Under the pieces are notes generated by a model that saw nothing but the letters and a program-made list of their open reading frames with translations, was not told the origin of the DNA and did no database searches. A stretch of DNA of 51,712 nucleotides from an uncultured Planctomycetaceae bacterium (GTDB lineage Bacteria; Planctomycetota; Planctomycetia; Planctomycetales; Planctomycetaceae), in NCBI GenBank assembly GCA_913031625.1, contig CAJWGB010000013.1, positions 1-51,712 on the forward strand, given 5' to 3'. Made by a program: the position numbers and the translations under genes. Of the stretch, positions 1-51,712 are shown piece after piece (positions within the stretch are counted from its first letter, which is position 1; each line of letters opens with the position of its first letter).

Positions 1-2826
1 GCGCGTGCCAAGCACATCGAAGTTCAGCTACTGGGTGATGAACATGGAAATCTGGTTCACCTCTTTGAACGTGACTGCTCCGTTCAGAGACGACACCAGA
101 AAGTGATTGAGCTTGCTCCGGCACCAGACCTCGCTGAAGAGCTGCGTCAGGGAATCCTCGATGCTGCAGTTAAGATCGGACAGCAGGCCGGGTACAGCTG
201 TGCCGGGACCGTGGAGTTCCTCGTTGACGCTGACGAGCAGAAATTCTACTTCATTGAAGTGAACCCACGTATTCAGGTCGAACATACGGTCACAGAAGAA
301 GTGACTGGAATCGACATCGTCAAGGCACAGATCCTTGTCGCTCAGGGTCACCTGCTTACACACGACGCCATCGATATCCCATCGCAGGATTCCATCGCGG
401 TCAACGGATTCGCAATGCAGTGTCGCGTGACAACAGAAGATCCGGAAAACAACTTCATGCCTGACTATGGTCGAGTGACGCACTATCGCTCTGCCAGCGG
501 CATGGGCATCCGCCTCGATGCGGGAAGTGCGTTTTCCGGAGCAATCGTCAATCCGTTCTATGATTCCCTGCTGACAAAGGTTTCGGCAAGAGGACGCAGC
601 TTCGCCGGTTCCATCAGCATTATGGAACGAGCTCTGCGGGAGTTCCGAATTCGTGGCGTTAAGTCGAACATTCCATTCCTGCTGAAAACGCTCGCCCACG
701 AAACATTCCGCGCAGGCGACTGCACAACCCGTTTCATTGATGAAACACCGGAACTGTTCGAATTCGATCCGCGTAAGAACCGGGCCACCAAGGTGCTCAC
801 GTATCTTGCGGAGACCATGGTGAATGGCAACGAGTTGGTGAAAGATCGGCCAGTTGCTCAGAGACGCGAACCGGCACCGCTTCCGGCCGTTGATCAGGAG
901 CAGGCAATTCCAAAAGGCTCGCGTGACAAATTCAAGGAGCTCGGAGCTGAGAAGTTTGGTCAGTGGATCCGTGAACAGGATCGACTGATGATCACCGACA
1001 CCACATTCCGTGATGCGCATCAGTCACTGCTGGCAACTCGAATGCGGACCTACGACCTTCTGCAGATCAGTGACGCCTACGCACACAACTGCAGTGACCT
1101 GTTCAGTCTTGAGATGTGGGGCGGTGCAACATTCGACACATCCATGCGGTTTCTCAAGGAATGCCCCTGGCAGCGTCTCGCGGATATGCGGGAACGAATT
1201 CCGAACATCCTGACGCAGATGCTCCTTCGCGCGTCCAATGCCGTTGGGTACACAAACTACCCGGACAACATTGTGACCAGCTTCGTGAAAGAAGCGGCCG
1301 ACTGTGGGATGGATCTGTTCCGCGTGTTTGACGCTCTGAACTGGGTGCCCAACATGAAGGTTGCCATGGATGCTGTCCTGGAAACAGGCATGCTCTGTGA
1401 GGCGAGTATCTGCTACAGCGGCGACCTGACCAATCCGTCGCGCACCAAATACGACCTCAAGTATTACGTCGAGCTTGCTCGCGAGCTCGAGAAGATGGGC
1501 GCGCATATCCTGGCCATCAAAGACATGGCGGGGCTCTGCAAACCTGCGGCAGCCGTCAAGCTGATTAAGACACTGCGGGAAGAAGTCGGCATCCCCGTCC
1601 ACTTCCACACGCACGACACTGCCGGAATTCAGGCAGCCTCCATCCTGGAAGGCAGCAAAGTCGGTCTGGACATTGCCGATGCCGCAATGGCTCCGATGTC
1701 GGGTGGCACGTCGCAGCCCAACCTCAACACGGTTGTTGAGATGCTGCGATTCGGCGACCGCGATACACAATTGAATTCCGAATCACTCGACGAAGTGGCG
1801 GAGTACTGGCGTGCGACTCGTGAGTTCTACACGCCGTTCGAGAGCCAGGTGCTTCCTGCCACCGCAGATCTCTATCACCATGAAATGCCGGGCGGTCAGT
1901 ACACCAACCTGTTTCAACAGGCCCGCGCCCTCGGGCTTGCCGATCGCTGGGCAGAGGTCTGCCGCGTGTACGCCAGCGTGAATCAGCTCTTTGGTGATAT
2001 CGTTAAGGTAACACCAACGAGTAAGGCCGTGGGAGACATGGCTCTATTCATGGTGGCCAATGACCTGACCGCTCAGGATGTTCTCAACACTGACCGCGAC
2101 ATCGCATTCCCAGCCAGTGTGATTGATCTCATCGGTGGTGGAATGGGCCAGCCTCCGGGAGGCTTTCCGGAAGACGTTAAGAAACGCGTCCTTTTGGGCA
2201 AAGAAGAATTCACCGGTCGCCCGGGGGAGACACTGCCGCCCGCCGACTTTGCGGCAGCTCGCGAAAAAGTCAAAGGCATGGTCAAACGCGACCCGCTCGA
2301 ACGAGAAGTCGTTCAGTGGCTGTTGTACGAACGAGTCTTCGAAGACTTCGCAGAGCATCAGCTCAATTACGGTGATGTGAGCATCTTGCCAACGCCCAAC
2401 TTCCTCTATGGACTCGAACCTGGCGAAGAAATCGCGGTCGACATCGAAGAGGGTAAGACTCTGATCATCAAGTTCCAGACCATCGGCAATGCTCATGCTG
2501 ACGGTACTCGAACGGTTTTCTTTGAACTCAACGGCCAGCCTCGCGAAGTGACCGTTGTGGACAAGAGTGTTGAGACAAACGCCGTGAAAGCCGTGAAGGC
2601 CGACGCATCTAATTCAGCACATGTGGGATCCACAATGCCGGGCATGGTGGTCGCCGTTGCTGTGAAAGCGGGCGACAAGGTGAAGAAAGGCCAGAAACTG
2701 CTGACACTGGAAGCCATGAAGATGGAGACCATGATCAACGCAGAACAGGACGGTGAGGTGACAGACGTACTTGTGGCCTCTGGCAGCCAGGTCGAAACCG
2801 GCGATCTGCTGATGGTGATCGAGTAG
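1..2826 (+). CDS. pyc: Pyruvate carboxylase, 3' part (5' end outside window)
   Basis: Biotin enzyme that carboxylates pyruvate to oxaloacetate (anaplerosis, cytoplasm). The frame is open from base 1, so the N-terminal ~200 or so residues are missing; 941 codons remain. In order: end of the biotin carboxylase domain with EVNPRIQVEH (about nt 256-290); the carboxyltransferase TIM barrel starting near ITDTTFRDAHQS (about nt 990) with AIKDMAG and HFHTHDT; and a C-terminal biotinyl domain with LEAMKMET, biotin-accepting lysine at 2719-2721. Biotin carboxylase, carboxyltransferase and biotin carrier on one chain is the pyruvate carboxylase layout and excludes acetyl-CoA carboxylase. The domains look intact. 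The next gene begins 94 bp downstream, same strand, with no obvious functional link. Confidence 0.96.
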   Translation, partial: ARAKHIEVQLLGDEHGNLVHLFERDCSVQRRHQKVIELAPAPDLAEELRQGILDAAVKIGQQAGYSCAGTVEFLVDADEQKFYFIEVNPRIQVEHTVTEEVTGIDIVKAQILVAQGHLLTHDAIDIPSQDSIAVNGFAMQCRVTTEDPENNFMPDYGRVTHYRSASGMGIRLDAGSAFSGAIVNPFYDSLLTKVSARGRSFAGSISIMERALREFRIRGVKSNIPFLLKTLAHETFRAGDCTTRFIDETPELFEFDPRKNRATKVLTYLAETMVNGNELVKDRPVAQRREPAPLPAVDQEQAIPKGSRDKFKELGAEKFGQWIREQDRLMITDTTFRDAHQSLLATRMRTYDLLQISDAYAHNCSDLFSLEMWGGATFDTSMRFLKECPWQRLADMRERIPNILTQMLLRASNAVGYTNYPDNIVTSFVKEAADCGMDLFRVFDALNWVPNMKVAMDAVLETGMLCEASICYSGDLTNPSRTKYDLKYYVELARELEKMGAHILAIKDMAGLCKPAAAVKLIKTLREEVGIPVHFHTHDTAGIQAASILEGSKVGLDIADAAMAPMSGGTSQPNLNTVVEMLRFGDRDTQLNSESLDEVAEYWRATREFYTPFESQVLPATADLYHHEMPGGQYTNLFQQARALGLADRWAEVCRVYASVNQLFGDIVKVTPTSKAVGDMALFMVANDLTAQDVLNTDRDIAFPASVIDLIGGGMGQPPGGFPEDVKKRVLLGKEEFTGRPGETLPPADFAAAREKVKGMVKRDPLEREVVQWLLYERVFEDFAEHQLNYGDVSILPTPNFLYGLEPGEEIAVDIEEGKTLIIKFQTIGNAHADGTRTVFFELNGQPREVTVVDKSVETNAVKAVKADASNSAHVGSTMPGMVVAVAVKAGDKVKKGQKLLTLEAMKMETMINAEQDGEVTDVLVASGSQVETGDLLMVIE

Positions 2827-2920
2827 CAGTCAGGCGATCACAATTCCCTTCGTTCGTGACTCCTGATTCAAAACCTGCCATAATTGAACTGGTCCGTTCC
2901 GGAAGCAGGGGTTCATAACT

Positions 2921-4276
2921 ATGGATCGCCGTGAGACAATTCGTTCGCTCGCTGCCGGTGGTATGCTGTTGCCGGGTCTGTTGTCAGAGTTGATGGCGGA
3001 GCAGGGCGGCCCATCCAATCCACTCGCTCCTCGCCCGACCCATTTTGCCCCGAAAGCGAAACAGGTGATCTTCCTGTTCATGACCGGGGGCGTTTCGCAC
3101 ATGGACACATTTGATCCGTGCGAAGGGCTCAACAGTCGCCACGATCGTGAGCAGCGCAAAGGGTGGTATTACAAGGGAACTGGCTGGAAGTTCCGCCCAC
3201 GCGGGGAATGTGGAACCGAAGTCAGCGATCTGTTTCCACACATCGGCAGCATGATGGACGACATCTGCCTGATCCGGTCAATGACCAACATCAACGGGGA
3301 TCATTTCGGGGCCACCATTGGAATCCACACAGGTTCCGCCACATTCAACCGCCCCAGCATTGGGTCATGGGTATCCTATGGTCTCGGAACGGAAAACTCT
3401 GACCTTCCCGCCTTCATGGTCATCTCTGAAGGTCTGCCCTATGCCGGTGGCCAGGTCTGGGGGAGCGACTTTCTGCCAGCCACTCATCAGGGCACCCGAG
3501 TCATTCCCGGCAGAGCCCCCATCGCAAATGTGAATCGCTCAGGTTCTCCGCAGGAGCAGAAAACAGAACTGGACCTGTTGTCGTTTCTAAACCGACAGCA
3601 TCTGAAAGGACGCGAATCTGACTCCCGACTCGCGGCACGAATTCAGTCCTTCGAGACGGCCGCCGGAATGCAACTGGCCGCGCCGGACGTCTTCGACCTC
3701 AGTGGAGAGTCGGCACACACACATCGCATGTACGGACTAACGCCTGGCGACACTGAAGGGTTTGCGTGGCAGTGCATGGTGGCTCGACGAATGATCGAGC
3801 GAGGCGTTCGATTCGTTGAGCTCATTGACGGGGACAGCGGGGTCGACCGGAACTGGGATGCGCACGCCGAACTGCGGAAGTACGATCAGCTTGCCCGCAA
3901 TGTTGATCAGCCCATTGCGGCATTATTGAAAGACCTCAAGGCACGCGGACTGCTGGACGAAACACTCGTGGTATTCACGACAGAATTCGGCCGCACGCCA
4001 TTCGTGCAGTCGCCGGGGACGGACGGCCGCGGTCATCACGCACGCGTCTACAGCACATGGCTGGCCGGGGCTGGAATCAAAGGGGGAATCGTCCACGGAG
4101 CCAGTGATGAATTGGGGGACCGGGTCGCAAAAGATGAAGTCGGCGTACACGACCTGCAGGCTACCATCCTGCACCTGCTGGGCATGGACCACGAGAGATT
4201 AACATACCGACATGCAGGGCGAGATTTCCGCCTGACGGATGTGCACGGTAATGTCGTAACAGACATTCTGAGTTAA
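2921..4276 (+). CDS. DUF1501 family protein (Tat-exported)
   Basis: 451-residue member of the DUF1501 family, which is greatly expanded in planctomycetes and related to the alkaline phosphatase/sulfatase superfamily. The N-terminus has a twin arginine (MDRRETIRSLAAGG) before a hydrophobic stretch, suggesting Tat export. Family signatures seen: FLFMTGGVSHMDTFDP near residue 50, a central RRMIERGVRFVEL, TTEFGRTPF and DGRGHHAR, and a C-terminal ATILHLLGMDHERLTYRHAGRDFRLTD. The substrate is unknown; in these bacteria the family often accompanies DUF1549/DUF1553 proteins, but no such partner is adjacent here. It ends 50 bp before the convergent deacetylase gene. Confidence 0.92.
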   Translation: MDRRETIRSLAAGGMLLPGLLSELMAEQGGPSNPLAPRPTHFAPKAKQVIFLFMTGGVSHMDTFDPCEGLNSRHDREQRKGWYYKGTGWKFRPRGECGTEVSDLFPHIGSMMDDICLIRSMTNINGDHFGATIGIHTGSATFNRPSIGSWVSYGLGTENSDLPAFMVISEGLPYAGGQVWGSDFLPATHQGTRVIPGRAPIANVNRSGSPQEQKTELDLLSFLNRQHLKGRESDSRLAARIQSFETAAGMQLAAPDVFDLSGESAHTHRMYGLTPGDTEGFAWQCMVARRMIERGVRFVELIDGDSGVDRNWDAHAELRKYDQLARNVDQPIAALLKDLKARGLLDETLVVFTTEFGRTPFVQSPGTDGRGHHARVYSTWLAGAGIKGGIVHGASDELGDRVAKDEVGVHDLQATILHLLGMDHERLTYRHAGRDFRLTDVHGNVVTDILS

Positions 4277-4326
4277 CCGTGTTTTGTTGTGTTGCGGCGC
4301 ACCTCCGACCAGCTTAAGGATGGTCA

Positions 4327-5088
4327 TTAGACATTCAGGAGTTCGCCAAGCAGATTTGATGTGGGATGGGGGTGCCCCTTGTACTGGCGATAGCCCTCTC
4401 CGTAATCGGCATCAATTTCACTTCCGCGTTCTGCGCTCCAGCGTCGGGTCGCATCAATATACTCGTCAATGCCATGTTGCCGCTGGAGCCACTCTCGCTG
4501 GCTCGCGTGACAGGCCAGGGCTTCCAGCTTGGTTTCGAATTCCGCAGACACATCGATAATAAAATCCACCGGGTGGCGATTGCCAAAGTGATCTGTTCCT
4601 TCAACGGCGTCTACATAGTAGAGCCATGGGATTTTCGTCAGCGGCGCTGACGGGTCCCATTGCCTCGTACGATAGTTGGGAACCGAAGCATTAAAGCAGG
4701 CATCACGCACGAGCATACTGGTCATCTCGTGATCGTGCATATAGTCCACCGGCGGGGCGGTCAGGATCAGATCAGGAGCTGTGCGTCTCAGATATTCGGT
4801 TACTCGCCTGCGACTGTCATTGTCGAAACAGATCGAAAGGTCCCGAAACTCGAGACACGTATACTCTGCACGCAGAATCTCTGCTGCTGAAGACGCCTCA
4901 GCACGGCGAATCGCCGCAATCTCATCCTGTGACACCTCAGCACTGCCACAATCCCCGGGGGTCATCGTCGCCACTGATATTCTGCACCCCAGCTTTGCCA
5001 GCCGCAGCAGGGTTCCGGCACACTGAATTTCAATGTCATCCGGGTGAGCATGAATCGCGAGGACATGGATATCGGAAGGGTCAGGCAT
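4327..5088 (-). CDS. PIG-L / LmbE family deacetylase
   Basis: 253 residues from the ATG at 5088. It has the zinc-binding motif of PIG-L/LmbE N-acetylglucosaminyl deacetylases, HAHPDDIE, near the N-terminus, and a later MHDHEMTS supplying the HxxH part. TPGDCGSAE and the C-terminal GYRQYKGHPH also fit. Members remove acetyl groups from GlcNAc-containing small molecules or glycoconjugates; the substrate here cannot be read from the sequence. The frame stays open upstream to 5178 from an alternative start codon, but the 5088 start puts the HPDD motif at the usual place and leaves a divergent promoter region before the next gene. Confidence 0.9.
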   Translation of the reverse strand: MPDPSDIHVLAIHAHPDDIEIQCAGTLLRLAKLGCRISVATMTPGDCGSAEVSQDEIAAIRRAEASSAAEILRAEYTCLEFRDLSICFDNDSRRRVTEYLRRTAPDLILTAPPVDYMHDHEMTSMLVRDACFNASVPNYRTRQWDPSAPLTKIPWLYYVDAVEGTDHFGNRHPVDFIIDVSAEFETKLEALACHASQREWLQRQHGIDEYIDATRRWSAERGSEIDADYGEGYRQYKGHPHPTSNLLGELLNV

Positions 5089-5225
5089 CAGTCTGGGCTT
5101 CTGAAGACGTAGGCTGAAAGACGATCTCTTGTAAGACTCGTGCAACGGGTTTGCAACCGACAACTCCTGTTCACCCACCCAACAGATCCAGGTATCATAA
5201 ACACCTTCTCCTGCCTGAAGCGTTC

Positions 5226-6446
5226 ATGGACGACGTAATGCGCGCACTGCCAGTTCCTCTGCTGTCTGTTCTGCCCCTCCTCCTTTGCGGTTGTCAGGAC
5301 TCCAACGCCCCGTCAGAACCTGACGCCAACTCGGCCAACGGTATCACTGTTTCACTGCCAGCCCCAGGGGATGTTGATTTACCACCAGACGGCGGAAGCT
5401 CCGTCGAGGTAGTCACAATTCCCCCCGAGCAGGATGAGATCGCCACGCTCGTGCAGAGCCTGCAGGATCTCGAAAGCCACCGATTTTCAGATAATGATCA
5501 GCAACAACCGGTTCTGGAACGCCAGCGTCACCTGAAGATTGTGGAGATATCAACTGACGTGATGCGGCTCACGGCTCAGATCAAAGACCGTCAGCAGGAA
5601 TTCCAATTCGCGCTGCGGCAACGACTGAATTCTCGACTGCAGCTGGCATTGAACGGCAGCAAGGCTGATGTAGATCAACTCTATAAAGACGTGGAAACGC
5701 TCAATACTCATGACGAATCCTCGATCGCAACTGCTGAAGGCATCTACACGCTGGCGCGATTTGCTCATGCCATGGCGAAACGTGGTGGAGCCGAGGATGT
5801 ACGGTGGTTCGAAAACTTCTCTCGCTGGGCTCGCGAATTCAGCCGCAGGTTTCCAAATCAGTCTGAGCGAGCTGCTGCCCTGTTGCTGGGAGCAGGCCGA
5901 AGCTGCGAAGTTCGGATGATGAAAGAACAGGACGAGACGGCATCCCGCCTGCGGCAGCAGGCAAAGCTCTGCTTTACGGAACTGGCAGAGAAATACGCCG
6001 ATCGATCGGAGTCAGCTCAGGCTGCAGCTGCACTCCGGCGAATGGCTCTTACCGGAACTCCGCTCACTCAATTCAGTGGGCCGGGCATGAATGGTGGCAA
6101 AATCAGCAGCACAGACTTTAGCGAAGGTCAAACGCTGATTTACTTCTGGGAGTCAGACAGCAGAGAGTTTCAGGAGACCATGCTGCCACTGCTGAAGGGG
6201 CTCCCCCCGTCAGTCAAACTGATTGGCGTGAGTCTGGACCAGAATGCCGACAAATCCCGCGACTCTGTCAGCCGGCTGCAACTGCCCGGTAAACAGATCT
6301 TGTTTGGGAAAGACAGTGCTGGATGGAACAGTCCACTGATTCGATTCTGGTCGATTCCATCCAGTCCCTGCTGCTGGATCCTGCGAGATGGAACTGTCCT
6401 TGCTGTAGACGTTTCTGCAGAAGCGTTGAGTAAGAAACTCAACTGA
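5226..6446 (+). CDS. Redoxin-like lipoprotein (thioredoxin fold, TlpA/AhpC-type C-terminus)
   Basis: About 406 residues. A hydrophobic leader ends in LLLCGCQD, a plausible lipobox (LCGC), so it is probably a lipoprotein. The middle (about residues 60-260) is mostly helical, with tetratricopeptide-like ALLLGAGRSCEVRMMKEQD and CFTELAEKYADRSESAQAAAAL stretches. The last ~120 residues resemble the thioredoxin-like fold: GKISSTDFSEGQTLIYFWES, LIGVSLDQNADKSRD, FWSIPSSPCCWILRDGTVLAVD. No CxxC is present at the usual redoxin position, so disulphide activity is doubtful. The start at 5226 is chosen because the signal peptide begins there; 5238 is equally possible and 5151 would add an unlikely pre-extension. 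Confidence 0.75.
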   Translation: MDDVMRALPVPLLSVLPLLLCGCQDSNAPSEPDANSANGITVSLPAPGDVDLPPDGGSSVEVVTIPPEQDEIATLVQSLQDLESHRFSDNDQQQPVLERQRHLKIVEISTDVMRLTAQIKDRQQEFQFALRQRLNSRLQLALNGSKADVDQLYKDVETLNTHDESSIATAEGIYTLARFAHAMAKRGGAEDVRWFENFSRWAREFSRRFPNQSERAAALLLGAGRSCEVRMMKEQDETASRLRQQAKLCFTELAEKYADRSESAQAAAALRRMALTGTPLTQFSGPGMNGGKISSTDFSEGQTLIYFWESDSREFQETMLPLLKGLPPSVKLIGVSLDQNADKSRDSVSRLQLPGKQILFGKDSAGWNSPLIRFWSIPSSPCCWILRDGTVLAVDVSAEALSKKLN

Positions 6447-6485
6447 CGCCTCCATAAAGCGATCGGCCCCCGCTTCTGTTTTCTT

Positions 6486-6893
6486 TCACCCCTGCAGATC
6501 GGGACCTGCGGGCCTTCGCTGTGACTCAAGAAGTCTGATTTCGAGTTGCGGGTTTCCGAAGTTGATCAGCATCGCTGCATCCGCCTGCGATGCTCTCAAG
6601 TAGCCAAGAATGCGCTGATCTTCGTAATCAGTCAGAACAGGCACAGACTGAATGTCGACCAGCAGACACTCTTCTACGTACAAGTCAGCATAATACTCAC
6701 CAAGGCATGTCAGATCTTCGTCGTAAACAGGCAGTGGGAACTGCTGCTGAACCCACACGCCATCGTTGATAAGCCTCCGCTGCAGCCCGTTTTCGTAAAC
6801 CTGACGCAGATGACCGTGCGAGAGGTATTTATGAATCGCGGCACTCTGGGCTCGAACGATGCTGCAGACTTCCTCAATCGTGTACTGATTCAT
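6486..6893 (-). CDS. GxxExxY family protein
   Basis: 135 residues. The N-terminal HLRQVYENGLQRRL matches the GxxExxY signature region, in which a Tyr-Glu motif precedes a helix, and GEYYADLYVEECLLVDIQSV matches the ADLxVE...VdIK strand pair of PD-(D/E)xK-like folds. Function is unknown; these small proteins are common in planctomycetes, verrucomicrobia and cyanobacteria. The ATG at 6893 is preferred over a TTG at 6920 because GGGAG lies 6 nt upstream. The first G of the signature is H here. Convergent with the redoxin-like lipoprotein (39 bp between stops). Confidence 0.8.
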   Translation of the reverse strand: MNQYTIEEVCSIVRAQSAAIHKYLSHGHLRQVYENGLQRRLINDGVWVQQQFPLPVYDEDLTCLGEYYADLYVEECLLVDIQSVPVLTDYEDQRILGYLRASQADAAMLINFGNPQLEIRLLESQRRPAGPDLQG

Positions 6894-7062
6894 GGCATGC
6901 TCCCATCTTGCAAAAGACAATCCTGGACTACGCTCAGGCGCATCGCCGAGGCTTGAGTTTCAGGACTGATTCCGGTGATCAATAAAGAACACGCAGATGG
7001 CGGGTGCTTCCCGTCAGAAATTCTTCAGGAACCTGGGAGCAGGTCAGGTGAGCCCCACAGAG

Positions 7063-8481
7063 TCAGGCGATAATCTCGTGCACGACGCGGGCTTCGTTCA
7101 CACCCGTCAGCTTCTCTTCCAGCCCGTTGCGGTACCAGGACAGCCGATCGAAATCGAGTCCAAGCAGGTGCAGCATCGTCGCATGCCAGTCCGTTACGCT
7201 TACTTGATCTTCAGCTGCAGCGTAGCCAATTTCATCCGTTTCGCCATAACTGATCCCGCCCTTCACTCCGCCGCCCGCCATCCAGCCCACCATCGCATTC
7301 TTGTTGTGATCTCTGCCATCAGCACTCTGAGCAATTGGCAGGCGACCAAACTCGCCTCCCCATATCACAAGCGTACTTTCGAGCAGACCGCGTGCCTTCA
7401 GGTCGTGCAGCAGTGCTGCAATGGGCTGATCAGTGCGAGCACAACAGCCTTCAAGGCCCTTCTTCAAGCCGGTGTGATTATCCCACGGCTGTGAGTCCAG
7501 AAAGATCTGAACAAATCGAACGCCTCGTTCCACAAGCCGACGAGCGATCAGGCAACGGCGACCATATGAATCCGCCGCCCCATGCCCGATGCCATAGGAT
7601 GATTGGGTGTCCTGAGTTTCCTGCTCAAGGTCCAGCGCATCTGACGCCGCCAGTTGCATACGGGCAGCCAGTTCGTAGCTGGCGATCCGTGCAGATAACT
7701 CTGGATTCCCGGCGCGTCGCCCCTTATGCAGACGATCGAGCGAGCCAATCAGTTGGCGTTCCAACCCAGTGACGGAAGCCGGTTCATCAAATTCAGGTTT
7801 GAGATCCAGAACCGGTTGTCCCGTCGCGCGAAATCGAGTCCCCTGAAACACGGGCGGCAGAAACCCTGACTGCCAGTTCTGGGTCCGGTTGATCGGAAGT
7901 CCGCCCGGGTCATCCAGAACCACATAGGCGGGTAGATTCTGGTTTTCCGACCCCAGTCCATATGTCACCCACGCCCCCAGAGTTGGGAGACCAGGCAGAG
8001 TGTTTCCGGAATGAAAATGAAACAATGCTGGCTCATGCGTCAGGTTGGTCGTATGCAGGGATTTAACTACCGCAATATCATCGACACACTTTGACAAATG
8101 AGGCATCACATCAGAGACCCAAAGACCGCTCTGGCCGTGCCGCGCGAATCGAAACGGGCTGCGCATCAGTGCTCCTGCCGCGCCAGGGTTCTCGACTTCG
8201 CCCGCAATTCTGTCGAAGTACGACTTCCCATGACTGCGATTCAGCTCCGGCTTGGGGTCTAACAGATCCATCTGACTGGGACCGCCATTCATAAACAGAT
8301 GAATGACGTTTTTTGCTCTGGCGGGAAAGTGAGACTGTCGAGGAGTCAGGTCCCGTACTTCACGCTGATCATGTTCTTCAGTCGCACGCGTATCCGGCAA
8401 CAGGGAATACAGTGCGGCCGCGCTGACTCCAGTGCTGAACATGTTCAACAGCTGGCGTCTTGTTGAGCGGTGAAGAATCAT
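7063..8481 (-). CDS. DUF1501 family protein (partner of upstream DUF1549/1553 gene)
   Basis: 472 residues. The leader STRRQLLNMFSTGVSAAAL is Tat-like. Typical DUF1501 signatures: VIHLFMNGGPSQMDLLDPKP, GAWVTYGLGSENQNLPAYVVL, RRLVERGVRFVQIF, WGGEFGRLP and a C-terminal ATMLHLLGLDFDRLSW. It starts 9 bp after the stop of the DUF1549/1553 gene, and its GAGG ribosome-binding site overlaps that stop, so the two form an operon. This is the standard planctomycete pairing and suggests an exported complex, perhaps for complex carbohydrate use; that role is inference from genomic association only. Confidence 0.94.
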   Translation of the reverse strand: MILHRSTRRQLLNMFSTGVSAAALYSLLPDTRATEEHDQREVRDLTPRQSHFPARAKNVIHLFMNGGPSQMDLLDPKPELNRSHGKSYFDRIAGEVENPGAAGALMRSPFRFARHGQSGLWVSDVMPHLSKCVDDIAVVKSLHTTNLTHEPALFHFHSGNTLPGLPTLGAWVTYGLGSENQNLPAYVVLDDPGGLPINRTQNWQSGFLPPVFQGTRFRATGQPVLDLKPEFDEPASVTGLERQLIGSLDRLHKGRRAGNPELSARIASYELAARMQLAASDALDLEQETQDTQSSYGIGHGAADSYGRRCLIARRLVERGVRFVQIFLDSQPWDNHTGLKKGLEGCCARTDQPIAALLHDLKARGLLESTLVIWGGEFGRLPIAQSADGRDHNKNAMVGWMAGGGVKGGISYGETDEIGYAAAEDQVSVTDWHATMLHLLGLDFDRLSWYRNGLEEKLTGVNEARVVHEIIA

Positions 8482-8490
8482 GGGAAGACC

Positions 8491-11400
8491 TCAATCAATG
8501 TACAGAAAATCGGCTGAGTTCATGACAGCGTGGCACAGATTCTGAAGTGCACGCCGATTGGCCTGCTGCTGAGTCGGAGTCCCAACACCAACGACAAGCC
8601 GAGGAAGCTGGTGTTTGCTGCCGTCATCCCAGTCTCTGCCGAAAGCCTCTCCGTCTTCGTCTGCGATAAGCACAAGTGTGACTCGATTTCGCGTTCTGGC
8701 CGCATCTGAGAGTGTACTGAGATCTGACTTACTGGCGTTCAGACTTCGAGCCAGTTGACCGGAGGATCCTTCTCCGGAATTTGCCCGGATCACTCCAAAT
8801 GACTCAAACCTGCTCTGTAATCGTTTTTCCTTTTGAAAACGATTCCATGTCAGGTCCGTGATATCGGCCGGAATCAAACGAGCAGTTTGTCGGATTGTCC
8901 CATTGCCAAGTACGCCAAGTTCCAGTCGAGCTGACTTCCACTGCCGGGTTGCGAGTTTTGTGACGTCAAACTCAACGAGTCCATAACGCAACTCTTTTGC
9001 GGACGACCACACAGAAATAAGATCGTTCTCCCAGACCCGATCCGGCTCGCTGGCCCGGATCCACAACTGAGAAGATGCAGGAACAGAGACCTCAGACGAC
9101 GACAGTTGGCGTTGCCACTCGCGTGACAATTCCCCCATTGACTGCAGCAGCTGTTCCTTCTGTGTACGACTCGGGCTTCGCCCCGACGCCAGCAGCCAGA
9201 GTGTCGAGATCTGACGTTCAACGTCGTCTCCAGCCATTGAAACAACTCGGTCAGCAAGGTGATTACTAAGGTCATGGATTCGCTTGTTGTTCAACAGGTG
9301 AAGTGCCTGCGGAGCAACAACAGACTCCGTGCGTTCGATGCAGTTCGGATTAAGCTGGGGCAGGTCAAAATTGTCCAGAATGGTCAGACGGGTTGTTCTT
9401 CGCTGCAGGACATACACCGTTCGTCGCCAACCCTTCTCGGTCCCACGCGCGAGCACAAGCCCATCCGCACGTGTTTCGACGTCGTCGGGCGGGCCAAAAG
9501 CAGTTGTATCCAGTTGCCCCGAGATCTGCAGCAGACTGTCACGCAGTACTTCTCCCTCCATTCGCTGAAGCGGCATTCTGGCAAGCAGGCGATTTTCAGG
9601 ATCGGCCTGCTGCACCGACTCATCTACTCGTGACGACTGCATCCAGACTCGCGAAGTCAGGATCAGCCTGTGCATTTCCCTGATTGACCACCCACGCCGG
9701 GGAAACTCAACCGCCAGCCAGTCCAGCAGGTCCGGGTGTGAGGGGGGAGTTCCCGTTGTTCCAAAGTTATCCAGAGAACGCACAATCCCCTGCCCAAAAT
9801 GGTGCTTCCAGATTCGGTTAACCATCACTCGGGCGGTCAGTGGATGGCTGGGCTGTACCAGCCATTTTGCAAAGGCCAGACGGCGGCCTGTTGTGCCGTC
9901 GAATGGTGGAGTCACCTCGAAAGGCGTCTTTCCGTCAGTCAGGACTGAGGGTACGCCTGGCCCAATCCGTCGACCACGAGTCAGATAGTGCCCTCGCTTG
10001 AGCAAATACGTTTCTGTTGGCTCACCCCGGTCCCAGAGCGCTCTGATCCGGGGCTCCGGCCGGCGTTTCTCATTGAGTGACTTCACCTGCTTTGTCGTGC
10101 GATCAATCAATTCGGCAAACGCAGGCTCGAGCTGTTTGAGTACTTCGCGGTCGGCCTTACTTTGACCGTGTTTTCCGGCAAGGGCAGCCTCACGAGCATC
10201 AACCACTTCATTCAACTGTCTGATCTCAGCCGAAATACTGTCCTCATGCTTCTGCCACGCTGATCGTTCCGTATGAGAAACGTGAGGCAGATATCGTTGA
10301 GTCTTGGGTTCCAGCCAGTCGTGTTCATCCAGCGCTCCTTTGAACACAGCAGCCAGCCGATAGTAATCCCGCTGGGGCAAAGGATCGAACTTGTGGGAGT
10401 GACACCTGGCGCACCGAATCGTCAGCCCCATCACCGAGGAACTGAGGACTTCCAGTTCGTCATCAATGATCTCAAGTCGGTCCGGTACAAATGCTGTAAT
10501 GCCAGCATACGTACTGTCCGGAGCAAGACGAAGAAAACCGGTCGCGACGAGATTGTCGTAGATCTCATCTGTAATTCGATCAGCCTTTCTAAAGTCGGCA
10601 AGCTCGTCACCGGCAATCTGCTCCAGCAGAAACCGATCGTACGGCTTGTCACTATTGAATGCCCGGATCACGTAGTCGCGATACCGCCATGCTTCCGGAC
10701 GAATACGGTCGGCGTGTTGACCACCTTCTGAGTCGGAGTAACCGGCAACATCCAGCCAGTGACGTCCCCAGCGTTCTCCGTAGCGCGGGGACTCCAGTAA
10801 CCGATTGACCAACAACTTCCATGCATCGGGCCGTTTGTCCTGAACAAACTCAGCCACCTCCTTTGGAGTTGGCAGCAAACCGTGGAGATTAAATGTCGCA
10901 CGGCGGATGAGAGTGACTCGGTCAGCGACCGGAGCGAACTGAAGGCCGTTCTCAACCAGACGCCTGTTAACAAATTTATCAATAGGATTTTCGCATCTAC
11001 TTTTTGGAATTTCAGGCTCTCGCGGCGACTGGAACGCCCAGAACTCCCGGTCCTCTGTACTTACCAGGGGGTCTTCGGCGCTGGTGGCGACATCTTCCGG
11101 CAGATCACTTTCCAGAGCTCCCTCGGCAATCCACTGAGTCAATATCCGAATTTCGTCCTCTCGCACTGGCTTGACACTAACACTGGCAAGTTGTGCCCTC
11201 GGAGGCATCTCACCGCCATGTATCTTCGTGAGCAGGAGGCTTTCCTCCGGCTTTTGCAGGACCATTGCCGGCCCGGATTTTCCTCCCTTGAGAATTGACG
11301 CACGTGTTCTGAGATCCAGACCACCCTCCTTTCGATTGCGCCCGTGGCAAACCGTGCATCGCAACTGCAGGACAGGCAACACGTCATGCTGACTGACTGC

Positions 11401-11760
11401 CACTTCAGCGGTTTCTCGTGGAAGATCCGTCCCACTCAAAACCCAGTTTCTAAAGATTCGCTTCTGTGCAGTGGTCAGTCGAGGCTCATCTGCAGGAGGC
11501 ATCGCTCCTGAGGAAATCACTTCGAGGAGGAGACTCTTTTCCGGGTCGTCAAAATCGATAATCGCCCCGGACTCTGATCCCTTTTGAATTCCCGGAATAC
11601 TTCGCAGGTCGAGTTCGGCTTCCTGTTTCCCGCCGTGGCAACGAATGCAGTGAGCCTTGAGAATTGGGCGAACGTGCTGTTCATATGAAGGATCCTCTGC
11701 CGCAACGCCAAACTCGTTCAGCATCAGTAGCGGAAACAGGATGAGCATCTTTTGAAACAT
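8491..11760 (-). CDS. DUF1549/DUF1553 protein with planctomycete cytochrome c (PSCyt1) domains
   Basis: 1089 residues. A signal peptide (MFQKMLILFPLLMLNEFGVAAED) is followed by two PSCyt1 units with haem c motifs CIRCH and CTVCH, each followed by the family pattern with MPP (SSGAMPPADEP, HGGEMPPRAQL). Next come DUF1549 with CARCH followed by SHKFDPLPQRDYY, a coiled region, and DUF1553 (TARVMVNRIWKHHFGQGIV, NFGTTGTPPSHPDLLDWLA, SRVWMQSSR). The ~180 C-terminal residues look like an extra beta-rich domain. Three CxxCH motifs imply haem attachment outside the cytoplasm. The start at 11760 is chosen because GGAG lies 7 nt upstream and it begins the signal peptide; longer frames to 12003 are implausible. 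Heads an operon with the DUF1501 gene. Confidence 0.94.
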   Translation of the reverse strand: MFQKMLILFPLLMLNEFGVAAEDPSYEQHVRPILKAHCIRCHGGKQEAELDLRSIPGIQKGSESGAIIDFDDPEKSLLLEVISSGAMPPADEPRLTTAQKRIFRNWVLSGTDLPRETAEVAVSQHDVLPVLQLRCTVCHGRNRKEGGLDLRTRASILKGGKSGPAMVLQKPEESLLLTKIHGGEMPPRAQLASVSVKPVREDEIRILTQWIAEGALESDLPEDVATSAEDPLVSTEDREFWAFQSPREPEIPKSRCENPIDKFVNRRLVENGLQFAPVADRVTLIRRATFNLHGLLPTPKEVAEFVQDKRPDAWKLLVNRLLESPRYGERWGRHWLDVAGYSDSEGGQHADRIRPEAWRYRDYVIRAFNSDKPYDRFLLEQIAGDELADFRKADRITDEIYDNLVATGFLRLAPDSTYAGITAFVPDRLEIIDDELEVLSSSVMGLTIRCARCHSHKFDPLPQRDYYRLAAVFKGALDEHDWLEPKTQRYLPHVSHTERSAWQKHEDSISAEIRQLNEVVDAREAALAGKHGQSKADREVLKQLEPAFAELIDRTTKQVKSLNEKRRPEPRIRALWDRGEPTETYLLKRGHYLTRGRRIGPGVPSVLTDGKTPFEVTPPFDGTTGRRLAFAKWLVQPSHPLTARVMVNRIWKHHFGQGIVRSLDNFGTTGTPPSHPDLLDWLAVEFPRRGWSIREMHRLILTSRVWMQSSRVDESVQQADPENRLLARMPLQRMEGEVLRDSLLQISGQLDTTAFGPPDDVETRADGLVLARGTEKGWRRTVYVLQRRTTRLTILDNFDLPQLNPNCIERTESVVAPQALHLLNNKRIHDLSNHLADRVVSMAGDDVERQISTLWLLASGRSPSRTQKEQLLQSMGELSREWQRQLSSSEVSVPASSQLWIRASEPDRVWENDLISVWSSAKELRYGLVEFDVTKLATRQWKSARLELGVLGNGTIRQTARLIPADITDLTWNRFQKEKRLQSRFESFGVIRANSGEGSSGQLARSLNASKSDLSTLSDAARTRNRVTLVLIADEDGEAFGRDWDDGSKHQLPRLVVGVGTPTQQQANRRALQNLCHAVMNSADFLYID

Positions 11761-11886
11761 GGATTCTCCGTTGTCTGGCCTCACCTTATGGTATCGCAAC
11801 GGGGGAGGCAGATCACTGGTCACGACGTCGAGCGGATGTCCCCTCACAAACTTGTGAAATAGGGTTCGATCCGGACTGGGAAACGC

Positions 11887-12399
11887 ATGAAGATCTGTAT
11901 TCGGACTGGAGACGTCCCTGAGTTCCCGGCCGATGTGCTGGTGTCGACAGCAAACCCGTGGCTGGACATGTCTGGCGGAGTCAACGGAGCCATTCGCGCG
12001 CAATGCCCTGAGATTCAGGATGAGCTCAAGTCACATCTCAAAGAACAGGAAATTCGGGCACTGCCTGCTGGCAGCATTGTGCGTACGTCAGCCGGAACGC
12101 TTCCGTTTCAGGCGATTCTTCATGCGATCGCCATTGATCCGTTTTACTCAACCTCAAAACAGATTATCAACAGTATTCTTAACGAGCTGATGGTTTGGAC
12201 CGTGCCACAGGGCCTGCACTCAATTTCAATGCCCACCCTGGCAACCGGCTACGGTCGACTGCCGATGGGAGACTTCGCGGAGTGGTTCGGTCAGTGGATG
12301 CAATGCGACAAAGAGCCCCGGGCTAAACGATTAACGATCGTCGTCCGACAGGACCATGATGCTGAAATTTTGAGAAGTCACATCCAGGAGGCGAATTGA
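11887..12399 (+). CDS. Macro domain (Appr-1''-p processing) protein
   Basis: 170 residues that are almost entirely one macro domain. FPADVLVSTANPWLDMSGGVNGAIR corresponds to the conserved ADP-ribose-binding xDAIVNAAN...GGGV segment; LPAGSIVRTSAGTLPFQAILHAIA and ISMPTLATGYGRLPMG match later strands and the phosphate-binding loop. Macro domains bind or hydrolyse ADP-ribose and its derivatives. The usual AAN is TAN, and GGGV is SGGV, so binding is likely but catalysis cannot be judged. The gene is divergent from the DUF1549/1553 gene (126 bp between starts). Confidence 0.85.
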   Translation: MKICIRTGDVPEFPADVLVSTANPWLDMSGGVNGAIRAQCPEIQDELKSHLKEQEIRALPAGSIVRTSAGTLPFQAILHAIAIDPFYSTSKQIINSILNELMVWTVPQGLHSISMPTLATGYGRLPMGDFAEWFGQWMQCDKEPRAKRLTIVVRQDHDAEILRSHIQEAN

Positions 12400-12451
12400 G
12401 CGGCACAACACAGTTTCAGCGCGATCGACGACGAAAATTCAGCATCTGCTG

Positions 12452-13024
12452 TCACTCGTTACTGAGCCGAAGAGCGGGTAGTTCCGGAAACAGCCCCCAA
12501 AGATCGTCTGCCGTTGCCATCGGAGCCTGTTCGAAACCGGCACGTGCCACCTGAGCAGATCGGACGGCGCATTCTTTCTCAAGCACGTAGAAATCGTTGT
12601 AGGCCTGCCGCCGTGCATTCACCTGACTGAGGTCTACTTCCGGAAGCCAGACTCGCCAGCGATTGTTGAATCGCTCAAAGGAGTTTCTGATATCCACTGC
12701 CAGACGCCGGGAATTTACTGGCCCACAGGTGCGGGACTTCAGTTCAGTCTGCCACTCCTCATGCAGGCAAATCAGCGCCTCAAGCGACTCAGACGCAAAG
12801 TACTCAGAGGCCGTGGCGATGTTTACGCGAACAAAAAACTGAGCCACTTTGATACGGATGACCTCCTGCCACGTCTGCTGCTGCCGCCGGCACATTGACA
12901 CGACAGCATTCCATTCAGACTCCATATCCCGAGCACGCCGCATATACGCGGGCGTGTCAAAAGACATCACAAGATGCTGAAATGTCTGGAGGTCGTCGTT
13001 ACTCAGAGGAAGGCTCCACAACAA
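12452..13024 (-). CDS. Hypothetical protein, last gene after transglutaminase-like gene
   Basis: 190 residues, not recognised. It is rich in Trp, Arg and Gln, predicted mostly helical, with no signal peptide or membrane segment. Notable segments are a basic-aromatic SFERFNNRWRVWLPEVDL and a C-terminal ATADDLWGLFPELPALR. It lies 8 bp downstream of the transglutaminase-like gene, same strand, so co-transcription is likely. The start is uncertain: TTG at 13024 has no clear ribosome-binding site, ATG at 12967 is an alternative, and the frame stays open upstream across the end of the preceding gene. Codon use resembles that of neighbours, which is the main argument that it is real. Confidence 0.55.
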   Translation of the reverse strand: MLWSLPLSNDDLQTFQHLVMSFDTPAYMRRARDMESEWNAVVSMCRRQQQTWQEVIRIKVAQFFVRVNIATASEYFASESLEALICLHEEWQTELKSRTCGPVNSRRLAVDIRNSFERFNNRWRVWLPEVDLSQVNARRQAYNDFYVLEKECAVRSAQVARAGFEQAPMATADDLWGLFPELPALRLSNE

Positions 13025-13032
13025 TGGCCGAA

Positions 13033-14001
13033 TCAGTCGGCGAAAGTATTCCTGAAACTCACTCTTAACTGAATCCTGCTCTTTGGAACCACTTTGCCGT
13101 CTTCTTCAACATGTGGATACACGAAGTAGTTCAGAGGTTCGGACGCCTGCTGTGGTACGAGGTTGATGTCTCGTCCTGTGGAGAACCGAACACGGTTGGC
13201 GGTCAGACTTCCGAAGTAGTACTCCTTCATCTCGGGATGTTTGTCGGCTTCAGAAATATCCACCGGCACCCAACCGCGAGACTGGTCATGAAACGCCGCC
13301 CAGCAGTGATAGCCAGGAATCACTCCGGATGACGCAACCGGAAGGGGAAAACCGATTTCAAAGCGAGCCGGGATTTTCTGCGATCGGGCCAGCGACAGGA
13401 ACAGGCTGTGAAAGTCGGTGCAGTTACCCGTTCGACTGTCACAAACCCACAACGTGTCACCGTTCCCATACCCAGGCTGGCTCTTATCGTAATTCACATG
13501 TTCATCGACACGGTCGTAGAGCAGCCGCGCTACGCCATATGGTTCTTCCGGCAGAGCAACTCCTTCGAGCAGTTCGAGGGGTCGCCCGGTGATTGGAACG
13601 AGCTTTCCGGGCTGAAGAAAAGCCTTCAGGTCCTCACCCGCGATGTGCGATTTGTTGCTCGACTGAGTCTTCACTTCCTTGCGAACAATGCGCCATGAGC
13701 GAGACAGATAGATGTTGCCCGTCGCCTCCCGAATGTCATACCACGTCATCGAGTTTCCGTAGCGGCTCTCACGACCTGACTTTGGCGGAACAGGACTGTT
13801 GGACGACAGGAGCGTCACTCTTTGCCATTCGTCACTGACCGGTTCCGGCAGCCAGACCTGAACCGGCGAACTGACCTCGCCCAGCGTGACTTGATATTTC
13901 AGCACGAACTCCCGCTGACCGCGTACAGATGGCTCTTCTGCGCGGAGCGATGGCAGCAGGATTGCAAGCAGGGCAGAGCAGAGCCGGAAGGTCATTGACA
14001 T
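13033..14001 (-). CDS. Transglutaminase-like domain protein (secreted)
   Basis: 322 residues with a Sec signal peptide (MSMTFRLCSALLAILLPSLRAEE). The second half is a transglutaminase/protease-like domain with the Cys-His-Asp triad: TGNCTDFHSLFLSLAR (Cys), PGYHCWAAFHD (His) and GWVPVDISEAD (Asp). The N-terminal ~130 residues are beta-rich. Bacterial members often act as peptidases or cross-linkers outside the cytoplasm; the substrate is unknown. It is followed closely by an unrecognised gene and preceded 34 bp upstream by the end of the polytopic membrane protein gene, all leftward, so these may be one transcription unit. Confidence 0.88.
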   Translation of the reverse strand: MSMTFRLCSALLAILLPSLRAEEPSVRGQREFVLKYQVTLGEVSSPVQVWLPEPVSDEWQRVTLLSSNSPVPPKSGRESRYGNSMTWYDIREATGNIYLSRSWRIVRKEVKTQSSNKSHIAGEDLKAFLQPGKLVPITGRPLELLEGVALPEEPYGVARLLYDRVDEHVNYDKSQPGYGNGDTLWVCDSRTGNCTDFHSLFLSLARSQKIPARFEIGFPLPVASSGVIPGYHCWAAFHDQSRGWVPVDISEADKHPEMKEYYFGSLTANRVRFSTGRDINLVPQQASEPLNYFVYPHVEEDGKVVPKSRIQLRVSFRNTFAD

Positions 14002-14035
14002 GGAGAGGTCTTCTGAAGAACGCGGAGAATCCGGC

Positions 14036-15529
14036 TCAATTATACAGCGTGACCTGATTCATTGTGCCGGCAGGCGCATGTTTCTCACCCGTGCGATGGG
14101 TCCGATGACTGCTCGGAGATTCCGGTGGCACAAATCGGTCCAGTCGGGGACGAAAGATGACGAGGAGAAGAAGCGGCAGATACCACAACACGTACGTTGC
14201 TACGTCTTCCGGATACCACAACTGAGCAGTGACAATCAGGGCGGCTGTGTTTGAAAGCAGGTTTTCGAGGTTTCGTTTGCGAGGCACAGCGACCATTGCC
14301 ACCAGCATAACAAAGAAGATGCTGGCAAACGTGATGCGGACAAACAGCTGATTGATGATCGTGGACTCCGTCAGTGGTGCAGCGTCAAACAGGCGGAACA
14401 CACTCCAGTTCGCTGTCATTACCAGCTTGCTGACAAATGAATCCGTATTCTCTGAGGTGAGTGCAAATGTGATGAACATCACAGCCGCTACAGCACCGAG
14501 AGAGACTCCGAATCGAATGCTCCCCTTCTTCCCGTAGAACACGGCCCACAATGGAAGCAGGAACACAGCAAAGAAGAGTGTTCCGCAGGCCATACCCAAC
14601 AGTACGCCGGCAATCGCCGGACGCCGGTAGTTGGCAAAGGCCCATGTCAGACAGGCGGCGGGTACAACGTGGCTGACCTGATGAACATTGTACGCAGTGC
14701 ACGGCAACAGCAGATACAGGACACCCATTGAGATGCCCAATTGAGTGCTGCAGAAGTGCTTGCGCCCGATATACAGCAATCCCAGAATCACTGTGCAGTG
14801 AGCCATCGCCGCCAGTAAACGGGCGATGAAGTCTTCGGACTCTGTCGTCTCTTTGTCAGCCTGTACATCAGATGCATTAACACGACCGGACAGTTCAGAC
14901 ACCTTCGCCAGTGCGGTGGCGACAATTGTCTCCGTCGGAGCAGGTGGTGCTGTTTCCTCATCCTTGCTGTCAGTAACTGTTTCTTTTCTTTCCAGCAGGG
15001 AATTGACGGACTCAACAGTGTCGAGGTTCTTCCCGGGAATTGGCTTCACGAAGACACCAGCCATCACAATGCTGAACGCAGGCAGCAGCAGGAAAGCAAG
15101 ACCAGCGAGATTCAGGTTTTGCTCAAGACGCGGACGCCGCGTCAGTCCTTCGTCGAAAATCAATCTGGCGATAAGCACAATGCTCAGGGCGAGCACTACG
15201 ATGGAGCTCCAGGGGATCTGCCCGTCAGATTCCCCAAGATCAATACCAACGGGCTCGGTCGCGACATCCTGTTCCGCATCGGACTCCTGAGGCCCGGTCG
15301 ACAGGGTGGCAGACGGCTCTTCAGCAGCAGAACCTGAGGCGGTCTGATTCTGAGATCCAGTGGCGGCGACGACCAGCGCGGTCGAGAGGGAAAGGAGAAG
15401 AATGAGGTCGAGGTTGCGTACCGACAGCCATCTCGAAAACCGAAAGAAGACGGCAACGAGCAAAATCGCAACATAGAGCAGCCAGGTAGGGTGCGCTACG
15501 TCTGTAAAAAAGAGCAGTTCATGTTCCAT
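14036..15529 (-). CDS. Polytopic membrane protein of unknown function
   Basis: 497 residues from the ATG at 15529 (MEHELLFFTDVAHPTWLLY); a TTG at 15586 is less likely. Several strongly hydrophobic segments are visible, e.g. YVAILLVAVFFRF, LLLSLSTALVVAA, SIVVLALSIVLIARLIF, AGLAFLLLPAFSIVMAG, VAAVMFITFAL, ASIFFVMLVAMVAV and WYLPLLLLVIF. Two long hydrophilic Ser/Glu/Thr-rich inserts lie between membrane segments (about residues 62-105 and 180-235). The C-terminal half loosely resembles polyprenyl-phosphate sugar transferases of the GT39/PMT type, but no catalytic DE motif was found, so no function is assigned. Confidence 0.75.
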   Translation of the reverse strand: MEHELLFFTDVAHPTWLLYVAILLVAVFFRFSRWLSVRNLDLILLLSLSTALVVAATGSQNQTASGSAAEEPSATLSTGPQESDAEQDVATEPVGIDLGESDGQIPWSSIVVLALSIVLIARLIFDEGLTRRPRLEQNLNLAGLAFLLLPAFSIVMAGVFVKPIPGKNLDTVESVNSLLERKETVTDSKDEETAPPAPTETIVATALAKVSELSGRVNASDVQADKETTESEDFIARLLAAMAHCTVILGLLYIGRKHFCSTQLGISMGVLYLLLPCTAYNVHQVSHVVPAACLTWAFANYRRPAIAGVLLGMACGTLFFAVFLLPLWAVFYGKKGSIRFGVSLGAVAAVMFITFALTSENTDSFVSKLVMTANWSVFRLFDAAPLTESTIINQLFVRITFASIFFVMLVAMVAVPRKRNLENLLSNTAALIVTAQLWYPEDVATYVLWYLPLLLLVIFRPRLDRFVPPESPSSHRTHRTGEKHAPAGTMNQVTLYN

Positions 15530-15828
15530 TTGACGGACCCAGCAACACAAAGCAGGGTGTCCCATCCGGCGTGAAACCGGCACCAAACTTTGTCCAGGGC
15601 ACGTGAGCAGTTCCTGCCATGGAACTGCACCCAGCAGTGTTCCGCAGAAACTCCGCAGAACAACAATGCATTGGAAATTCTCGCCATCAGGCTCGCAACC
15701 CTCTCCCCAGAGAGTTTTTGAAGATGGTGTGAATTTCGATACGCCCGTCCATGATTTCGGTCACGAGAGCGTAAAACAAGCACTTTTGGGGAATCCGGGA
15801 CGGATTCGAGCATCGCTCGGACTCGAAT

Positions 15829-17304
15829 CTAATTCATCATCTCTTTGACTTTTTCGCCCAGACCGACGAACGACTCCTTGAACAGGAGATAGCCAAGGCC
15901 GAGCACCCCAAGGATCGCAGCGATCCAGACGACAAGGCCGGCCGCTCCAACCATGCTGCGGAACTTATTCCTGACCCACCGCCATTGGAGTCTCTTCTTC
16001 TCGTCCTTCTCGACCTGCTGATACAGACTCTTCATGTCCTCCTTACGGACCTGAGTTGTATGGCGTGTCAGGCTTCGTTCCACGGCTTCCGTAAACTCCG
16101 GAAACTGTGACAGCGGCATGTAGCTGCCGGAAGAAGACGTCTTCGCCCGGGCCTTTGCGGTCAGCATGCCCGCATTGAGCATCTTGATCACCCGCCCGCT
16201 CGAGAGCTTTTCCACAACCGTCTTGCCGTCAGCATTCTCAAACTGAACGTACCATGTGCGGGAAGTCTGCTGTGTCTGACCAGCCCGTGCATCACGGCGT
16301 GAATCCACATCATAATTCTGGCGACCAGTTGCCATGGTGCTGCCCATGGCCCCCATGGTACTTCCCATCGCGGCGGATCCAGGAGAGACAGACCTGCCGA
16401 CTCCTGCAGGTTGAGCGCCTTCGACGAAACTGAGAGCTTCTGTGTGAATCCCAACGGAGGCAAGATCCCTGACAATCTGACCGCAATCGCTGTAGCGATG
16501 TTTGGGGTCCTTAGCCATCATCTTGTCGATGACCAGGTCCAGCCGCTCAGGAACTTCGGACCGCAGCTTTCTGGCAGGTTCGTAGGAGTCCTTTTCCTTC
16601 GAGATAATCAGTTCCACGGCAGTCTCTCCGGAGAACGGAAGCTTGCCGGTCAGCATGTGATACAGTGTCGCGCCCAACGCATAAATGTCACTGCGTTGAT
16701 CCACGGTCTTTGCACTCCGTGCCTGTTCTGGCGCCATATACAGCGGAGTTCCGAGGCCGGTGCCGCTGGCAGTCATCGAGAGATCTTCATCGAGCACTTT
16801 TGCCAGCCCGAAGTCCGCGACTTTGATAACCCCTTTACTGGTCAACAGGATGTTATCCGGCTTGATGTCACGATGAACCATATTGAGATCGTGAGCGTGC
16901 TTGAGTGCTTCAGCAGCAACCATAGCAATATGCACGGCATCACCTATCGGAAACTGTTCCAGCTTGTCGAGCCAGTCCTGGACACTTTTGCCGTCCACGT
17001 ATTCAATCGCCGCGTAGTGGACCCCCTTGAACGAATCGACGGCATACACCTTGACGACGTTGGGATGATCAAGCTTGGCCATGGATCGAGCTTCACGCCC
17101 GAATCTGGCAACAAAATCTTCCTTGCTGGACAGATCCCTTGAGAGCGTCTTGAGCGCAACGAGTCTGTCGAGGCTGGTCTGGCGTGCGAGAAATACTTCC
17201 CCCATGCCTCCCTTGCCGAGCTTTCGTTTCAGCTCAAAGTCGCCAATCTGCTTGACAGCCTTCTTCTTTTTAGAGGCGGATTTCTTGTCCTGGTTTTCAG
17301 ACAC
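15829..17304 (-). CDS. Ser/Thr protein kinase with GYF_2/DUF4339-like region and C-terminal membrane anchor
   Basis: 491 residues from a GTG preceded by GGGGA. A Lys-rich N-terminus is followed by a Hanks-type kinase domain (about residues 22-285): glycine loop GKGGMGEV, ATP lysine K52, catalytic HRDIKPDN (D146), metal-binding DFG (D164), and APEQ. A Ser/Gly/Met linker follows, then residues 350-405 (TWYVQFENADGKT...LNAGMLTAKAR...PLSQFPEF), which resemble the GYF_2/DUF4339 fold. One transmembrane segment lies near 453-475. All catalytic residues are intact, so it is probably an active membrane-anchored kinase; its signal and substrates are unknown. A run of 10 C lies 64 bp upstream of the start. 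Confidence 0.93.
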   Translation of the reverse strand: MSENQDKKSASKKKKAVKQIGDFELKRKLGKGGMGEVFLARQTSLDRLVALKTLSRDLSSKEDFVARFGREARSMAKLDHPNVVKVYAVDSFKGVHYAAIEYVDGKSVQDWLDKLEQFPIGDAVHIAMVAAEALKHAHDLNMVHRDIKPDNILLTSKGVIKVADFGLAKVLDEDLSMTASGTGLGTPLYMAPEQARSAKTVDQRSDIYALGATLYHMLTGKLPFSGETAVELIISKEKDSYEPARKLRSEVPERLDLVIDKMMAKDPKHRYSDCGQIVRDLASVGIHTEALSFVEGAQPAGVGRSVSPGSAAMGSTMGAMGSTMATGRQNYDVDSRRDARAGQTQQTSRTWYVQFENADGKTVVEKLSSGRVIKMLNAGMLTAKARAKTSSSGSYMPLSQFPEFTEAVERSLTRHTTQVRKEDMKSLYQQVEKDEKKRLQWRWVRNKFRSMVGAAGLVVWIAAILGVLGLGYLLFKESFVGLGEKVKEMMN

Positions 17305-17572
17305 ATCGATTCCCCGACGGGTGGTTGAAGAGGAGCTTCAGACCTACTTGCAATTGTGCAAAGTGCGCCCCCCCCCCAAGGCAATTCCTGAGTACCAATA
17401 TGACACCTGGTTCTGCCCGGTCAGAATCTTCCGGATGGGAGGCCGACACTTTCTGATGATGATTTGAATCAACGTCCCACAAAACACGTCGATTTGTGAC
17501 CATCCACGGCCCTGGATGTCACCCTCGACGTAAAATTGATACGACTGATGCACAATTCTGGCTGCAGTCCCG

Positions 17573-18460
17573 TTACCCGGCGCCTGCAAAAGCAATTCCG
17601 GTCAGGGTTTCAAAGGCTTCAATATACCGGGCGGTGGTCTTCTCAACAATCTCGTCAGGAAGTTCAGGCGGAGGAGAATTTCGATCCCATCCACTCTGGA
17701 GCAGCCAGTCCCGGACAAACTGCTTGTCGAACGAATACTGAGCTCCCCCGGGACTCCAGGTCTCTTCGGGCCAAAACCGTGAGCTGTCCGGCGTCATGAC
17801 CTCATCGATCAGAATAATCTCGCCATCAAGCAGACCAAACTCGAACTTTGTGTCTGCGATTATAATGCCTCGAGTTCGAGCGTAATCAGCGCCCTGCTGG
17901 TAGATAGAGATACTCAAATCTCTTAGCCGACTCGCCAGATCCTCGCCGATTTCGGCGACCATCTGCTCGAACGAGATATTTTCGTCGTGCCCCTCTTCTG
18001 CTTTCGTAGCAGGTGTAAAGATGGGTTCCGGAAGCTGATCGCTTTCAACCAGCCCTGTCGGAAGCGTGATTCCACAAACTGTCCCGTGCTTCTGGTATTC
18101 GCCCCAGCCGGACCCGGACAGGTAGCCACGGACCACGCATTCAATCGGCACTACGTCAGTGCGGCGCACGACCATACTGCGTCCGGCAAGTTCCTCTTTG
18201 GCCGACTCCGGAATGGGAATGCCGGAAAGGTCCGCCGAAATCAGGTGATGAGCCACATCAAGGCGATCAAACCAAAAGCGGCTCAGGGCAGTCAGAACCT
18301 CCCCCTTGCGTGGAATTCCGGTCGGAAGAATGTAGTCAAAAGCGCTGATTCGGTCCGTAGCCACAAATAACAGCTGCTCACCAAAGTCATAGACGTCGCG
18401 GACTTTCCCACGACGGACTGGCACATTTTGAATGGCACTTTCCAAAACTACACTTACCAT
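17573..18460 (-). CDS. purC: Phosphoribosylaminoimidazole-succinocarboxamide synthase (SAICAR synthetase)
   Basis: 295 residues. ATP-dependent ligase joining CAIR and aspartate in purine synthesis, cytoplasmic. Clear family motifs: [27 protein letters not shown] at the N-terminus, [40 protein letters not shown] and [15 protein letters not shown]. The length and layout match the longer SAICAR synthetase type (about 300 residues, as in yeast Ade1) rather than the ~237-residue E. coli enzyme. No other purine gene is adjacent. Divergent from the GH10-like gene. Confidence 0.97.
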
Positions 18461-18655
18461 GACAGCTTGGTCCGGACAGGATTGACAAAATCGATTGACG
18501 CGCGCGGAAGTCTATCCTGGCCACGGTGATTGAACAACGCACCGTATTGGACTACAAAAGGTGGGGTAGCCGCGCAGTTTCGCGGTCCGATGGTGCAAAT
18601 TCGCATCTGTTCCACCGTTCCTGCAATCGTTCCGTTTGGGACAGGTCATCAAAAA

Positions 18656-20077
18656 ATGGGGCTCCTGAGGTTCACTGTCAGCAGCGATGATCTGATTCGC
18701 CCAGCAGACGCCGAAGTCGCAGACTTCGTGACCTTTGATGGCCGCGTGATCGGAGCCACCTCCAGCCTCGACCAGGGATTGCTCTTCTGCAACCGCGTCC
18801 AGGCCCAGAGCAGCAAACTACGTATTCCGTGTCAGTTCGCCGGACGACGGGTGGTTCTGCAGACTACCGCACTTCCCGAATCAAATTCCGAATACAATCT
18901 GGAGAAAGAACTGGCTCGCGGAGAACTTTCGCGACTGCGAAATTTCTTTCATCTCTGGACGGGAGCCGGACTCAGGTCGAGCGACGAACTGGATGCAAAA
19001 ATCAGCGCTGCCCACGCGACCTTTCGGCAGGCGGTATTCTCTGAGGATCCCGCAATCGCAGTGGAGTGCATCCGTCTAACACACGAAGCAATTGAACTGC
19101 TTACGGAAATCTACACTCGGCAGCGAGTCACTTTCCGGCGACAACGCAATCAAAGGTTTCCGGTATTTGTTGGTTGTGCCGTCAACCGTCGCCCCGAACA
19201 GGAGCAGGCATTCCTGACGACCTTTAGTGCTGCAATGGTGACGACCAGATGGGCAGACCTGGAGCCAGTTGACGGCGATTATCAATGGGATCAGCTGGAT
19301 GACCTGATTGACTGGGTTACGTCCAATCGGCTGGCTGCCGTAGGCGGCCCTCTGCTCGATCTTTCCGGCGACAGTTTTCCTGAGTGGATTACGCCGTGGA
19401 AGAATGACCTCGTCAATATGGAGAGCTTCACATCTGACTTCGTGGAAACTGTTGTCAGTCGCTACGTAGGTCGAATTCGCCACTGGGAAGTGGTGTGCGG
19501 AGCCAACCGGGGTGTCCTGGGGGGCATGTCAGAAGAGCAGCGGCTCAACCTTGTCGTTCGCTCCATCGAGGCCGCTCAGCAGGTCGATGAACAGATTCAA
19601 ATCAGCCTGAGGGTTATTCAGCCGTGGGGAGAGTATCTCAACGCAACCGCCAATCGGCTGCCCGCCATTCAATTTATCGACACCATTCGGCGCAGCGGCG
19701 CCCGGATCGGAGAGATCAGTCTGGACTTTCGATTCGGGCCGTATTCCGACGATGATCTCCACAGCCTGCCTCGAGACCTTCTGTCCGTCTCCCAGCTCCT
19801 CGATCACTGGTCCCTGCTGCAGATCCCGATCAATGTCATGGCGTCGCTTCCGGACAGCGAAGACATTTCAGACCCGGCAGCACTCCAGCAGTGGCAGGCG
19901 AACTTCTTTGAACAGCTGATGATGATGTGTCTTTCGAAAGAACGAGTCAGCGGGTTCTATTGCCAGAACTGGGCCGACGAGCAAAGTGATTCGACTCCAT
20001 TGATTGATACCGAAGGTAATATCCACGCTGCCCTCGCGATGATTGGCGCATTTGAGAGCAATCACTGGCTTGCCTGA
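18656..20077 (+). CDS. GH10-like (beta/alpha)8 protein lacking both catalytic glutamates
   Basis: 473 residues from the ATG at 18656; alternative starts are ATG 18590 and TTG 18530. The N-terminal ~125 residues look like a carbohydrate-binding-type beta region (MGLLRFTVSSDDLIRPADAEV). The C-terminal part follows the glycoside hydrolase family 10 pattern: VTTRWADLEPVDGDYQWDQLD, then RHWEVVCGANRG, where active xylanases have W-D/E-V-V-N-E-A. The acid/base Glu is Gly (codon 19499-19501, residue ~282), and the nucleophile TELD region reads ISLDFRF. No export signal is evident. It is therefore probably not a working xylanase but a binding or structural relative. Many planctomycetes carry proteins annotated this way; the role is unknown. 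Confidence 0.72.
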   Translation: MGLLRFTVSSDDLIRPADAEVADFVTFDGRVIGATSSLDQGLLFCNRVQAQSSKLRIPCQFAGRRVVLQTTALPESNSEYNLEKELARGELSRLRNFFHLWTGAGLRSSDELDAKISAAHATFRQAVFSEDPAIAVECIRLTHEAIELLTEIYTRQRVTFRRQRNQRFPVFVGCAVNRRPEQEQAFLTTFSAAMVTTRWADLEPVDGDYQWDQLDDLIDWVTSNRLAAVGGPLLDLSGDSFPEWITPWKNDLVNMESFTSDFVETVVSRYVGRIRHWEVVCGANRGVLGGMSEEQRLNLVVRSIEAAQQVDEQIQISLRVIQPWGEYLNATANRLPAIQFIDTIRRSGARIGEISLDFRFGPYSDDDLHSLPRDLLSVSQLLDHWSLLQIPINVMASLPDSEDISDPAALQQWQANFFEQLMMMCLSKERVSGFYCQNWADEQSDSTPLIDTEGNIHAALAMIGAFESNHWLA

Positions 20078-20324
20078 AAATGCCAGCAAGGCGCTGAAAA
20101 CTGTCGCCGAGCTCTGTGAGCCCGAACTCCTTCATCGCATGACTACCACGAGTCCCCGGACCACGTGGCAGAAAGCTCTCAACACCAGCAGTTCCTGCGG
20201 TGCAACCACCCCGGCGGCAGGTTCCTGCCATCCCTGAGTGCCACGGTCGGGACCCTCAGAATTCCGCCGTTTTTGCCCAATTCCTGTTCCGGGGCGACTG
20301 CCAGGCGGCAACAATTCCCCTGTT

Positions 20325-20831
20325 ATGAGTCCACAACTGTTGTATCTGGAAAATGAAAGCTGGTTGAGAACGGTTGTACGCAGCCGGATCACTGAATCCG
20401 ACGGCGTAGAAGACGTAATGCAGAACATTGCGCTGGCGCTGGTCCGCCAGCGTGAGAATCTGCCCGAGATTCGGCAGATCGGCGCATGGTTATATCAGGT
20501 CGCAGTTCGTCAGGTACTCATGTATCGCCGTACTCGGGGACGACGTCGAAATTTTGAGGATCGACTCGCTCAGGGGGCAGCAGCGGACACCGGACCATCA
20601 GAACCACTGAGCCCTGTTGATCGCGTTCTTGCCGCAGAAAAGCAGGAACAGGTACAACAGGCCATGCAAAGCCTCAATGAACTGGACCGCCAGATTTTGA
20701 TGCTGAAGTACACGGAAGGCTGGTCTTACCGGCAACTATCCGAACATCTGGGAGTTAAGGAAGACACGGTCGAATACAGACTTATGAAGGCCAGGAAGAA
20801 CCTTCGGCGACTGCTCAAGAATTACATGTGA
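20325..20831 (+). CDS. ECF-type RNA polymerase sigma factor
   Basis: 168 residues. Region 2 (ITESDGVEDVMQNIALALVRQ, then IGAWLYQVAVRQVLMYRRTRGRRR) binds core polymerase and the -10 element; region 4 (LNELDRQILMLKYTEGWSYRQLSEHLGVKEDTVEYRLMKARKNLRRLL) is the helix-turn-helix for the -35 element. No region 3, as in ECF factors. The ATG at 20325 places region 2 normally; upstream extension to 20238 lacks homology. It is followed 61 bp later by an anti-sigma-like gene and then a PDZ protein, a recurrent planctomycete order. Confidence 0.92.
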   Translation: MSPQLLYLENESWLRTVVRSRITESDGVEDVMQNIALALVRQRENLPEIRQIGAWLYQVAVRQVLMYRRTRGRRRNFEDRLAQGAAADTGPSEPLSPVDRVLAAEKQEQVQQAMQSLNELDRQILMLKYTEGWSYRQLSEHLGVKEDTVEYRLMKARKNLRRLLKNYM

Positions 20832-20892
20832 TTGCGACCATTCTCAATCGCAAACCGTTTGCCGGCATCCCGGCTACCCTGGTGAAGACGTT

Positions 20893-21423
20893 ATGAACGA
20901 ACGTGATGAAATCCTGATTCAACGATGCGTGGACGGCGAACTGTCTTCCGAGCAGCGTCATGAACTCCTGCAGCGGATGGAAGAAGCGGCCGGCTGGAAA
21001 CATCTCGCCTGCTCTTACATGGAAGATCAACTCTTCGCAGTTGCAGGCACTGATCAAACCACAGCAGGTGTTTCTGCGGCGGAATACAAATCGGAGCCCG
21101 CTGAGCGCCGGAAGCACTGGTTTCATCATCCGGCGATGTCGGTGGCCCTGACTGCCTGTGTTGCGTTTCTCCTTGGGCTGGTGATTAATCGTGGCGGTGA
21201 CATCACGACAGGCGAGCCCGGAAACGAAACGGTGGCCGATAATGAAATTCTGGTTGATCAACCCGATCCTGTTCCCACATCTGATCTCGTCCGTGCACAC
21301 TTTGTGAACGATGGTGGGAAGGAAGAAGAAGTCCAGGTTCGCAGCAAGCCAGCCACCAGAGGTGCTCGCAAGATCCTGCGAATTGTGACTCCGGAACGAG
21401 TGTTCTACGTCGCGATCAATTAG
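20893..21423 (+). CDS. Probable anti-sigma factor, single-pass membrane protein
   Basis: 176 residues. The N-terminal ~55 residues (IQRCVDGELSSEQRHELLQRMEEAAGWKHLACSYMEDQ) resemble the cytoplasmic ECF-binding domain of anti-sigma factors; a C-G-E-L...H...C-type pattern is present, but a complete HxxxCxxC zinc motif is not. One transmembrane helix (MSVALTACVAFLLGLVI, about 76-93) separates it from an acidic extracytoplasmic tail ending in TPERVFYVAIN. Its location right after an ECF sigma gene is the main functional evidence. It probably holds that sigma factor at the membrane. Confidence 0.78.
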   Translation: MNERDEILIQRCVDGELSSEQRHELLQRMEEAAGWKHLACSYMEDQLFAVAGTDQTTAGVSAAEYKSEPAERRKHWFHHPAMSVALTACVAFLLGLVINRGGDITTGEPGNETVADNEILVDQPDPVPTSDLVRAHFVNDGGKEEEVQVRSKPATRGARKILRIVTPERVFYVAIN

Positions 21424-21523
21424 CGATAACCGTGCTCAAATAAATTCTGATTCCACATCACATTCCTTCAGAGTGGAATCTCAGTCCGATCGTATCGATC
21501 TTTGCCCGCAAAAGGACAACGCG

Positions 21524-22519
21524 ATGCTCCGTAATTCCTGGTTCAAGAAACTGGCGACAACATTCAGCGTCGCCGCACTGATGGCAACCGCCACCGCAGA
21601 CGAAGGTCTGAAAGAGAAACGCGTGGAAATCCGCGTTGAGAAGTCCAGCACTCAACAGGACGACAACGAACCGGAGATCAAGGGGCGAATTGTCATCAGG
21701 ACTCCGGATGGAGTTCAGGAGTTCAACCTGGACGAAGGACTCCCAGCAGATCTTCCAGTCGACCTTCCCGTAAACTTACAGAAACTCATCAAGGGTGCCG
21801 GAAAGGGTACCGTCGCATTCGCTCACAGCGCTGAGGCAACTCCACGGCTGATGATCGGCCTGCAACTGGACGATCCGTCGCCAGCACTCCGATCTCAGCT
21901 CAGCCTTGACGGCGTTGCTCTGATTGTGACGAAAGTTATGAAGGACCTCCCGGCTGCAAAGGCGGGCATGCAGGAACATGACATCATCCTTGGCGTAAAC
22001 GGCAAGTCGCTCGAAGACCAATCAACCCTCAATCAGGCAGTCGCGGACTCAGGCGGAGAAGCCGTAACAATCAACGGACTCCGCGGTGGAAAAGAATTCA
22101 CCGTGTCCGTGAAACCTCAGAAGCACAAGAGAGCCGGCATTCGTATTCAGCCACGACGCCTCAACATCAACTCGCTTCCCGAAGGGTTTGAAGGCTTTGA
22201 CGGCCTCTTCAAGGGTGGACTCGAGCCAGGACTCATGAAGGGCATCCGAATTCAACCTGGCCAGAAGATCGATCCTGCCCAGATCGAAGAACTCATGAAG
22301 GAAGCTCTTCAGAATGCCGAGGGCCTTAAGGATATCGATGTCCGTGTGGAAACTGAGATCAAAAAGATCGAAGACGACGAGAAGACACTGCGAGACGAAG
22401 TACGTGCTCTCCAGCAGCAACTCGATCGCCTGACAAGATCGCTCGACGGTGCGGTTGAAGAGGAAACAATCGAAATTGAAGTTGAAGAAGCCGCAGAGTC
22501 GGAAGAAGAATCGGAATAG
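21524..22519 (+). CDS. Secreted PDZ-domain protein with acidic coiled-coil tail
   Basis: 331 residues from the ATG at 21524, with AAGGA 8 nt upstream. The Sec signal peptide (KKLATTFSVAALMATATADE) is followed by a charged region, then one PDZ domain (about 105-205: MIGLQLDDPSPAL, DLPAAKAGMQEHDIILGVNGKSL, AVTINGLRGGKEFTV), a loop rich in RIQP/GL, and a C-terminal coiled coil (KIEDDEKTLRDEVRALQQQLDRLTRS) ending in a run of Glu. There is no protease domain, so it is probably a binding or adaptor protein of the envelope. Third gene of the sigma - anti-sigma - PDZ operon; a terminator follows 35 bp after the stop. Confidence 0.88.
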   Translation: MLRNSWFKKLATTFSVAALMATATADEGLKEKRVEIRVEKSSTQQDDNEPEIKGRIVIRTPDGVQEFNLDEGLPADLPVDLPVNLQKLIKGAGKGTVAFAHSAEATPRLMIGLQLDDPSPALRSQLSLDGVALIVTKVMKDLPAAKAGMQEHDIILGVNGKSLEDQSTLNQAVADSGGEAVTINGLRGGKEFTVSVKPQKHKRAGIRIQPRRLNINSLPEGFEGFDGLFKGGLEPGLMKGIRIQPGQKIDPAQIEELMKEALQNAEGLKDIDVRVETEIKKIEDDEKTLRDEVRALQQQLDRLTRSLDGAVEEETIEIEVEEAAESEEESE

Positions 22520-22554
22520 CTCTTCGCGGCCGTCGTCTGGAATTCAAAACTCAG

Positions 22555-22589
22555 CAGGGCGAACCATGTCGGTTCGCCCTGTTTTTTTT
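22555..22589 (+). terminator. Rho-independent terminator of the sigma/anti-sigma/PDZ operon
   Basis: Perfect 11-bp stem CAGGGCGAACC / GGTTCGCCCTG (22555-22565 and 22571-22581) with a 5-nt loop, followed by eight T (22582-22589). It lies 35 bp after the PDZ gene stop. The 281 bp from here to 22870 hold no gene that I recognise. Confidence 0.93.
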
Positions 22590-22870
22590 ATGGTACAGCT
22601 CGGTGCGATAGGATGGCTGCACAGCACTCACACACCCTGTAGAGTGCCCTCAGGAACTGAGCCACACTGGCAGCCGGATTTCCAACGTGGAATACATCCT
22701 GATCACTGCGGAGAACAGCCCTCAGGGACGTTCGATTCACAATCTTGAGACCGAAGCAGCAGCAACAATGCCGGGCTTCCTAAGCTAACAGTCACGCGAC
22801 GCAGAATGTCGGAAATCGTGCACCAGCAGGGACATGGTGTGATTGAGCGTGACAGGCCCCGAAGAACGCC

Positions 22871-24496
22871 CTAATCACCGTCGGCAGGGATGCACCGATT
22901 GGCGGCCCATGCCCGGAGTGCCTCGATCCGCTCAGCCATCAAAGATGAAAGAGGGCAGGTCTCCGCAATCGCGTGAAGGATATCTTCCGTCCGCAGTTCT
23001 CGGTCTTCTGAGAACGCCTGAAACATCCCCCCCCTGATCGACTCCTCAATTTCAGCCCCCGTGAGATCCTTCGACGCGTCTGCCAGTTCATCGAGTCCAA
23101 ATATCTCCGGCTCTCGCCCTCGACGCTGCAGGTGAATCTGAAAGATCTGCCTGCGGGCGGTAACACCGGGCAGATCGATAAAGAACACTTCATCAAACCG
23201 CCCTTTCCGCATTAGTTCGGGGGGCAGGGCAGAGATGTCGTTTGCGGTGGCCACAATGAAGATAGGCTCTCGGTGATCCTGCATCCACGAAAGCAGGGTT
23301 CCGAACATTCTTTGAGACAGTCCTCCGTCGGCTGATGTGGCGGAAGCAGACGCGAATGCTTTCTCGATCTCATCAATCCAGAGAATGGCCGGTGCCATCG
23401 CCTCGGCCTGCTGAATTGCCTGCCGCAACTGGTTTTCACTTTCCCCGACAAACTTCTGATACAGCATACCGGGGTCCAGTCTCAGCAGAGGCATACCCCA
23501 GTCCGCCGCAACCGCCCGAGCACACAGACTCTTGCCTGTGCCTGGGACTCCCAACATCAACACACCGCGCGGAGGTTCAATGCCATAGTCGCGAGCTCTG
23601 TCAGAAAATGCTCCGCGGCGTTTGACAAGCCAGCGTTTGAGCCCCTTCAGACCACCGACTTCATCGATATCAAAATCGATGGTCATTGACTCCAGAGATC
23701 CGGAAGACTCCAGCATTCTGCGTTTTGCTTCGATGATCTTCTGCAGATCGCTGGATTCACGCTGCGGGTCAAGCACGACGGATTCGACTACTCGTTCTGC
23801 CTCAGACCGCGTGAGACCACTGAGATTCATAACCAGTTGATCGAGGTTGCCCTTAACCACGTCTTCGACGTCTGCAGCGACCACACCTTGCGCCCGTCGC
23901 CAGGTTGTCTGGGCGATTTGAGCAAGCTCTGCCTTATCCGGGAGTCCGGGGTGCCACGGTGCAGCGAGACGATGAACTCGAGGGTGCAGCGCCTCATCAT
24001 CCATCAGAATGAGACATTCGCGTTCACTGTCAGCCTGATCGAGATAATCCTGAAGCAAACGGCGAAACAATGGCTGATGACTGAAGGGCGCGACACCCCG
24101 CATGCAGCAGATTGCTGTTTGATTCTGCCGGATAAAGTACTGAATTGCGTATTCTGGTTTGGTTGTACCGGACACTGCTGCCGGCTCAGTGGCAAACGGA
24201 GAAAAGACGCGAACCCCGGATGTCTGAGTCCAGTCCTGAACAGTGCGTTCCATCAGACGGGCAACATCGAGTATTGCCTCGAATTCAACACGCTCGTCTG
24301 TACTGTGGACCGTCAGCAGCCTGTGCCGGGAAGCAATCAGGCCATGCAGATCGTCCTGCATTCGCGGCAGCTCAGGGCCGGTCTCGAGCAGGTGAGCCGC
24401 CAGCAGGTCACCGTCAATGATGGGGTCATCGTCTGTCGACTGGCTCATTGGTTTTTCACCGATGTCAGTTTCACGTGGGTCAAACAGGTTCTTCAT
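22871..24496 (-). CDS. AAA+ ATPase of the Ycf46 type
   Basis: 541 residues from the ATG at 24496; ATG 24448 is an alternative. The N-terminal half lacks enzymatic motifs but follows the Ycf46 pattern (RRLLQDYLDQADSERECLILMDDEALHP, LSGLTRSEAERVVES). The C-terminal AAA+ module has EVGGLKGLKRWLVKRRGAF, Walker A GVPGTGKS (23528-23551), Walker B ILWIDEIEKAF, sensor 1 TAND and the arginine-finger segment MRKGRFDEVFFIDLP. Related proteins occur in cyanobacteria and algal plastids with poorly known roles (slr0374/Ycf46, stress response). Divergent from recA; about 320 bp separate the two starts. Confidence 0.88.
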   Translation of the reverse strand: MKNLFDPRETDIGEKPMSQSTDDDPIIDGDLLAAHLLETGPELPRMQDDLHGLIASRHRLLTVHSTDERVEFEAILDVARLMERTVQDWTQTSGVRVFSPFATEPAAVSGTTKPEYAIQYFIRQNQTAICCMRGVAPFSHQPLFRRLLQDYLDQADSERECLILMDDEALHPRVHRLAAPWHPGLPDKAELAQIAQTTWRRAQGVVAADVEDVVKGNLDQLVMNLSGLTRSEAERVVESVVLDPQRESSDLQKIIEAKRRMLESSGSLESMTIDFDIDEVGGLKGLKRWLVKRRGAFSDRARDYGIEPPRGVLMLGVPGTGKSLCARAVAADWGMPLLRLDPGMLYQKFVGESENQLRQAIQQAEAMAPAILWIDEIEKAFASASATSADGGLSQRMFGTLLSWMQDHREPIFIVATANDISALPPELMRKGRFDEVFFIDLPGVTARRQIFQIHLQRRGREPEIFGLDELADASKDLTGAEIEESIRGGMFQAFSEDRELRTEDILHAIAETCPLSSLMAERIEALRAWAANRCIPADGD

Positions 24497-24790
24497 TATG
24501 AAACAGTCGCCTCCAACCTCAACTACGAGGTCCGCAAATGAACTGCGTTGGGGACGGGCAGCCCTTCCGAATCCGCAACTGCGAGTTCCGGAAGTCGGGT
24601 TTATGTCTGCATTTCTGCCGTTCCGCCGAAAATGCACGTCCGATTTGAAGTCAGTTGCGCAATACAGACTGAGTGTCTCTCCTCGAGCTTAAACCCCGTG
24701 GGCTGCCCTGTTTTGCAAATCAACCCCGAATCCTCTAACTTTCCTCGCTCCGCTGTTGCTGGTCTGTCAGCTGCCGCGGTGTCACAGGCC

Positions 24791-24801
24791 GAACATCGTT
24801 C
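24791..24801. promoter_or_regulatory. Possible repressor site before recA (GAAC-N3-GTTC)
   Basis: GAACATCGTTC is a perfect GAAC/GTTC palindrome with a 3-nt spacer, between the promoter region and the GGGAG ribosome-binding site. Gram-positive LexA boxes are GAAC-N4-GTTC, so the spacing is off by one. A related element precedes lexA. Speculative. Confidence 0.3.
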
Positions 24802-24817
24802 CAAGGGAGATATCAAC

Positions 24818-25891
24818 GTGGCCAAAGCTCGATCCAAAGCAGTTTCCAAGTCCCGTAATTCAACCGCCTCGGATGGCAAAGCACTACTGGACAACGCCGT
24901 CGGACAAATCGAAAAGATGTTCGGCGAAGGTTCGATCATGAAACTCAATTCGGCCGCGGATTCGGCCGGAATACCGGGGATCGGCACTGGCGCACTCTCA
25001 CTGGACCTTGCTCTGGGTGGTCGAGGGTTTCCGCGAGGGCGAATCATTGAGCTGTACGGCCCAGAGTCGAGCGGTAAGACGACTCTGGCACTCCACGCCA
25101 TCGCAAGCGCACAGAAAGCAGGAGGGATCGCCGCCTTCGTCGATGCTGAACACGCTTTGGATCCTTCATGGGCCCGCCGCATCGGAGTAAACCTCGATGA
25201 CCTGCTCGTCAGCCAACCGTCATACGGCGAAGAAGGACTTCAGATCGCCGAAATGCTCGTGAAGTCGAATGCCGTTGACATCATCGTCGTTGACTCAGTC
25301 GCAGCACTGGTTCCCAAAGCGGAGCTGGATGGCGAGATCGGAGATACCCACGTCGGGCTGCAGGCCCGCATGATGAGTCAGGCAATGCGAAAACTGACAG
25401 GTGCGATCGCCAAAGCCAAGACCACCGTGATCTTCATTAACCAGATCCGAGAGAAGATTGGTGTCATGTTCGGCAGTCCGGAAACGACGCCCGGTGGACG
25501 AGCACTCAAGTTCTACAGTTCGGCTCGTGTGGATGTACGCCGAATCTCGTCCCTAAAGGACGGGGACACACAGATTGGAATTCGCATGCGAGCCAAGATC
25601 GTCAAGAACAAGGTCGCACCACCGTTCCGCATCGCTGAATTCGACATGTACAACCACTGTGGCATTAGCTTTGAAGCAGATCTTCTCGACCTCGCCGTCG
25701 AAGAAAAAATCATCGACCGCAGTGGCAGCTGGTTCAGCTACGGCAAAACCAAACTGGGGCAGGGCAGAGACCGAGCCCGAACGTTTCTTGAAGAGAACCC
25801 GGACGCTGCTGCAGAAGTAAAGAGCAAGGTCCTGGCTGCAAAAGGATTCCCATCGACACCGGCTCCCGCTCCAGCTGAGTCCAAAGAATAA
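24818..25891 (+). CDS. recA: Recombinase RecA
   Basis: 357 residues. RecA binds single-stranded DNA with ATP and drives homologous recombination and, classically, LexA self-cleavage. Walker [10 protein letters not shown], Walker [13 protein letters not shown], the MAW-box-equivalent [14 protein letters not shown], loop L2 region ([28 protein letters not shown]) and a charged C-terminus are all present. The GTG start at 24818 is chosen because GGGAG lies 8 nt upstream and the sequence begins as usual (VAKARSKAV); the frame is open further upstream but without homology. A GAAC-N3-GTTC element lies 17 bp upstream of the start. A single intact RecA, no intein. Confidence 0.98.
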
Positions 25892-25998
25892 TTACAGGCT
25901 TGCCAGAGAGCTGGGGCTGATTCCGGAAGGCAGCCGCCATCGGCTCGGGAAGTCATCTCTGAAAAGTTGTTCGGCGGACTCGCTGACCTGATAGAGGG

Positions 25999-27300
25999 TC
26001 ACGAGGGAATCGTCTTCGCCAGCGACTCAATCAACATCCGAGGGTCTGCACCATCCTCGGCAAGACGCTTGGGACGTCCGATCGGCGTAATGATTTCTTC
26101 TTCGTAATCGATTCCCATCGCGTGCATCACTGTGGCATAGAGCGAGGAGACAGAGATGGGATCTGTCGGCGAATACTTCGCCTTCTGACTTCCGTTGCCC
26201 TGTTTGATTTCCACATGAGCAGGCGTTTCCCCGAGCACAAGTCCTGACTGAAATCCGCCACCCGCCACGACACACGGAAACCAATGTGGCCAGTGATCAC
26301 GACCGCCCGCAGGATTAATGCGAGGCGTACGACCAAACTCTGAGATGCAGAGGACGATCGTGGAGTCCAGTAAATCTCGAGCCTTCAACTCCTGAATCAG
26401 CGTGGCAAACGCCGGATCAAGCATATCGGCCTGAGTCTTCTGTCCGTTGTGGTTATTGACGTGTGTATCAAACCCGTCCAGGACCACTTCGACTGCTCGC
26501 ACGCCCTGTTCGACAAGTCGTCGAGCCACAACACACCCACGTCCGAACCGAGAATCTCCGTACGCCTTCCGAACCGCCTCGGGCTCTTCATCAACCTCAA
26601 ACGCCTTCAACTGTTCTGACGTCATCATCGCCAGAGCACGTTTGACAGTCTCTGCATGCAGCGTATCACGATTGACGGTGGGGCGACCCTGAGCAAATCT
26701 TTGCGACAGGAAATCCAGTCCCTTCAATCGTCGAGCCTGACGGTCATCAGAGACACCAGACTTCAGATTTTTGAGTGATTCACCAGGTCGAAAAACCCGA
26801 AACGCATCCCACTCGTTGCCGAGATATCCCCCACGGGGAAAGAACCTGTTTCCGCCCAGCGAAACATGAGGAGGAATCTCCACACCGTCATCCGGAAGTT
26901 TACAGGCTGCGATGGCACCCAGCGCTGGATAGACGAGTGTCGGTTCAAGGCGATACCCGGTCTTGACGTAGGCAGTTCCGCGGGCGTGCTCACCTTCAGT
27001 TGAGACAAGTGATCGAACCAATGTGACATTGTGCATCTGCTCTGCCATCTGAGGCAGAAAGTCACAGATCTGCAAGCCATCAACTGACGTGTTGATGGCC
27101 TTTGCATCTCCTCCCTGGACACCTCCCGGATGTGGGTCCCATGTCTCCAACTGGCTCATTCCACCATTCATCCAGAGTGTGATGAGAGACTTTGGGCGCT
27201 CGGTACTGCGTTTCTCAGCAGCGCGAGCAGACAGCGTCGGCAGCGAAAAGGAAAGCCCCATTGCAGCCATAGACTGCAGTACGCTTCTGCGGTTCAGCAT
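25999..27300 (-). CDS. DUF1501 family protein (second DUF1549/1553-DUF1501 pair)
   Basis: 433 residues. The leader MLNRRSVLQSMAAMGLSFSLPTLSARA is a good twin-arginine signal. Family motifs: ITLWMNGGMSQLETWDPHPG, SEGEHARG-type STEGEHARGTAYVKTGYR, GRGCVVARRLVEQGVRAVEV, ISEFGRTPRINPAGGRDHWP and GETPAHVEIKQGNG. It begins 75 bp downstream of the DUF1549/1553-type gene and is probably co-transcribed. It ends near the recA stop (convergent, 107 bp). Confidence 0.93.
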   Translation of the reverse strand: MLNRRSVLQSMAAMGLSFSLPTLSARAAEKRSTERPKSLITLWMNGGMSQLETWDPHPGGVQGGDAKAINTSVDGLQICDFLPQMAEQMHNVTLVRSLVSTEGEHARGTAYVKTGYRLEPTLVYPALGAIAACKLPDDGVEIPPHVSLGGNRFFPRGGYLGNEWDAFRVFRPGESLKNLKSGVSDDRQARRLKGLDFLSQRFAQGRPTVNRDTLHAETVKRALAMMTSEQLKAFEVDEEPEAVRKAYGDSRFGRGCVVARRLVEQGVRAVEVVLDGFDTHVNNHNGQKTQADMLDPAFATLIQELKARDLLDSTIVLCISEFGRTPRINPAGGRDHWPHWFPCVVAGGGFQSGLVLGETPAHVEIKQGNGSQKAKYSPTDPISVSSLYATVMHAMGIDYEEEIITPIGRPKRLAEDGADPRMLIESLAKTIPS

Positions 27301-27375
27301 TGGAATGACTTTCTCAATACGTGGCAGGAACAGGAAGGCTTCCAGGACCCGACCTGGACCGTGAAGAAATGGCCT

Positions 27376-29055
27376 CTAATGATTCCAGGAAAAACCTTCG
27401 CTGTTGAACAGATCCCAAAACAGATCACGGACAATCTCAGCTCGACTGCGACGCTCTCTCATCTTCTTTCGTGGTGCCGTCTTTTGATCGGTCTGATCAA
27501 CAGCCGAAAGCGCGTTCACGAAAAACGCCTCTTCTTCAGCATCCGGCATCCGAGTCAGGCAGGCCAGAAAACAATTCTGAACAACCTTCCTGTCTTCACC
27601 GCTGAATGACATGATCTGCCCGGCTGCAACAAGCATCTCGGTCCTGGTGAAGTCGCGAGTAAACTGACCATTCATTCGCAGCAGCGCCTGCGGAATCGTG
27701 CCGCTCTGCTGCAGCAGTTCGTCGTCTGTCGCGTCGCCGTATTCACGGAGAAAGTCGCTTTCGTTCGTGACTCGTCCGATTCGTGCAAACAGATTGGAAT
27801 TCTGGTCAATGGTCCTTGTGTTTCCGGCCTGCAGCATCGATCCAATCATCTGTTCGGGACGCAACCTGACCAGTGGAAACACGGCCCAGTGCTCGCTCAT
27901 ATGATCGTATGTGGCCACATCAACACCAGGGACTCGAGACTGCATCCGAAATGCGTCTGACTCCACGATGAGGCGTATCAGAAACTGCAGACTGCAGTCG
28001 TGTTCTCGAAACTCCTGACCAAGAACGTCAAGCAGGTCTTCCTCGTCGGACGGAGCAGGGAGGTCATCCACAGGATCAAACCACGCCCGGCCATACATCA
28101 GGCCCCAGATACGATTCGCGATTGCCCGCTCAAAGCGGCGATTCTCAGAGTGGGTGACCCATGACGCCAGTTGCGCTCGCCGTGACCCTTTCTGAGTCAC
28201 CCAGTCAGGTTGAAATGGTACTTGTGGGTTAACCACAAATCCTTCCTCAGCCCCTGGTTCAGTCACTATGAACTCGACCGCTTCTCCCTTTTCCTTCTGG
28301 AGATCAAGGACGCCCGCAGGAGTCACTCGCGCCTGACCAAAGTAGGCCGCCAGGCCCCGGAACTGACTCTGCTGCCAACTCTCCTGATGCAGATCCATCG
28401 CCTCAAAGTCATGACACTGAGCACAGTCAATCCGTTGCCCCATGAATGCTCGAAACGTCCGACCTGCCAACTTATTGGCGTCGATGCCTTCGCCGTCAAT
28501 AAAGCCGGCTGTGATGTAGTTGGATGCCCCATTGCTGGTCCACAGGCCTTCTGCCGCAATCAGGTCTCTGGCAGTTTCATCCCACGGACGATCTGCCTCC
28601 AACTGTCGAGCCAGCCACGTCTGCAGCATATCCCGCCGAAACAGAATGAACTGCCCCTGTTCCACGCCCGTCAATACACGGCTCAGGCGAACCGAAAAGT
28701 AGTCGGCGAACCGCTTGTCCCGCATCATCTTCTGTGCCCAGCGGGCGATCCGATCTTCTGCGGAGTCCGATTGAAAGGCCAGGACTTCCTCAAGCGATGG
28801 AACTGTCCCGTGAAGCGCAAGTGACATACGGCGGAGGACCGTCAGATCGTCAGCCGGAGCCGCTGGCGCGATCGCCTCCTGGGCCCATTCGTTCCGTAAC
28901 CATTCGTTGACGCGTGCGACTGACTCATCGATGTTATCCTCCGGAGCCAGGGAAGACGGCGGATATTCAACCGGACTCGGATGCCCGGCTCGGATCACAA
29001 GGACCAACAAAAGGATCAGGCTGGCGGCGACGAGTACAATCGCAGAAGGTTTCAT
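27376..29055 (-). CDS. DUF1549/DUF1553 protein, short form with one haem motif
   Basis: 559 residues. The N-terminal MKPSAIVLVAASLILLLVLVI is a signal anchor. DUF1549 is recognisable by LRRMSLALHGTVPSLEEV, RFADYFSVRLSRVL, GRTFRAFMGQRIDCAQCHDFEAMDLHQ (one CxxCH), and DUF1553 by RRFERAIANRIWGLMYGRAWFDPVDDLP, FLIRLIVESDAFRMQSR and the PQALLRMNGQF segment near the C-terminus. Unlike the 8.5-11.8 kb protein it lacks PSCyt1 modules. The start at 29055 is chosen for the signal anchor; the open frame extends to 29169. Heads an operon with the DUF1501 gene. Confidence 0.9.
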   Translation of the reverse strand: MKPSAIVLVAASLILLLVLVIRAGHPSPVEYPPSSLAPEDNIDESVARVNEWLRNEWAQEAIAPAAPADDLTVLRRMSLALHGTVPSLEEVLAFQSDSAEDRIARWAQKMMRDKRFADYFSVRLSRVLTGVEQGQFILFRRDMLQTWLARQLEADRPWDETARDLIAAEGLWTSNGASNYITAGFIDGEGIDANKLAGRTFRAFMGQRIDCAQCHDFEAMDLHQESWQQSQFRGLAAYFGQARVTPAGVLDLQKEKGEAVEFIVTEPGAEEGFVVNPQVPFQPDWVTQKGSRRAQLASWVTHSENRRFERAIANRIWGLMYGRAWFDPVDDLPAPSDEEDLLDVLGQEFREHDCSLQFLIRLIVESDAFRMQSRVPGVDVATYDHMSEHWAVFPLVRLRPEQMIGSMLQAGNTRTIDQNSNLFARIGRVTNESDFLREYGDATDDELLQQSGTIPQALLRMNGQFTRDFTRTEMLVAAGQIMSFSGEDRKVVQNCFLACLTRMPDAEEEAFFVNALSAVDQTDQKTAPRKKMRERRSRAEIVRDLFWDLFNSEGFSWNH

Positions 29056-29289
29056 GCCAGTGCCGATCCCGAATGAGTAGAAGACGCGACAAATGTGCTC
29101 GAATCGCACAGTATGATATTGTATTCCGAACGAATGAATCGACTGCTGCAGAATCCCTGCACAACACATGATTTCGGCAGAGTGGAGACCAATTCGATAA
29201 TTCCACGCGATTCCTGGTCATCGATTCCAGGTTTTACTTTGCTTCCACGAAAGTCTGCTGCTCTTTCCGCAGGACTGTAATCAGACCCC

Positions 29290-30726
29290 ATGAATTCTGA
29301 ACCGCCAGATTCGCACGAAGATGTCGAACAATTGCCCTCAGAAAAGGGCGTCTGGTCGGGTCTCAGCTCCGCGGTTTCTGACGTGTGCAGACGATTCTAC
29401 GGACCGGGTGAGGCCCCCAGTATTCCGGAAGGAAGACATGTCGGCCCGGGACAGTGGCCGGGGATCCGACGTCCGGTTCAGATGATCATCTGGTGCCTTC
29501 AGAACCTGATTGGAATTGGGTTTCTTGTACCGCTGCTGGCACTGCTGGCCGCGGTTCCCGGCCTGAGTCTGCTTACGCTGGGAATGATGCTGAATGCTCA
29601 AGCTGAAGTTGGCCGCACAGGACAGATCCGATACGGATTCCCGCTCCTTCCCATTTCGTCACGGGTTGGCACCATCGGATTCATGTGCCTTCTGCTGCTG
29701 GGACCAGTCCTGCTCGTTTCACAGGTCGCAGACGGGCAGCAGGTGATCGCGGAACTGTCAGAACTGCCGCAACAATCTTACACAATCGGTACCCGAATTC
29801 TTCAGGCAGTTGCATTCATCGTCCTGGCATTGGGCGTCGCGTGCGGTGGACGAATTCGAGACTTCTTCTGGCCATTCAAAACTGTTCCACAGACAACCCG
29901 TGGACAGTGTCTGTTGGCGGGCGGCATTGGCTCAGCGATCGCTGCCGGACTTGCCTTCCCCCCTCTCCTGGGGGTCCTCGCGCTGGTCACTCTGCTGGCC
30001 GCAGTGGTCAGGACTTTTCGGAATGCATTCAAACTCAAGTCTGCAATTCAATCAGGAGAGTGGACGGAATCAGTTAACTACTGGTCTGACCGGTTAGCTG
30101 AACTATTCCAGCCGTGGCATCATTTCAAGCTCGCTTTAAAAGGCACTGCAGGAGCGCTGCTATGGCTTGCGATTCCTACGTTTCTGTTGAGCGTGGGCAC
30201 TGCCGCACCTCGTCAGAATCCGGGGCCGGGCTATTTTGCCTCCTTCGCTGGCGGAATCATCATGATCCCGGTCGCCGCATGGCTGCCGTTGCTCCAATGC
30301 CACCAGGCTGCCACAGGCCGCTTTGGCGCAATCTTTGAGATTCGAGTGGCCAGGGAAATCATTCGCCGCGTGCCAGTGCGATGGGCCATCTCGACCATCA
30401 TTCTTTACGGTCTGGCCATTCCGCTGTACCTGTCCAAGATTATTGTCCCTCCGGCAGATGCAACCTGGCTCTTCACACCGCTGTTCATTCTGATCATCTA
30501 CCCAAGCCGAATTCTGATGGCATGGGTGTACGGAAGTGGGCTTGGCAGAAAGTCGCGAGCAACCCGACTGGTTCGCTGGCCGGTCAAAGTTTTCATGGCT
30601 CCAATGATCGGCTTCTACAGCCTCATCGTATTCTTCATCCCACTCATCAGCGAGGTGGGAACCCGGGCCATGTACGAAAACCACGCATTCCTCCTGCCGA
30701 TTCCGGCTGGCATGTTCGGACAGTAA
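29290..30726 (+). CDS. Polytopic membrane protein of unknown function
   Basis: 478 residues with about eight hydrophobic helices: e.g. IIWCLQNLIGIGFLVPLLALL, GTIGFMCLLLLGPVLLV, ILQAVAFIVLALGVACG, LGVLALVTLLAAVV, LLWLAIPTFLLSVG, AISTIILYGLAIPLYL, LFTPLFILIIYPSRI and PMIGFYSLIVFFIPLI. The acidic N-terminus (about 60 residues) is cytoplasmic-like. The sequence RRFYGPGEAPSIPEGRHVGP and a conserved-looking PWHHFKLALKGTAGALLW have no known function. Divergent from the short DUF1549/1553 gene (234 bp between starts). Confidence 0.8.
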   Translation: MNSEPPDSHEDVEQLPSEKGVWSGLSSAVSDVCRRFYGPGEAPSIPEGRHVGPGQWPGIRRPVQMIIWCLQNLIGIGFLVPLLALLAAVPGLSLLTLGMMLNAQAEVGRTGQIRYGFPLLPISSRVGTIGFMCLLLLGPVLLVSQVADGQQVIAELSELPQQSYTIGTRILQAVAFIVLALGVACGGRIRDFFWPFKTVPQTTRGQCLLAGGIGSAIAAGLAFPPLLGVLALVTLLAAVVRTFRNAFKLKSAIQSGEWTESVNYWSDRLAELFQPWHHFKLALKGTAGALLWLAIPTFLLSVGTAAPRQNPGPGYFASFAGGIIMIPVAAWLPLLQCHQAATGRFGAIFEIRVAREIIRRVPVRWAISTIILYGLAIPLYLSKIIVPPADATWLFTPLFILIIYPSRILMAWVYGSGLGRKSRATRLVRWPVKVFMAPMIGFYSLIVFFIPLISEVGTRAMYENHAFLLPIPAGMFGQ

Positions 30727-30848
30727 GACCGTCCACCCAAACAGATGCTGCAGGTCCACGAGCAACTCGGATCAGTTTTCGGATGGCATCGAATGCTATT
30801 CTGTGGTTGGTCGGTTAACCTCTCAGTTGATTCACGCCGGAGTCGCCG

Positions 30849-32312
30849 ATGAGTTCTTCCGAGATCGCCAGTTGCAGTTCCTTACCGTCAGTTTTTTCCC
30901 GGCGGTCATTGGTGAAAGCAGGTGTGCTTGGGCTCTCTGGAGGTGGCCTGCTTTCGCTGGACCAGCTTCTTGCCCATCAGGGGGCCCACGGAACCGGAAC
31001 AGCCCGTTCCGTGCTGCTGATCTTTCTTTCAGGTGGCCTCTCTCAACTCGACAGCTTTGACATGAAGCCGGAAGGGCCGGTGGATATTCGAGGAGAGTTT
31101 CGACCGATCGCTACACAGACGCCGGGAATGCAGATCTGTGAGCATTTTCCTCGGCTTGCGCAACAGACTGATAAACTGGCACTGGTCAGGTCACTTTCCC
31201 ACTGGTCAAACGAGCACAATGAAGCACACACAATTATGTTGACCGGACGGTCTGAGCTACCGCCCGGCTACAACGCGAAGAAACCTCAGGCAACCGACTG
31301 GCCCTGCCTGACTTCTGTCGCAGGGCGGCTGCTGCCGCCGAAGGAGAACGGGCTTCCAACGGCTGTCACACTGCCACAGCGTCTGATCAACATGAATCAG
31401 GGAGGGGTCGTCACACCGGGACAGTTTGGAGGACTGATGGGAGTCCAGCACGACCCGTGGTTTGTGGAAGCAAGCCCTTATCGGGGAAACGACGTTAAGG
31501 GGGCGTACCCAGACTTCGCCTACAGTCGACGCCTCGAAGAGAAGGTCAAAGACTCCACACAATTCCGCGCTCCCGTGCTCAGCCTTCCCGAGGGACTGAC
31601 CACGAAGAGAATGCAGCGACGCAACCAGATGCTTCAGGTGATCGACCGAGGGCGCCAGTCGCTGGAATCACCTCAAACGAAACAACTTGATCGTCATCGG
31701 CAGGGAGCCATTTCACTGCTGACCGCGCCCGAGGTACGTCACGCATTTGATGTGACTCAGGCGGACAGCAAAGTGGCAGATCGATACGGACGAAATCTGT
31801 TTGGCTGGACGCTCCTCATGGCCCGCCGATTGCTTGCCGCAGGAGTCCCCGTCATTCAGGCCAACCTCGGCAACTACAACACATGGGATCTGCACGGCGG
31901 AATCTTTCGCCTGTCTCGAGATCTGTTGTATCCGCCGGCCGATCAGGCCGTCTCTGCATTACTTTCAGATCTCGCAGAGACGGGAGAGTTGCAGGAGACG
32001 ATGGTTGTCATTGCCGGAGAGTTTGGACGGACACCACGAATCTTCAAAGTGCCGGGTGCGTACAAGTCGCCCGGCCGCGATCACTGGGGACCTGTTCACA
32101 CCGCAGTGTTTGCCGGCGCGGGAGTTCCAGGAGGAACGATCATCGGCGCGTCCGATGAGATGGGCGCATATCCATCTGAAAATCCGTTCACTCCTGAAGA
32201 CTTCGCCACTACTATTTATCACACCCTTGGCATCCGCGATGATGCCGTCTGGCTCGACACGACAGAACGCCCCAGTCCTGTTTTTAAGGGTCAGCCGATT
32301 TTCGGAAAGTAA
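30849..32312 (+). CDS. DUF1501 family protein (solo)
   Basis: 487 residues. SRRSLVKAGVLGLSGGGLLSL is a twin-arginine leader; CGGAG is 7 nt before the ATG. Motifs: LLIFLSGGLSQLDSFDMKPEGP, GMQICEHFPRLAQQTDKLALVRSLSH, SNEHNEAHTIMLTGR, VIAGEFGRTPRI, SPGRDHWGPV and DFATTIYHTLGI. The closing TTERPSPVFKGQPI is typical of the family subgroup. It is not paired with a DUF1549/1553 gene; the upstream membrane protein gene is 122 bp away on the same strand. Confidence 0.93.
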   Translation: MSSSEIASCSSLPSVFSRRSLVKAGVLGLSGGGLLSLDQLLAHQGAHGTGTARSVLLIFLSGGLSQLDSFDMKPEGPVDIRGEFRPIATQTPGMQICEHFPRLAQQTDKLALVRSLSHWSNEHNEAHTIMLTGRSELPPGYNAKKPQATDWPCLTSVAGRLLPPKENGLPTAVTLPQRLINMNQGGVVTPGQFGGLMGVQHDPWFVEASPYRGNDVKGAYPDFAYSRRLEEKVKDSTQFRAPVLSLPEGLTTKRMQRRNQMLQVIDRGRQSLESPQTKQLDRHRQGAISLLTAPEVRHAFDVTQADSKVADRYGRNLFGWTLLMARRLLAAGVPVIQANLGNYNTWDLHGGIFRLSRDLLYPPADQAVSALLSDLAETGELQETMVVIAGEFGRTPRIFKVPGAYKSPGRDHWGPVHTAVFAGAGVPGGTIIGASDEMGAYPSENPFTPEDFATTIYHTLGIRDDAVWLDTTERPSPVFKGQPIFGK

Positions 32313-32485
32313 TGGAAATAGAAGCGGTAGGGATCTGCCGAGAAGAATAGTAACATTTGTCCACATGCGTCTGCGGGTATCTTCTACACGCGGAGTGCAG
32401 GGAATGGAGTTTGACACCGCTTGAGGTGACTTCAGTCTCGAACCGGTATTGAATTCTTCAGCGGGCCAGGCTTCACTTCGGTAGT

Positions 32486-32498
32486 GAACATATCATTC
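32486..32498. promoter_or_regulatory. Possible LexA autoregulatory site before lexA
   Basis: GAACATATCATTC, an imperfect palindrome resembling the Gram-positive LexA box GAACATATGTTC, 38 bp upstream of the lexA ATG. A shorter relative precedes recA. Speculative; no other sites were identified with confidence. Confidence 0.3.
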
Positions 32499-32536
32499 CC
32501 CATACGGGCTAATGCAATACGAAATGGGAGTCGACC

Positions 32537-33181
32537 ATGCCGAGTTCGAAAGAAGCGTCGCTGACCAAGCGTCAGCGAGAGATCTTTGAATTCCTGAAGG
32601 ACAAGATCCTGAACCGAGGGTATGGGCCAACTGTCCGGGAAATCGGAGACAACTTCGGCATCAAGTCTCCCAATGGTGTGATGTGCCACCTCAAGGCGTT
32701 AGAGCGCAAAGGGCTGATTCGTCGCGAATCCAACATGTCGCGTGCCATCTGCCTGTCAGACCCGGACCCACGTGGACTCTCGCTGCCGTTTCTGGGGACC
32801 GCTCTTTCAGGAGGACCAATTCAGTCCGCTGTTTCGTCCGATGAGCGTGTGGACTTTGAGAAGATGTTTGCTGGCAGCGGCAAGGGATGCCTGCGCGTCC
32901 GAGGAACTGCATTCCATTCACTCGGAATTGCCGACGGCGACATGATCATTGTCGACAAAGAAGCTGAAATGACAGTGGGCAGCACCGTCGCTGCCCTGGA
33001 TGATCGTCACTGTGTCACCCTGTCTCGCGTGAAAGGAAACGGACAACAGCTGGCCCCCATCATCCCAGGCGCCTACCCGGTCCCGACACGGCAGGTTCTG
33101 GGGACAGTGGTTGGCGTAGTACGACAGATCGAACAGCCAACACCGCCGGCGGCAGAGCCTGCAGAGTCCGCGACTGCCTGA
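32537..33181 (+). CDS. lexA: LexA-type repressor with missing self-cleavage residues
   Basis: 214 residues; GGGAG lies 6 nt before the ATG. The N-terminal winged helix is clearly LexA: TKRQREIFEFLKDKILNRGYGPTVREIG and GIKSPNGVMCHLKALERKGLI. The C-terminal S24-type domain is recognisable (LPFLGTALSGGP, RVRGTAFHSLGIADGDMIIVDK, TVAALDDRHCVTLSRVKGN) but key positions differ from active LexA. The cleavage Ala-Gly is Ser91-Gly92, the nucleophile in VxGDSM is Ala125 (GTAF), and the general-base Lys falls on Thr161. Dimerisation could persist while RecA-stimulated self-cleavage should not. It may be a non-cleavable regulator, as known for some cyanobacterial LexA proteins. No frameshift is seen. Confidence 0.87.
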   Translation: MPSSKEASLTKRQREIFEFLKDKILNRGYGPTVREIGDNFGIKSPNGVMCHLKALERKGLIRRESNMSRAICLSDPDPRGLSLPFLGTALSGGPIQSAVSSDERVDFEKMFAGSGKGCLRVRGTAFHSLGIADGDMIIVDKEAEMTVGSTVAALDDRHCVTLSRVKGNGQQLAPIIPGAYPVPTRQVLGTVVGVVRQIEQPTPPAAEPAESATA

Positions 33182-33205
33182 GACCGCTCTGATCTGCTTG
33201 CGACT

Positions 33206-33230
33206 CTGGTCTTCGCCTGACGAAGGCCAG
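33206..33230. terminator. Hairpin between convergent lexA and DUF1080 genes
   Basis: A 10-bp stem CTGGTCTTCG / CGAAGGCCAG (one T-G pair) with a 5-nt loop, 24 bp after the lexA stop and ~110 bp from the convergent gene's stop. No T run follows on either side, so it is at best a weak terminator or an RNA-stabilising structure. Confidence 0.4.
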
Positions 33231-33342
33231 ACGGAGACTCGCCTTTGTGTGCTGAAAGCCTCACGAGTTCCGCCACGCTTCGGGAACCAGCCAATCTACT
33301 CGCTGCCTCACCAGGAGACGCTTCAGCGAACTCAAAAACGGT

Positions 33343-34047
33343 CTAATCGAGCACCTTCAGCTTGAGATCCCTGAACTGCACGATCATGCCGGGATCGTGC
33401 AGCTGAAACTGGATCATCCCTTTGTGAAGCCGCTTCTCAGCAGGCAGATGCTCGACAAACTCCGCGGAAGGCTTGCCGTTGATGGAAAACCAATACCGGT
33501 TGCCCTTCATGATGACATGGACTTCATTCCAGTCCCCTTTCCTGATGTCATCCAGAGTTACAGCGTTCTTCAGCTTTGTGACCGTCGGTTTGTCGTCCTT
33601 GTCGATCACAAGATGATCTCCCCGGAACACTCCGTGTTCTTTTCGGCCTGGCGTGTGGAAGTCCCACGCCCCCAGAACGTTTCGACCAATTCCCACATGC
33701 CCGATGTCCACGTGATACGCCTTAAAACCACGACGACCGGTTTCATCCCTGACGGCTCTCAAATTGACGCCGCTGTTACCCTTCTTTTGGGGGAATCGGT
33801 AACTGAACTTAAGCTCCAGGTCACCGACCTCTTGCGCCTTTTCGTAAACGAGGTAGCTGCGACCTTTGTCGCCTTCTCCCACAATAATCCCATCCTGCAC
33901 TGACCACGCCGCGGACGCCTTCTCGGGATAAACTGACCACCCCTTCAGCGTGCTTCCATCAAACATAGACACAAATTTCCGTCCATCATCTGCGAAAGCG
34001 ATGGAGCAGGAAGAAAGGATGGCGAGAACAATCAGCAGGCGATTCAT
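33343..34047 (-). CDS. DUF1080 (3-keto-disaccharide hydrolase-like) secreted protein
   Basis: 234 residues. A Sec signal peptide (MNRLLIVLAILSSCSIAFADD) is followed by one DUF1080 domain: FVSMFDGSTLKGWSV, WSVQDGIIVGEG, LELKFSYRFPQKKGNSGVNLR, GDWNEVHVIMKGNRYWFSINGK and GMIQFQLHDPGMIVQFRDLKLK. The fold is a concanavalin-like beta sandwich; the family has been renamed 3-keto-disaccharide hydrolase, and it is widespread in planctomycetes with polysaccharide-related genes. The catalytic role here is not proven. Confidence 0.93.
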   Translation of the reverse strand: MNRLLIVLAILSSCSIAFADDGRKFVSMFDGSTLKGWSVYPEKASAAWSVQDGIIVGEGDKGRSYLVYEKAQEVGDLELKFSYRFPQKKGNSGVNLRAVRDETGRRGFKAYHVDIGHVGIGRNVLGAWDFHTPGRKEHGVFRGDHLVIDKDDKPTVTKLKNAVTLDDIRKGDWNEVHVIMKGNRYWFSINGKPSAEFVEHLPAEKRLHKGMIQFQLHDPGMIVQFRDLKLKVLD

Positions 34048-34185
34048 CAGTCATATCCGAAGAGGGAAGATATACTCCGATTATCGAAATCTGCTGGCCC
34101 GCTGACAAGCAACTGCATGGCGCCGGGACTCGCGCAGCAGGCACGAGTGCTGAGTCGTGCCCTGAGAGCTTTTCCCGAAGTGGAT

Positions 34186-37100
34186 CTAGTTGCCGAAGTG
34201 CTCCAGTGCTGTCTCCTTGATTCCGCGAAGATCCAGCTTGCCGGTGCCGAGCATCGGAATCTCCTCCACCTCCAGAAAGCTCTTCGCCGACGGAATCCAG
34301 AGATTTGGCAGCCCGGCGGTGGAGAGACCGTCAATGACTTCTTTCACCGAAACAGACAGGGGTCGATGAAGAACGATCAGTCGCTCACCCTTTGATTTAT
34401 CCGGAACGGACGTTACAGCGCAGAGAACGTTGGCTCCGTCTCCGTCATCATCAGATTCGCCCGTCGAAATCAGGTTCAGGATTTCTTCTTCAACGCGGAT
34501 GTGAGGCACCATCTCACCTCCGATTTTTGAAAAGCGGCTGTAGCGTCCGGTGATCTGAATGAAGCCCTCGGGATCGATCTTTGCCATGTCGCCCGTATCG
34601 TACCAGCCATCCTGAATGACCTCCTCCGTCTTGTCAGGCAGATTCAGGTACCCGAGCATGACGTTCGGCCCCTTAATCTTCAGACGCCCCTCCTGGTCCG
34701 GTCCCAGTCGCTCTCCGGAATCCGCATCAAACACGGCCGCTTCACCGGCCGGAATAACCTTCCCGACAGTGCCGAGCTTCATCAGACCCGCAGTCCGGGC
34801 CCTGACATCAGGAACGTTGACGGATGCAAGAGGCGACAGCTCCGTCGTCCCGTAGCCTTCGCCGATATCGACTCCGTACTTTTCTTTCCATGCATCCCGC
34901 AACTCCGGAGGAAGCTTCTCTGCTCCCGTAATGACGAGCGTCATGTACTGCATCGCCTCGACTGAGCATCGTTTCATATAGGATCGCAGAAACGTCGGAG
35001 TCGCCGCCATAATGCTGACTTTGTATTCCTCAATCAGCTTTGCCACCATTCGCGAGTCGAGCGGGTTGTAGTGATAGACGGCGCCCGGATCGAGGCAGCA
35101 CGGGAACCACAGCGTGACGGTATAGCCAAACGAATGGAAGAAGGGCAAAACGCCAAGAATCACGTCGTCAGAGGTGAACTTAATGAGTTCATTCGCCGCA
35201 TCAACATTACTGTTCACATTGTTGTGAGACAGCATCACTCCCTTAGGCTGCCCCGTCGAACCAGAAGTAAAGATAACAGTCATCATCTCATCCGCGTCGA
35301 CCTTATCGAGCCCGAGTTTTGAGATGAGCATTCCAAATGGCATCAGTTTGGCTGTCAGCAGCGCACACAGCTTTGCCATGCCACCGATTTGTTCTTTGAG
35401 GTCCTCCAGGTAGACCACTTTCGCATCCAGTTCCATGGGTCGTTTTTCCATGAACTTTTTGCTGGTCAGGACAGTGGTCACACCTGCCTCTTTAATGCAG
35501 TAGTTCACAACATCTTCGGACAACGTGTAATTCAGATTAACAGACACTCGTCCGGCAAGTGAAACAGCGAGATTCGCTACGACACCGCCGGCTGATGGAG
35601 GCACCAGCAGCCCCACCATCTTCTCGTCCGGACCAAGAAGGCTGGTGACAAGGTGTTTGCGGAACGCCAGTGCGCCCGTCAGTAGACGTCCACCTGTCAG
35701 TTTACTGCCGGCAGAGTCAGCAACCTTTGTGCTTCCCCATGCGAGACGGCAGTTTCGAATCAGTCTTAAAGCAGGAATCATCTCTCGTCTCCCTCGTATC
35801 TCGGCGCATTCACTCTTAAGCACAAGCACAGCATCGCGGACCACATTGACATCGGTGACCTCTTCTCGAGGTATCGACTTTCCAAAATTCAGCGTGACTG
35901 GGTACGGCCAGTGTTTGGGCTTCTTCCAGAAAAATTTACCACCTTCATGGCTGAAAATACTGCCCCACAGCTCATCCAGATACACGGGAATCACGGGCAC
36001 TTCAGTTCCCTTAAGGATCTTCATCATGCCGCGTTCAAACTTAAGCAGTTCACCAGTTCTGGAAATCTGCCCCTCGGCAAAGATGCAAACAAGTTCGCCC
36101 TCGTTCAAAGCATCCCGAGCCTCCGTCAGCGACTGCATCAGTGCACGAGGACCATCTGCGGCGCGAATCGGAATGATCTCAAACAAGCGAGACAGCCAGC
36201 CGATAACACCACCCTTGACGTAGTCGGCGTAGGCAATCATGCGAATCGGACGACTGCTGGCAAGTAAGATCAACACACCGTCGATCCATGTCACGTGGTT
36301 AGCCACCAGTAACGCACCTCCCTCTTCAGGGATGTTCTTCAGTCCAAAGATGCGGACACGGTAAACCAGTCGACTCAGCAGCCAGACCACAAACCGAATC
36401 GTGGCCTGAGGAATCAGCCAGACGACATACAGCAGAATTGGCAGTGTGCCGAGGCCCGCGACAAGGAACACGACATCCGCAGACAGTTCCATTTCGTTGC
36501 GGAGGAACGGAAACAGAAATGAGACAGACAGGACCAGGATCGAAGTGATCTGGTGTCCGGCCGCAAGAATCGCACCGAGATTCTCGCGCGGACTGCGATC
36601 CTGGATGTAAGCATTAAGGGGAACGTTGAAGAGTCCGCCACCAAGCCCAATTAACCCCAGCGCAATGCCAAACGCCCACCATGAGCCACTCGCCAGCCAT
36701 GCCACGACGCAGGCTAAAACCATGAGCACAGTGCCGAGGGGTACCATTCCGAGTTCGACCCGACCGCCGGACCACCAGCCAGCAAGGACACTGCCGAGCC
36801 CCACTCCCAGCGAAAGCACTGCAAGATAGGCTCCCACGCTGGTCTGATCCATCTTCAGATTGTTGATCACGAAGACGTCAATATTCAGCTGTGCCAGTGC
36901 CGCCAGCGACCAGAAAAATGCGACGCCCAGAGTGACGCGAAGGATCGGGCGATCCGCCATCACAAGTTTGATATCACGCCATGAATCATTGAATGGATTC
37001 AGTGGAAACTTCGCTGTTGGGTTGGCGGGCCTCACGCGTGAAATCAGGACAGCGGCAACGATCCCCAGCCCGGCAACTCCCAATAAGGCGGATGCAGATT

Positions 37101-37677
37101 TCCAGAGCCCATCCAGTCCAGCGTCACCGGTAATCGCGTAGAGTCCATTTCCGGCGACCGTCCCTACGATGACGGCAATCAGTGTTACGAGACCGGCAAG
37201 TCCGTTTGCAGCAGACAACTTTTCTCGAGGCACAATCTCAGGAATGATTCCGTACTTCGCCGTAGAGAGCAGGGCACTCTGCGCCCCGGTCAGGAACAGG
37301 ACGACAAACATGCCGGGCAGGCTTCCGATCCAGATGGCGATTACTCCGACCAGCATAATCGCGGCTTCGGCAATCTTGAGCCAGATGGTCACTCTTCGCT
37401 TGCTGAAACGGTCGGCCAGCCAGCCGGACCATGGAGCAAATATGATCGAGGGCAGAACGAAACTGGCCAGGCCCACTGACAGAATCGTCGTCTCGTTCGC
37501 CTCTACTTCTGTGGGTGACAGACTGGGATCGCTGGCGAACCGAAACTTTGCGATCGGTACGATCAGCCAGCGAAACATGTTGTCATTCAGGGCGGTCAGG
37601 AACCCCATTGCCAGATATCCCAGAAATGAGGGAGACATCAGGCGTTGTTGGGGCGTCGCTGGTTCCTTTGAGCTCAT
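34186..37677 (-). CDS. aas: Fused LplT-Aas: MFS lysophospholipid transporter, acyltransferase and acyl-ACP synthetase
   Basis: 1163 residues with three modules. Residues 1-~420: about 12 membrane helices of the MFS type (YLAMGFLTALNDNMFRWLIVP, WSGWLADRFSKRRVTIW). About 440-640: PlsC/LPLAT acyltransferase with NHVTWIDG (HX4D, His461) and FAEGQISRTGELLKFERG. About 660-1163: AMP-forming acyl synthetase with TSGSTGQPKG (near 800), YGTTELSPLASVN and a C-terminal GRYSRFSKIGGEMVPH. In E. coli the transporter LplT and the bifunctional Aas are separate neighbours that recapture and re-acylate lysophospholipids; here they form one chain. The ATG at 37677 is chosen over 37758 because family similarity begins there. 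Confidence 0.9.
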   Translation of the reverse strand: MSSKEPATPQQRLMSPSFLGYLAMGFLTALNDNMFRWLIVPIAKFRFASDPSLSPTEVEANETTILSVGLASFVLPSIIFAPWSGWLADRFSKRRVTIWLKIAEAAIMLVGVIAIWIGSLPGMFVVLFLTGAQSALLSTAKYGIIPEIVPREKLSAANGLAGLVTLIAVIVGTVAGNGLYAITGDAGLDGLWKSASALLGVAGLGIVAAVLISRVRPANPTAKFPLNPFNDSWRDIKLVMADRPILRVTLGVAFFWSLAALAQLNIDVFVINNLKMDQTSVGAYLAVLSLGVGLGSVLAGWWSGGRVELGMVPLGTVLMVLACVVAWLASGSWWAFGIALGLIGLGGGLFNVPLNAYIQDRSPRENLGAILAAGHQITSILVLSVSFLFPFLRNEMELSADVVFLVAGLGTLPILLYVVWLIPQATIRFVVWLLSRLVYRVRIFGLKNIPEEGGALLVANHVTWIDGVLILLASSRPIRMIAYADYVKGGVIGWLSRLFEIIPIRAADGPRALMQSLTEARDALNEGELVCIFAEGQISRTGELLKFERGMMKILKGTEVPVIPVYLDELWGSIFSHEGGKFFWKKPKHWPYPVTLNFGKSIPREEVTDVNVVRDAVLVLKSECAEIRGRREMIPALRLIRNCRLAWGSTKVADSAGSKLTGGRLLTGALAFRKHLVTSLLGPDEKMVGLLVPPSAGGVVANLAVSLAGRVSVNLNYTLSEDVVNYCIKEAGVTTVLTSKKFMEKRPMELDAKVVYLEDLKEQIGGMAKLCALLTAKLMPFGMLISKLGLDKVDADEMMTVIFTSGSTGQPKGVMLSHNNVNSNVDAANELIKFTSDDVILGVLPFFHSFGYTVTLWFPCCLDPGAVYHYNPLDSRMVAKLIEEYKVSIMAATPTFLRSYMKRCSVEAMQYMTLVITGAEKLPPELRDAWKEKYGVDIGEGYGTTELSPLASVNVPDVRARTAGLMKLGTVGKVIPAGEAAVFDADSGERLGPDQEGRLKIKGPNVMLGYLNLPDKTEEVIQDGWYDTGDMAKIDPEGFIQITGRYSRFSKIGGEMVPHIRVEEEILNLISTGESDDDGDGANVLCAVTSVPDKSKGERLIVLHRPLSVSVKEVIDGLSTAGLPNLWIPSAKSFLEVEEIPMLGTGKLDLRGIKETALEHFGN

Positions 37678-37811
37678 TGGCGATTCGCAGGTTGTGTACC
37701 GCGGGTGAAGAGTACACGCTGTTGCTGATACTTGAGCTGCCAGTGTAGCGGCAACCACGATCCTCTAACAGGCAGGATCTCTGATCAGCAAAACGGCGGC
37801 AGCGGATGTGA

Positions 37812-40616
37812 TCAGTGAGCCTCAAGCCAGTTGATACCGGTTCCCATCTCCACTGCAATGGGAACACTCATGGGAAGTGCCGACTTCATTGCCGCTTCAA
37901 TGACGGGTTTTACTTCTTCTTCTTCAGTCTTCAGCATATCAAACACAATTTCGTCGTGCACCGTCAACAGCATCTTTGTTTTGAAGCCACCGTCCTTAAG
38001 AGCATGATGCACTTTGATCATCGCCAGTTTCAGCATGTCTGCAGCGGTGCCCTGAATGGGAGTATTCATGGCCAGCCTTTCCGCTGCATTGGCCAGCGTT
38101 CGACTGCGAGAATTGATATCCCTGAGGTACCTTCGTCGGCCTGACTGGGTCTGAACGAAGCCGTTCTCCTTCGCAGCCGCAATGGTGTCATCAATCCACG
38201 CCTGCACTCCCGGGTACTCTGCAAAGTAGCCTTCAATCAGCTCATTCGCCTCTTTGCGAGGAATGTTGAGTCGCTGCTGCAGCCCGAACGCAGAAATGCC
38301 ATAGATAATCCCAAAGTTAACCATCTTGGCCCTGTCACGCATTTCACGGGTCACGTCACCGAAATCAACACCATACACCTTAGACGCCGTCATCCGATGA
38401 ATATCAAGGTTATCCTCATAAGCCTTCAACATGGACGGGTCCTGACTTAACTCGGCCATGATCCGCAGTTCGATCTGAGAGTAGTCAGCAGCCAGCAGGA
38501 GATGATCATCGTCACGCGCAACAAATGCCGCCCGAATTTCACGGCCGCGTTCCTTACGGACGGGAATGGTCTGCAGGTTGGGATCGTTACTCTGCATACG
38601 GCCGGTGGCCGTCCAGGTCTGACTGTAATGCGTATGCAGCCGCCCCGTTTTTTCATTCACGTGTGACGGAAGCTGGTCCACATACACAGACTTCAACTTG
38701 ACTGCGTTTCGGTAGTCGAGCACATCAGCAACGATCTGATGTCGTCCTGCCATGCGTTGCAGTTCGGTTTCTCGAGTGGACCACTGACCGGTTGCTGTCT
38801 TCTTTGGATTCTTTTCCAGTTCCAGCTCTTCATACAGTACCACTCCGAGCTGTTTGGGAGAGTCGATGTTGAATTCGTGACCGGCGGCCGCGTAAATGCT
38901 CTTCTCTAATTGAGCGATATCCGCGGTGAGCTGTTCTGAGTACTTCTCAAGTGCCGCCGTATCCAGCCGAACGCCTTCGTACTCCATGTCCACCAGCACG
39001 GGAATAAGCGGGCATTCGACTTCATAGCAAACGGAACTGACCCCCTGTTTCTCGATGTCCGGTTCAATGACCTTTGCCACCTGCAGGGTGATGTCGGCAT
39101 CTTCGGCGGCGTACTCTGCGACAGTCTCGACCGGCACATCCTTCATGCTGATCTGTTCTTCGCCACGTTTTCCGATCAGGTCACTGGTCGGAATCGGCTT
39201 GTAGGCAAGATAGAGCTCGGCAAGGTAGTCGAGCCCGTGCCGCATTTCAGGCTCTTTCATGGAGTGCGCGAGCATCGTGTCGAGCAACTCTCCCTGAGTG
39301 TCGATGCCATGCCATTTGAGCAATGTGACATCGTACTTGAGATTGTGACCAATTTTCCGAATGCCCGCGTCTTCAAAGACCGGCCGAAACTCATTCAGCA
39401 CGTCCCGGGCCGACGCCTCTTCATCCCCACAGACAACGTAGTAACCGGAGTGTGCTTCAAAGCTGAATGCAATCCCCAGCGGAAGTGCCTGTCTTGGATC
39501 GAGGCCCGTCGTTTCTGTATCGAAACAGACTTCCTTCTGTTTCTTCAGCAGTTTCAGTAACGCTGCTCGCTCTTCTGCCGTCCTTACAATCTGATAGTCG
39601 TGTTTTACATCCCTGATTGATTTGACCTGAACTTCATCAAGATCATCAAACAGCGTCGCCTGAATCTGAGCTTCGCGTTTCTCGCGAAGCTTTGCGGTCC
39701 GGCTGGCAGATGATGAAAAGCTCTTGCCGAACATCTTCTTACCAAGCGTATCGAATTCCAGTTCCTCAAAGAGTGTCTTCAAGGCATCATCATTTTGTGC
39801 TGCCAGTCGAAATGACTCGAGATCAAGCTCATGAGGAACGTCCAGCTGAATGGTCACGAGCTGTTTGGAGAGGATCGCCAACTCAGCATTGTCCTCAATT
39901 CTCTCCTTTTGCTTCCCCTTCAGTTCATGAGTATTCGCCAGCAGGTTTTCGACACTGCCGTACTTTGCCATCAACTTCTGCGCTGTCTTCGGACCAATGC
40001 CTGGCACTCCCGGAATGTTGTCGCTGGAGTCCCCCATCAAGCCGAGAATGTCAATCACCTGGTCGACTCGCTCTATCTCCCATTGAGCAAGCACCTCCGG
40101 AACACCGAGAGTTTCATACGCGGCTCCTTTGCGACCGGGCCGCAGAATATGCACGGTATCGGTGACCAGCTGATGGTAGTCCTTATCGGGTGTCACCATT
40201 AACGTTTCGTATCCTTCGGCGTCAGCCTGATGAGCAAGTGTGCCAATAATGTCATCCGCCTCGTACCCAGGCATGCGAATCACAGTGATATTGAACGCTT
40301 CGAGCAGCCGGTCAATGTAGGGCAGGGCATTGCCAATATCCTCAGGCAGTGCGTCTCGCTGAGCTTTGTACTCAGGAAAAACACGGTGCCTCTCTGTCGG
40401 CTCTGACGTATCGAATGCAGCCGCAATATGAGTCGGCTTTTCTTTTCTGATGATGTCCAGAATTGTATTCGTCAGGCCGAAAACCCCTGAAGTGCAGAGT
40501 CCGTCTGAGGTGTATCTGGGACTGCGAATCAAGGCAAAGTGAGCACGGTAGACCAAAGCCATCCCGTCGAGCAGCAGGAGTTTCTTAGGGGCGGCAAACA
40601 AGTCAGCCTGAGGCAT
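37812..40616 (-). CDS. polA: DNA polymerase I
   Basis: 934 residues with all three activities. 5' nuclease (1-~290): LLLDGMALVYRAHFAL, GYEADDIIGTLA, DKDYHQLV, GDSSDNIPGVPGIGPKTA. 3'-5' proofreading domain (~340-530): FDTETTGL (first Asp at residue 366), HNLKYDVTLL and YAAEDADITLQ, so exonuclease residues appear intact. Polymerase (~560-934): DYSQIELRIMAELS, the O-helix RDRAKMVNFGIIYGISAFG and LTVHDEIVFD. It acts in Okazaki fragment processing and repair. Adjacent to the Aas gene but without evident functional link. The 333 bp between its start and the next gene (40617-40949) hold no recognised gene. Confidence 0.98.
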   Translation of the reverse strand: MPQADLFAAPKKLLLLDGMALVYRAHFALIRSPRYTSDGLCTSGVFGLTNTILDIIRKEKPTHIAAAFDTSEPTERHRVFPEYKAQRDALPEDIGNALPYIDRLLEAFNITVIRMPGYEADDIIGTLAHQADAEGYETLMVTPDKDYHQLVTDTVHILRPGRKGAAYETLGVPEVLAQWEIERVDQVIDILGLMGDSSDNIPGVPGIGPKTAQKLMAKYGSVENLLANTHELKGKQKERIEDNAELAILSKQLVTIQLDVPHELDLESFRLAAQNDDALKTLFEELEFDTLGKKMFGKSFSSSASRTAKLREKREAQIQATLFDDLDEVQVKSIRDVKHDYQIVRTAEERAALLKLLKKQKEVCFDTETTGLDPRQALPLGIAFSFEAHSGYYVVCGDEEASARDVLNEFRPVFEDAGIRKIGHNLKYDVTLLKWHGIDTQGELLDTMLAHSMKEPEMRHGLDYLAELYLAYKPIPTSDLIGKRGEEQISMKDVPVETVAEYAAEDADITLQVAKVIEPDIEKQGVSSVCYEVECPLIPVLVDMEYEGVRLDTAALEKYSEQLTADIAQLEKSIYAAAGHEFNIDSPKQLGVVLYEELELEKNPKKTATGQWSTRETELQRMAGRHQIVADVLDYRNAVKLKSVYVDQLPSHVNEKTGRLHTHYSQTWTATGRMQSNDPNLQTIPVRKERGREIRAAFVARDDDHLLLAADYSQIELRIMAELSQDPSMLKAYEDNLDIHRMTASKVYGVDFGDVTREMRDRAKMVNFGIIYGISAFGLQQRLNIPRKEANELIEGYFAEYPGVQAWIDDTIAAAKENGFVQTQSGRRRYLRDINSRSRTLANAAERLAMNTPIQGTAADMLKLAMIKVHHALKDGGFKTKMLLTVHDEIVFDMLKTEEEEVKPVIEAAMKSALPMSVPIAVEMGTGINWLEAH

Positions 40617-40949
40617 TCCGTGGATCTCCGTTTGTGCGGAAAAGAGTCAGGAGAATAACTGAGTCCGATCAAGCGGTTGACGCACGGATCGTCCGGGCGA
40701 CTCTTTGACAAACTGCAGTGGTCCGCCACCATCGAAAGTCGAGGGGCATGAGGCGTCCGATTATCACGATTGACGCTGAAGATTCACCACGCCAGAGGGA
40801 GTTGTTCCCGGTAAAGAGCGGAAAACGGCAAAGAGTTTTTCAGTCGAAGTCCGAAGAAAACATCAGGGGAATGGGCTATTCTCTCAGCATACAATCTGGC
40901 TGCCAATGTTCTCTGAAGTGTCACCCAAACACCGTCCGTTGCCATAACA

Positions 40950-41282
40950 ATGCCGACCTACGTTTACGAAGTCATTCGCGAAGATGGAGAACCTGGCGAG
41001 CAGTTCGAGGTCGTCCAGGGAATCAAAGATCCACCACTCACCGAGCACCCGGAAACCGGGGAACCCGTTCAGCGAATCATCTCACAGGTGTTTATGGGAG
41101 GCTCATGGTCAGAGGATTCAATGTCAAAAAGCGCCCGCGACGAAAAGAAACTTGATCGGCTTGGATTTACCAAATACGTCAAGGCGGGCGACGGCGTCTA
41201 CGAGAAACGCACAGGCAAGGGGCCGGACCTGATCACACGAGACAACCCGATCAAAGGCAGCGACCTCAAGGGACTCGACTAG
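40950..41282 (+). CDS. FmdB-like small protein without the zinc-ribbon cysteines
   Basis: 110 residues. The opening MPTYVYEVIREDGEPGEQFEVVQGIKDPPLTEHPETGEPVQRIIS has the strand pattern and MPTYxYE start of FmdB/zinc-ribbon regulatory proteins, and the C-terminal part (KYVKAGDGVYEKRTGKGPD) resembles the tail seen in related planctomycete proteins. The C-x2-C pairs that bind zinc in FmdB are replaced (REDG and HPETG), so a metal-free version is likely. The function is unknown. It is divergent from polA and followed by a hairpin repeat. Confidence 0.72.
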   Translation: MPTYVYEVIREDGEPGEQFEVVQGIKDPPLTEHPETGEPVQRIISQVFMGGSWSEDSMSKSARDEKKLDRLGFTKYVKAGDGVYEKRTGKGPDLITRDNPIKGSDLKGLD

Positions 41283-41293
41283 TGGTGCCCGAG

Positions 41294-41320
41294 GGTAGTG
41301 GACTTCGCCAGACGTCACTG
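41294..41320. repeat. Short interspersed hairpin repeat, copy 1
   Basis: GGTAGTGGACTTCGCCAGAC is shared almost exactly with 49265-49293 elsewhere in the window. Both fold as AGTGGACTTC-GCCA-GA(A/C)GTC..ACT hairpins; this copy has one bulge and one mismatch. Placed 11 bp after the FmdB-like gene stop. The remaining 234 bp to the next gene contain nothing I recognise. Confidence 0.6.
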
Positions 41321-41554
41321 TGCAGGTGATCTCCGGCGAATTCGACAGCGGTCAACTCACGTCTACAAACCCGCAACGCAACAGGCCTTCATCCTCCGGG
41401 CACCCATTTGCAGCCTGCTCATACACCTGCTTGAGACTCAGTGGTTCGTTCTTCTCAATGTTTGAAACCGGGCATTTCCTGACTGTCGGAGATGCGGATT
41501 ACGGTGGCAAAGATATCATTCGCGGCCTGCTGCGTCCTGGAAACTGATTGAAAC

Positions 41555-42676
41555 GTGAATTCTTCGCCCGACATTCTGATTATCGGAGGTGGTGTCACCG
41601 GGTTGACCACTGCACTGTGCCTTGCACAGGACGGAGCCTCCGTGACTGTGCTGGATCGACAGCGTCCTGGGCAGGAAGCATCCTGGGCAGGTGCGGGCAT
41701 GTTGCCCCCCGGCAATCAGGCAGGAGCGTCAACGCCCGAAAGTCGACTCCGGGCCTACAGCCACACCCTTTGGTCGCAACTGTCGGACGATCTCCGCAGC
41801 CGCACCGGTATCGACAACGGGTACCGAATCTGCGGCGCGCTTGAGGTCTCGGGCGCAGGAGGATACGAGTCCGCCACCGAAACCTGGCGTAAAGAAGGAA
41901 TCACGGTCGAGATATGTGACCGGGCAACACTGGAACAGTATGTCCCGGACCTCGCTAATGACTTCCAGTCTGGAATCTACCTGCCTGAATTTGGTCAGGC
42001 ACGGAATCCTCGCCATGTGAAGGCGTTGCTGGCAGCCTGCCATGGATTGGGCGTCGAGATCGTTGAGGGGGTGACGCAACTTCAGCTCATCGAACAGGGC
42101 GCAACGGTAATCGCTGAATCTCCTGAACGGAAATTCCATGCACAAAAGGTGTGTGTGACGGCGGGAGCCTGGACGAATGAATTGCTCAGGCATGTCCGAC
42201 TGGAGTTCCCCGTCTTTCCGGTTCGTGGTCAAATGGCGCAACTCCGGGTCTCGCGATTGCCATTCTCGTGCGTCATCGAACAGGGACGCCGATACATTGT
42301 TCCACGAGCTGACGGCCTGATTCTTATCGGCTCAACAGAAGAGCACACGGGATTTGATAAGCAGACCACCGCAGAAGGAATCTCCGGACTGCTTGAATTC
42401 GCAAGAACGCTCGTCCCGGAACTGGGTCGTGCGGAACTGGTTCGCAGCTGGGCCGGACTGCGTCCCGGCTCACCGGATGAACTGCCGTTTCTCGGTAAGA
42501 TCTCGTGCTTTGACAATCTCTATGTGGGAGCAGGCCACTTTCGTTCCGGACTGCAGATGTCACCTGGAACCGGGCGAATCATGGCAGATCTTCTGCTTGG
42601 ACAGCCTCCCGCCATCAATCTGGACGGACTGTCGGTCGACCGAGCATTCATCAACGGAAGTCCGCTGGAAGGCTGA
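41555..42676 (+). CDS. thiO: FAD-dependent amino acid oxidase, ThiO-like
   Basis: 373 residues from a GTG. DAO/glycine-oxidase family: N-terminal dinucleotide motif ILIIGGGVTGLTTALCLAQDGASVTVLDRQ, then GQEASWAGAGMLPPGNQ, VCVTAGAWTNELL, FPVFPVRGQMAQLR and a C-terminal FLGKISCFDNLYVGAGHFRSGLQMSPGTGRIMADLL. Most similar in layout to glycine oxidase ThiO, which makes iminoglycine for thiamine thiazole synthesis; no thi genes lie nearby, so the substrate is inferred. The next gene begins 148 bp downstream on the same strand. Confidence 0.85.
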   Translation: MNSSPDILIIGGGVTGLTTALCLAQDGASVTVLDRQRPGQEASWAGAGMLPPGNQAGASTPESRLRAYSHTLWSQLSDDLRSRTGIDNGYRICGALEVSGAGGYESATETWRKEGITVEICDRATLEQYVPDLANDFQSGIYLPEFGQARNPRHVKALLAACHGLGVEIVEGVTQLQLIEQGATVIAESPERKFHAQKVCVTAGAWTNELLRHVRLEFPVFPVRGQMAQLRVSRLPFSCVIEQGRRYIVPRADGLILIGSTEEHTGFDKQTTAEGISGLLEFARTLVPELGRAELVRSWAGLRPGSPDELPFLGKISCFDNLYVGAGHFRSGLQMSPGTGRIMADLLLGQPPAINLDGLSVDRAFINGSPLEG

Positions 42677-42824
42677 GCGGCCGATTCATCGGTTCCTGCC
42701 AGGTCCAGTCTGCATAAACGTGTGACCTCGATCACCCTCCTGAGCCTGTATTGCTCCCGCACGATCGGACAACCCACTACGATACTGGTGATCCGTTCGT
42801 CAGGCCTGAACATCCATTGTTGAA

Positions 42825-44015
42825 ATGACAAACCCAAAACTGGTTGTAGTTGGTGCCGGTCCCATTGGGCTGGACACTGCCCTGCAGGCTCAGCTGGCGG
42901 GGTTTGACGTCACTGTACTCGAACGGGGGCGAGTCGCAGAAGCAGTGCTTTCGTGGGGTCACGTCCGGCTGTTTACGCCATTTCAAATGAATTCTTCCAA
43001 GGCGGGCAGAGCTGCCGCAGGTGTGGAAAATCAGATCCGGCATGACGCGTTACTCACGGGGAGAGAGTACGTGCAAAGCTACCTGAAGCCGCTCAGTCAG
43101 TCTGCCGCACTCGTCGGACGAATTCGAGAGCACCACGAGGTGCTGGCCGTTAGCCGCGAACTGACCGGAAAGTCTCAGTTGATCGGTAAGCCAGCCCGAG
43201 CAATCCGTCCTTTTCGAATTCTCGTCCGTAATGACCAGCGAGAAGAAGTCATCACAGCAGATATCCTGATCGACAGCACGGGCTTCATGTCCAGGCATCG
43301 ATGGATCGGAAACGGCGGAATCCCAGCTCGAGGAGAGCAGCACTTCCTGTCCGAATCCAATTATCAGATCCCGGGACGTGACAGTCAGTCGCTTGATGCC
43401 TTTGCCGGTCAGAGCGTCCTCGTCGTGGGAAGCGGCTTCTCAGCGGCCACTTCCGTCTGTCTGTTGAACACCATCCGCCAGCAGTCGCCAGGCACGCAGA
43501 TCCACTGGTTTACTCGAAATCGCAACGAGCAGCCAATGCGACCCATTCGTTCAGATCCACTCGAAGAACGTGCTCGGCTAACCCGGGAAGCCAACCAACT
43601 CGTGGCCAGTGGTGGTGTTTCATGGGTGGCAGGAGCTGCGGTTGATCAAATCAATTCTGCCGGCGGACGACTGCGAGTCTGCTTTGAGGTCAGCGGAATC
43701 AGAGACGAAATCACCGTCGATCGCATTGTTGCCAATCCGGGGTACCGTCCGGATCCCACTCCGTTCGAAGAGCTTCAAATCCACCGCTGTTATGCCACAG
43801 ATGGTCCCATCAAACTCGCTGCTCACCTGCTTGGAGACTCCTCAGGCGACTGCCTCACACAACAGGCAGCCGGAATCGACCTGTTAAAGAACCCGGAACC
43901 TGGCTTCTTCATTGTGGGAGCAGCAAGTTACGGACGTGACAGTCGTTTTCTGATGCAGAATGGAATTCAACAGGCGGCAGATCTCATCGGCTCGTTGAAG
44001 GAGTCCGTTCAATGA
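42825..44015 (+). CDS. FAD/NAD(P)-binding oxidoreductase, first gene of three-gene cassette
   Basis: 396 residues. FAD-binding Rossmann motif VVVGAGPIGLDTALQAQLAGFDVTVLERG at the N-terminus; second nucleotide-binding motif VLVVGSGFSAATS near residue 200; WGHVRLFTPFQMNSS, ILIDSTGFMSRHRW and IVANPGYRPDP support a flavin-monooxygenase/thioredoxin-reductase-like fold. It ends with ATGA, overlapping the start of the radical SAM gene by 4 bp, so the two are translationally coupled. A role in modifying the same unknown product as that enzyme is inferred from the cassette. Confidence 0.88.
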   Translation: MTNPKLVVVGAGPIGLDTALQAQLAGFDVTVLERGRVAEAVLSWGHVRLFTPFQMNSSKAGRAAAGVENQIRHDALLTGREYVQSYLKPLSQSAALVGRIREHHEVLAVSRELTGKSQLIGKPARAIRPFRILVRNDQREEVITADILIDSTGFMSRHRWIGNGGIPARGEQHFLSESNYQIPGRDSQSLDAFAGQSVLVVGSGFSAATSVCLLNTIRQQSPGTQIHWFTRNRNEQPMRPIRSDPLEERARLTREANQLVASGGVSWVAGAAVDQINSAGGRLRVCFEVSGIRDEITVDRIVANPGYRPDPTPFEELQIHRCYATDGPIKLAAHLLGDSSGDCLTQQAAGIDLLKNPEPGFFIVGAASYGRDSRFLMQNGIQQAADLIGSLKESVQ

Positions 44016-44929
44016 GTGTGAGCGAGTCCATTCCATCCATTGAACTGCGGTCACTGGATGAGCTCTGGTTTCAGGTGGCTGGAACAGTCTGCAACCTGAC
44101 CTGCCATCACTGCTTTATCAGTTGCAGTCCGCACAACCGCAGTTTCGAATTCCTGACATATGAGCAGGTAAACGAAGCTCTTGAGCAGTCGATCGAGTTC
44201 GGCGTTCGAGAATACTACTTCACCGGAGGCGAACCGTTTCTCAACGGCGACCTCGTCCGCATGGTCGAACGAGCCCTTCAGTTCGGACCGGTCACAGTTC
44301 TGACTAATGGCACGGTTTTGAAGCCGGAGTGGCTGAATCAGCTTACGGCTGCTCAGGAGTCAGCGGTTTACAGCCTGGAACTGCGTGTCTCCATTGATGG
44401 TCCGACCGCAGACATTAATGACCCGGTGCGCGGCGAAGGCACCTTTTACCGCGCGATGAAAGGAGTTTCGTTGCTCTGCAAACACGGTTTTCTGCCAATC
44501 ATCACAATGACTCAGACATGGAATGATGCAGAGAACCATTTGATTCTGGCCCAGTTTCGTGAAGTTCTGAAGTCGCATGGGTGTGAACGCCCCAGACTCA
44601 AAGTTCTTCCACGACTCAAGCTTGGTGCCGAAGAGAATCGAACGGAAGGGTATCAGCCAACAGAGCGGATCACTGAGAGCATGATGCGGGACTTTGACCG
44701 CAATCAACTCCTCTGTCACCACAGCCGGATCGTTACGAATCGGGGCGTCTACGTGTGTCCCATTCTGCTCGAATCTTCTGATGCGAAACTCGGTGACACT
44801 CTGGAAGAGGCAACCTGCGATTTTCCACTGGGTCATGGAGCCTGCCATACGTGTTATCAGTATGGCGCGATCTGCACCAACTCAACCTTAATGGCCACCG
44901 ATCAGGCAGCTTCGGAGATCCCCCAGTGA
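44012..44929 (+). CDS. Radical SAM protein with C-terminal SPASM-like cysteine cluster
   Basis: 305 residues. CNLTCHHC (Cys27, 31, 34) binds the radical SAM 4Fe-4S cluster, GGEP follows, and LTNGTVL, RVSIDGP and ITMTQTW are typical strands. A C-terminal set of Cys (LLCHHSR, YVCPILL, GACHTCYQYGAICTN) looks like an auxiliary iron-sulphur SPASM or twitch domain, as in enzymes that modify peptides. ATGA overlap with the preceding FAD gene and GTGA overlap with the next gene show tight coupling. No precursor peptide was recognised. Substrate unknown. Confidence 0.9.
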   Translation: MSVSESIPSIELRSLDELWFQVAGTVCNLTCHHCFISCSPHNRSFEFLTYEQVNEALEQSIEFGVREYYFTGGEPFLNGDLVRMVERALQFGPVTVLTNGTVLKPEWLNQLTAAQESAVYSLELRVSIDGPTADINDPVRGEGTFYRAMKGVSLLCKHGFLPIITMTQTWNDAENHLILAQFREVLKSHGCERPRLKVLPRLKLGAEENRTEGYQPTERITESMMRDFDRNQLLCHHSRIVTNRGVYVCPILLESSDAKLGDTLEEATCDFPLGHGACHTCYQYGAICTNSTLMATDQAASEIPQ

Positions 44930-45708
44930 AACTGGCAGTCTTTGGAGGGTTGTACAGCAATTATCTTGCGCTCGCGGCGGCGATTACTGACGCGAGAAAA
45001 CGTGGTGCCGACCAGCTTTACTGTCTCGGAGACATGGGGGCGTTCGGACCGCACCCTGATCGTGTCTTCCCGTTACTGCACGAACACCATGTCCAGTGCG
45101 TGCAGGGGAACTACGACGACAGCATCGGCAATGAGCTCAATGACTGCCAGTGCGGTTATACAGACCCACGCGACAACTACTTTGCACAGCTAAGCTATGA
45201 CTACACGCTCGCCAATACGAATTCCGAGAACAAAGTATGGTTGCAGGGATTGCCTGTGGAATTGAGAGCAGAGATTCACGGTCGCCGAATTCTGTTTTGT
45301 CATGGTAGTCCACGGCGTACAAACGAGTTTCTTTGGGAGTCAACAACCAGCACTGCATTTCTCAACCGACTTGCGGATGAACATCAGGCTGACCTGATGA
45401 TCGGGACCCATTCCGGAATTCACTGGCAAAGATCGCTCGCACAGGGGAGGCTCTATGTCAATGTCGGCGTGCTTGGACGTCCGGAAAACGATGGTACTAC
45501 TAACGTGTGGTACACGATGATTTCGCTGACTGAGAACCAGTCACCTCAGATTGAGTTCATTCCCGTGGAATACGACTACCAGCGACTGGCGGATGAGATG
45601 CGCGCGGAAAAACTGCCTGATGAATTCGTGGAAACAGTTCTGACGGGGTGGTGGACCACGTGTCTGGAAATCCTGCCAGCAAAGGAACGGCTCCGTGGAC
45701 AGTTTTAG
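44926..45708 (+). CDS. Calcineurin-like metallophosphoesterase with altered first metal motif
   Basis: 260 residues from the GTG at 44926, overlapping the radical SAM gene stop by 4 bp. Family motifs present: YCLGDMGAFGPHPD (GD), VQGNYDD (GN), ILFCHGSP (H) and LMIGTHSGIHW (GTHSGIH in place of GHTH). The usual N-terminal D-x-H reads FGGLYSNYLAL, so both metal ligands of motif I are replaced by Gly and Tyr. The downstream part matches YfcE/MJ0936-like phosphoesterases. Either a divergent metal site or a non-catalytic member. Last gene of the cassette; the following 408 bp contain no gene I can support. Confidence 0.82.
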   Translation: MKLAVFGGLYSNYLALAAAITDARKRGADQLYCLGDMGAFGPHPDRVFPLLHEHHVQCVQGNYDDSIGNELNDCQCGYTDPRDNYFAQLSYDYTLANTNSENKVWLQGLPVELRAEIHGRRILFCHGSPRRTNEFLWESTTSTAFLNRLADEHQADLMIGTHSGIHWQRSLAQGRLYVNVGVLGRPENDGTTNVWYTMISLTENQSPQIEFIPVEYDYQRLADEMRAEKLPDEFVETVLTGWWTTCLEILPAKERLRGQF

Positions 45709-46116
45709 ACAACTGTCCCCAACCACGTGCGGTAGTCAGTCACGGAGATTGAAGCATCACGACCCTGAGGCTTCGTCATAGGACATTGCGAGCAACATGG
45801 TAACTGGTTCTGGCAACGAGCAACCAGACCGTGAAATTCACCCGGCCGTTTCCTCGTCACAGTTCACAGAGTCCGTTTCGTCCAAACGACTTACGAAAAC
45901 GGATACTATTCCTTCAAGCGATCCCCAGCTCAGGTATGCAGCCATTCGCCGTTGTGAGTTCGGCGACTGCCAGAGGGTCCCATAATCCGCCTGAGTTTTC
46001 AGGGTGGTCAGCTGTCATACTCACAACTCGTTATGCGCCGCGTGGACTCGCAAACGAGAGATTGCCGATTATCATGTCGAGCCGGATTCCACCCTGTCCC
46101 TGTCACCATCCAGCCC

Positions 46117-46566
46117 ATGCGTGCCGTCGTTCAACGTGTCTCCAGCGCCTCCGTTACAGTGGAGGGACAAACTGTCGGCGCGATTCAGCACGGCTTTCTG
46201 ATCCTGCTGGGTGTTGAAGAAGAAGATACCCAAACGGATGTCGCCTGGATGGCGGCGAAAGTAACGGGACTCAGAGTATTCGAGGATGAAGACGGCAAGA
46301 TGAATCTCGACCTGAAACAGACAAAGGGAAATGCTCTGGTCGTGAGTCAATTTACGCTGCTTGGCGATTGCCGGAAGGGAAGACGTCCGAGCTTTGTGGC
46401 TGCCGCTCGCCCTGAGAAAGCCAGGAGTCTGTACGAGAGTTTTGTGGCAGAGTTAAAAGGGCAGGACATCCCAACGGAGACCGGTACATTTCAGGCGCAG
46501 ATGAATGTTTCTTTGGTAAATGACGGGCCAGTCACACTTCTGCTGGACAGTCAACGCAGGTTTTAG
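46117..46566 (+). CDS. dtd: D-aminoacyl-tRNA deacylase
   Basis: 149 residues. Removes D-amino acids (and glycine mischarged on tRNA-Ala) from tRNA. Canonical [17 protein letters not shown] start, SQFTLLGD motif with the catalytic-pocket Ser-Gln, [13 protein letters not shown] and the C-terminal NDGPVT cross-subunit motif. The ATG at 46117 gives the normal family length; an upstream ATG at 46033 would add residues unlike the family. It is followed 17 bp later by an FAD monooxygenase gene. Confidence 0.97.
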
Positions 46567-46583
46567 AGTCCACTGGAGACGAT

Positions 46584-47798
46584 ATGCAGATCGCAGTTGC
46601 CGGTGCGGGAATAGCTGGTTCAACGGCAGCATGGCGTCTCCAGCAGGCGGGGCATCATGTAACCCTGTTTGAGCAGGCCGAAAAGTGCCATCCAGTTGGT
46701 GCTGGCATCATGCTGCAGCCAAGTGGGCAGGCCGTGCTGCATGAACTTGGACTCCTTGACGACGTGGTGCGCGACTCGTCTCGGATAGGTCGACTACATG
46801 CAAAGCATCAGAATGGACGCACCCTTGTAGATCTGCAGTACCAGCGTCTCTCGTGTCAGGCATGTGCGCGTGGAGTCCGTCGCAGTGTGATTTTCCGCCT
46901 CCTGTTTGAACGCTGTCAGAATGAGGGCGTGCGAATCATGGAGAATACCCGACTGCTGAATATTTCCCAGGATGGAAATGTTGTCCATGTGGTCGATGGA
47001 GTCAGCAACCGGCACGGTCCGTTTGATCTGCTGATTGCAGCTGACGGCTCTGCTTCAACTCTCAGACAGGCATCCGGAATCCCCACTCGCATCAAAGAAT
47101 ATCAGGACGCAGCATTATGGGTGGTCGGTCCGTGGTCAGGTGACGAAACCTGTCTACAGCAGCTTGTCGGGCGTGACGGCAGACTGGTGGGAATCCTCCC
47201 GGTTGGCGGAGGAGAATGCAGCTTCTTCTGGGGGCTCAGGAAGTCTGAAGAGAAGGCGACTCGAGAAGCGGGGCTGCAGCAATGGCAAGCTCAGGTTGCA
47301 GAGTTCTGTCCGGCAGCCTCTGAAATCGTGGGGCAGCTTCAGTCGATGGACGACGTCATTTTTTCGAGCTATCGAAATGCTCGGATGAGCCGGGTCATCG
47401 ATCGCCGGGTGGTCTGGATCGGAGATTCTGCACACGCGACCAGTCCGCACCTCGGCCAGGGACTCAACCTCGCGCTGCAGGATTCCCTTGCTCTCGTTCG
47501 TGCGTTGCAGTCTTCGGAAGATATTGACTCGGCACTGGCTGACTACGAATCAGCACGCAGTTCAACGACAGCCTTTTACGGTCGATTGACCGGGTGGCTG
47601 ACTCCCTTCTTCCAGACGCCCAATCGCCTGCTACAGTTTGGTCGCGACCTTGCACTGCCAGTCATGCCCAGGTTGCCGTGGATCGGAACGCAGATGCTCC
47701 TGACAATGGCAGGCATGAAGACCGGCTGGCTTGCCGATCAGCGAGAGGCCATCGAGGCTCTCCTGAATGATCGGAACGATGACCAAATGGAGAAATAG
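46584..47798 (+). CDS. FAD-dependent monooxygenase (PHBH/salicylate hydroxylase type)
   Basis: 404 residues; GGAG lies 5 nt before the ATG. FAD motif IAVAGAGIAGSTAAWRLQQAGHHVTLFEQ, the family DG motif (DLLIAADGSASTLRQ) and the second FAD motif VVWIGDSAHATSPHLGQGLNLALQDS are complete. It belongs with UbiH, salicylate and kynurenine monooxygenases; the substrate is not deducible. Likely co-transcribed with dtd. Its 3' end overlaps the antisense reading frame of a truncated oxygenase gene. Confidence 0.9.
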   Translation: MQIAVAGAGIAGSTAAWRLQQAGHHVTLFEQAEKCHPVGAGIMLQPSGQAVLHELGLLDDVVRDSSRIGRLHAKHQNGRTLVDLQYQRLSCQACARGVRRSVIFRLLFERCQNEGVRIMENTRLLNISQDGNVVHVVDGVSNRHGPFDLLIAADGSASTLRQASGIPTRIKEYQDAALWVVGPWSGDETCLQQLVGRDGRLVGILPVGGGECSFFWGLRKSEEKATREAGLQQWQAQVAEFCPAASEIVGQLQSMDDVIFSSYRNARMSRVIDRRVVWIGDSAHATSPHLGQGLNLALQDSLALVRALQSSEDIDSALADYESARSSTTAFYGRLTGWLTPFFQTPNRLLQFGRDLALPVMPRLPWIGTQMLLTMAGMKTGWLADQREAIEALLNDRNDDQMEK

Positions 47799-47928
47799 GT
47801 CCTGTCGTGATTGGCGAATCAGTGTACTTGAGTTCTTCGGACTCAGCGATGAGTTGCTGGCACTCTTCGGGCGACGGGAAGTCTTCCACAGTGAAAATTC
47901 GATCAACATCGTAGACATGCTTTCGCAT
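47662..47928 (-). pseudogene. Truncated 2OG-Fe(II) oxygenase (prolyl 4-hydroxylase type), 5' fragment
   Basis: From the ATG at 47928 (GAGAGG ribosome site a few nt upstream) the first ~45 codons read like the start of a prolyl-hydroxylase-type oxygenase: VDRIFTVEDFPSPEECQQLI followed by ESEELKYTDSPITTG. After about 47799 the frame runs antisense through the FAD monooxygenase gene and loses resemblance, ending at 47662. The Fe-binding HxD...H and 2OG sites are missing. The gene was evidently cut at its 3' side. It starts 39 bp downstream of the tRNA array, same strand. Confidence 0.55.
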
Positions 47929-47954
47929 GACGCCTCTCTCCCGAAGGAGCAATT

Positions 47955-47981
47955 GGACCTGCGGAGAAGGACCTGCGGAGA
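47955..47981. repeat. Tandem repeat of tRNA-Cys 3' end
   Basis: GGACCTGCGGAGA occurs at 47955-47967 and again at 47969-47981; the second copy is the acceptor stem plus T-stem start of the last tRNA gene. Copies of tRNA 3' ends are left by tRNA-targeting integrases or slippage. No integrase gene is present. Confidence 0.6.
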
Positions 47982-48035
47982 GTCGAACTCCGTTACCGTC
48001 TGTGCAGGAGCCAGCGCCAGCCCGCTGACAGGCCC
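47968..48035 (-). tRNA. tRNA-Cys(GCA)-like, degenerate, 68 nt
   Basis: Acceptor GGGCCTG/CAGGTCC with U73, the discriminator of tRNA-Cys; T arm CGGAG-TTCGACT-CTCCG; D stem AGCG/CGCT with a 6-nt loop. The anticodon loop CTGCACA reads GCA (codon UGC), but only two pairs of the anticodon stem can form. Probably a decaying gene. Last gene of the array. Confidence 0.6.
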
Positions 48036-48044
48036 ATTGTAGAA

Positions 48045-48118
48045 TGACACTGGAGAGACTCGAACTCTCAACATGCCGGGTTTAAACCAGCCGCCTCTGC
48101 CGATTGGGCTACAGTGCC
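48045..48118 (-). tRNA. tRNA with Leu anticodon UAA, class I scaffold
   Basis: Acceptor GGCACTG/CAGTGTC, anticodon stem GCTGG/CCGGC, loop TTTAAAC (anticodon UAA, codon UUA), T arm GAGAG-TTCGAGT-CTCTC, A73. The variable loop is only 5 nt (ATGTT), unlike normal class II tRNA-Leu. Member of a four-gene family sharing the D arm GCCCAA...GGCAGAGGC. Confidence 0.85.
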
Positions 48119-48129
48119 GAAATATCCAA

Positions 48130-48204
48130 TAGCATCGGGGAGGTTCGAACTCCCAACCTTCTGGTTCTAAGCCAGACGCCTCTACCATGTTGGGCTACGA
48201 TGCC
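48130..48204 (-). tRNA. tRNA with Leu anticodon UAG, class I scaffold
   Basis: Acceptor GGCATCG/CGATGCT, anticodon stem TCTGG/CCAGA perfect, loop CTTAGAA (anticodon UAG, codon CUA), 5-nt variable loop AGGTT, T arm GGGAG-TTCGAAC-CTCCC, A73. Same scaffold as the genes at 48045, 48228 and 48421. It is not an amber suppressor, which would need CUA. Confidence 0.87.
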
Positions 48205-48227
48205 GTTTATTCAGATTTCATTGCCAG

Positions 48228-48301
48228 TAGCACCGGGGAGATTCGAACTCCCAACCTCCTGGTCCTGAACCAGGCGCCTCTGCCAGTTGGGCTACGATGC
48301 C
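48228..48301 (-). tRNA. tRNA with Leu anticodon CAG, class I scaffold
   Basis: Acceptor GGCATCG/CGGTGCT, anticodon stem CCTGG/CCAGG perfect, loop TTCAGGA (anticodon CAG, codon CUG), variable loop AGGTT, T arm GGGAG-TTCGAAT-CTCCC, A73. All stems intact. Confidence 0.88.
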
Positions 48302-48330
48302 GTGTCAGACGAATCACGAGGATTCGTCAG

Positions 48331-48404
48331 CTCCTCCGACCGGATTTGAACCGGCGTCTCCACCTTGACAGGGTGGCGAGCACTCCAGACTGCTCCACGG
48401 AGGC
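48331..48404 (-). tRNA. tRNA-Asp(GTC), copy 1
   Basis: Anticodon stem CCACC/GGTGG with loop CTGTCAA (GUC), D stem GAGC/GCTC, T loop TTCAAAT, G73. The acceptor GCCTCCG/CGGAGGA has a G-A mismatch at 1-72; otherwise well formed. Confidence 0.85.
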
Positions 48405-48420
48405 GAATTTTCAGTGAATC

Positions 48421-48494
48421 TGACACCGGTGAGATTCGAACTCACACTCTCTCGACTTTGAATCGATCGCCTCTGCCGATTGGGCTACGGTGCC
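48421..48494 (-). tRNA. tRNA with Leu anticodon CAA, class I scaffold
   Basis: Acceptor GGCACCG/CGGTGTC, loop TTCAAAG (anticodon CAA, codon UUG), anticodon stem ATCGA/TCGAG with the outer pair open, variable loop AGAGT, T arm GTGAG-TTCGAAT-CTCAC, A73. Fourth member of the class I Leu set. Confidence 0.85.
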
Positions 48495-48517
48495 ATACAG
48501 AACTGTTCCCCCCGATA

Positions 48518-48592
48518 GCGTCCCGGCCGGATTTAAACCGGCGATCTCCACCGTGACAAGGTGGCAAGCACTCCGGGCTGCTCTGCGAGGGT
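48518..48592 (-). tRNA. tRNA-Asp(GTC), copy 2, degenerate acceptor
   Basis: Very similar to copy 1: anticodon stem CCACC/GGTGG, loop TTGTCAC (GUC), T arm GCCGG-TTTAAAT-CCGGC. Only the inner four acceptor pairs form; the outer three (ACC against ACG) are mismatched and position 73 is C, not G. Probably non-functional. Confidence 0.65.
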
Positions 48593-48623
48593 GTCTCTTG
48601 TGTCGGACGTATCTGATGACGAA

Positions 48624-48695
48624 TTGCCCCGCCAGGATTTGAACCCGGACAGGCAGACTCAAAATCTGCTGTGCTGCCAGTTACACCACAGGGCA
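48624..48695 (-). tRNA. tRNA-Gln(TTG)
   Basis: Acceptor TGCCCTG/CGGGGCA, D stem GTG/CAC, anticodon stem GCAGA/TCTGC perfect, loop TTTTGAG (UUG), T arm CCGGG-TTCAAAT-CCTGG. Position 73 is A where tRNA-Gln usually has G. Confidence 0.88.
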
Positions 48696-48713
48696 GGGGA
48701 ATCAGTTTGTAAG

Positions 48714-48784
48714 TGCGGACAGGGAGAGTCGAACTCCCGCCTCCGGTTTGGAAGACCAGCGTGCTGCCGTAACACTTCGCCCGC
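48714..48784 (-). tRNA. tRNA-Gly(TCC)
   Basis: Acceptor GCGGGCG/TGTCCGC, anticodon stem CTGGT/ACCGG, loop CTTCCAA (UCC), 4-nt variable loop, T arm GGGAG-TTCGACT-CTCCC. Well formed. Confidence 0.9.
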
Positions 48785-48878
48785 ATTTTCGAGATCGGTA
48801 GAGCGGATCGCTCAACGCTTAGCATCGAAACAATTCATTCATCAGTGGGAGTGCCCACCCGATTTCTGTTAGTGAAAG

Positions 48879-48959
48879 CGGAAGCGACAGGACTCGAACC
48901 CGCAACGGACAAGCCGCAGCTGTTTTCGAAACAGCCTCCTCAACATTCGGTTCACTTCC
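48879..48959 (-). tRNA. tRNA-Ser(CGA)
   Basis: 81-nt class II gene: acceptor GGAAGTG/CGCTTCC, anticodon stem GCTGT/ACAGC, loop TTCGAAA (CGA), long variable arm with CGG/CCG stem, T loop TTCGAGT, G73. The D arm is weak. Confidence 0.88.
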
Positions 48960-49052
48960 ACAGAGGCAGTCCAAAAATCGATCCGAGTTGTTCCGCAAAC
49001 ACGGCATGCTGCGTTTGAGATCTAAGACATCGGTTTCAGGACTGGTTCCCAG

Positions 49053-49127
49053 CTCCGAAGGCAGGAATCGAACCTGCGTCATAACGGTTAACAGCCGCCC
49101 GCCCGTACCAGCACAGGCCCCTTCGGA
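49053..49127 (-). tRNA. tRNA-Asn(GTT)
   Basis: Acceptor TCCGAAG/CTTCGGA perfect, anticodon stem GGCGG/CCGTT with two G-T pairs, loop CTGTTAA (GUU), T arm GCAGG-TTCGATT-CCTGC, G73. Confidence 0.9.
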
Positions 49128-49158
49128 AAATTGATTCATGGCAGTTGGTATCTGCCAA

Positions 49159-49241
49159 TGGCGCTGTACGGAATCGAACCGCTAAGCACGGAAGTGCACG
49201 TGGGTTACAGCCACGTCGAGATCCCACTCTCAAGCAACGCC
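49159..49241 (-). tRNA. tRNA-Tyr(GTA)
   Basis: 83-nt class II gene: acceptor GGCGTTG/CAGCGCC, D stem GAG/CTC, anticodon stem CGTGG/CCACG perfect, loop CTGTAAC (GUA), variable arm GCAC-TTCC-GTGC, T loop TTCGATT, A73. Confidence 0.92.
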
Positions 49242-49264
49242 GTTTCTGTTTCAGTTTGTTTGCA

Positions 49265-49293
49265 GGTAGTGGACTTCGCCAGAAGTCCCACTG
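49265..49293. repeat. Short interspersed hairpin repeat, copy 2
   Basis: AGTGGACTTC (49268-49277), loop GCCA, GAAGTCCCACT (49282-49292): a 10-bp stem with one bulge. Shares GGTAGTGGACTTCGCCAGA with the copy at 41294. Lies between two tRNA genes. Confidence 0.65.
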
Positions 49294-49308
49294 ACTGTTT
49301 CTTTGAAA

Positions 49309-49379
49309 AGCAGCTGACCAGAATCGAACTGGCGTCTTCACGATGGCAACGTGATGTCTTACCACTGGACCACAGCTGC
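49309..49379 (-). tRNA. tRNA-Gly(GCC)
   Basis: Acceptor GCAGCTG/CAGCTGC perfect, anticodon stem TCACG/CGTGA perfect, loop TTGCCAT (GCC), T loop TTCGATT, U73 as usual for Gly. Confidence 0.92.
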
Positions 49380-49438
49380 ATGGCTTCGACGGTCGGCTGA
49401 ATACTCTGGGTATCGGGCTGCGTGGCAGGTGGCCGAAG

Positions 49439-49491
49439 ACATCGGATTCTCATCCGATGTCCGCGCACTCGATCGGATGTTTCTTCCGATC
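49439..49491. other. Two strong hairpins in the largest gap of the tRNA array
   Basis: A 9-bp perfect inverted repeat ACATCGGAT-TCTC-ATCCGATGT (49439-49460) and a 7-bp one GATCGGA-TGTTTCT-TCCGATC (49471-49491). On the minus strand the first reads TCGGA-TGAGAA-TCCGA, a 5-bp stem with a GAG (Leu) anticodon-like loop of 6 nt. No T arm or acceptor could be paired, so no tRNA is called in the 152-bp gap 49380-49531. Confidence 0.4.
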
Positions 49492-49531
49492 CGCGATCGC
49501 GTCGAAGCGATATCAGGTTGTTATCTACGAT

Positions 49532-49603
49532 TCCGCCGAGAGGGATTCGAACCCTCATTTGCCCGGTTAAGAGCCGGATGCATTGCCATTCTGCCATCGA
49601 CGG
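49532..49603 (-). tRNA. tRNA-Lys(CTT)
   Basis: Acceptor CCGTCGA/TCGGCGG, D stem GCA/TGC, anticodon stem TCCGG/CCGGG, loop CTCTTAA (CUU), T arm GAGGG-TTCGAAT-CCCTC, A73. Confidence 0.9.
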
Positions 49604-49631
49604 GCGTCTGTCTGCTGCAGTCAAGCAGAGA

Positions 49632-49703
49632 TGGGCCCGGAGAGAATCGAACTCTCATTTGCTCCGATTAAAAGTCGGGTGCATTCCAGTCTGCCACAAG
49701 CCC
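49632..49703 (-). tRNA. tRNA-Lys(TTT)
   Basis: Acceptor GGGCTTG/CGGGCCC, anticodon stem CCCGA/TCGGA with the outer pair open, loop CTTTTAA (UUU), T arm GAGAG-TTCGATT-CTCTC, A73. Variable loop 6 nt. A sister of the CTT gene by D and T arms. Confidence 0.9.
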
Positions 49704-49768
49704 GTGAATCTGACCTTGGAGCCTGCGTTTAAGTCGATCGAGTAACATAGCGTTCTCCCTGTATTGAG

Positions 49769-49842
49769 TCGGAGTGACTGGGTTTGAATCTGCGGTCTCC
49801 CGGCTCCGAACCAGGCGCGATCCCCAGACTTCGCACACCCCT
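49769..49842 (-). tRNA. tRNA-Pro(CGG), diverged
   Basis: Acceptor AGGGGTG/CACTCCG (pair 1-72 open), anticodon loop TTCGGAG (CGG), stem CCTGG/CCGGG. The T stem GCAGA/CCAGT has two mismatches around the loop TTCAAAC. The body resembles bacterial tRNA-Pro. Confidence 0.75.
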
Positions 49843-49866
49843 GTTGAATTGATTGCGTTGTTTAAG

Positions 49867-49938
49867 TGCCCGGTCAGGGAATTGAACCCCGTCTACGACG
49901 TTCGAAGCGTCGCGTGCGATCCGGCACACTCACCGGGC
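49867..49938 (-). tRNA. tRNA-Arg(TCG)
   Basis: Acceptor GCCCGGT/ACCGGGC perfect, anticodon stem CGACG/CGTCG perfect, loop CTTCGAA (UCG), T arm CGGGG-TTCAATT-CCCTG, A73. Confidence 0.92.
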
Positions 49939-49951
49939 ATTTGTTTACGAG

Positions 49952-50023
49952 CAGCGCGGACCGGATTCGAACCGGCATCCACGAGGTGAAAGCCCGCGTG
50001 TCCTTCCAGTAGACGACCGCGCC
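49952..50023 (-). tRNA. tRNA-Glu(TTC)
   Basis: Acceptor GGCGCGG/CCGCGCT, D stem GTC/GAC, anticodon stem GCGGG/CTCGT, loop CTTTCAC (UUC), T arm GCCGG-TTCGAAT-CCGGT, G73. Confidence 0.9.
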
Positions 50024-50028
50024 GTAAG

Positions 50029-50097
50029 TAGCCGACTCAGGTAACGCTCCTGACTTCCCAGGCTTATGAGGCCCGGTTGGCCGCTTGACCGTCGGCG
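50029..50097 (-). tRNA. tRNA-like gene with CAU anticodon and atypical T loop
   Basis: Anticodon stem CGGGC/GCCTG with loop CTCATAA (CAU: Met, or Ile after lysidine). Acceptor CGCCGAC/GTCGGCT (pair 1-72 open). T stem TCAGG/CCTGA is perfect but its loop is AGCGTTA in place of TTCRANT, and the D arm is short. Which CAU type is unclear. Confidence 0.6.
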
Positions 50098-50119
50098 TAA
50101 ATAATTTCGTTCCTGAATG

Positions 50120-50191
50120 TGGGCCGGGAGGCGCTCGAATCCTCCTCTGCGGTGCTTCAAACCGCCGCTACACCATCTCAGCTACCGGCCC
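50120..50191 (-). tRNA. tRNA-Phe(GAA)
   Basis: Acceptor GGGCCGG/CCGGCCC perfect, D stem GCT/AGC, anticodon stem GCGGT/ACCGC perfect, loop TTGAAGC (GAA), T loop TTCGAGC with one T-stem mismatch, A73. First gene of the leftward array. Confidence 0.9.
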
Positions 50192-50201
50192 TTATCCGGT
50201 A

Positions 50202-50249
50202 CTGCACAAAAAAAGCCCGATGTCGCTGACACCGGGCTTCTTTGTGCAG
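50202..50249 (-). terminator. Terminator upstream of the tRNA array
   Basis: On the minus strand GCCCGGTGTC-AGC-GACATCGGGC (50215-50237) is followed by seven T. An outer repeat CTGCACAAA / TTTGTGCAG extends it. It sits 15-62 bp after the amidohydrolase-like fragment's stop, so it presumably ended that transcript. Confidence 0.9.
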
Positions 50250-50263
50250 CGTTTGCTTCGGTA

Positions 50264-50350
50264 TCAGAGGTTGAGTCGGTAAAACCGCGCAGCGGCGCCA
50301 TTACCGAGGATCAGCTCTTTGTTTTGTTCTGCTAATCGTGAAAGCGACAT
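50264..50350 (-). pseudogene. C-terminal remnant of an amidohydrolase-like gene
   Basis: The final 28 codons read MSLSRLAEQNKELILGNGAA followed by ARFYRLNL and a stop. The ILGxNAARFYxL ending is characteristic of planctomycete TIM-barrel amidohydrolases (amidohydrolase_2). Upstream the same frame is unlike the family, and no catalytic part is found in any frame. The natural terminator is still in place downstream. The 5' part of the gene has been lost, close to the tRNA array. Confidence 0.5.
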
Positions 50351-51058
50351 CGTTTCTGTTTCAAAAAAGATTCTTCCCAACCTGCATTGGCGGGGAAGCA
50401 CTTCTAAGAGTGCGGCAGGCAACAAATGGTTCGCAGGATTTCTGATTTTTTTGCTCCTGCCCGAACGACATGTTCTCCACAACGAGCAGAAGAAACTCGC
50501 ACTATTAAAGGTAACACTGACACGCGGATCGTTGCGTCTCAAATCCCGTGAGCCTCAGGTTCAGTTGGACAGAAGAAAGTCAATTGAATCTGGAATGGAG
50601 GCCCTCGCACTGTCAGTGTGTGTGACTTAATGAAACACCTCGAACTCATCCACTGCCATATTGCACTGGCCTGGGCTCTGTTGATTAAATCAAGACTGAA
50701 TCATTCAGCGGATTCGCAGGCCTGTTCAAAGACAGGGAACCACTGGGCATTCGTCCTCTTGACCCTGTCCTGCATTGGCCCATTTTGATTTGTTAAACAA
50801 AGCCTCGCCGGCTTAGTCCTGGCCCCCGGATCGCAGACTCTGACGCAGGGAGAGCCTGCATTCAGATGCCCCCGCTCCTCGATCGGCAAATTCTGCCTGG
50901 ACAGCTGGAAACGGGTGCGGCAGGAACTGCCGGTATACCGCGCAGGCATGAATCCCACCTCGACAGGGTTACAGATACGGCCCTATAAGATGCGGTCGCC
51001 CTCAAAGCGATCTCTCTCGCCATCATCTCTCACTCTCACTCCTCCCGGAAGTCTGACA
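50351..51058. other. Gene-poor stretch
   Basis: About 700 bp without a gene I can support; short open frames here lack family features or ribosome sites. No tRNA, clear terminator or repeat was recognised. It separates the amidohydrolase remnant from the TPR lipoprotein gene. Confidence 0.5.
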
Positions 51059-51712
51059 ATGGCCTCCTCCAATTGCAGATGGTTCCTGCCAGCGTGTGCT
51101 CTACTTGTTGTGGGCTGCCAGTCGTTTAGTTCGCTTTCACAGCTTGATGAGGAGCAGACTTACACGGCTGAAGAGATTGCTTCCATTGAGGAGCTACAGC
51201 CTCGTGAAGCCCCCGAGACTAACCACATCCAGCCGGTCTCATTCACACAGACCGCATTGGAATCGTCACAGGGGCAGGTCGAGCAATTCATCAGCCAGGG
51301 ACAGGCCGCAATTCAGCAGGCTGGTCCGGGAGACCAGTGGAAACTGCAACAGGCGCAGCAGGCCTTTCAACAGGCCTTAGGTCTTGACCCACGCAACAGC
51401 TCTGCACACCACGGTCTGGCGATCGTGGCAGATCTGCAGGAAAACTGGATGGCAGCAGAGCAGCATTACAAGCAGGCACTCCAGCAGAAGCCAAACGACG
51501 CCGACCTGCTTAACGATCTGGGCTACAGCTACCTGCTGCAGAACAAGTTCTACGAGTCCTCGCAGTATCTGAATCAGGCGATTTCTATCTACCCACAACA
51601 CGAGCGGGCGCACATCAACCTCGCGTTGCTGGCATTGAAGAGAGAAAACACAACTCAGGCTCAGTCCATCCTCGCACGAATCTATTCCGGCGGAGAGATT
51701 GCCAGCACCCTC
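51059..51712 (+). CDS. TPR-repeat lipoprotein, 5' part (runs off window)
   Basis: Open from ATG 51059 to the window end, 218 codons, no stop. The signal peptide ends in LLVVGCQSF (lipobox VVGC), so a lipoprotein. After a Gln/Glu-rich linker, tetratricopeptide repeats start near residue 97: WKLQQAQQAFQQALGLDPRN, then ENWMAAEQHYKQALQQKPND and DLLNDLGYSYLLQNKFYESS, with a fourth unit cut by the edge. It resembles TadD-like pilus assembly lipoproteins, but no tad genes are visible. GGAAG lies 8 nt before the start. Confidence 0.9.
   Translation, partial: MASSNCRWFLPACALLVVGCQSFSSLSQLDEEQTYTAEEIASIEELQPREAPETNHIQPVSFTQTALESSQGQVEQFISQGQAAIQQAGPGDQWKLQQAQQAFQQALGLDPRNSSAHHGLAIVADLQENWMAAEQHYKQALQQKPNDADLLNDLGYSYLLQNKFYESSQYLNQAISIYPQHERAHINLALLALKRENTTQAQSILARIYSGGEIASTL

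Follow-up and report, generated by a model that had tools for sequence, protein, structure and literature searches.

In the sections of a 2023 review drawn on here (PMC9976931), the long variable arm of tRNA-Leu is described as universal except in animal mitochondria. The same sections list A73, the A15-U48 pair, G18G19 and A20a as essential to E. coli LeuRS, and report that leucylation by this enzyme is uncorrelated with the sequence and folding of the variable arm. They also describe human mitochondrial tRNA-Leu(UUR) as having no long arm and being recognised by LeuRS mainly through A73 and A14. For SerRS binding the variable loop is important, according to part of PMC11541572, which attributes long loops to tRNA-Leu-2, -3 and -5 of M. 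tuberculosis; this suggests that other Leu tRNAs of that organism lack them. A short-loop tRNA-Leu(TAG) in a mycobacterial, probably phage-derived tRNA cluster is given one sentence in the relevant part of PMC6582537. Apart from this passing mention, full-text searches of an open-licence library listed no paper with a short-arm tRNA-Leu subfamily in its title or abstract opening, although specialists on tRNA may be familiar with it through databases.

Clusters of extra tRNA genes have also been described. In many Planctomycetes such clusters are degenerate; they have often arrived by transfer and may be dispensable (passages of PMC4807772). An Anabaena tRNA operon is normally repressed and is activated under translational stress (passages of PMC10272220), and phage tRNAs relieve tRNA-cutting defence (passages of PMC11555353 and PMC13096335).

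Here we describe four tRNA genes from the window, by which we mean the whole 51,712-nt stretch of DNA that was analysed. They are very probably genuine leucine tRNAs and belong to a subfamily of bacterial tRNA-Leu with a short variable region (class I). This subfamily is widespread and barely described, and some bacteria seem to rely on it as the only reader of certain leucine codons.

Four short-arm tRNA-Leu genes in a tRNA cluster

ARAGORN assigned each of the four genes to tRNA-Leu (anticodons taa, tag, cag and caa). Each matched RF00005 with a complete cloverleaf (53.2-61.2 bits; gathering threshold 29). In the ARAGORN cloverleaves the acceptor GGCAnnG and the D arm GCCCAA...GGYAGAGGC are common to all four, with the UAG gene having U for C at one base of the D arm. 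The acceptor, anticodon and T stems are formed throughout, the sole exception being one A.G mismatch in the anticodon stem of the CAA gene. Compared with class II tRNA-Leu, the four genes have A73 and A15-U48 and lack the long variable arm, the variable region being 5 nt in each case. An overlooked arm can be ruled out: in both the ARAGORN drawings and the alignment only 5 nt separate the anticodon and T stems.

The earlier note on this DNA had placed four tRNAs with these anticodons on one scaffold, with a shared GGCAnnG acceptor, D arm, 5-nt variable loop and A73, and had described the Ser and Tyr genes of the array as long-armed. ARAGORN and RF00005 bear out the first point, the drawn cloverleaves the second, and the Tyr and Ser-like genes agree with the third (Table 1); the note's own reservation, that its folding might have missed a variable arm, is settled by the formed stems. 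Two small corrections are needed: all four Leu genes lie on the minus strand, and their scaffold also occurs outside this array.

The genes are part of a dense minus-strand cluster (48045-50191) of 15 ARAGORN genes plus further degenerate ones. A tRNA array unit is a dense group of about 20 or more tRNA genes. With 15 ARAGORN genes and at least three degenerate ones within 2.1 kb, the cluster has the density of such a unit and lies at the edge in gene number. Some members are decayed, namely the Ser-like, Asn and Pro-like genes (32.5, 34.6 and 25.6 bits, respectively). A Ser(cga) gene occupies the same place as the Ser-like gene in the gene order of several relatives. One further stretch, 50026-50097, received no tRNA call; it aligns with a stretch from one relative at 87.5% identity. 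A promoter search of the array gave nothing above chance (one plus-strand site against a shuffle mean of 0.8). The possibility of a surrounding prophage was rejected, as a scan of eight proteins from the left flank showed types usual for a chromosome (PolA, D-Tyr-tRNA deacylase, oxidoreductases and similar proteins), and the whole array had no megablast match in the phage collection.

Table 1. Features of the tRNA cluster, with positions in the window and supporting evidence
Feature	Position	Strand	Evidence and remarks
Class I tRNA-Leu(UAA), predicted UUA reader	48045..48118	-	ARAGORN; RF00005 53.2 bits; R2 84.0 bits (R2 seed); variable region AUGUU; A73
Class I tRNA-Leu(UAG), predicted CUA reader	48130..48204	-	ARAGORN; RF00005 61.2 bits; R2 80.4 bits (R2 seed); variable region AGGUU; A73
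Class I tRNA-Leu(CAG), predicted CUG reader	48228..48301	-	ARAGORN; RF00005 57.0 bits; R2 84.9 bits (R2 seed); variable region AGGUU; A73
tRNA-Asp(GUC)	48331..48404	-	ARAGORN; RF00005 50.8 bits
Class I tRNA-Leu(CAA), predicted UUG reader	48421..48494	-	ARAGORN; RF00005 53.7 bits; R2 83.9 bits (R2 seed); variable region AGAGU; A73; one anticodon-stem A.G mismatch
tRNA-Asp-like stretch	48522..48601	-	blastn 87-92% over 64-80 nt to stretches overlapping array Asp genes of three relatives (L438, L440, L442); no call by ARAGORN or Rfam
tRNA-Gln(UUG)	48624..48695	-	ARAGORN; RF00005 55.9 bits
tRNA-Gly(UCC)	48714..48784	-	ARAGORN; RF00005 54.5 bits
tRNA-Ser-like gene, low score	48879..48959	-	RF00005 32.5 bits; no ARAGORN call; CGA and long variable arm by inspection
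tRNA-Asn(GUU), low score	49052..49127	-	ARAGORN; RF00005 34.6 bits
tRNA-Tyr(GUA), class II	49159..49241	-	ARAGORN; 15-nt variable region
tRNA-Gly(GCC)	49309..49379	-	ARAGORN; RF00005 63.4 bits
tRNA-Lys(CUU)	49532..49603	-	ARAGORN; RF00005 63.1 bits
tRNA-Lys(UUU)	49632..49703	-	ARAGORN; RF00005 54.3 bits
Degenerate Pro-like tRNA	49769..49842	-	RF00005 25.6 bits, under gathering; CGG by inspection
tRNA-Arg(UCG)	49867..49938	-	ARAGORN; RF00005 44.0 bits
tRNA-Glu(UUC)	49952..50023	-	ARAGORN; RF00005 46.6 bits
tRNA-Phe(GAA); first gene if the array is one minus-strand unit	50120..50191	-	ARAGORN; RF00005 49.1 bits

Conventional class II tRNA-Leu genes are present elsewhere in the host genome (6.7 Mb in 444 contigs). 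Five were found outside the array (L011, L013, L014, L016 and L017), for UAA, CAA, GAG, UAG and CAG, and the array Leu genes are therefore redundant in anticodon. The two sets share Leu anticodons, A14, A15-U48, G18G19, A20a, A73 and the D loop AAnnGGYAGA. They differ in the variable region (15-17 nt in all five host genes, 5 nt in the array), in the D stem (GCG/CGC or GTG/CAC in the host genes, GCC/GGC in the array) and in the acceptor, GGCAnnG being a feature of the array genes unlike the host class II genes. With this redundancy and several low-scoring members, the cluster fits the degenerate tRNA gene cluster of Planctomycetes, defined in the passages of PMC4807772 by many supernumerary tRNA genes that are in part degraded.

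Leucine identity elements and distribution of the scaffold

The six elements A14, A15, U48, G18G19, A20a and A73 are all present in 4/4 array Leu genes and in 5/5 host class II genes. If tRNA-Leu is defined by identity, irrespective of class, as a Leu anticodon together with the E. coli LeuRS determinants (which we assume to hold for planctomycete LeuRS), all four array genes would count as tRNA-Leu. All six elements also occur in 340 of the 358 distinct short-arm Leu genes collected, many of whose loci were picked by D-arm pattern (198/212 viral genes, 125/129 from bacterial contigs, and 17/17 for genus and class relatives with the window's four).

A pattern scan for the scaffold's D arm with a Leu-type anticodon found at least 120 stretches of viral contigs. 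ARAGORN called 1,055 tRNAs in the listed viral loci and, with relaxed spacing, the D arm was present in 147 of 211 Leu genes and in none of 843 others; one further match was a gene called Stop through a shifted anticodon. Most of the viral loci were selected by a pattern that includes a Leu anticodon, and the informative part is the absence of the D arm from neighbouring tRNAs of other isotypes. A second viral scan, without the anticodon part, added 22 loci. In 258 viral loci the exact D-arm motif gave 155 raw matches, 135 of them inside ARAGORN tRNAs, corresponding to 127 distinct genes (124 Leu and 3 unassigned). The other 20 matches comprised two sequences that by eye resemble whole Leu tRNAs missed by ARAGORN, one gene cut by a contig end, and sequences that were interrupted or unrecognisable as tRNA; an Rfam scan of 12 of these 20 loci placed three matches within long tRNA hits (L186, L199 and L201). 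Among the tRNAs examined, the anticodons found on the scaffold were UAA, UAG, CAA, CAG, GAG and AAG, with no other isotype. The window's CAG gene is 87.5% identical over 64 nt to a Leu gene of a phage array.

We also drew a blind sample by means of a T-arm+CCA pattern that ignores isotype and D arm, giving 116 further viral loci with 703 distinct tRNAs. The 45 tRNAs that could not be parsed were dropped; none of them was Leu, Ser or Tyr, and the complete sets of 82 Leu, 43 Ser and 22 Tyr entered the analysis. The variable region of the Leu genes was 7 nt or shorter in 31, 8-9 nt in 3 and 10 nt or longer in 48. Short arms were seen in 0/43 Ser and 1/22 Tyr. Retention of the arm by the Ser and Tyr genes of such arrays is what would be expected if both SerRS and bacterial TyrRS need it. 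A15-U48 together with A73 was present in 28/31 short Leu, 44/48 long Leu and 71/511 other class I tRNAs (short Leu versus other class I, Fisher p=1.8e-19). Many of the 31 short-arm genes have D arms unlike those of the window, and several short-arm Leu genes carry a class II-like D arm (e.g. L242, L299 and L318). The variable arm therefore seems to have been lost from tRNA-Leu more than once.

The scaffold is also found in bacterial genomes and is thus not private to this array. One scan for the scaffold with a Leu-type anticodon found at least 119 stretches of bacterial genome contigs, with Actinomycetota accounting for ~66 of 80 titles among the matches listed. ARAGORN found the matching gene in 116 of the 119 listed loci, giving 120 genes, all Leu, with variable regions of 5-7 nt. 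Three tRNAs or fewer were present in 102 of these loci and more in 14, including cyanobacterial arrays.

Two covariance models were built, R1 for class II Leu and R2 for class I Leu. The threshold for membership of R2 was >75 bits; in the sets we checked, every identified non-Leu tRNA scored lower. The window's four genes, themselves R2 seeds, score 80.4-84.9 bits, and the best non-Leu score in five actinobacterial genomes was 66.8 bits. In the first 100 loci of the blind sample there were seven matches >75 bits, all short-arm Leu, and the next three matches were two Leu and one Lys (65.6 bits). R2 misses short-arm Leu genes with other D arms, for example a Mycobacterium UAA gene at 64.6 bits. 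At E<=1e-20, in phylum surveys that both ran with stricter filters, R2 matched 55/294 sampled Planctomycetota genomes (42/210 genera) and 78/296 sampled Actinomycetota genomes. All 12 Planctomycetota matches inspected were Leu, nine of them UAA and three CAG.

Within the window's genus, R2 found class I Leu genes in 8/8 genomes, own included. In 30 class I Leu sequences including the window's four, 18 of 21 predicted pairs have compensatory changes. Gene order is partly kept in the relatives' arrays, with Gly(tcc)-Gln-Leu(caa)-Asp recurring in G001, G002 and G007. The blastn matches between arrays mostly cover individual tRNA genes (75-92% identity), and few spacers align; at the Pro-like/Arg/Glu end, three longer matches (199-268 nt, 68-79%) include the spacers. 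Compared with the stretches around the arrays of five relatives, the window had no blastn match outside the array, all matches falling within 48127-50097. A conserved chromosomal place in the genus was also considered and rejected, as tblastn matched 0 of 14 window proteins (all left of the array) in the 13-20 kb around the five relatives' arrays.

The four genes differ in their nearest counterparts. The CAA gene is 84-86% identical to relatives' CAA genes and the UAG gene 80-88% identical to relatives' UAG genes. The CAG gene shares 92% identity with the UAG gene of one relative and 88% with the window's own UAG gene. For the UAA gene the values are 62-66% against relatives' UAA genes, 72-77% against the window's other Leu genes and 74-77% against relatives' UAG genes. 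On these identities it is plausible that the CAG and UAA genes arose by duplication and anticodon change within the array; such an origin is less plausible for the CAA and UAG genes.

Readers of UUA and the meaning of leucine codons

Five actinobacterial genomes, chosen from the class I Leu loci, were searched whole with R1 and R2. In four of them (Corynebacterium pelargi, Gordonia effusa, Mycobacterium sp. IS-3022 and Klenkia brasiliensis) the GAG, CAG and UAG genes are class II, whereas those for UAA and CAA are short-armed; the UAA gene of Mycobacterium sp. IS-3022 has a divergent D arm and a 7-nt variable region. The fifth, Pseudarthrobacter albicanus, has a class I UAA gene and class II genes for GAG, UAG and CAA; a CAG gene was not found in this whole-genome search. 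A class II UAA gene was found in none of the five, and in four of them the CAA gene is short-armed too. With 150 first-look candidates scored per genome, an overlooked gene is possible but unlikely. Lower-scoring long matches in three of the actinobacteria were all Ser or Tyr.

Six Planctomycetota genomes were searched with R1. In the four with a solitary class I UAA gene (G325, G336, G302 and G282), R1 found class II genes for other Leu anticodons and none for UAA; their lower-scoring long matches were either Ser genes or genes of class II shape that carry an Ala or Cys anticodon. We considered whether a class II UAA gene was hidden among weaker matches; 16 stretches from seven of the 11 R1-searched genomes were read and none was Leu. 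A class II UAA gene does occur in the genomes whose class I gene is in an array, namely the window's own genome, G177 and the genus relative G005. In nine genomes (five actinobacteria and four planctomycetes), all chosen for having a class I Leu gene, short-arm tRNA-Leu(UAA) is the only UUA reader found.

For the meaning of the codons, we aligned the window's PolA with its counterparts from these four planctomycetes and from four of the five actinobacteria. Columns qualified where at least five other sequences gave the residue by other codons, with at least 60% agreement. In the actinobacteria G098, G099 and G100, 42/42 polA TTA/TTG codons fell on Leu columns (5 TTA and 37 TTG), as did 2/2 TTA codons of G325 and G336; G102 polA had no qualifying column for either codon. 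For the eight genomes together, without the window, TTG fell on 48 Leu columns and one Phe column, and TTA on seven Leu columns. Organisms that seemingly read these codons only by class I tRNAs thus use them as leucine.

Interpretation and comparison with known systems

The earlier note offered two readings, a class I tRNA-Leu family that arose by duplication and anticodon change, or tRNAs charged with another amino acid that would mistranslate Leu codons. The first holds in part. The family is real, and it is far wider than the array (viral and bacterial contigs, two phyla, 8/8 genomes of the genus); the proposed origin suits the CAG and UAA genes better than the CAA and UAG genes. A local variant of this origin, in which a class I tRNA of another isotype was duplicated in this array and given four Leu anticodons, would account for the acceptor and D arm common to all four genes. 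We regard it as extremely improbable, since the D arm is in no non-Leu tRNA examined, relatives carry counterparts of the CAA and UAG genes with the same anticodons, and the scaffold is found across phyla and phages.

Mistranslation was suggested by the lack of the long arm, a textbook feature of bacterial tRNA-Leu as a class II tRNA. The LeuRS determinants, however, are complete in 4/4 genes, and a scaffold that carries Leu anticodons of both codon boxes and no other isotype is simply explained only by leucine identity. In addition, in bacteria whose TTA and TTG codons fall on Leu columns, no reader of UUA (and often of UUG) other than this kind of tRNA was found. Charging with a non-leucine amino acid is thus scarcely credible and this second reading is dropped.

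More weight has to be given to the possibility that the tRNA genes of the cluster were gained by horizontal transfer and are now decaying, with the four Leu genes unexpressed or idle. Several array members are degenerate, the Leu genes are redundant with the host set, no promoter stands above chance, and the window is unmatched outside the array in the stretches around five relatives' arrays. Nevertheless, the four Leu genes are intact save for one mismatch, class I Leu genes are kept in every genome of the genus, and the matches between arrays are mostly those of single tRNA genes in a partly kept order, with few spacers. We consider this explanation possible but unlikely. From the decayed members and the redundancy with the class II set, the four genes may nonetheless be dispensable.

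The array tRNAs could also counter tRNA-cutting enzymes, either as decoys or as substitutes, in which case loss of the arm would also remove the target of arm-cutting enzymes. Enzymes do cut the variable loop of tRNA-Tyr, so arm loss is conceivably advantageous, and short-arm genes are common among phage Leu tRNAs (31/82 in the blind sample). Against this, the examined parts of papers on tRNA-cutting defence contain no enzyme that cuts the arm of bacterial tRNA-Leu, short-arm Leu is a plain solitary tRNA in many bacteria as well, and the array itself retains armed Tyr and Ser-like genes. We hold this explanation to be quite improbable.

We therefore favour the reading of the four genes as leucine tRNAs of the class I subfamily, and infer that they are expressed and charged. 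They sit in a planctomycete chromosome within a group of additional tRNA genes, some of them decayed, and the same genome has a full class II tRNA-Leu set. The array tRNAs would be transcribed and receive a CCA that is added rather than encoded. Host LeuRS would then leucylate them via A73 and the D-loop/T-loop corner (A14, A15-U48, G18G19 and A20a), the long arm being dispensable, and the leucylated tRNAs would decode UUA, CUA, CUG and UUG as leucine. When host tRNAs are cleaved or translation is under stress, the cluster may act as a tRNA reserve.

For leucine, these data contradict the rule that tRNA-Leu is long-armed outside animal mitochondria, given the matches in 55/294 Planctomycetota and 78/296 Actinomycetota genomes, the short arms of 31/82 Leu genes in the phage sample and the nine chosen genomes in which such a gene is the only UUA reader found. 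It is strongly supported that bacterial tRNA-Leu has two structural classes and that some bacteria apparently cannot do without the armless one; in some bacterial lineages the armless form may provide the only UUR-leucine tRNAs. A further proposal, that arm loss reflects selection in phages and mobile arrays and not drift, because it keeps LeuRS recognition and escapes host enzymes that find or cut class II tRNAs by their arm, is tentative and on balance doubtful. The subfamily is a natural experiment on LeuRS requirements and affects annotation that ties class II structure to Leu, and the reason for armless phage tRNAs becomes testable with arm-cutting defence nucleases.

Among described systems, animal mitochondrial tRNA-Leu differs from the genes here in its independent loss of the arm, its mitochondrial LeuRS and its floppy anticodon branch. 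The degenerate clusters of Planctomycetes (PMC4807772) and the mycobacterial tRNA array units (PMC5966550) resemble the window in their clustered extra tRNA genes, and the planctomycete clusters also in partial degradation; tRNA-Leu structure is absent from the discussion in the passages of both papers. The tRNA-Leu(TAG) of PMC6582537 has, in the passage concerned, a Leu anticodon, a short variable loop and a transferred tRNA cluster as its setting, as here, but unlike the present set it is a single gene presented without a wider family or a functional reading. Gordonia phage Forza likewise has an array with three class I Leu genes of 75-76 nt; it differs in being a phage genome and in also having one class II Leu(gag) by ARAGORN. 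The short-arm tRNA-Leu of Actinomycetota share the Leu anticodon, the 5-nt variable region and mostly the same or a near-identical D arm. They are, however, the only readers found for their codon, whereas those of the window form a redundant four-anticodon array set.

Class II-shaped tRNAs with non-Leu anticodons and short-arm genes in viral contigs

In two planctomycete genomes, Leu-like class II bodies were found to carry anticodons for other amino acids. Two of these genes, at the centres of loci L563 and L565 of genome G302, have the Ala anticodon UGC, and the third, at the centre of L566 of genome G177, has the Pro anticodon UGG. All three score ∼68 bits with the covariance model of class II Leu and have A73 and a variable region of 16–17 nt. 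If charging follows the tRNA body, leucine would be inserted at Ala or Pro codons. These genes are better candidates for mistranslation than the four short-arm tRNA-Leu genes of the window. A further class II-shaped tRNA, with a 15-nt variable region and the Cys anticodon GCA, lies at the centre of L569 in the planctomycete genome G336.

Short-arm tRNA-Leu genes with class II-like D arms were observed in five viral contigs (L242, L274, L299, L303 and L318); the arm in L242 reads GCGG AATTGGCAT ACGC. The presence of such D arms on short-arm genes suggests that the variable arm has been lost further times, independently, in these tRNAs.

Surroundings of the array and other host tRNA genes

Upstream of tRNA-Phe, the first gene of the minus-strand array, there is a terminator-like inverted repeat of 16 nt, whose loop has 3 nt and which is flanked by A/T runs (window 50209–50243, 17 nt from the gene). 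It was absent from the output of a terminator scan of the window. Between the Glu and Phe genes, positions 50026–50097 are 87.5% identical to a stretch on the same side of the array of a relative (L440). This segment was called as a tRNA by none of the tools run, and is perhaps one more degenerate tRNA.

The polA gene is ∼7.4 kb from the array, and in four actinobacteria (G098:C3, G099:C61, G100:C13 and G102:C12) the distance between polA and the class I tRNA-Leu(CAA) gene is no more than ∼10 kb. The genes adjoining the array in the genus relative G002 are different from those in the window, and the closeness to polA is therefore likely to be a coincidence. A D-Tyr-tRNA deacylase gene is located ∼1.5 kb from the array. 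In Gordonia phage Forza, a gene annotated as a Ro-like RNA binding protein (L562 1–440) adjoins the phage tRNA array, which also contains a tmRNA gene.

Coordinates of protein-coding genes near the array and of viral tRNA genes with an additional stretch
Feature	Sequence	Positions	Strand	Match
polA	window	37812–40616		
D-Tyr-tRNA deacylase gene	window	46033–46566	opposite to array	PF02580, 202 bits
Insert-bearing tRNA gene	L201	4649–4765		
Insert-bearing tRNA gene	L201	4862–4977		
Insert-bearing tRNA gene	L201	5076–5198		
Phage tRNA gene with Leu D arm	L199	244–364	minus	RF00005
Phage tRNA gene with Leu D arm	L186	2747–2872		RF00005

The Rfam family RF04354 (Plastid-ycf2 5′UTR) matches the antisense of array tRNAs on the plus strand (window 48130–48203, 48421–48493, 49531–49603 and 49631–49703), in every case under the family's gathering score. 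These matches suggest that RF04354 may itself contain an antisense tRNA.

Outside the array, the host genome has other odd tRNA genes: an Arg(GCG) adjoining a second Cys(GCA) (contig C63, L039), a second His(GUG) (C97, L041), and Met/Pro calls around a low-scoring match to the Rfam tRNA family RF00005 (C274, L042). These are perhaps fragments of other transferred tRNA sets.

Viral tRNA genes with an additional stretch in the anticodon region

The two phage tRNA genes in L199 and L186 are 121–126 nt long as matched by RF00005, with an additional stretch in the anticodon region that contains a clear hairpin in L199. In three adjoining tRNA genes of L201 (viral contig IMGVR_UViG_3300032167_007747), the anticodon arm holds an insert of ∼44 nt whose sequence they have in common, and the halves flanking the insert are complementary in two of the three. 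A search of the viral contigs for the insert motif gave no occurrence besides this contig, which also carries serine-recombinase-like genes, recognised by inspection of the reading frames. Small tRNA introns, if that is what the inserts are, would be an unusual feature of a bacterial mobile element.
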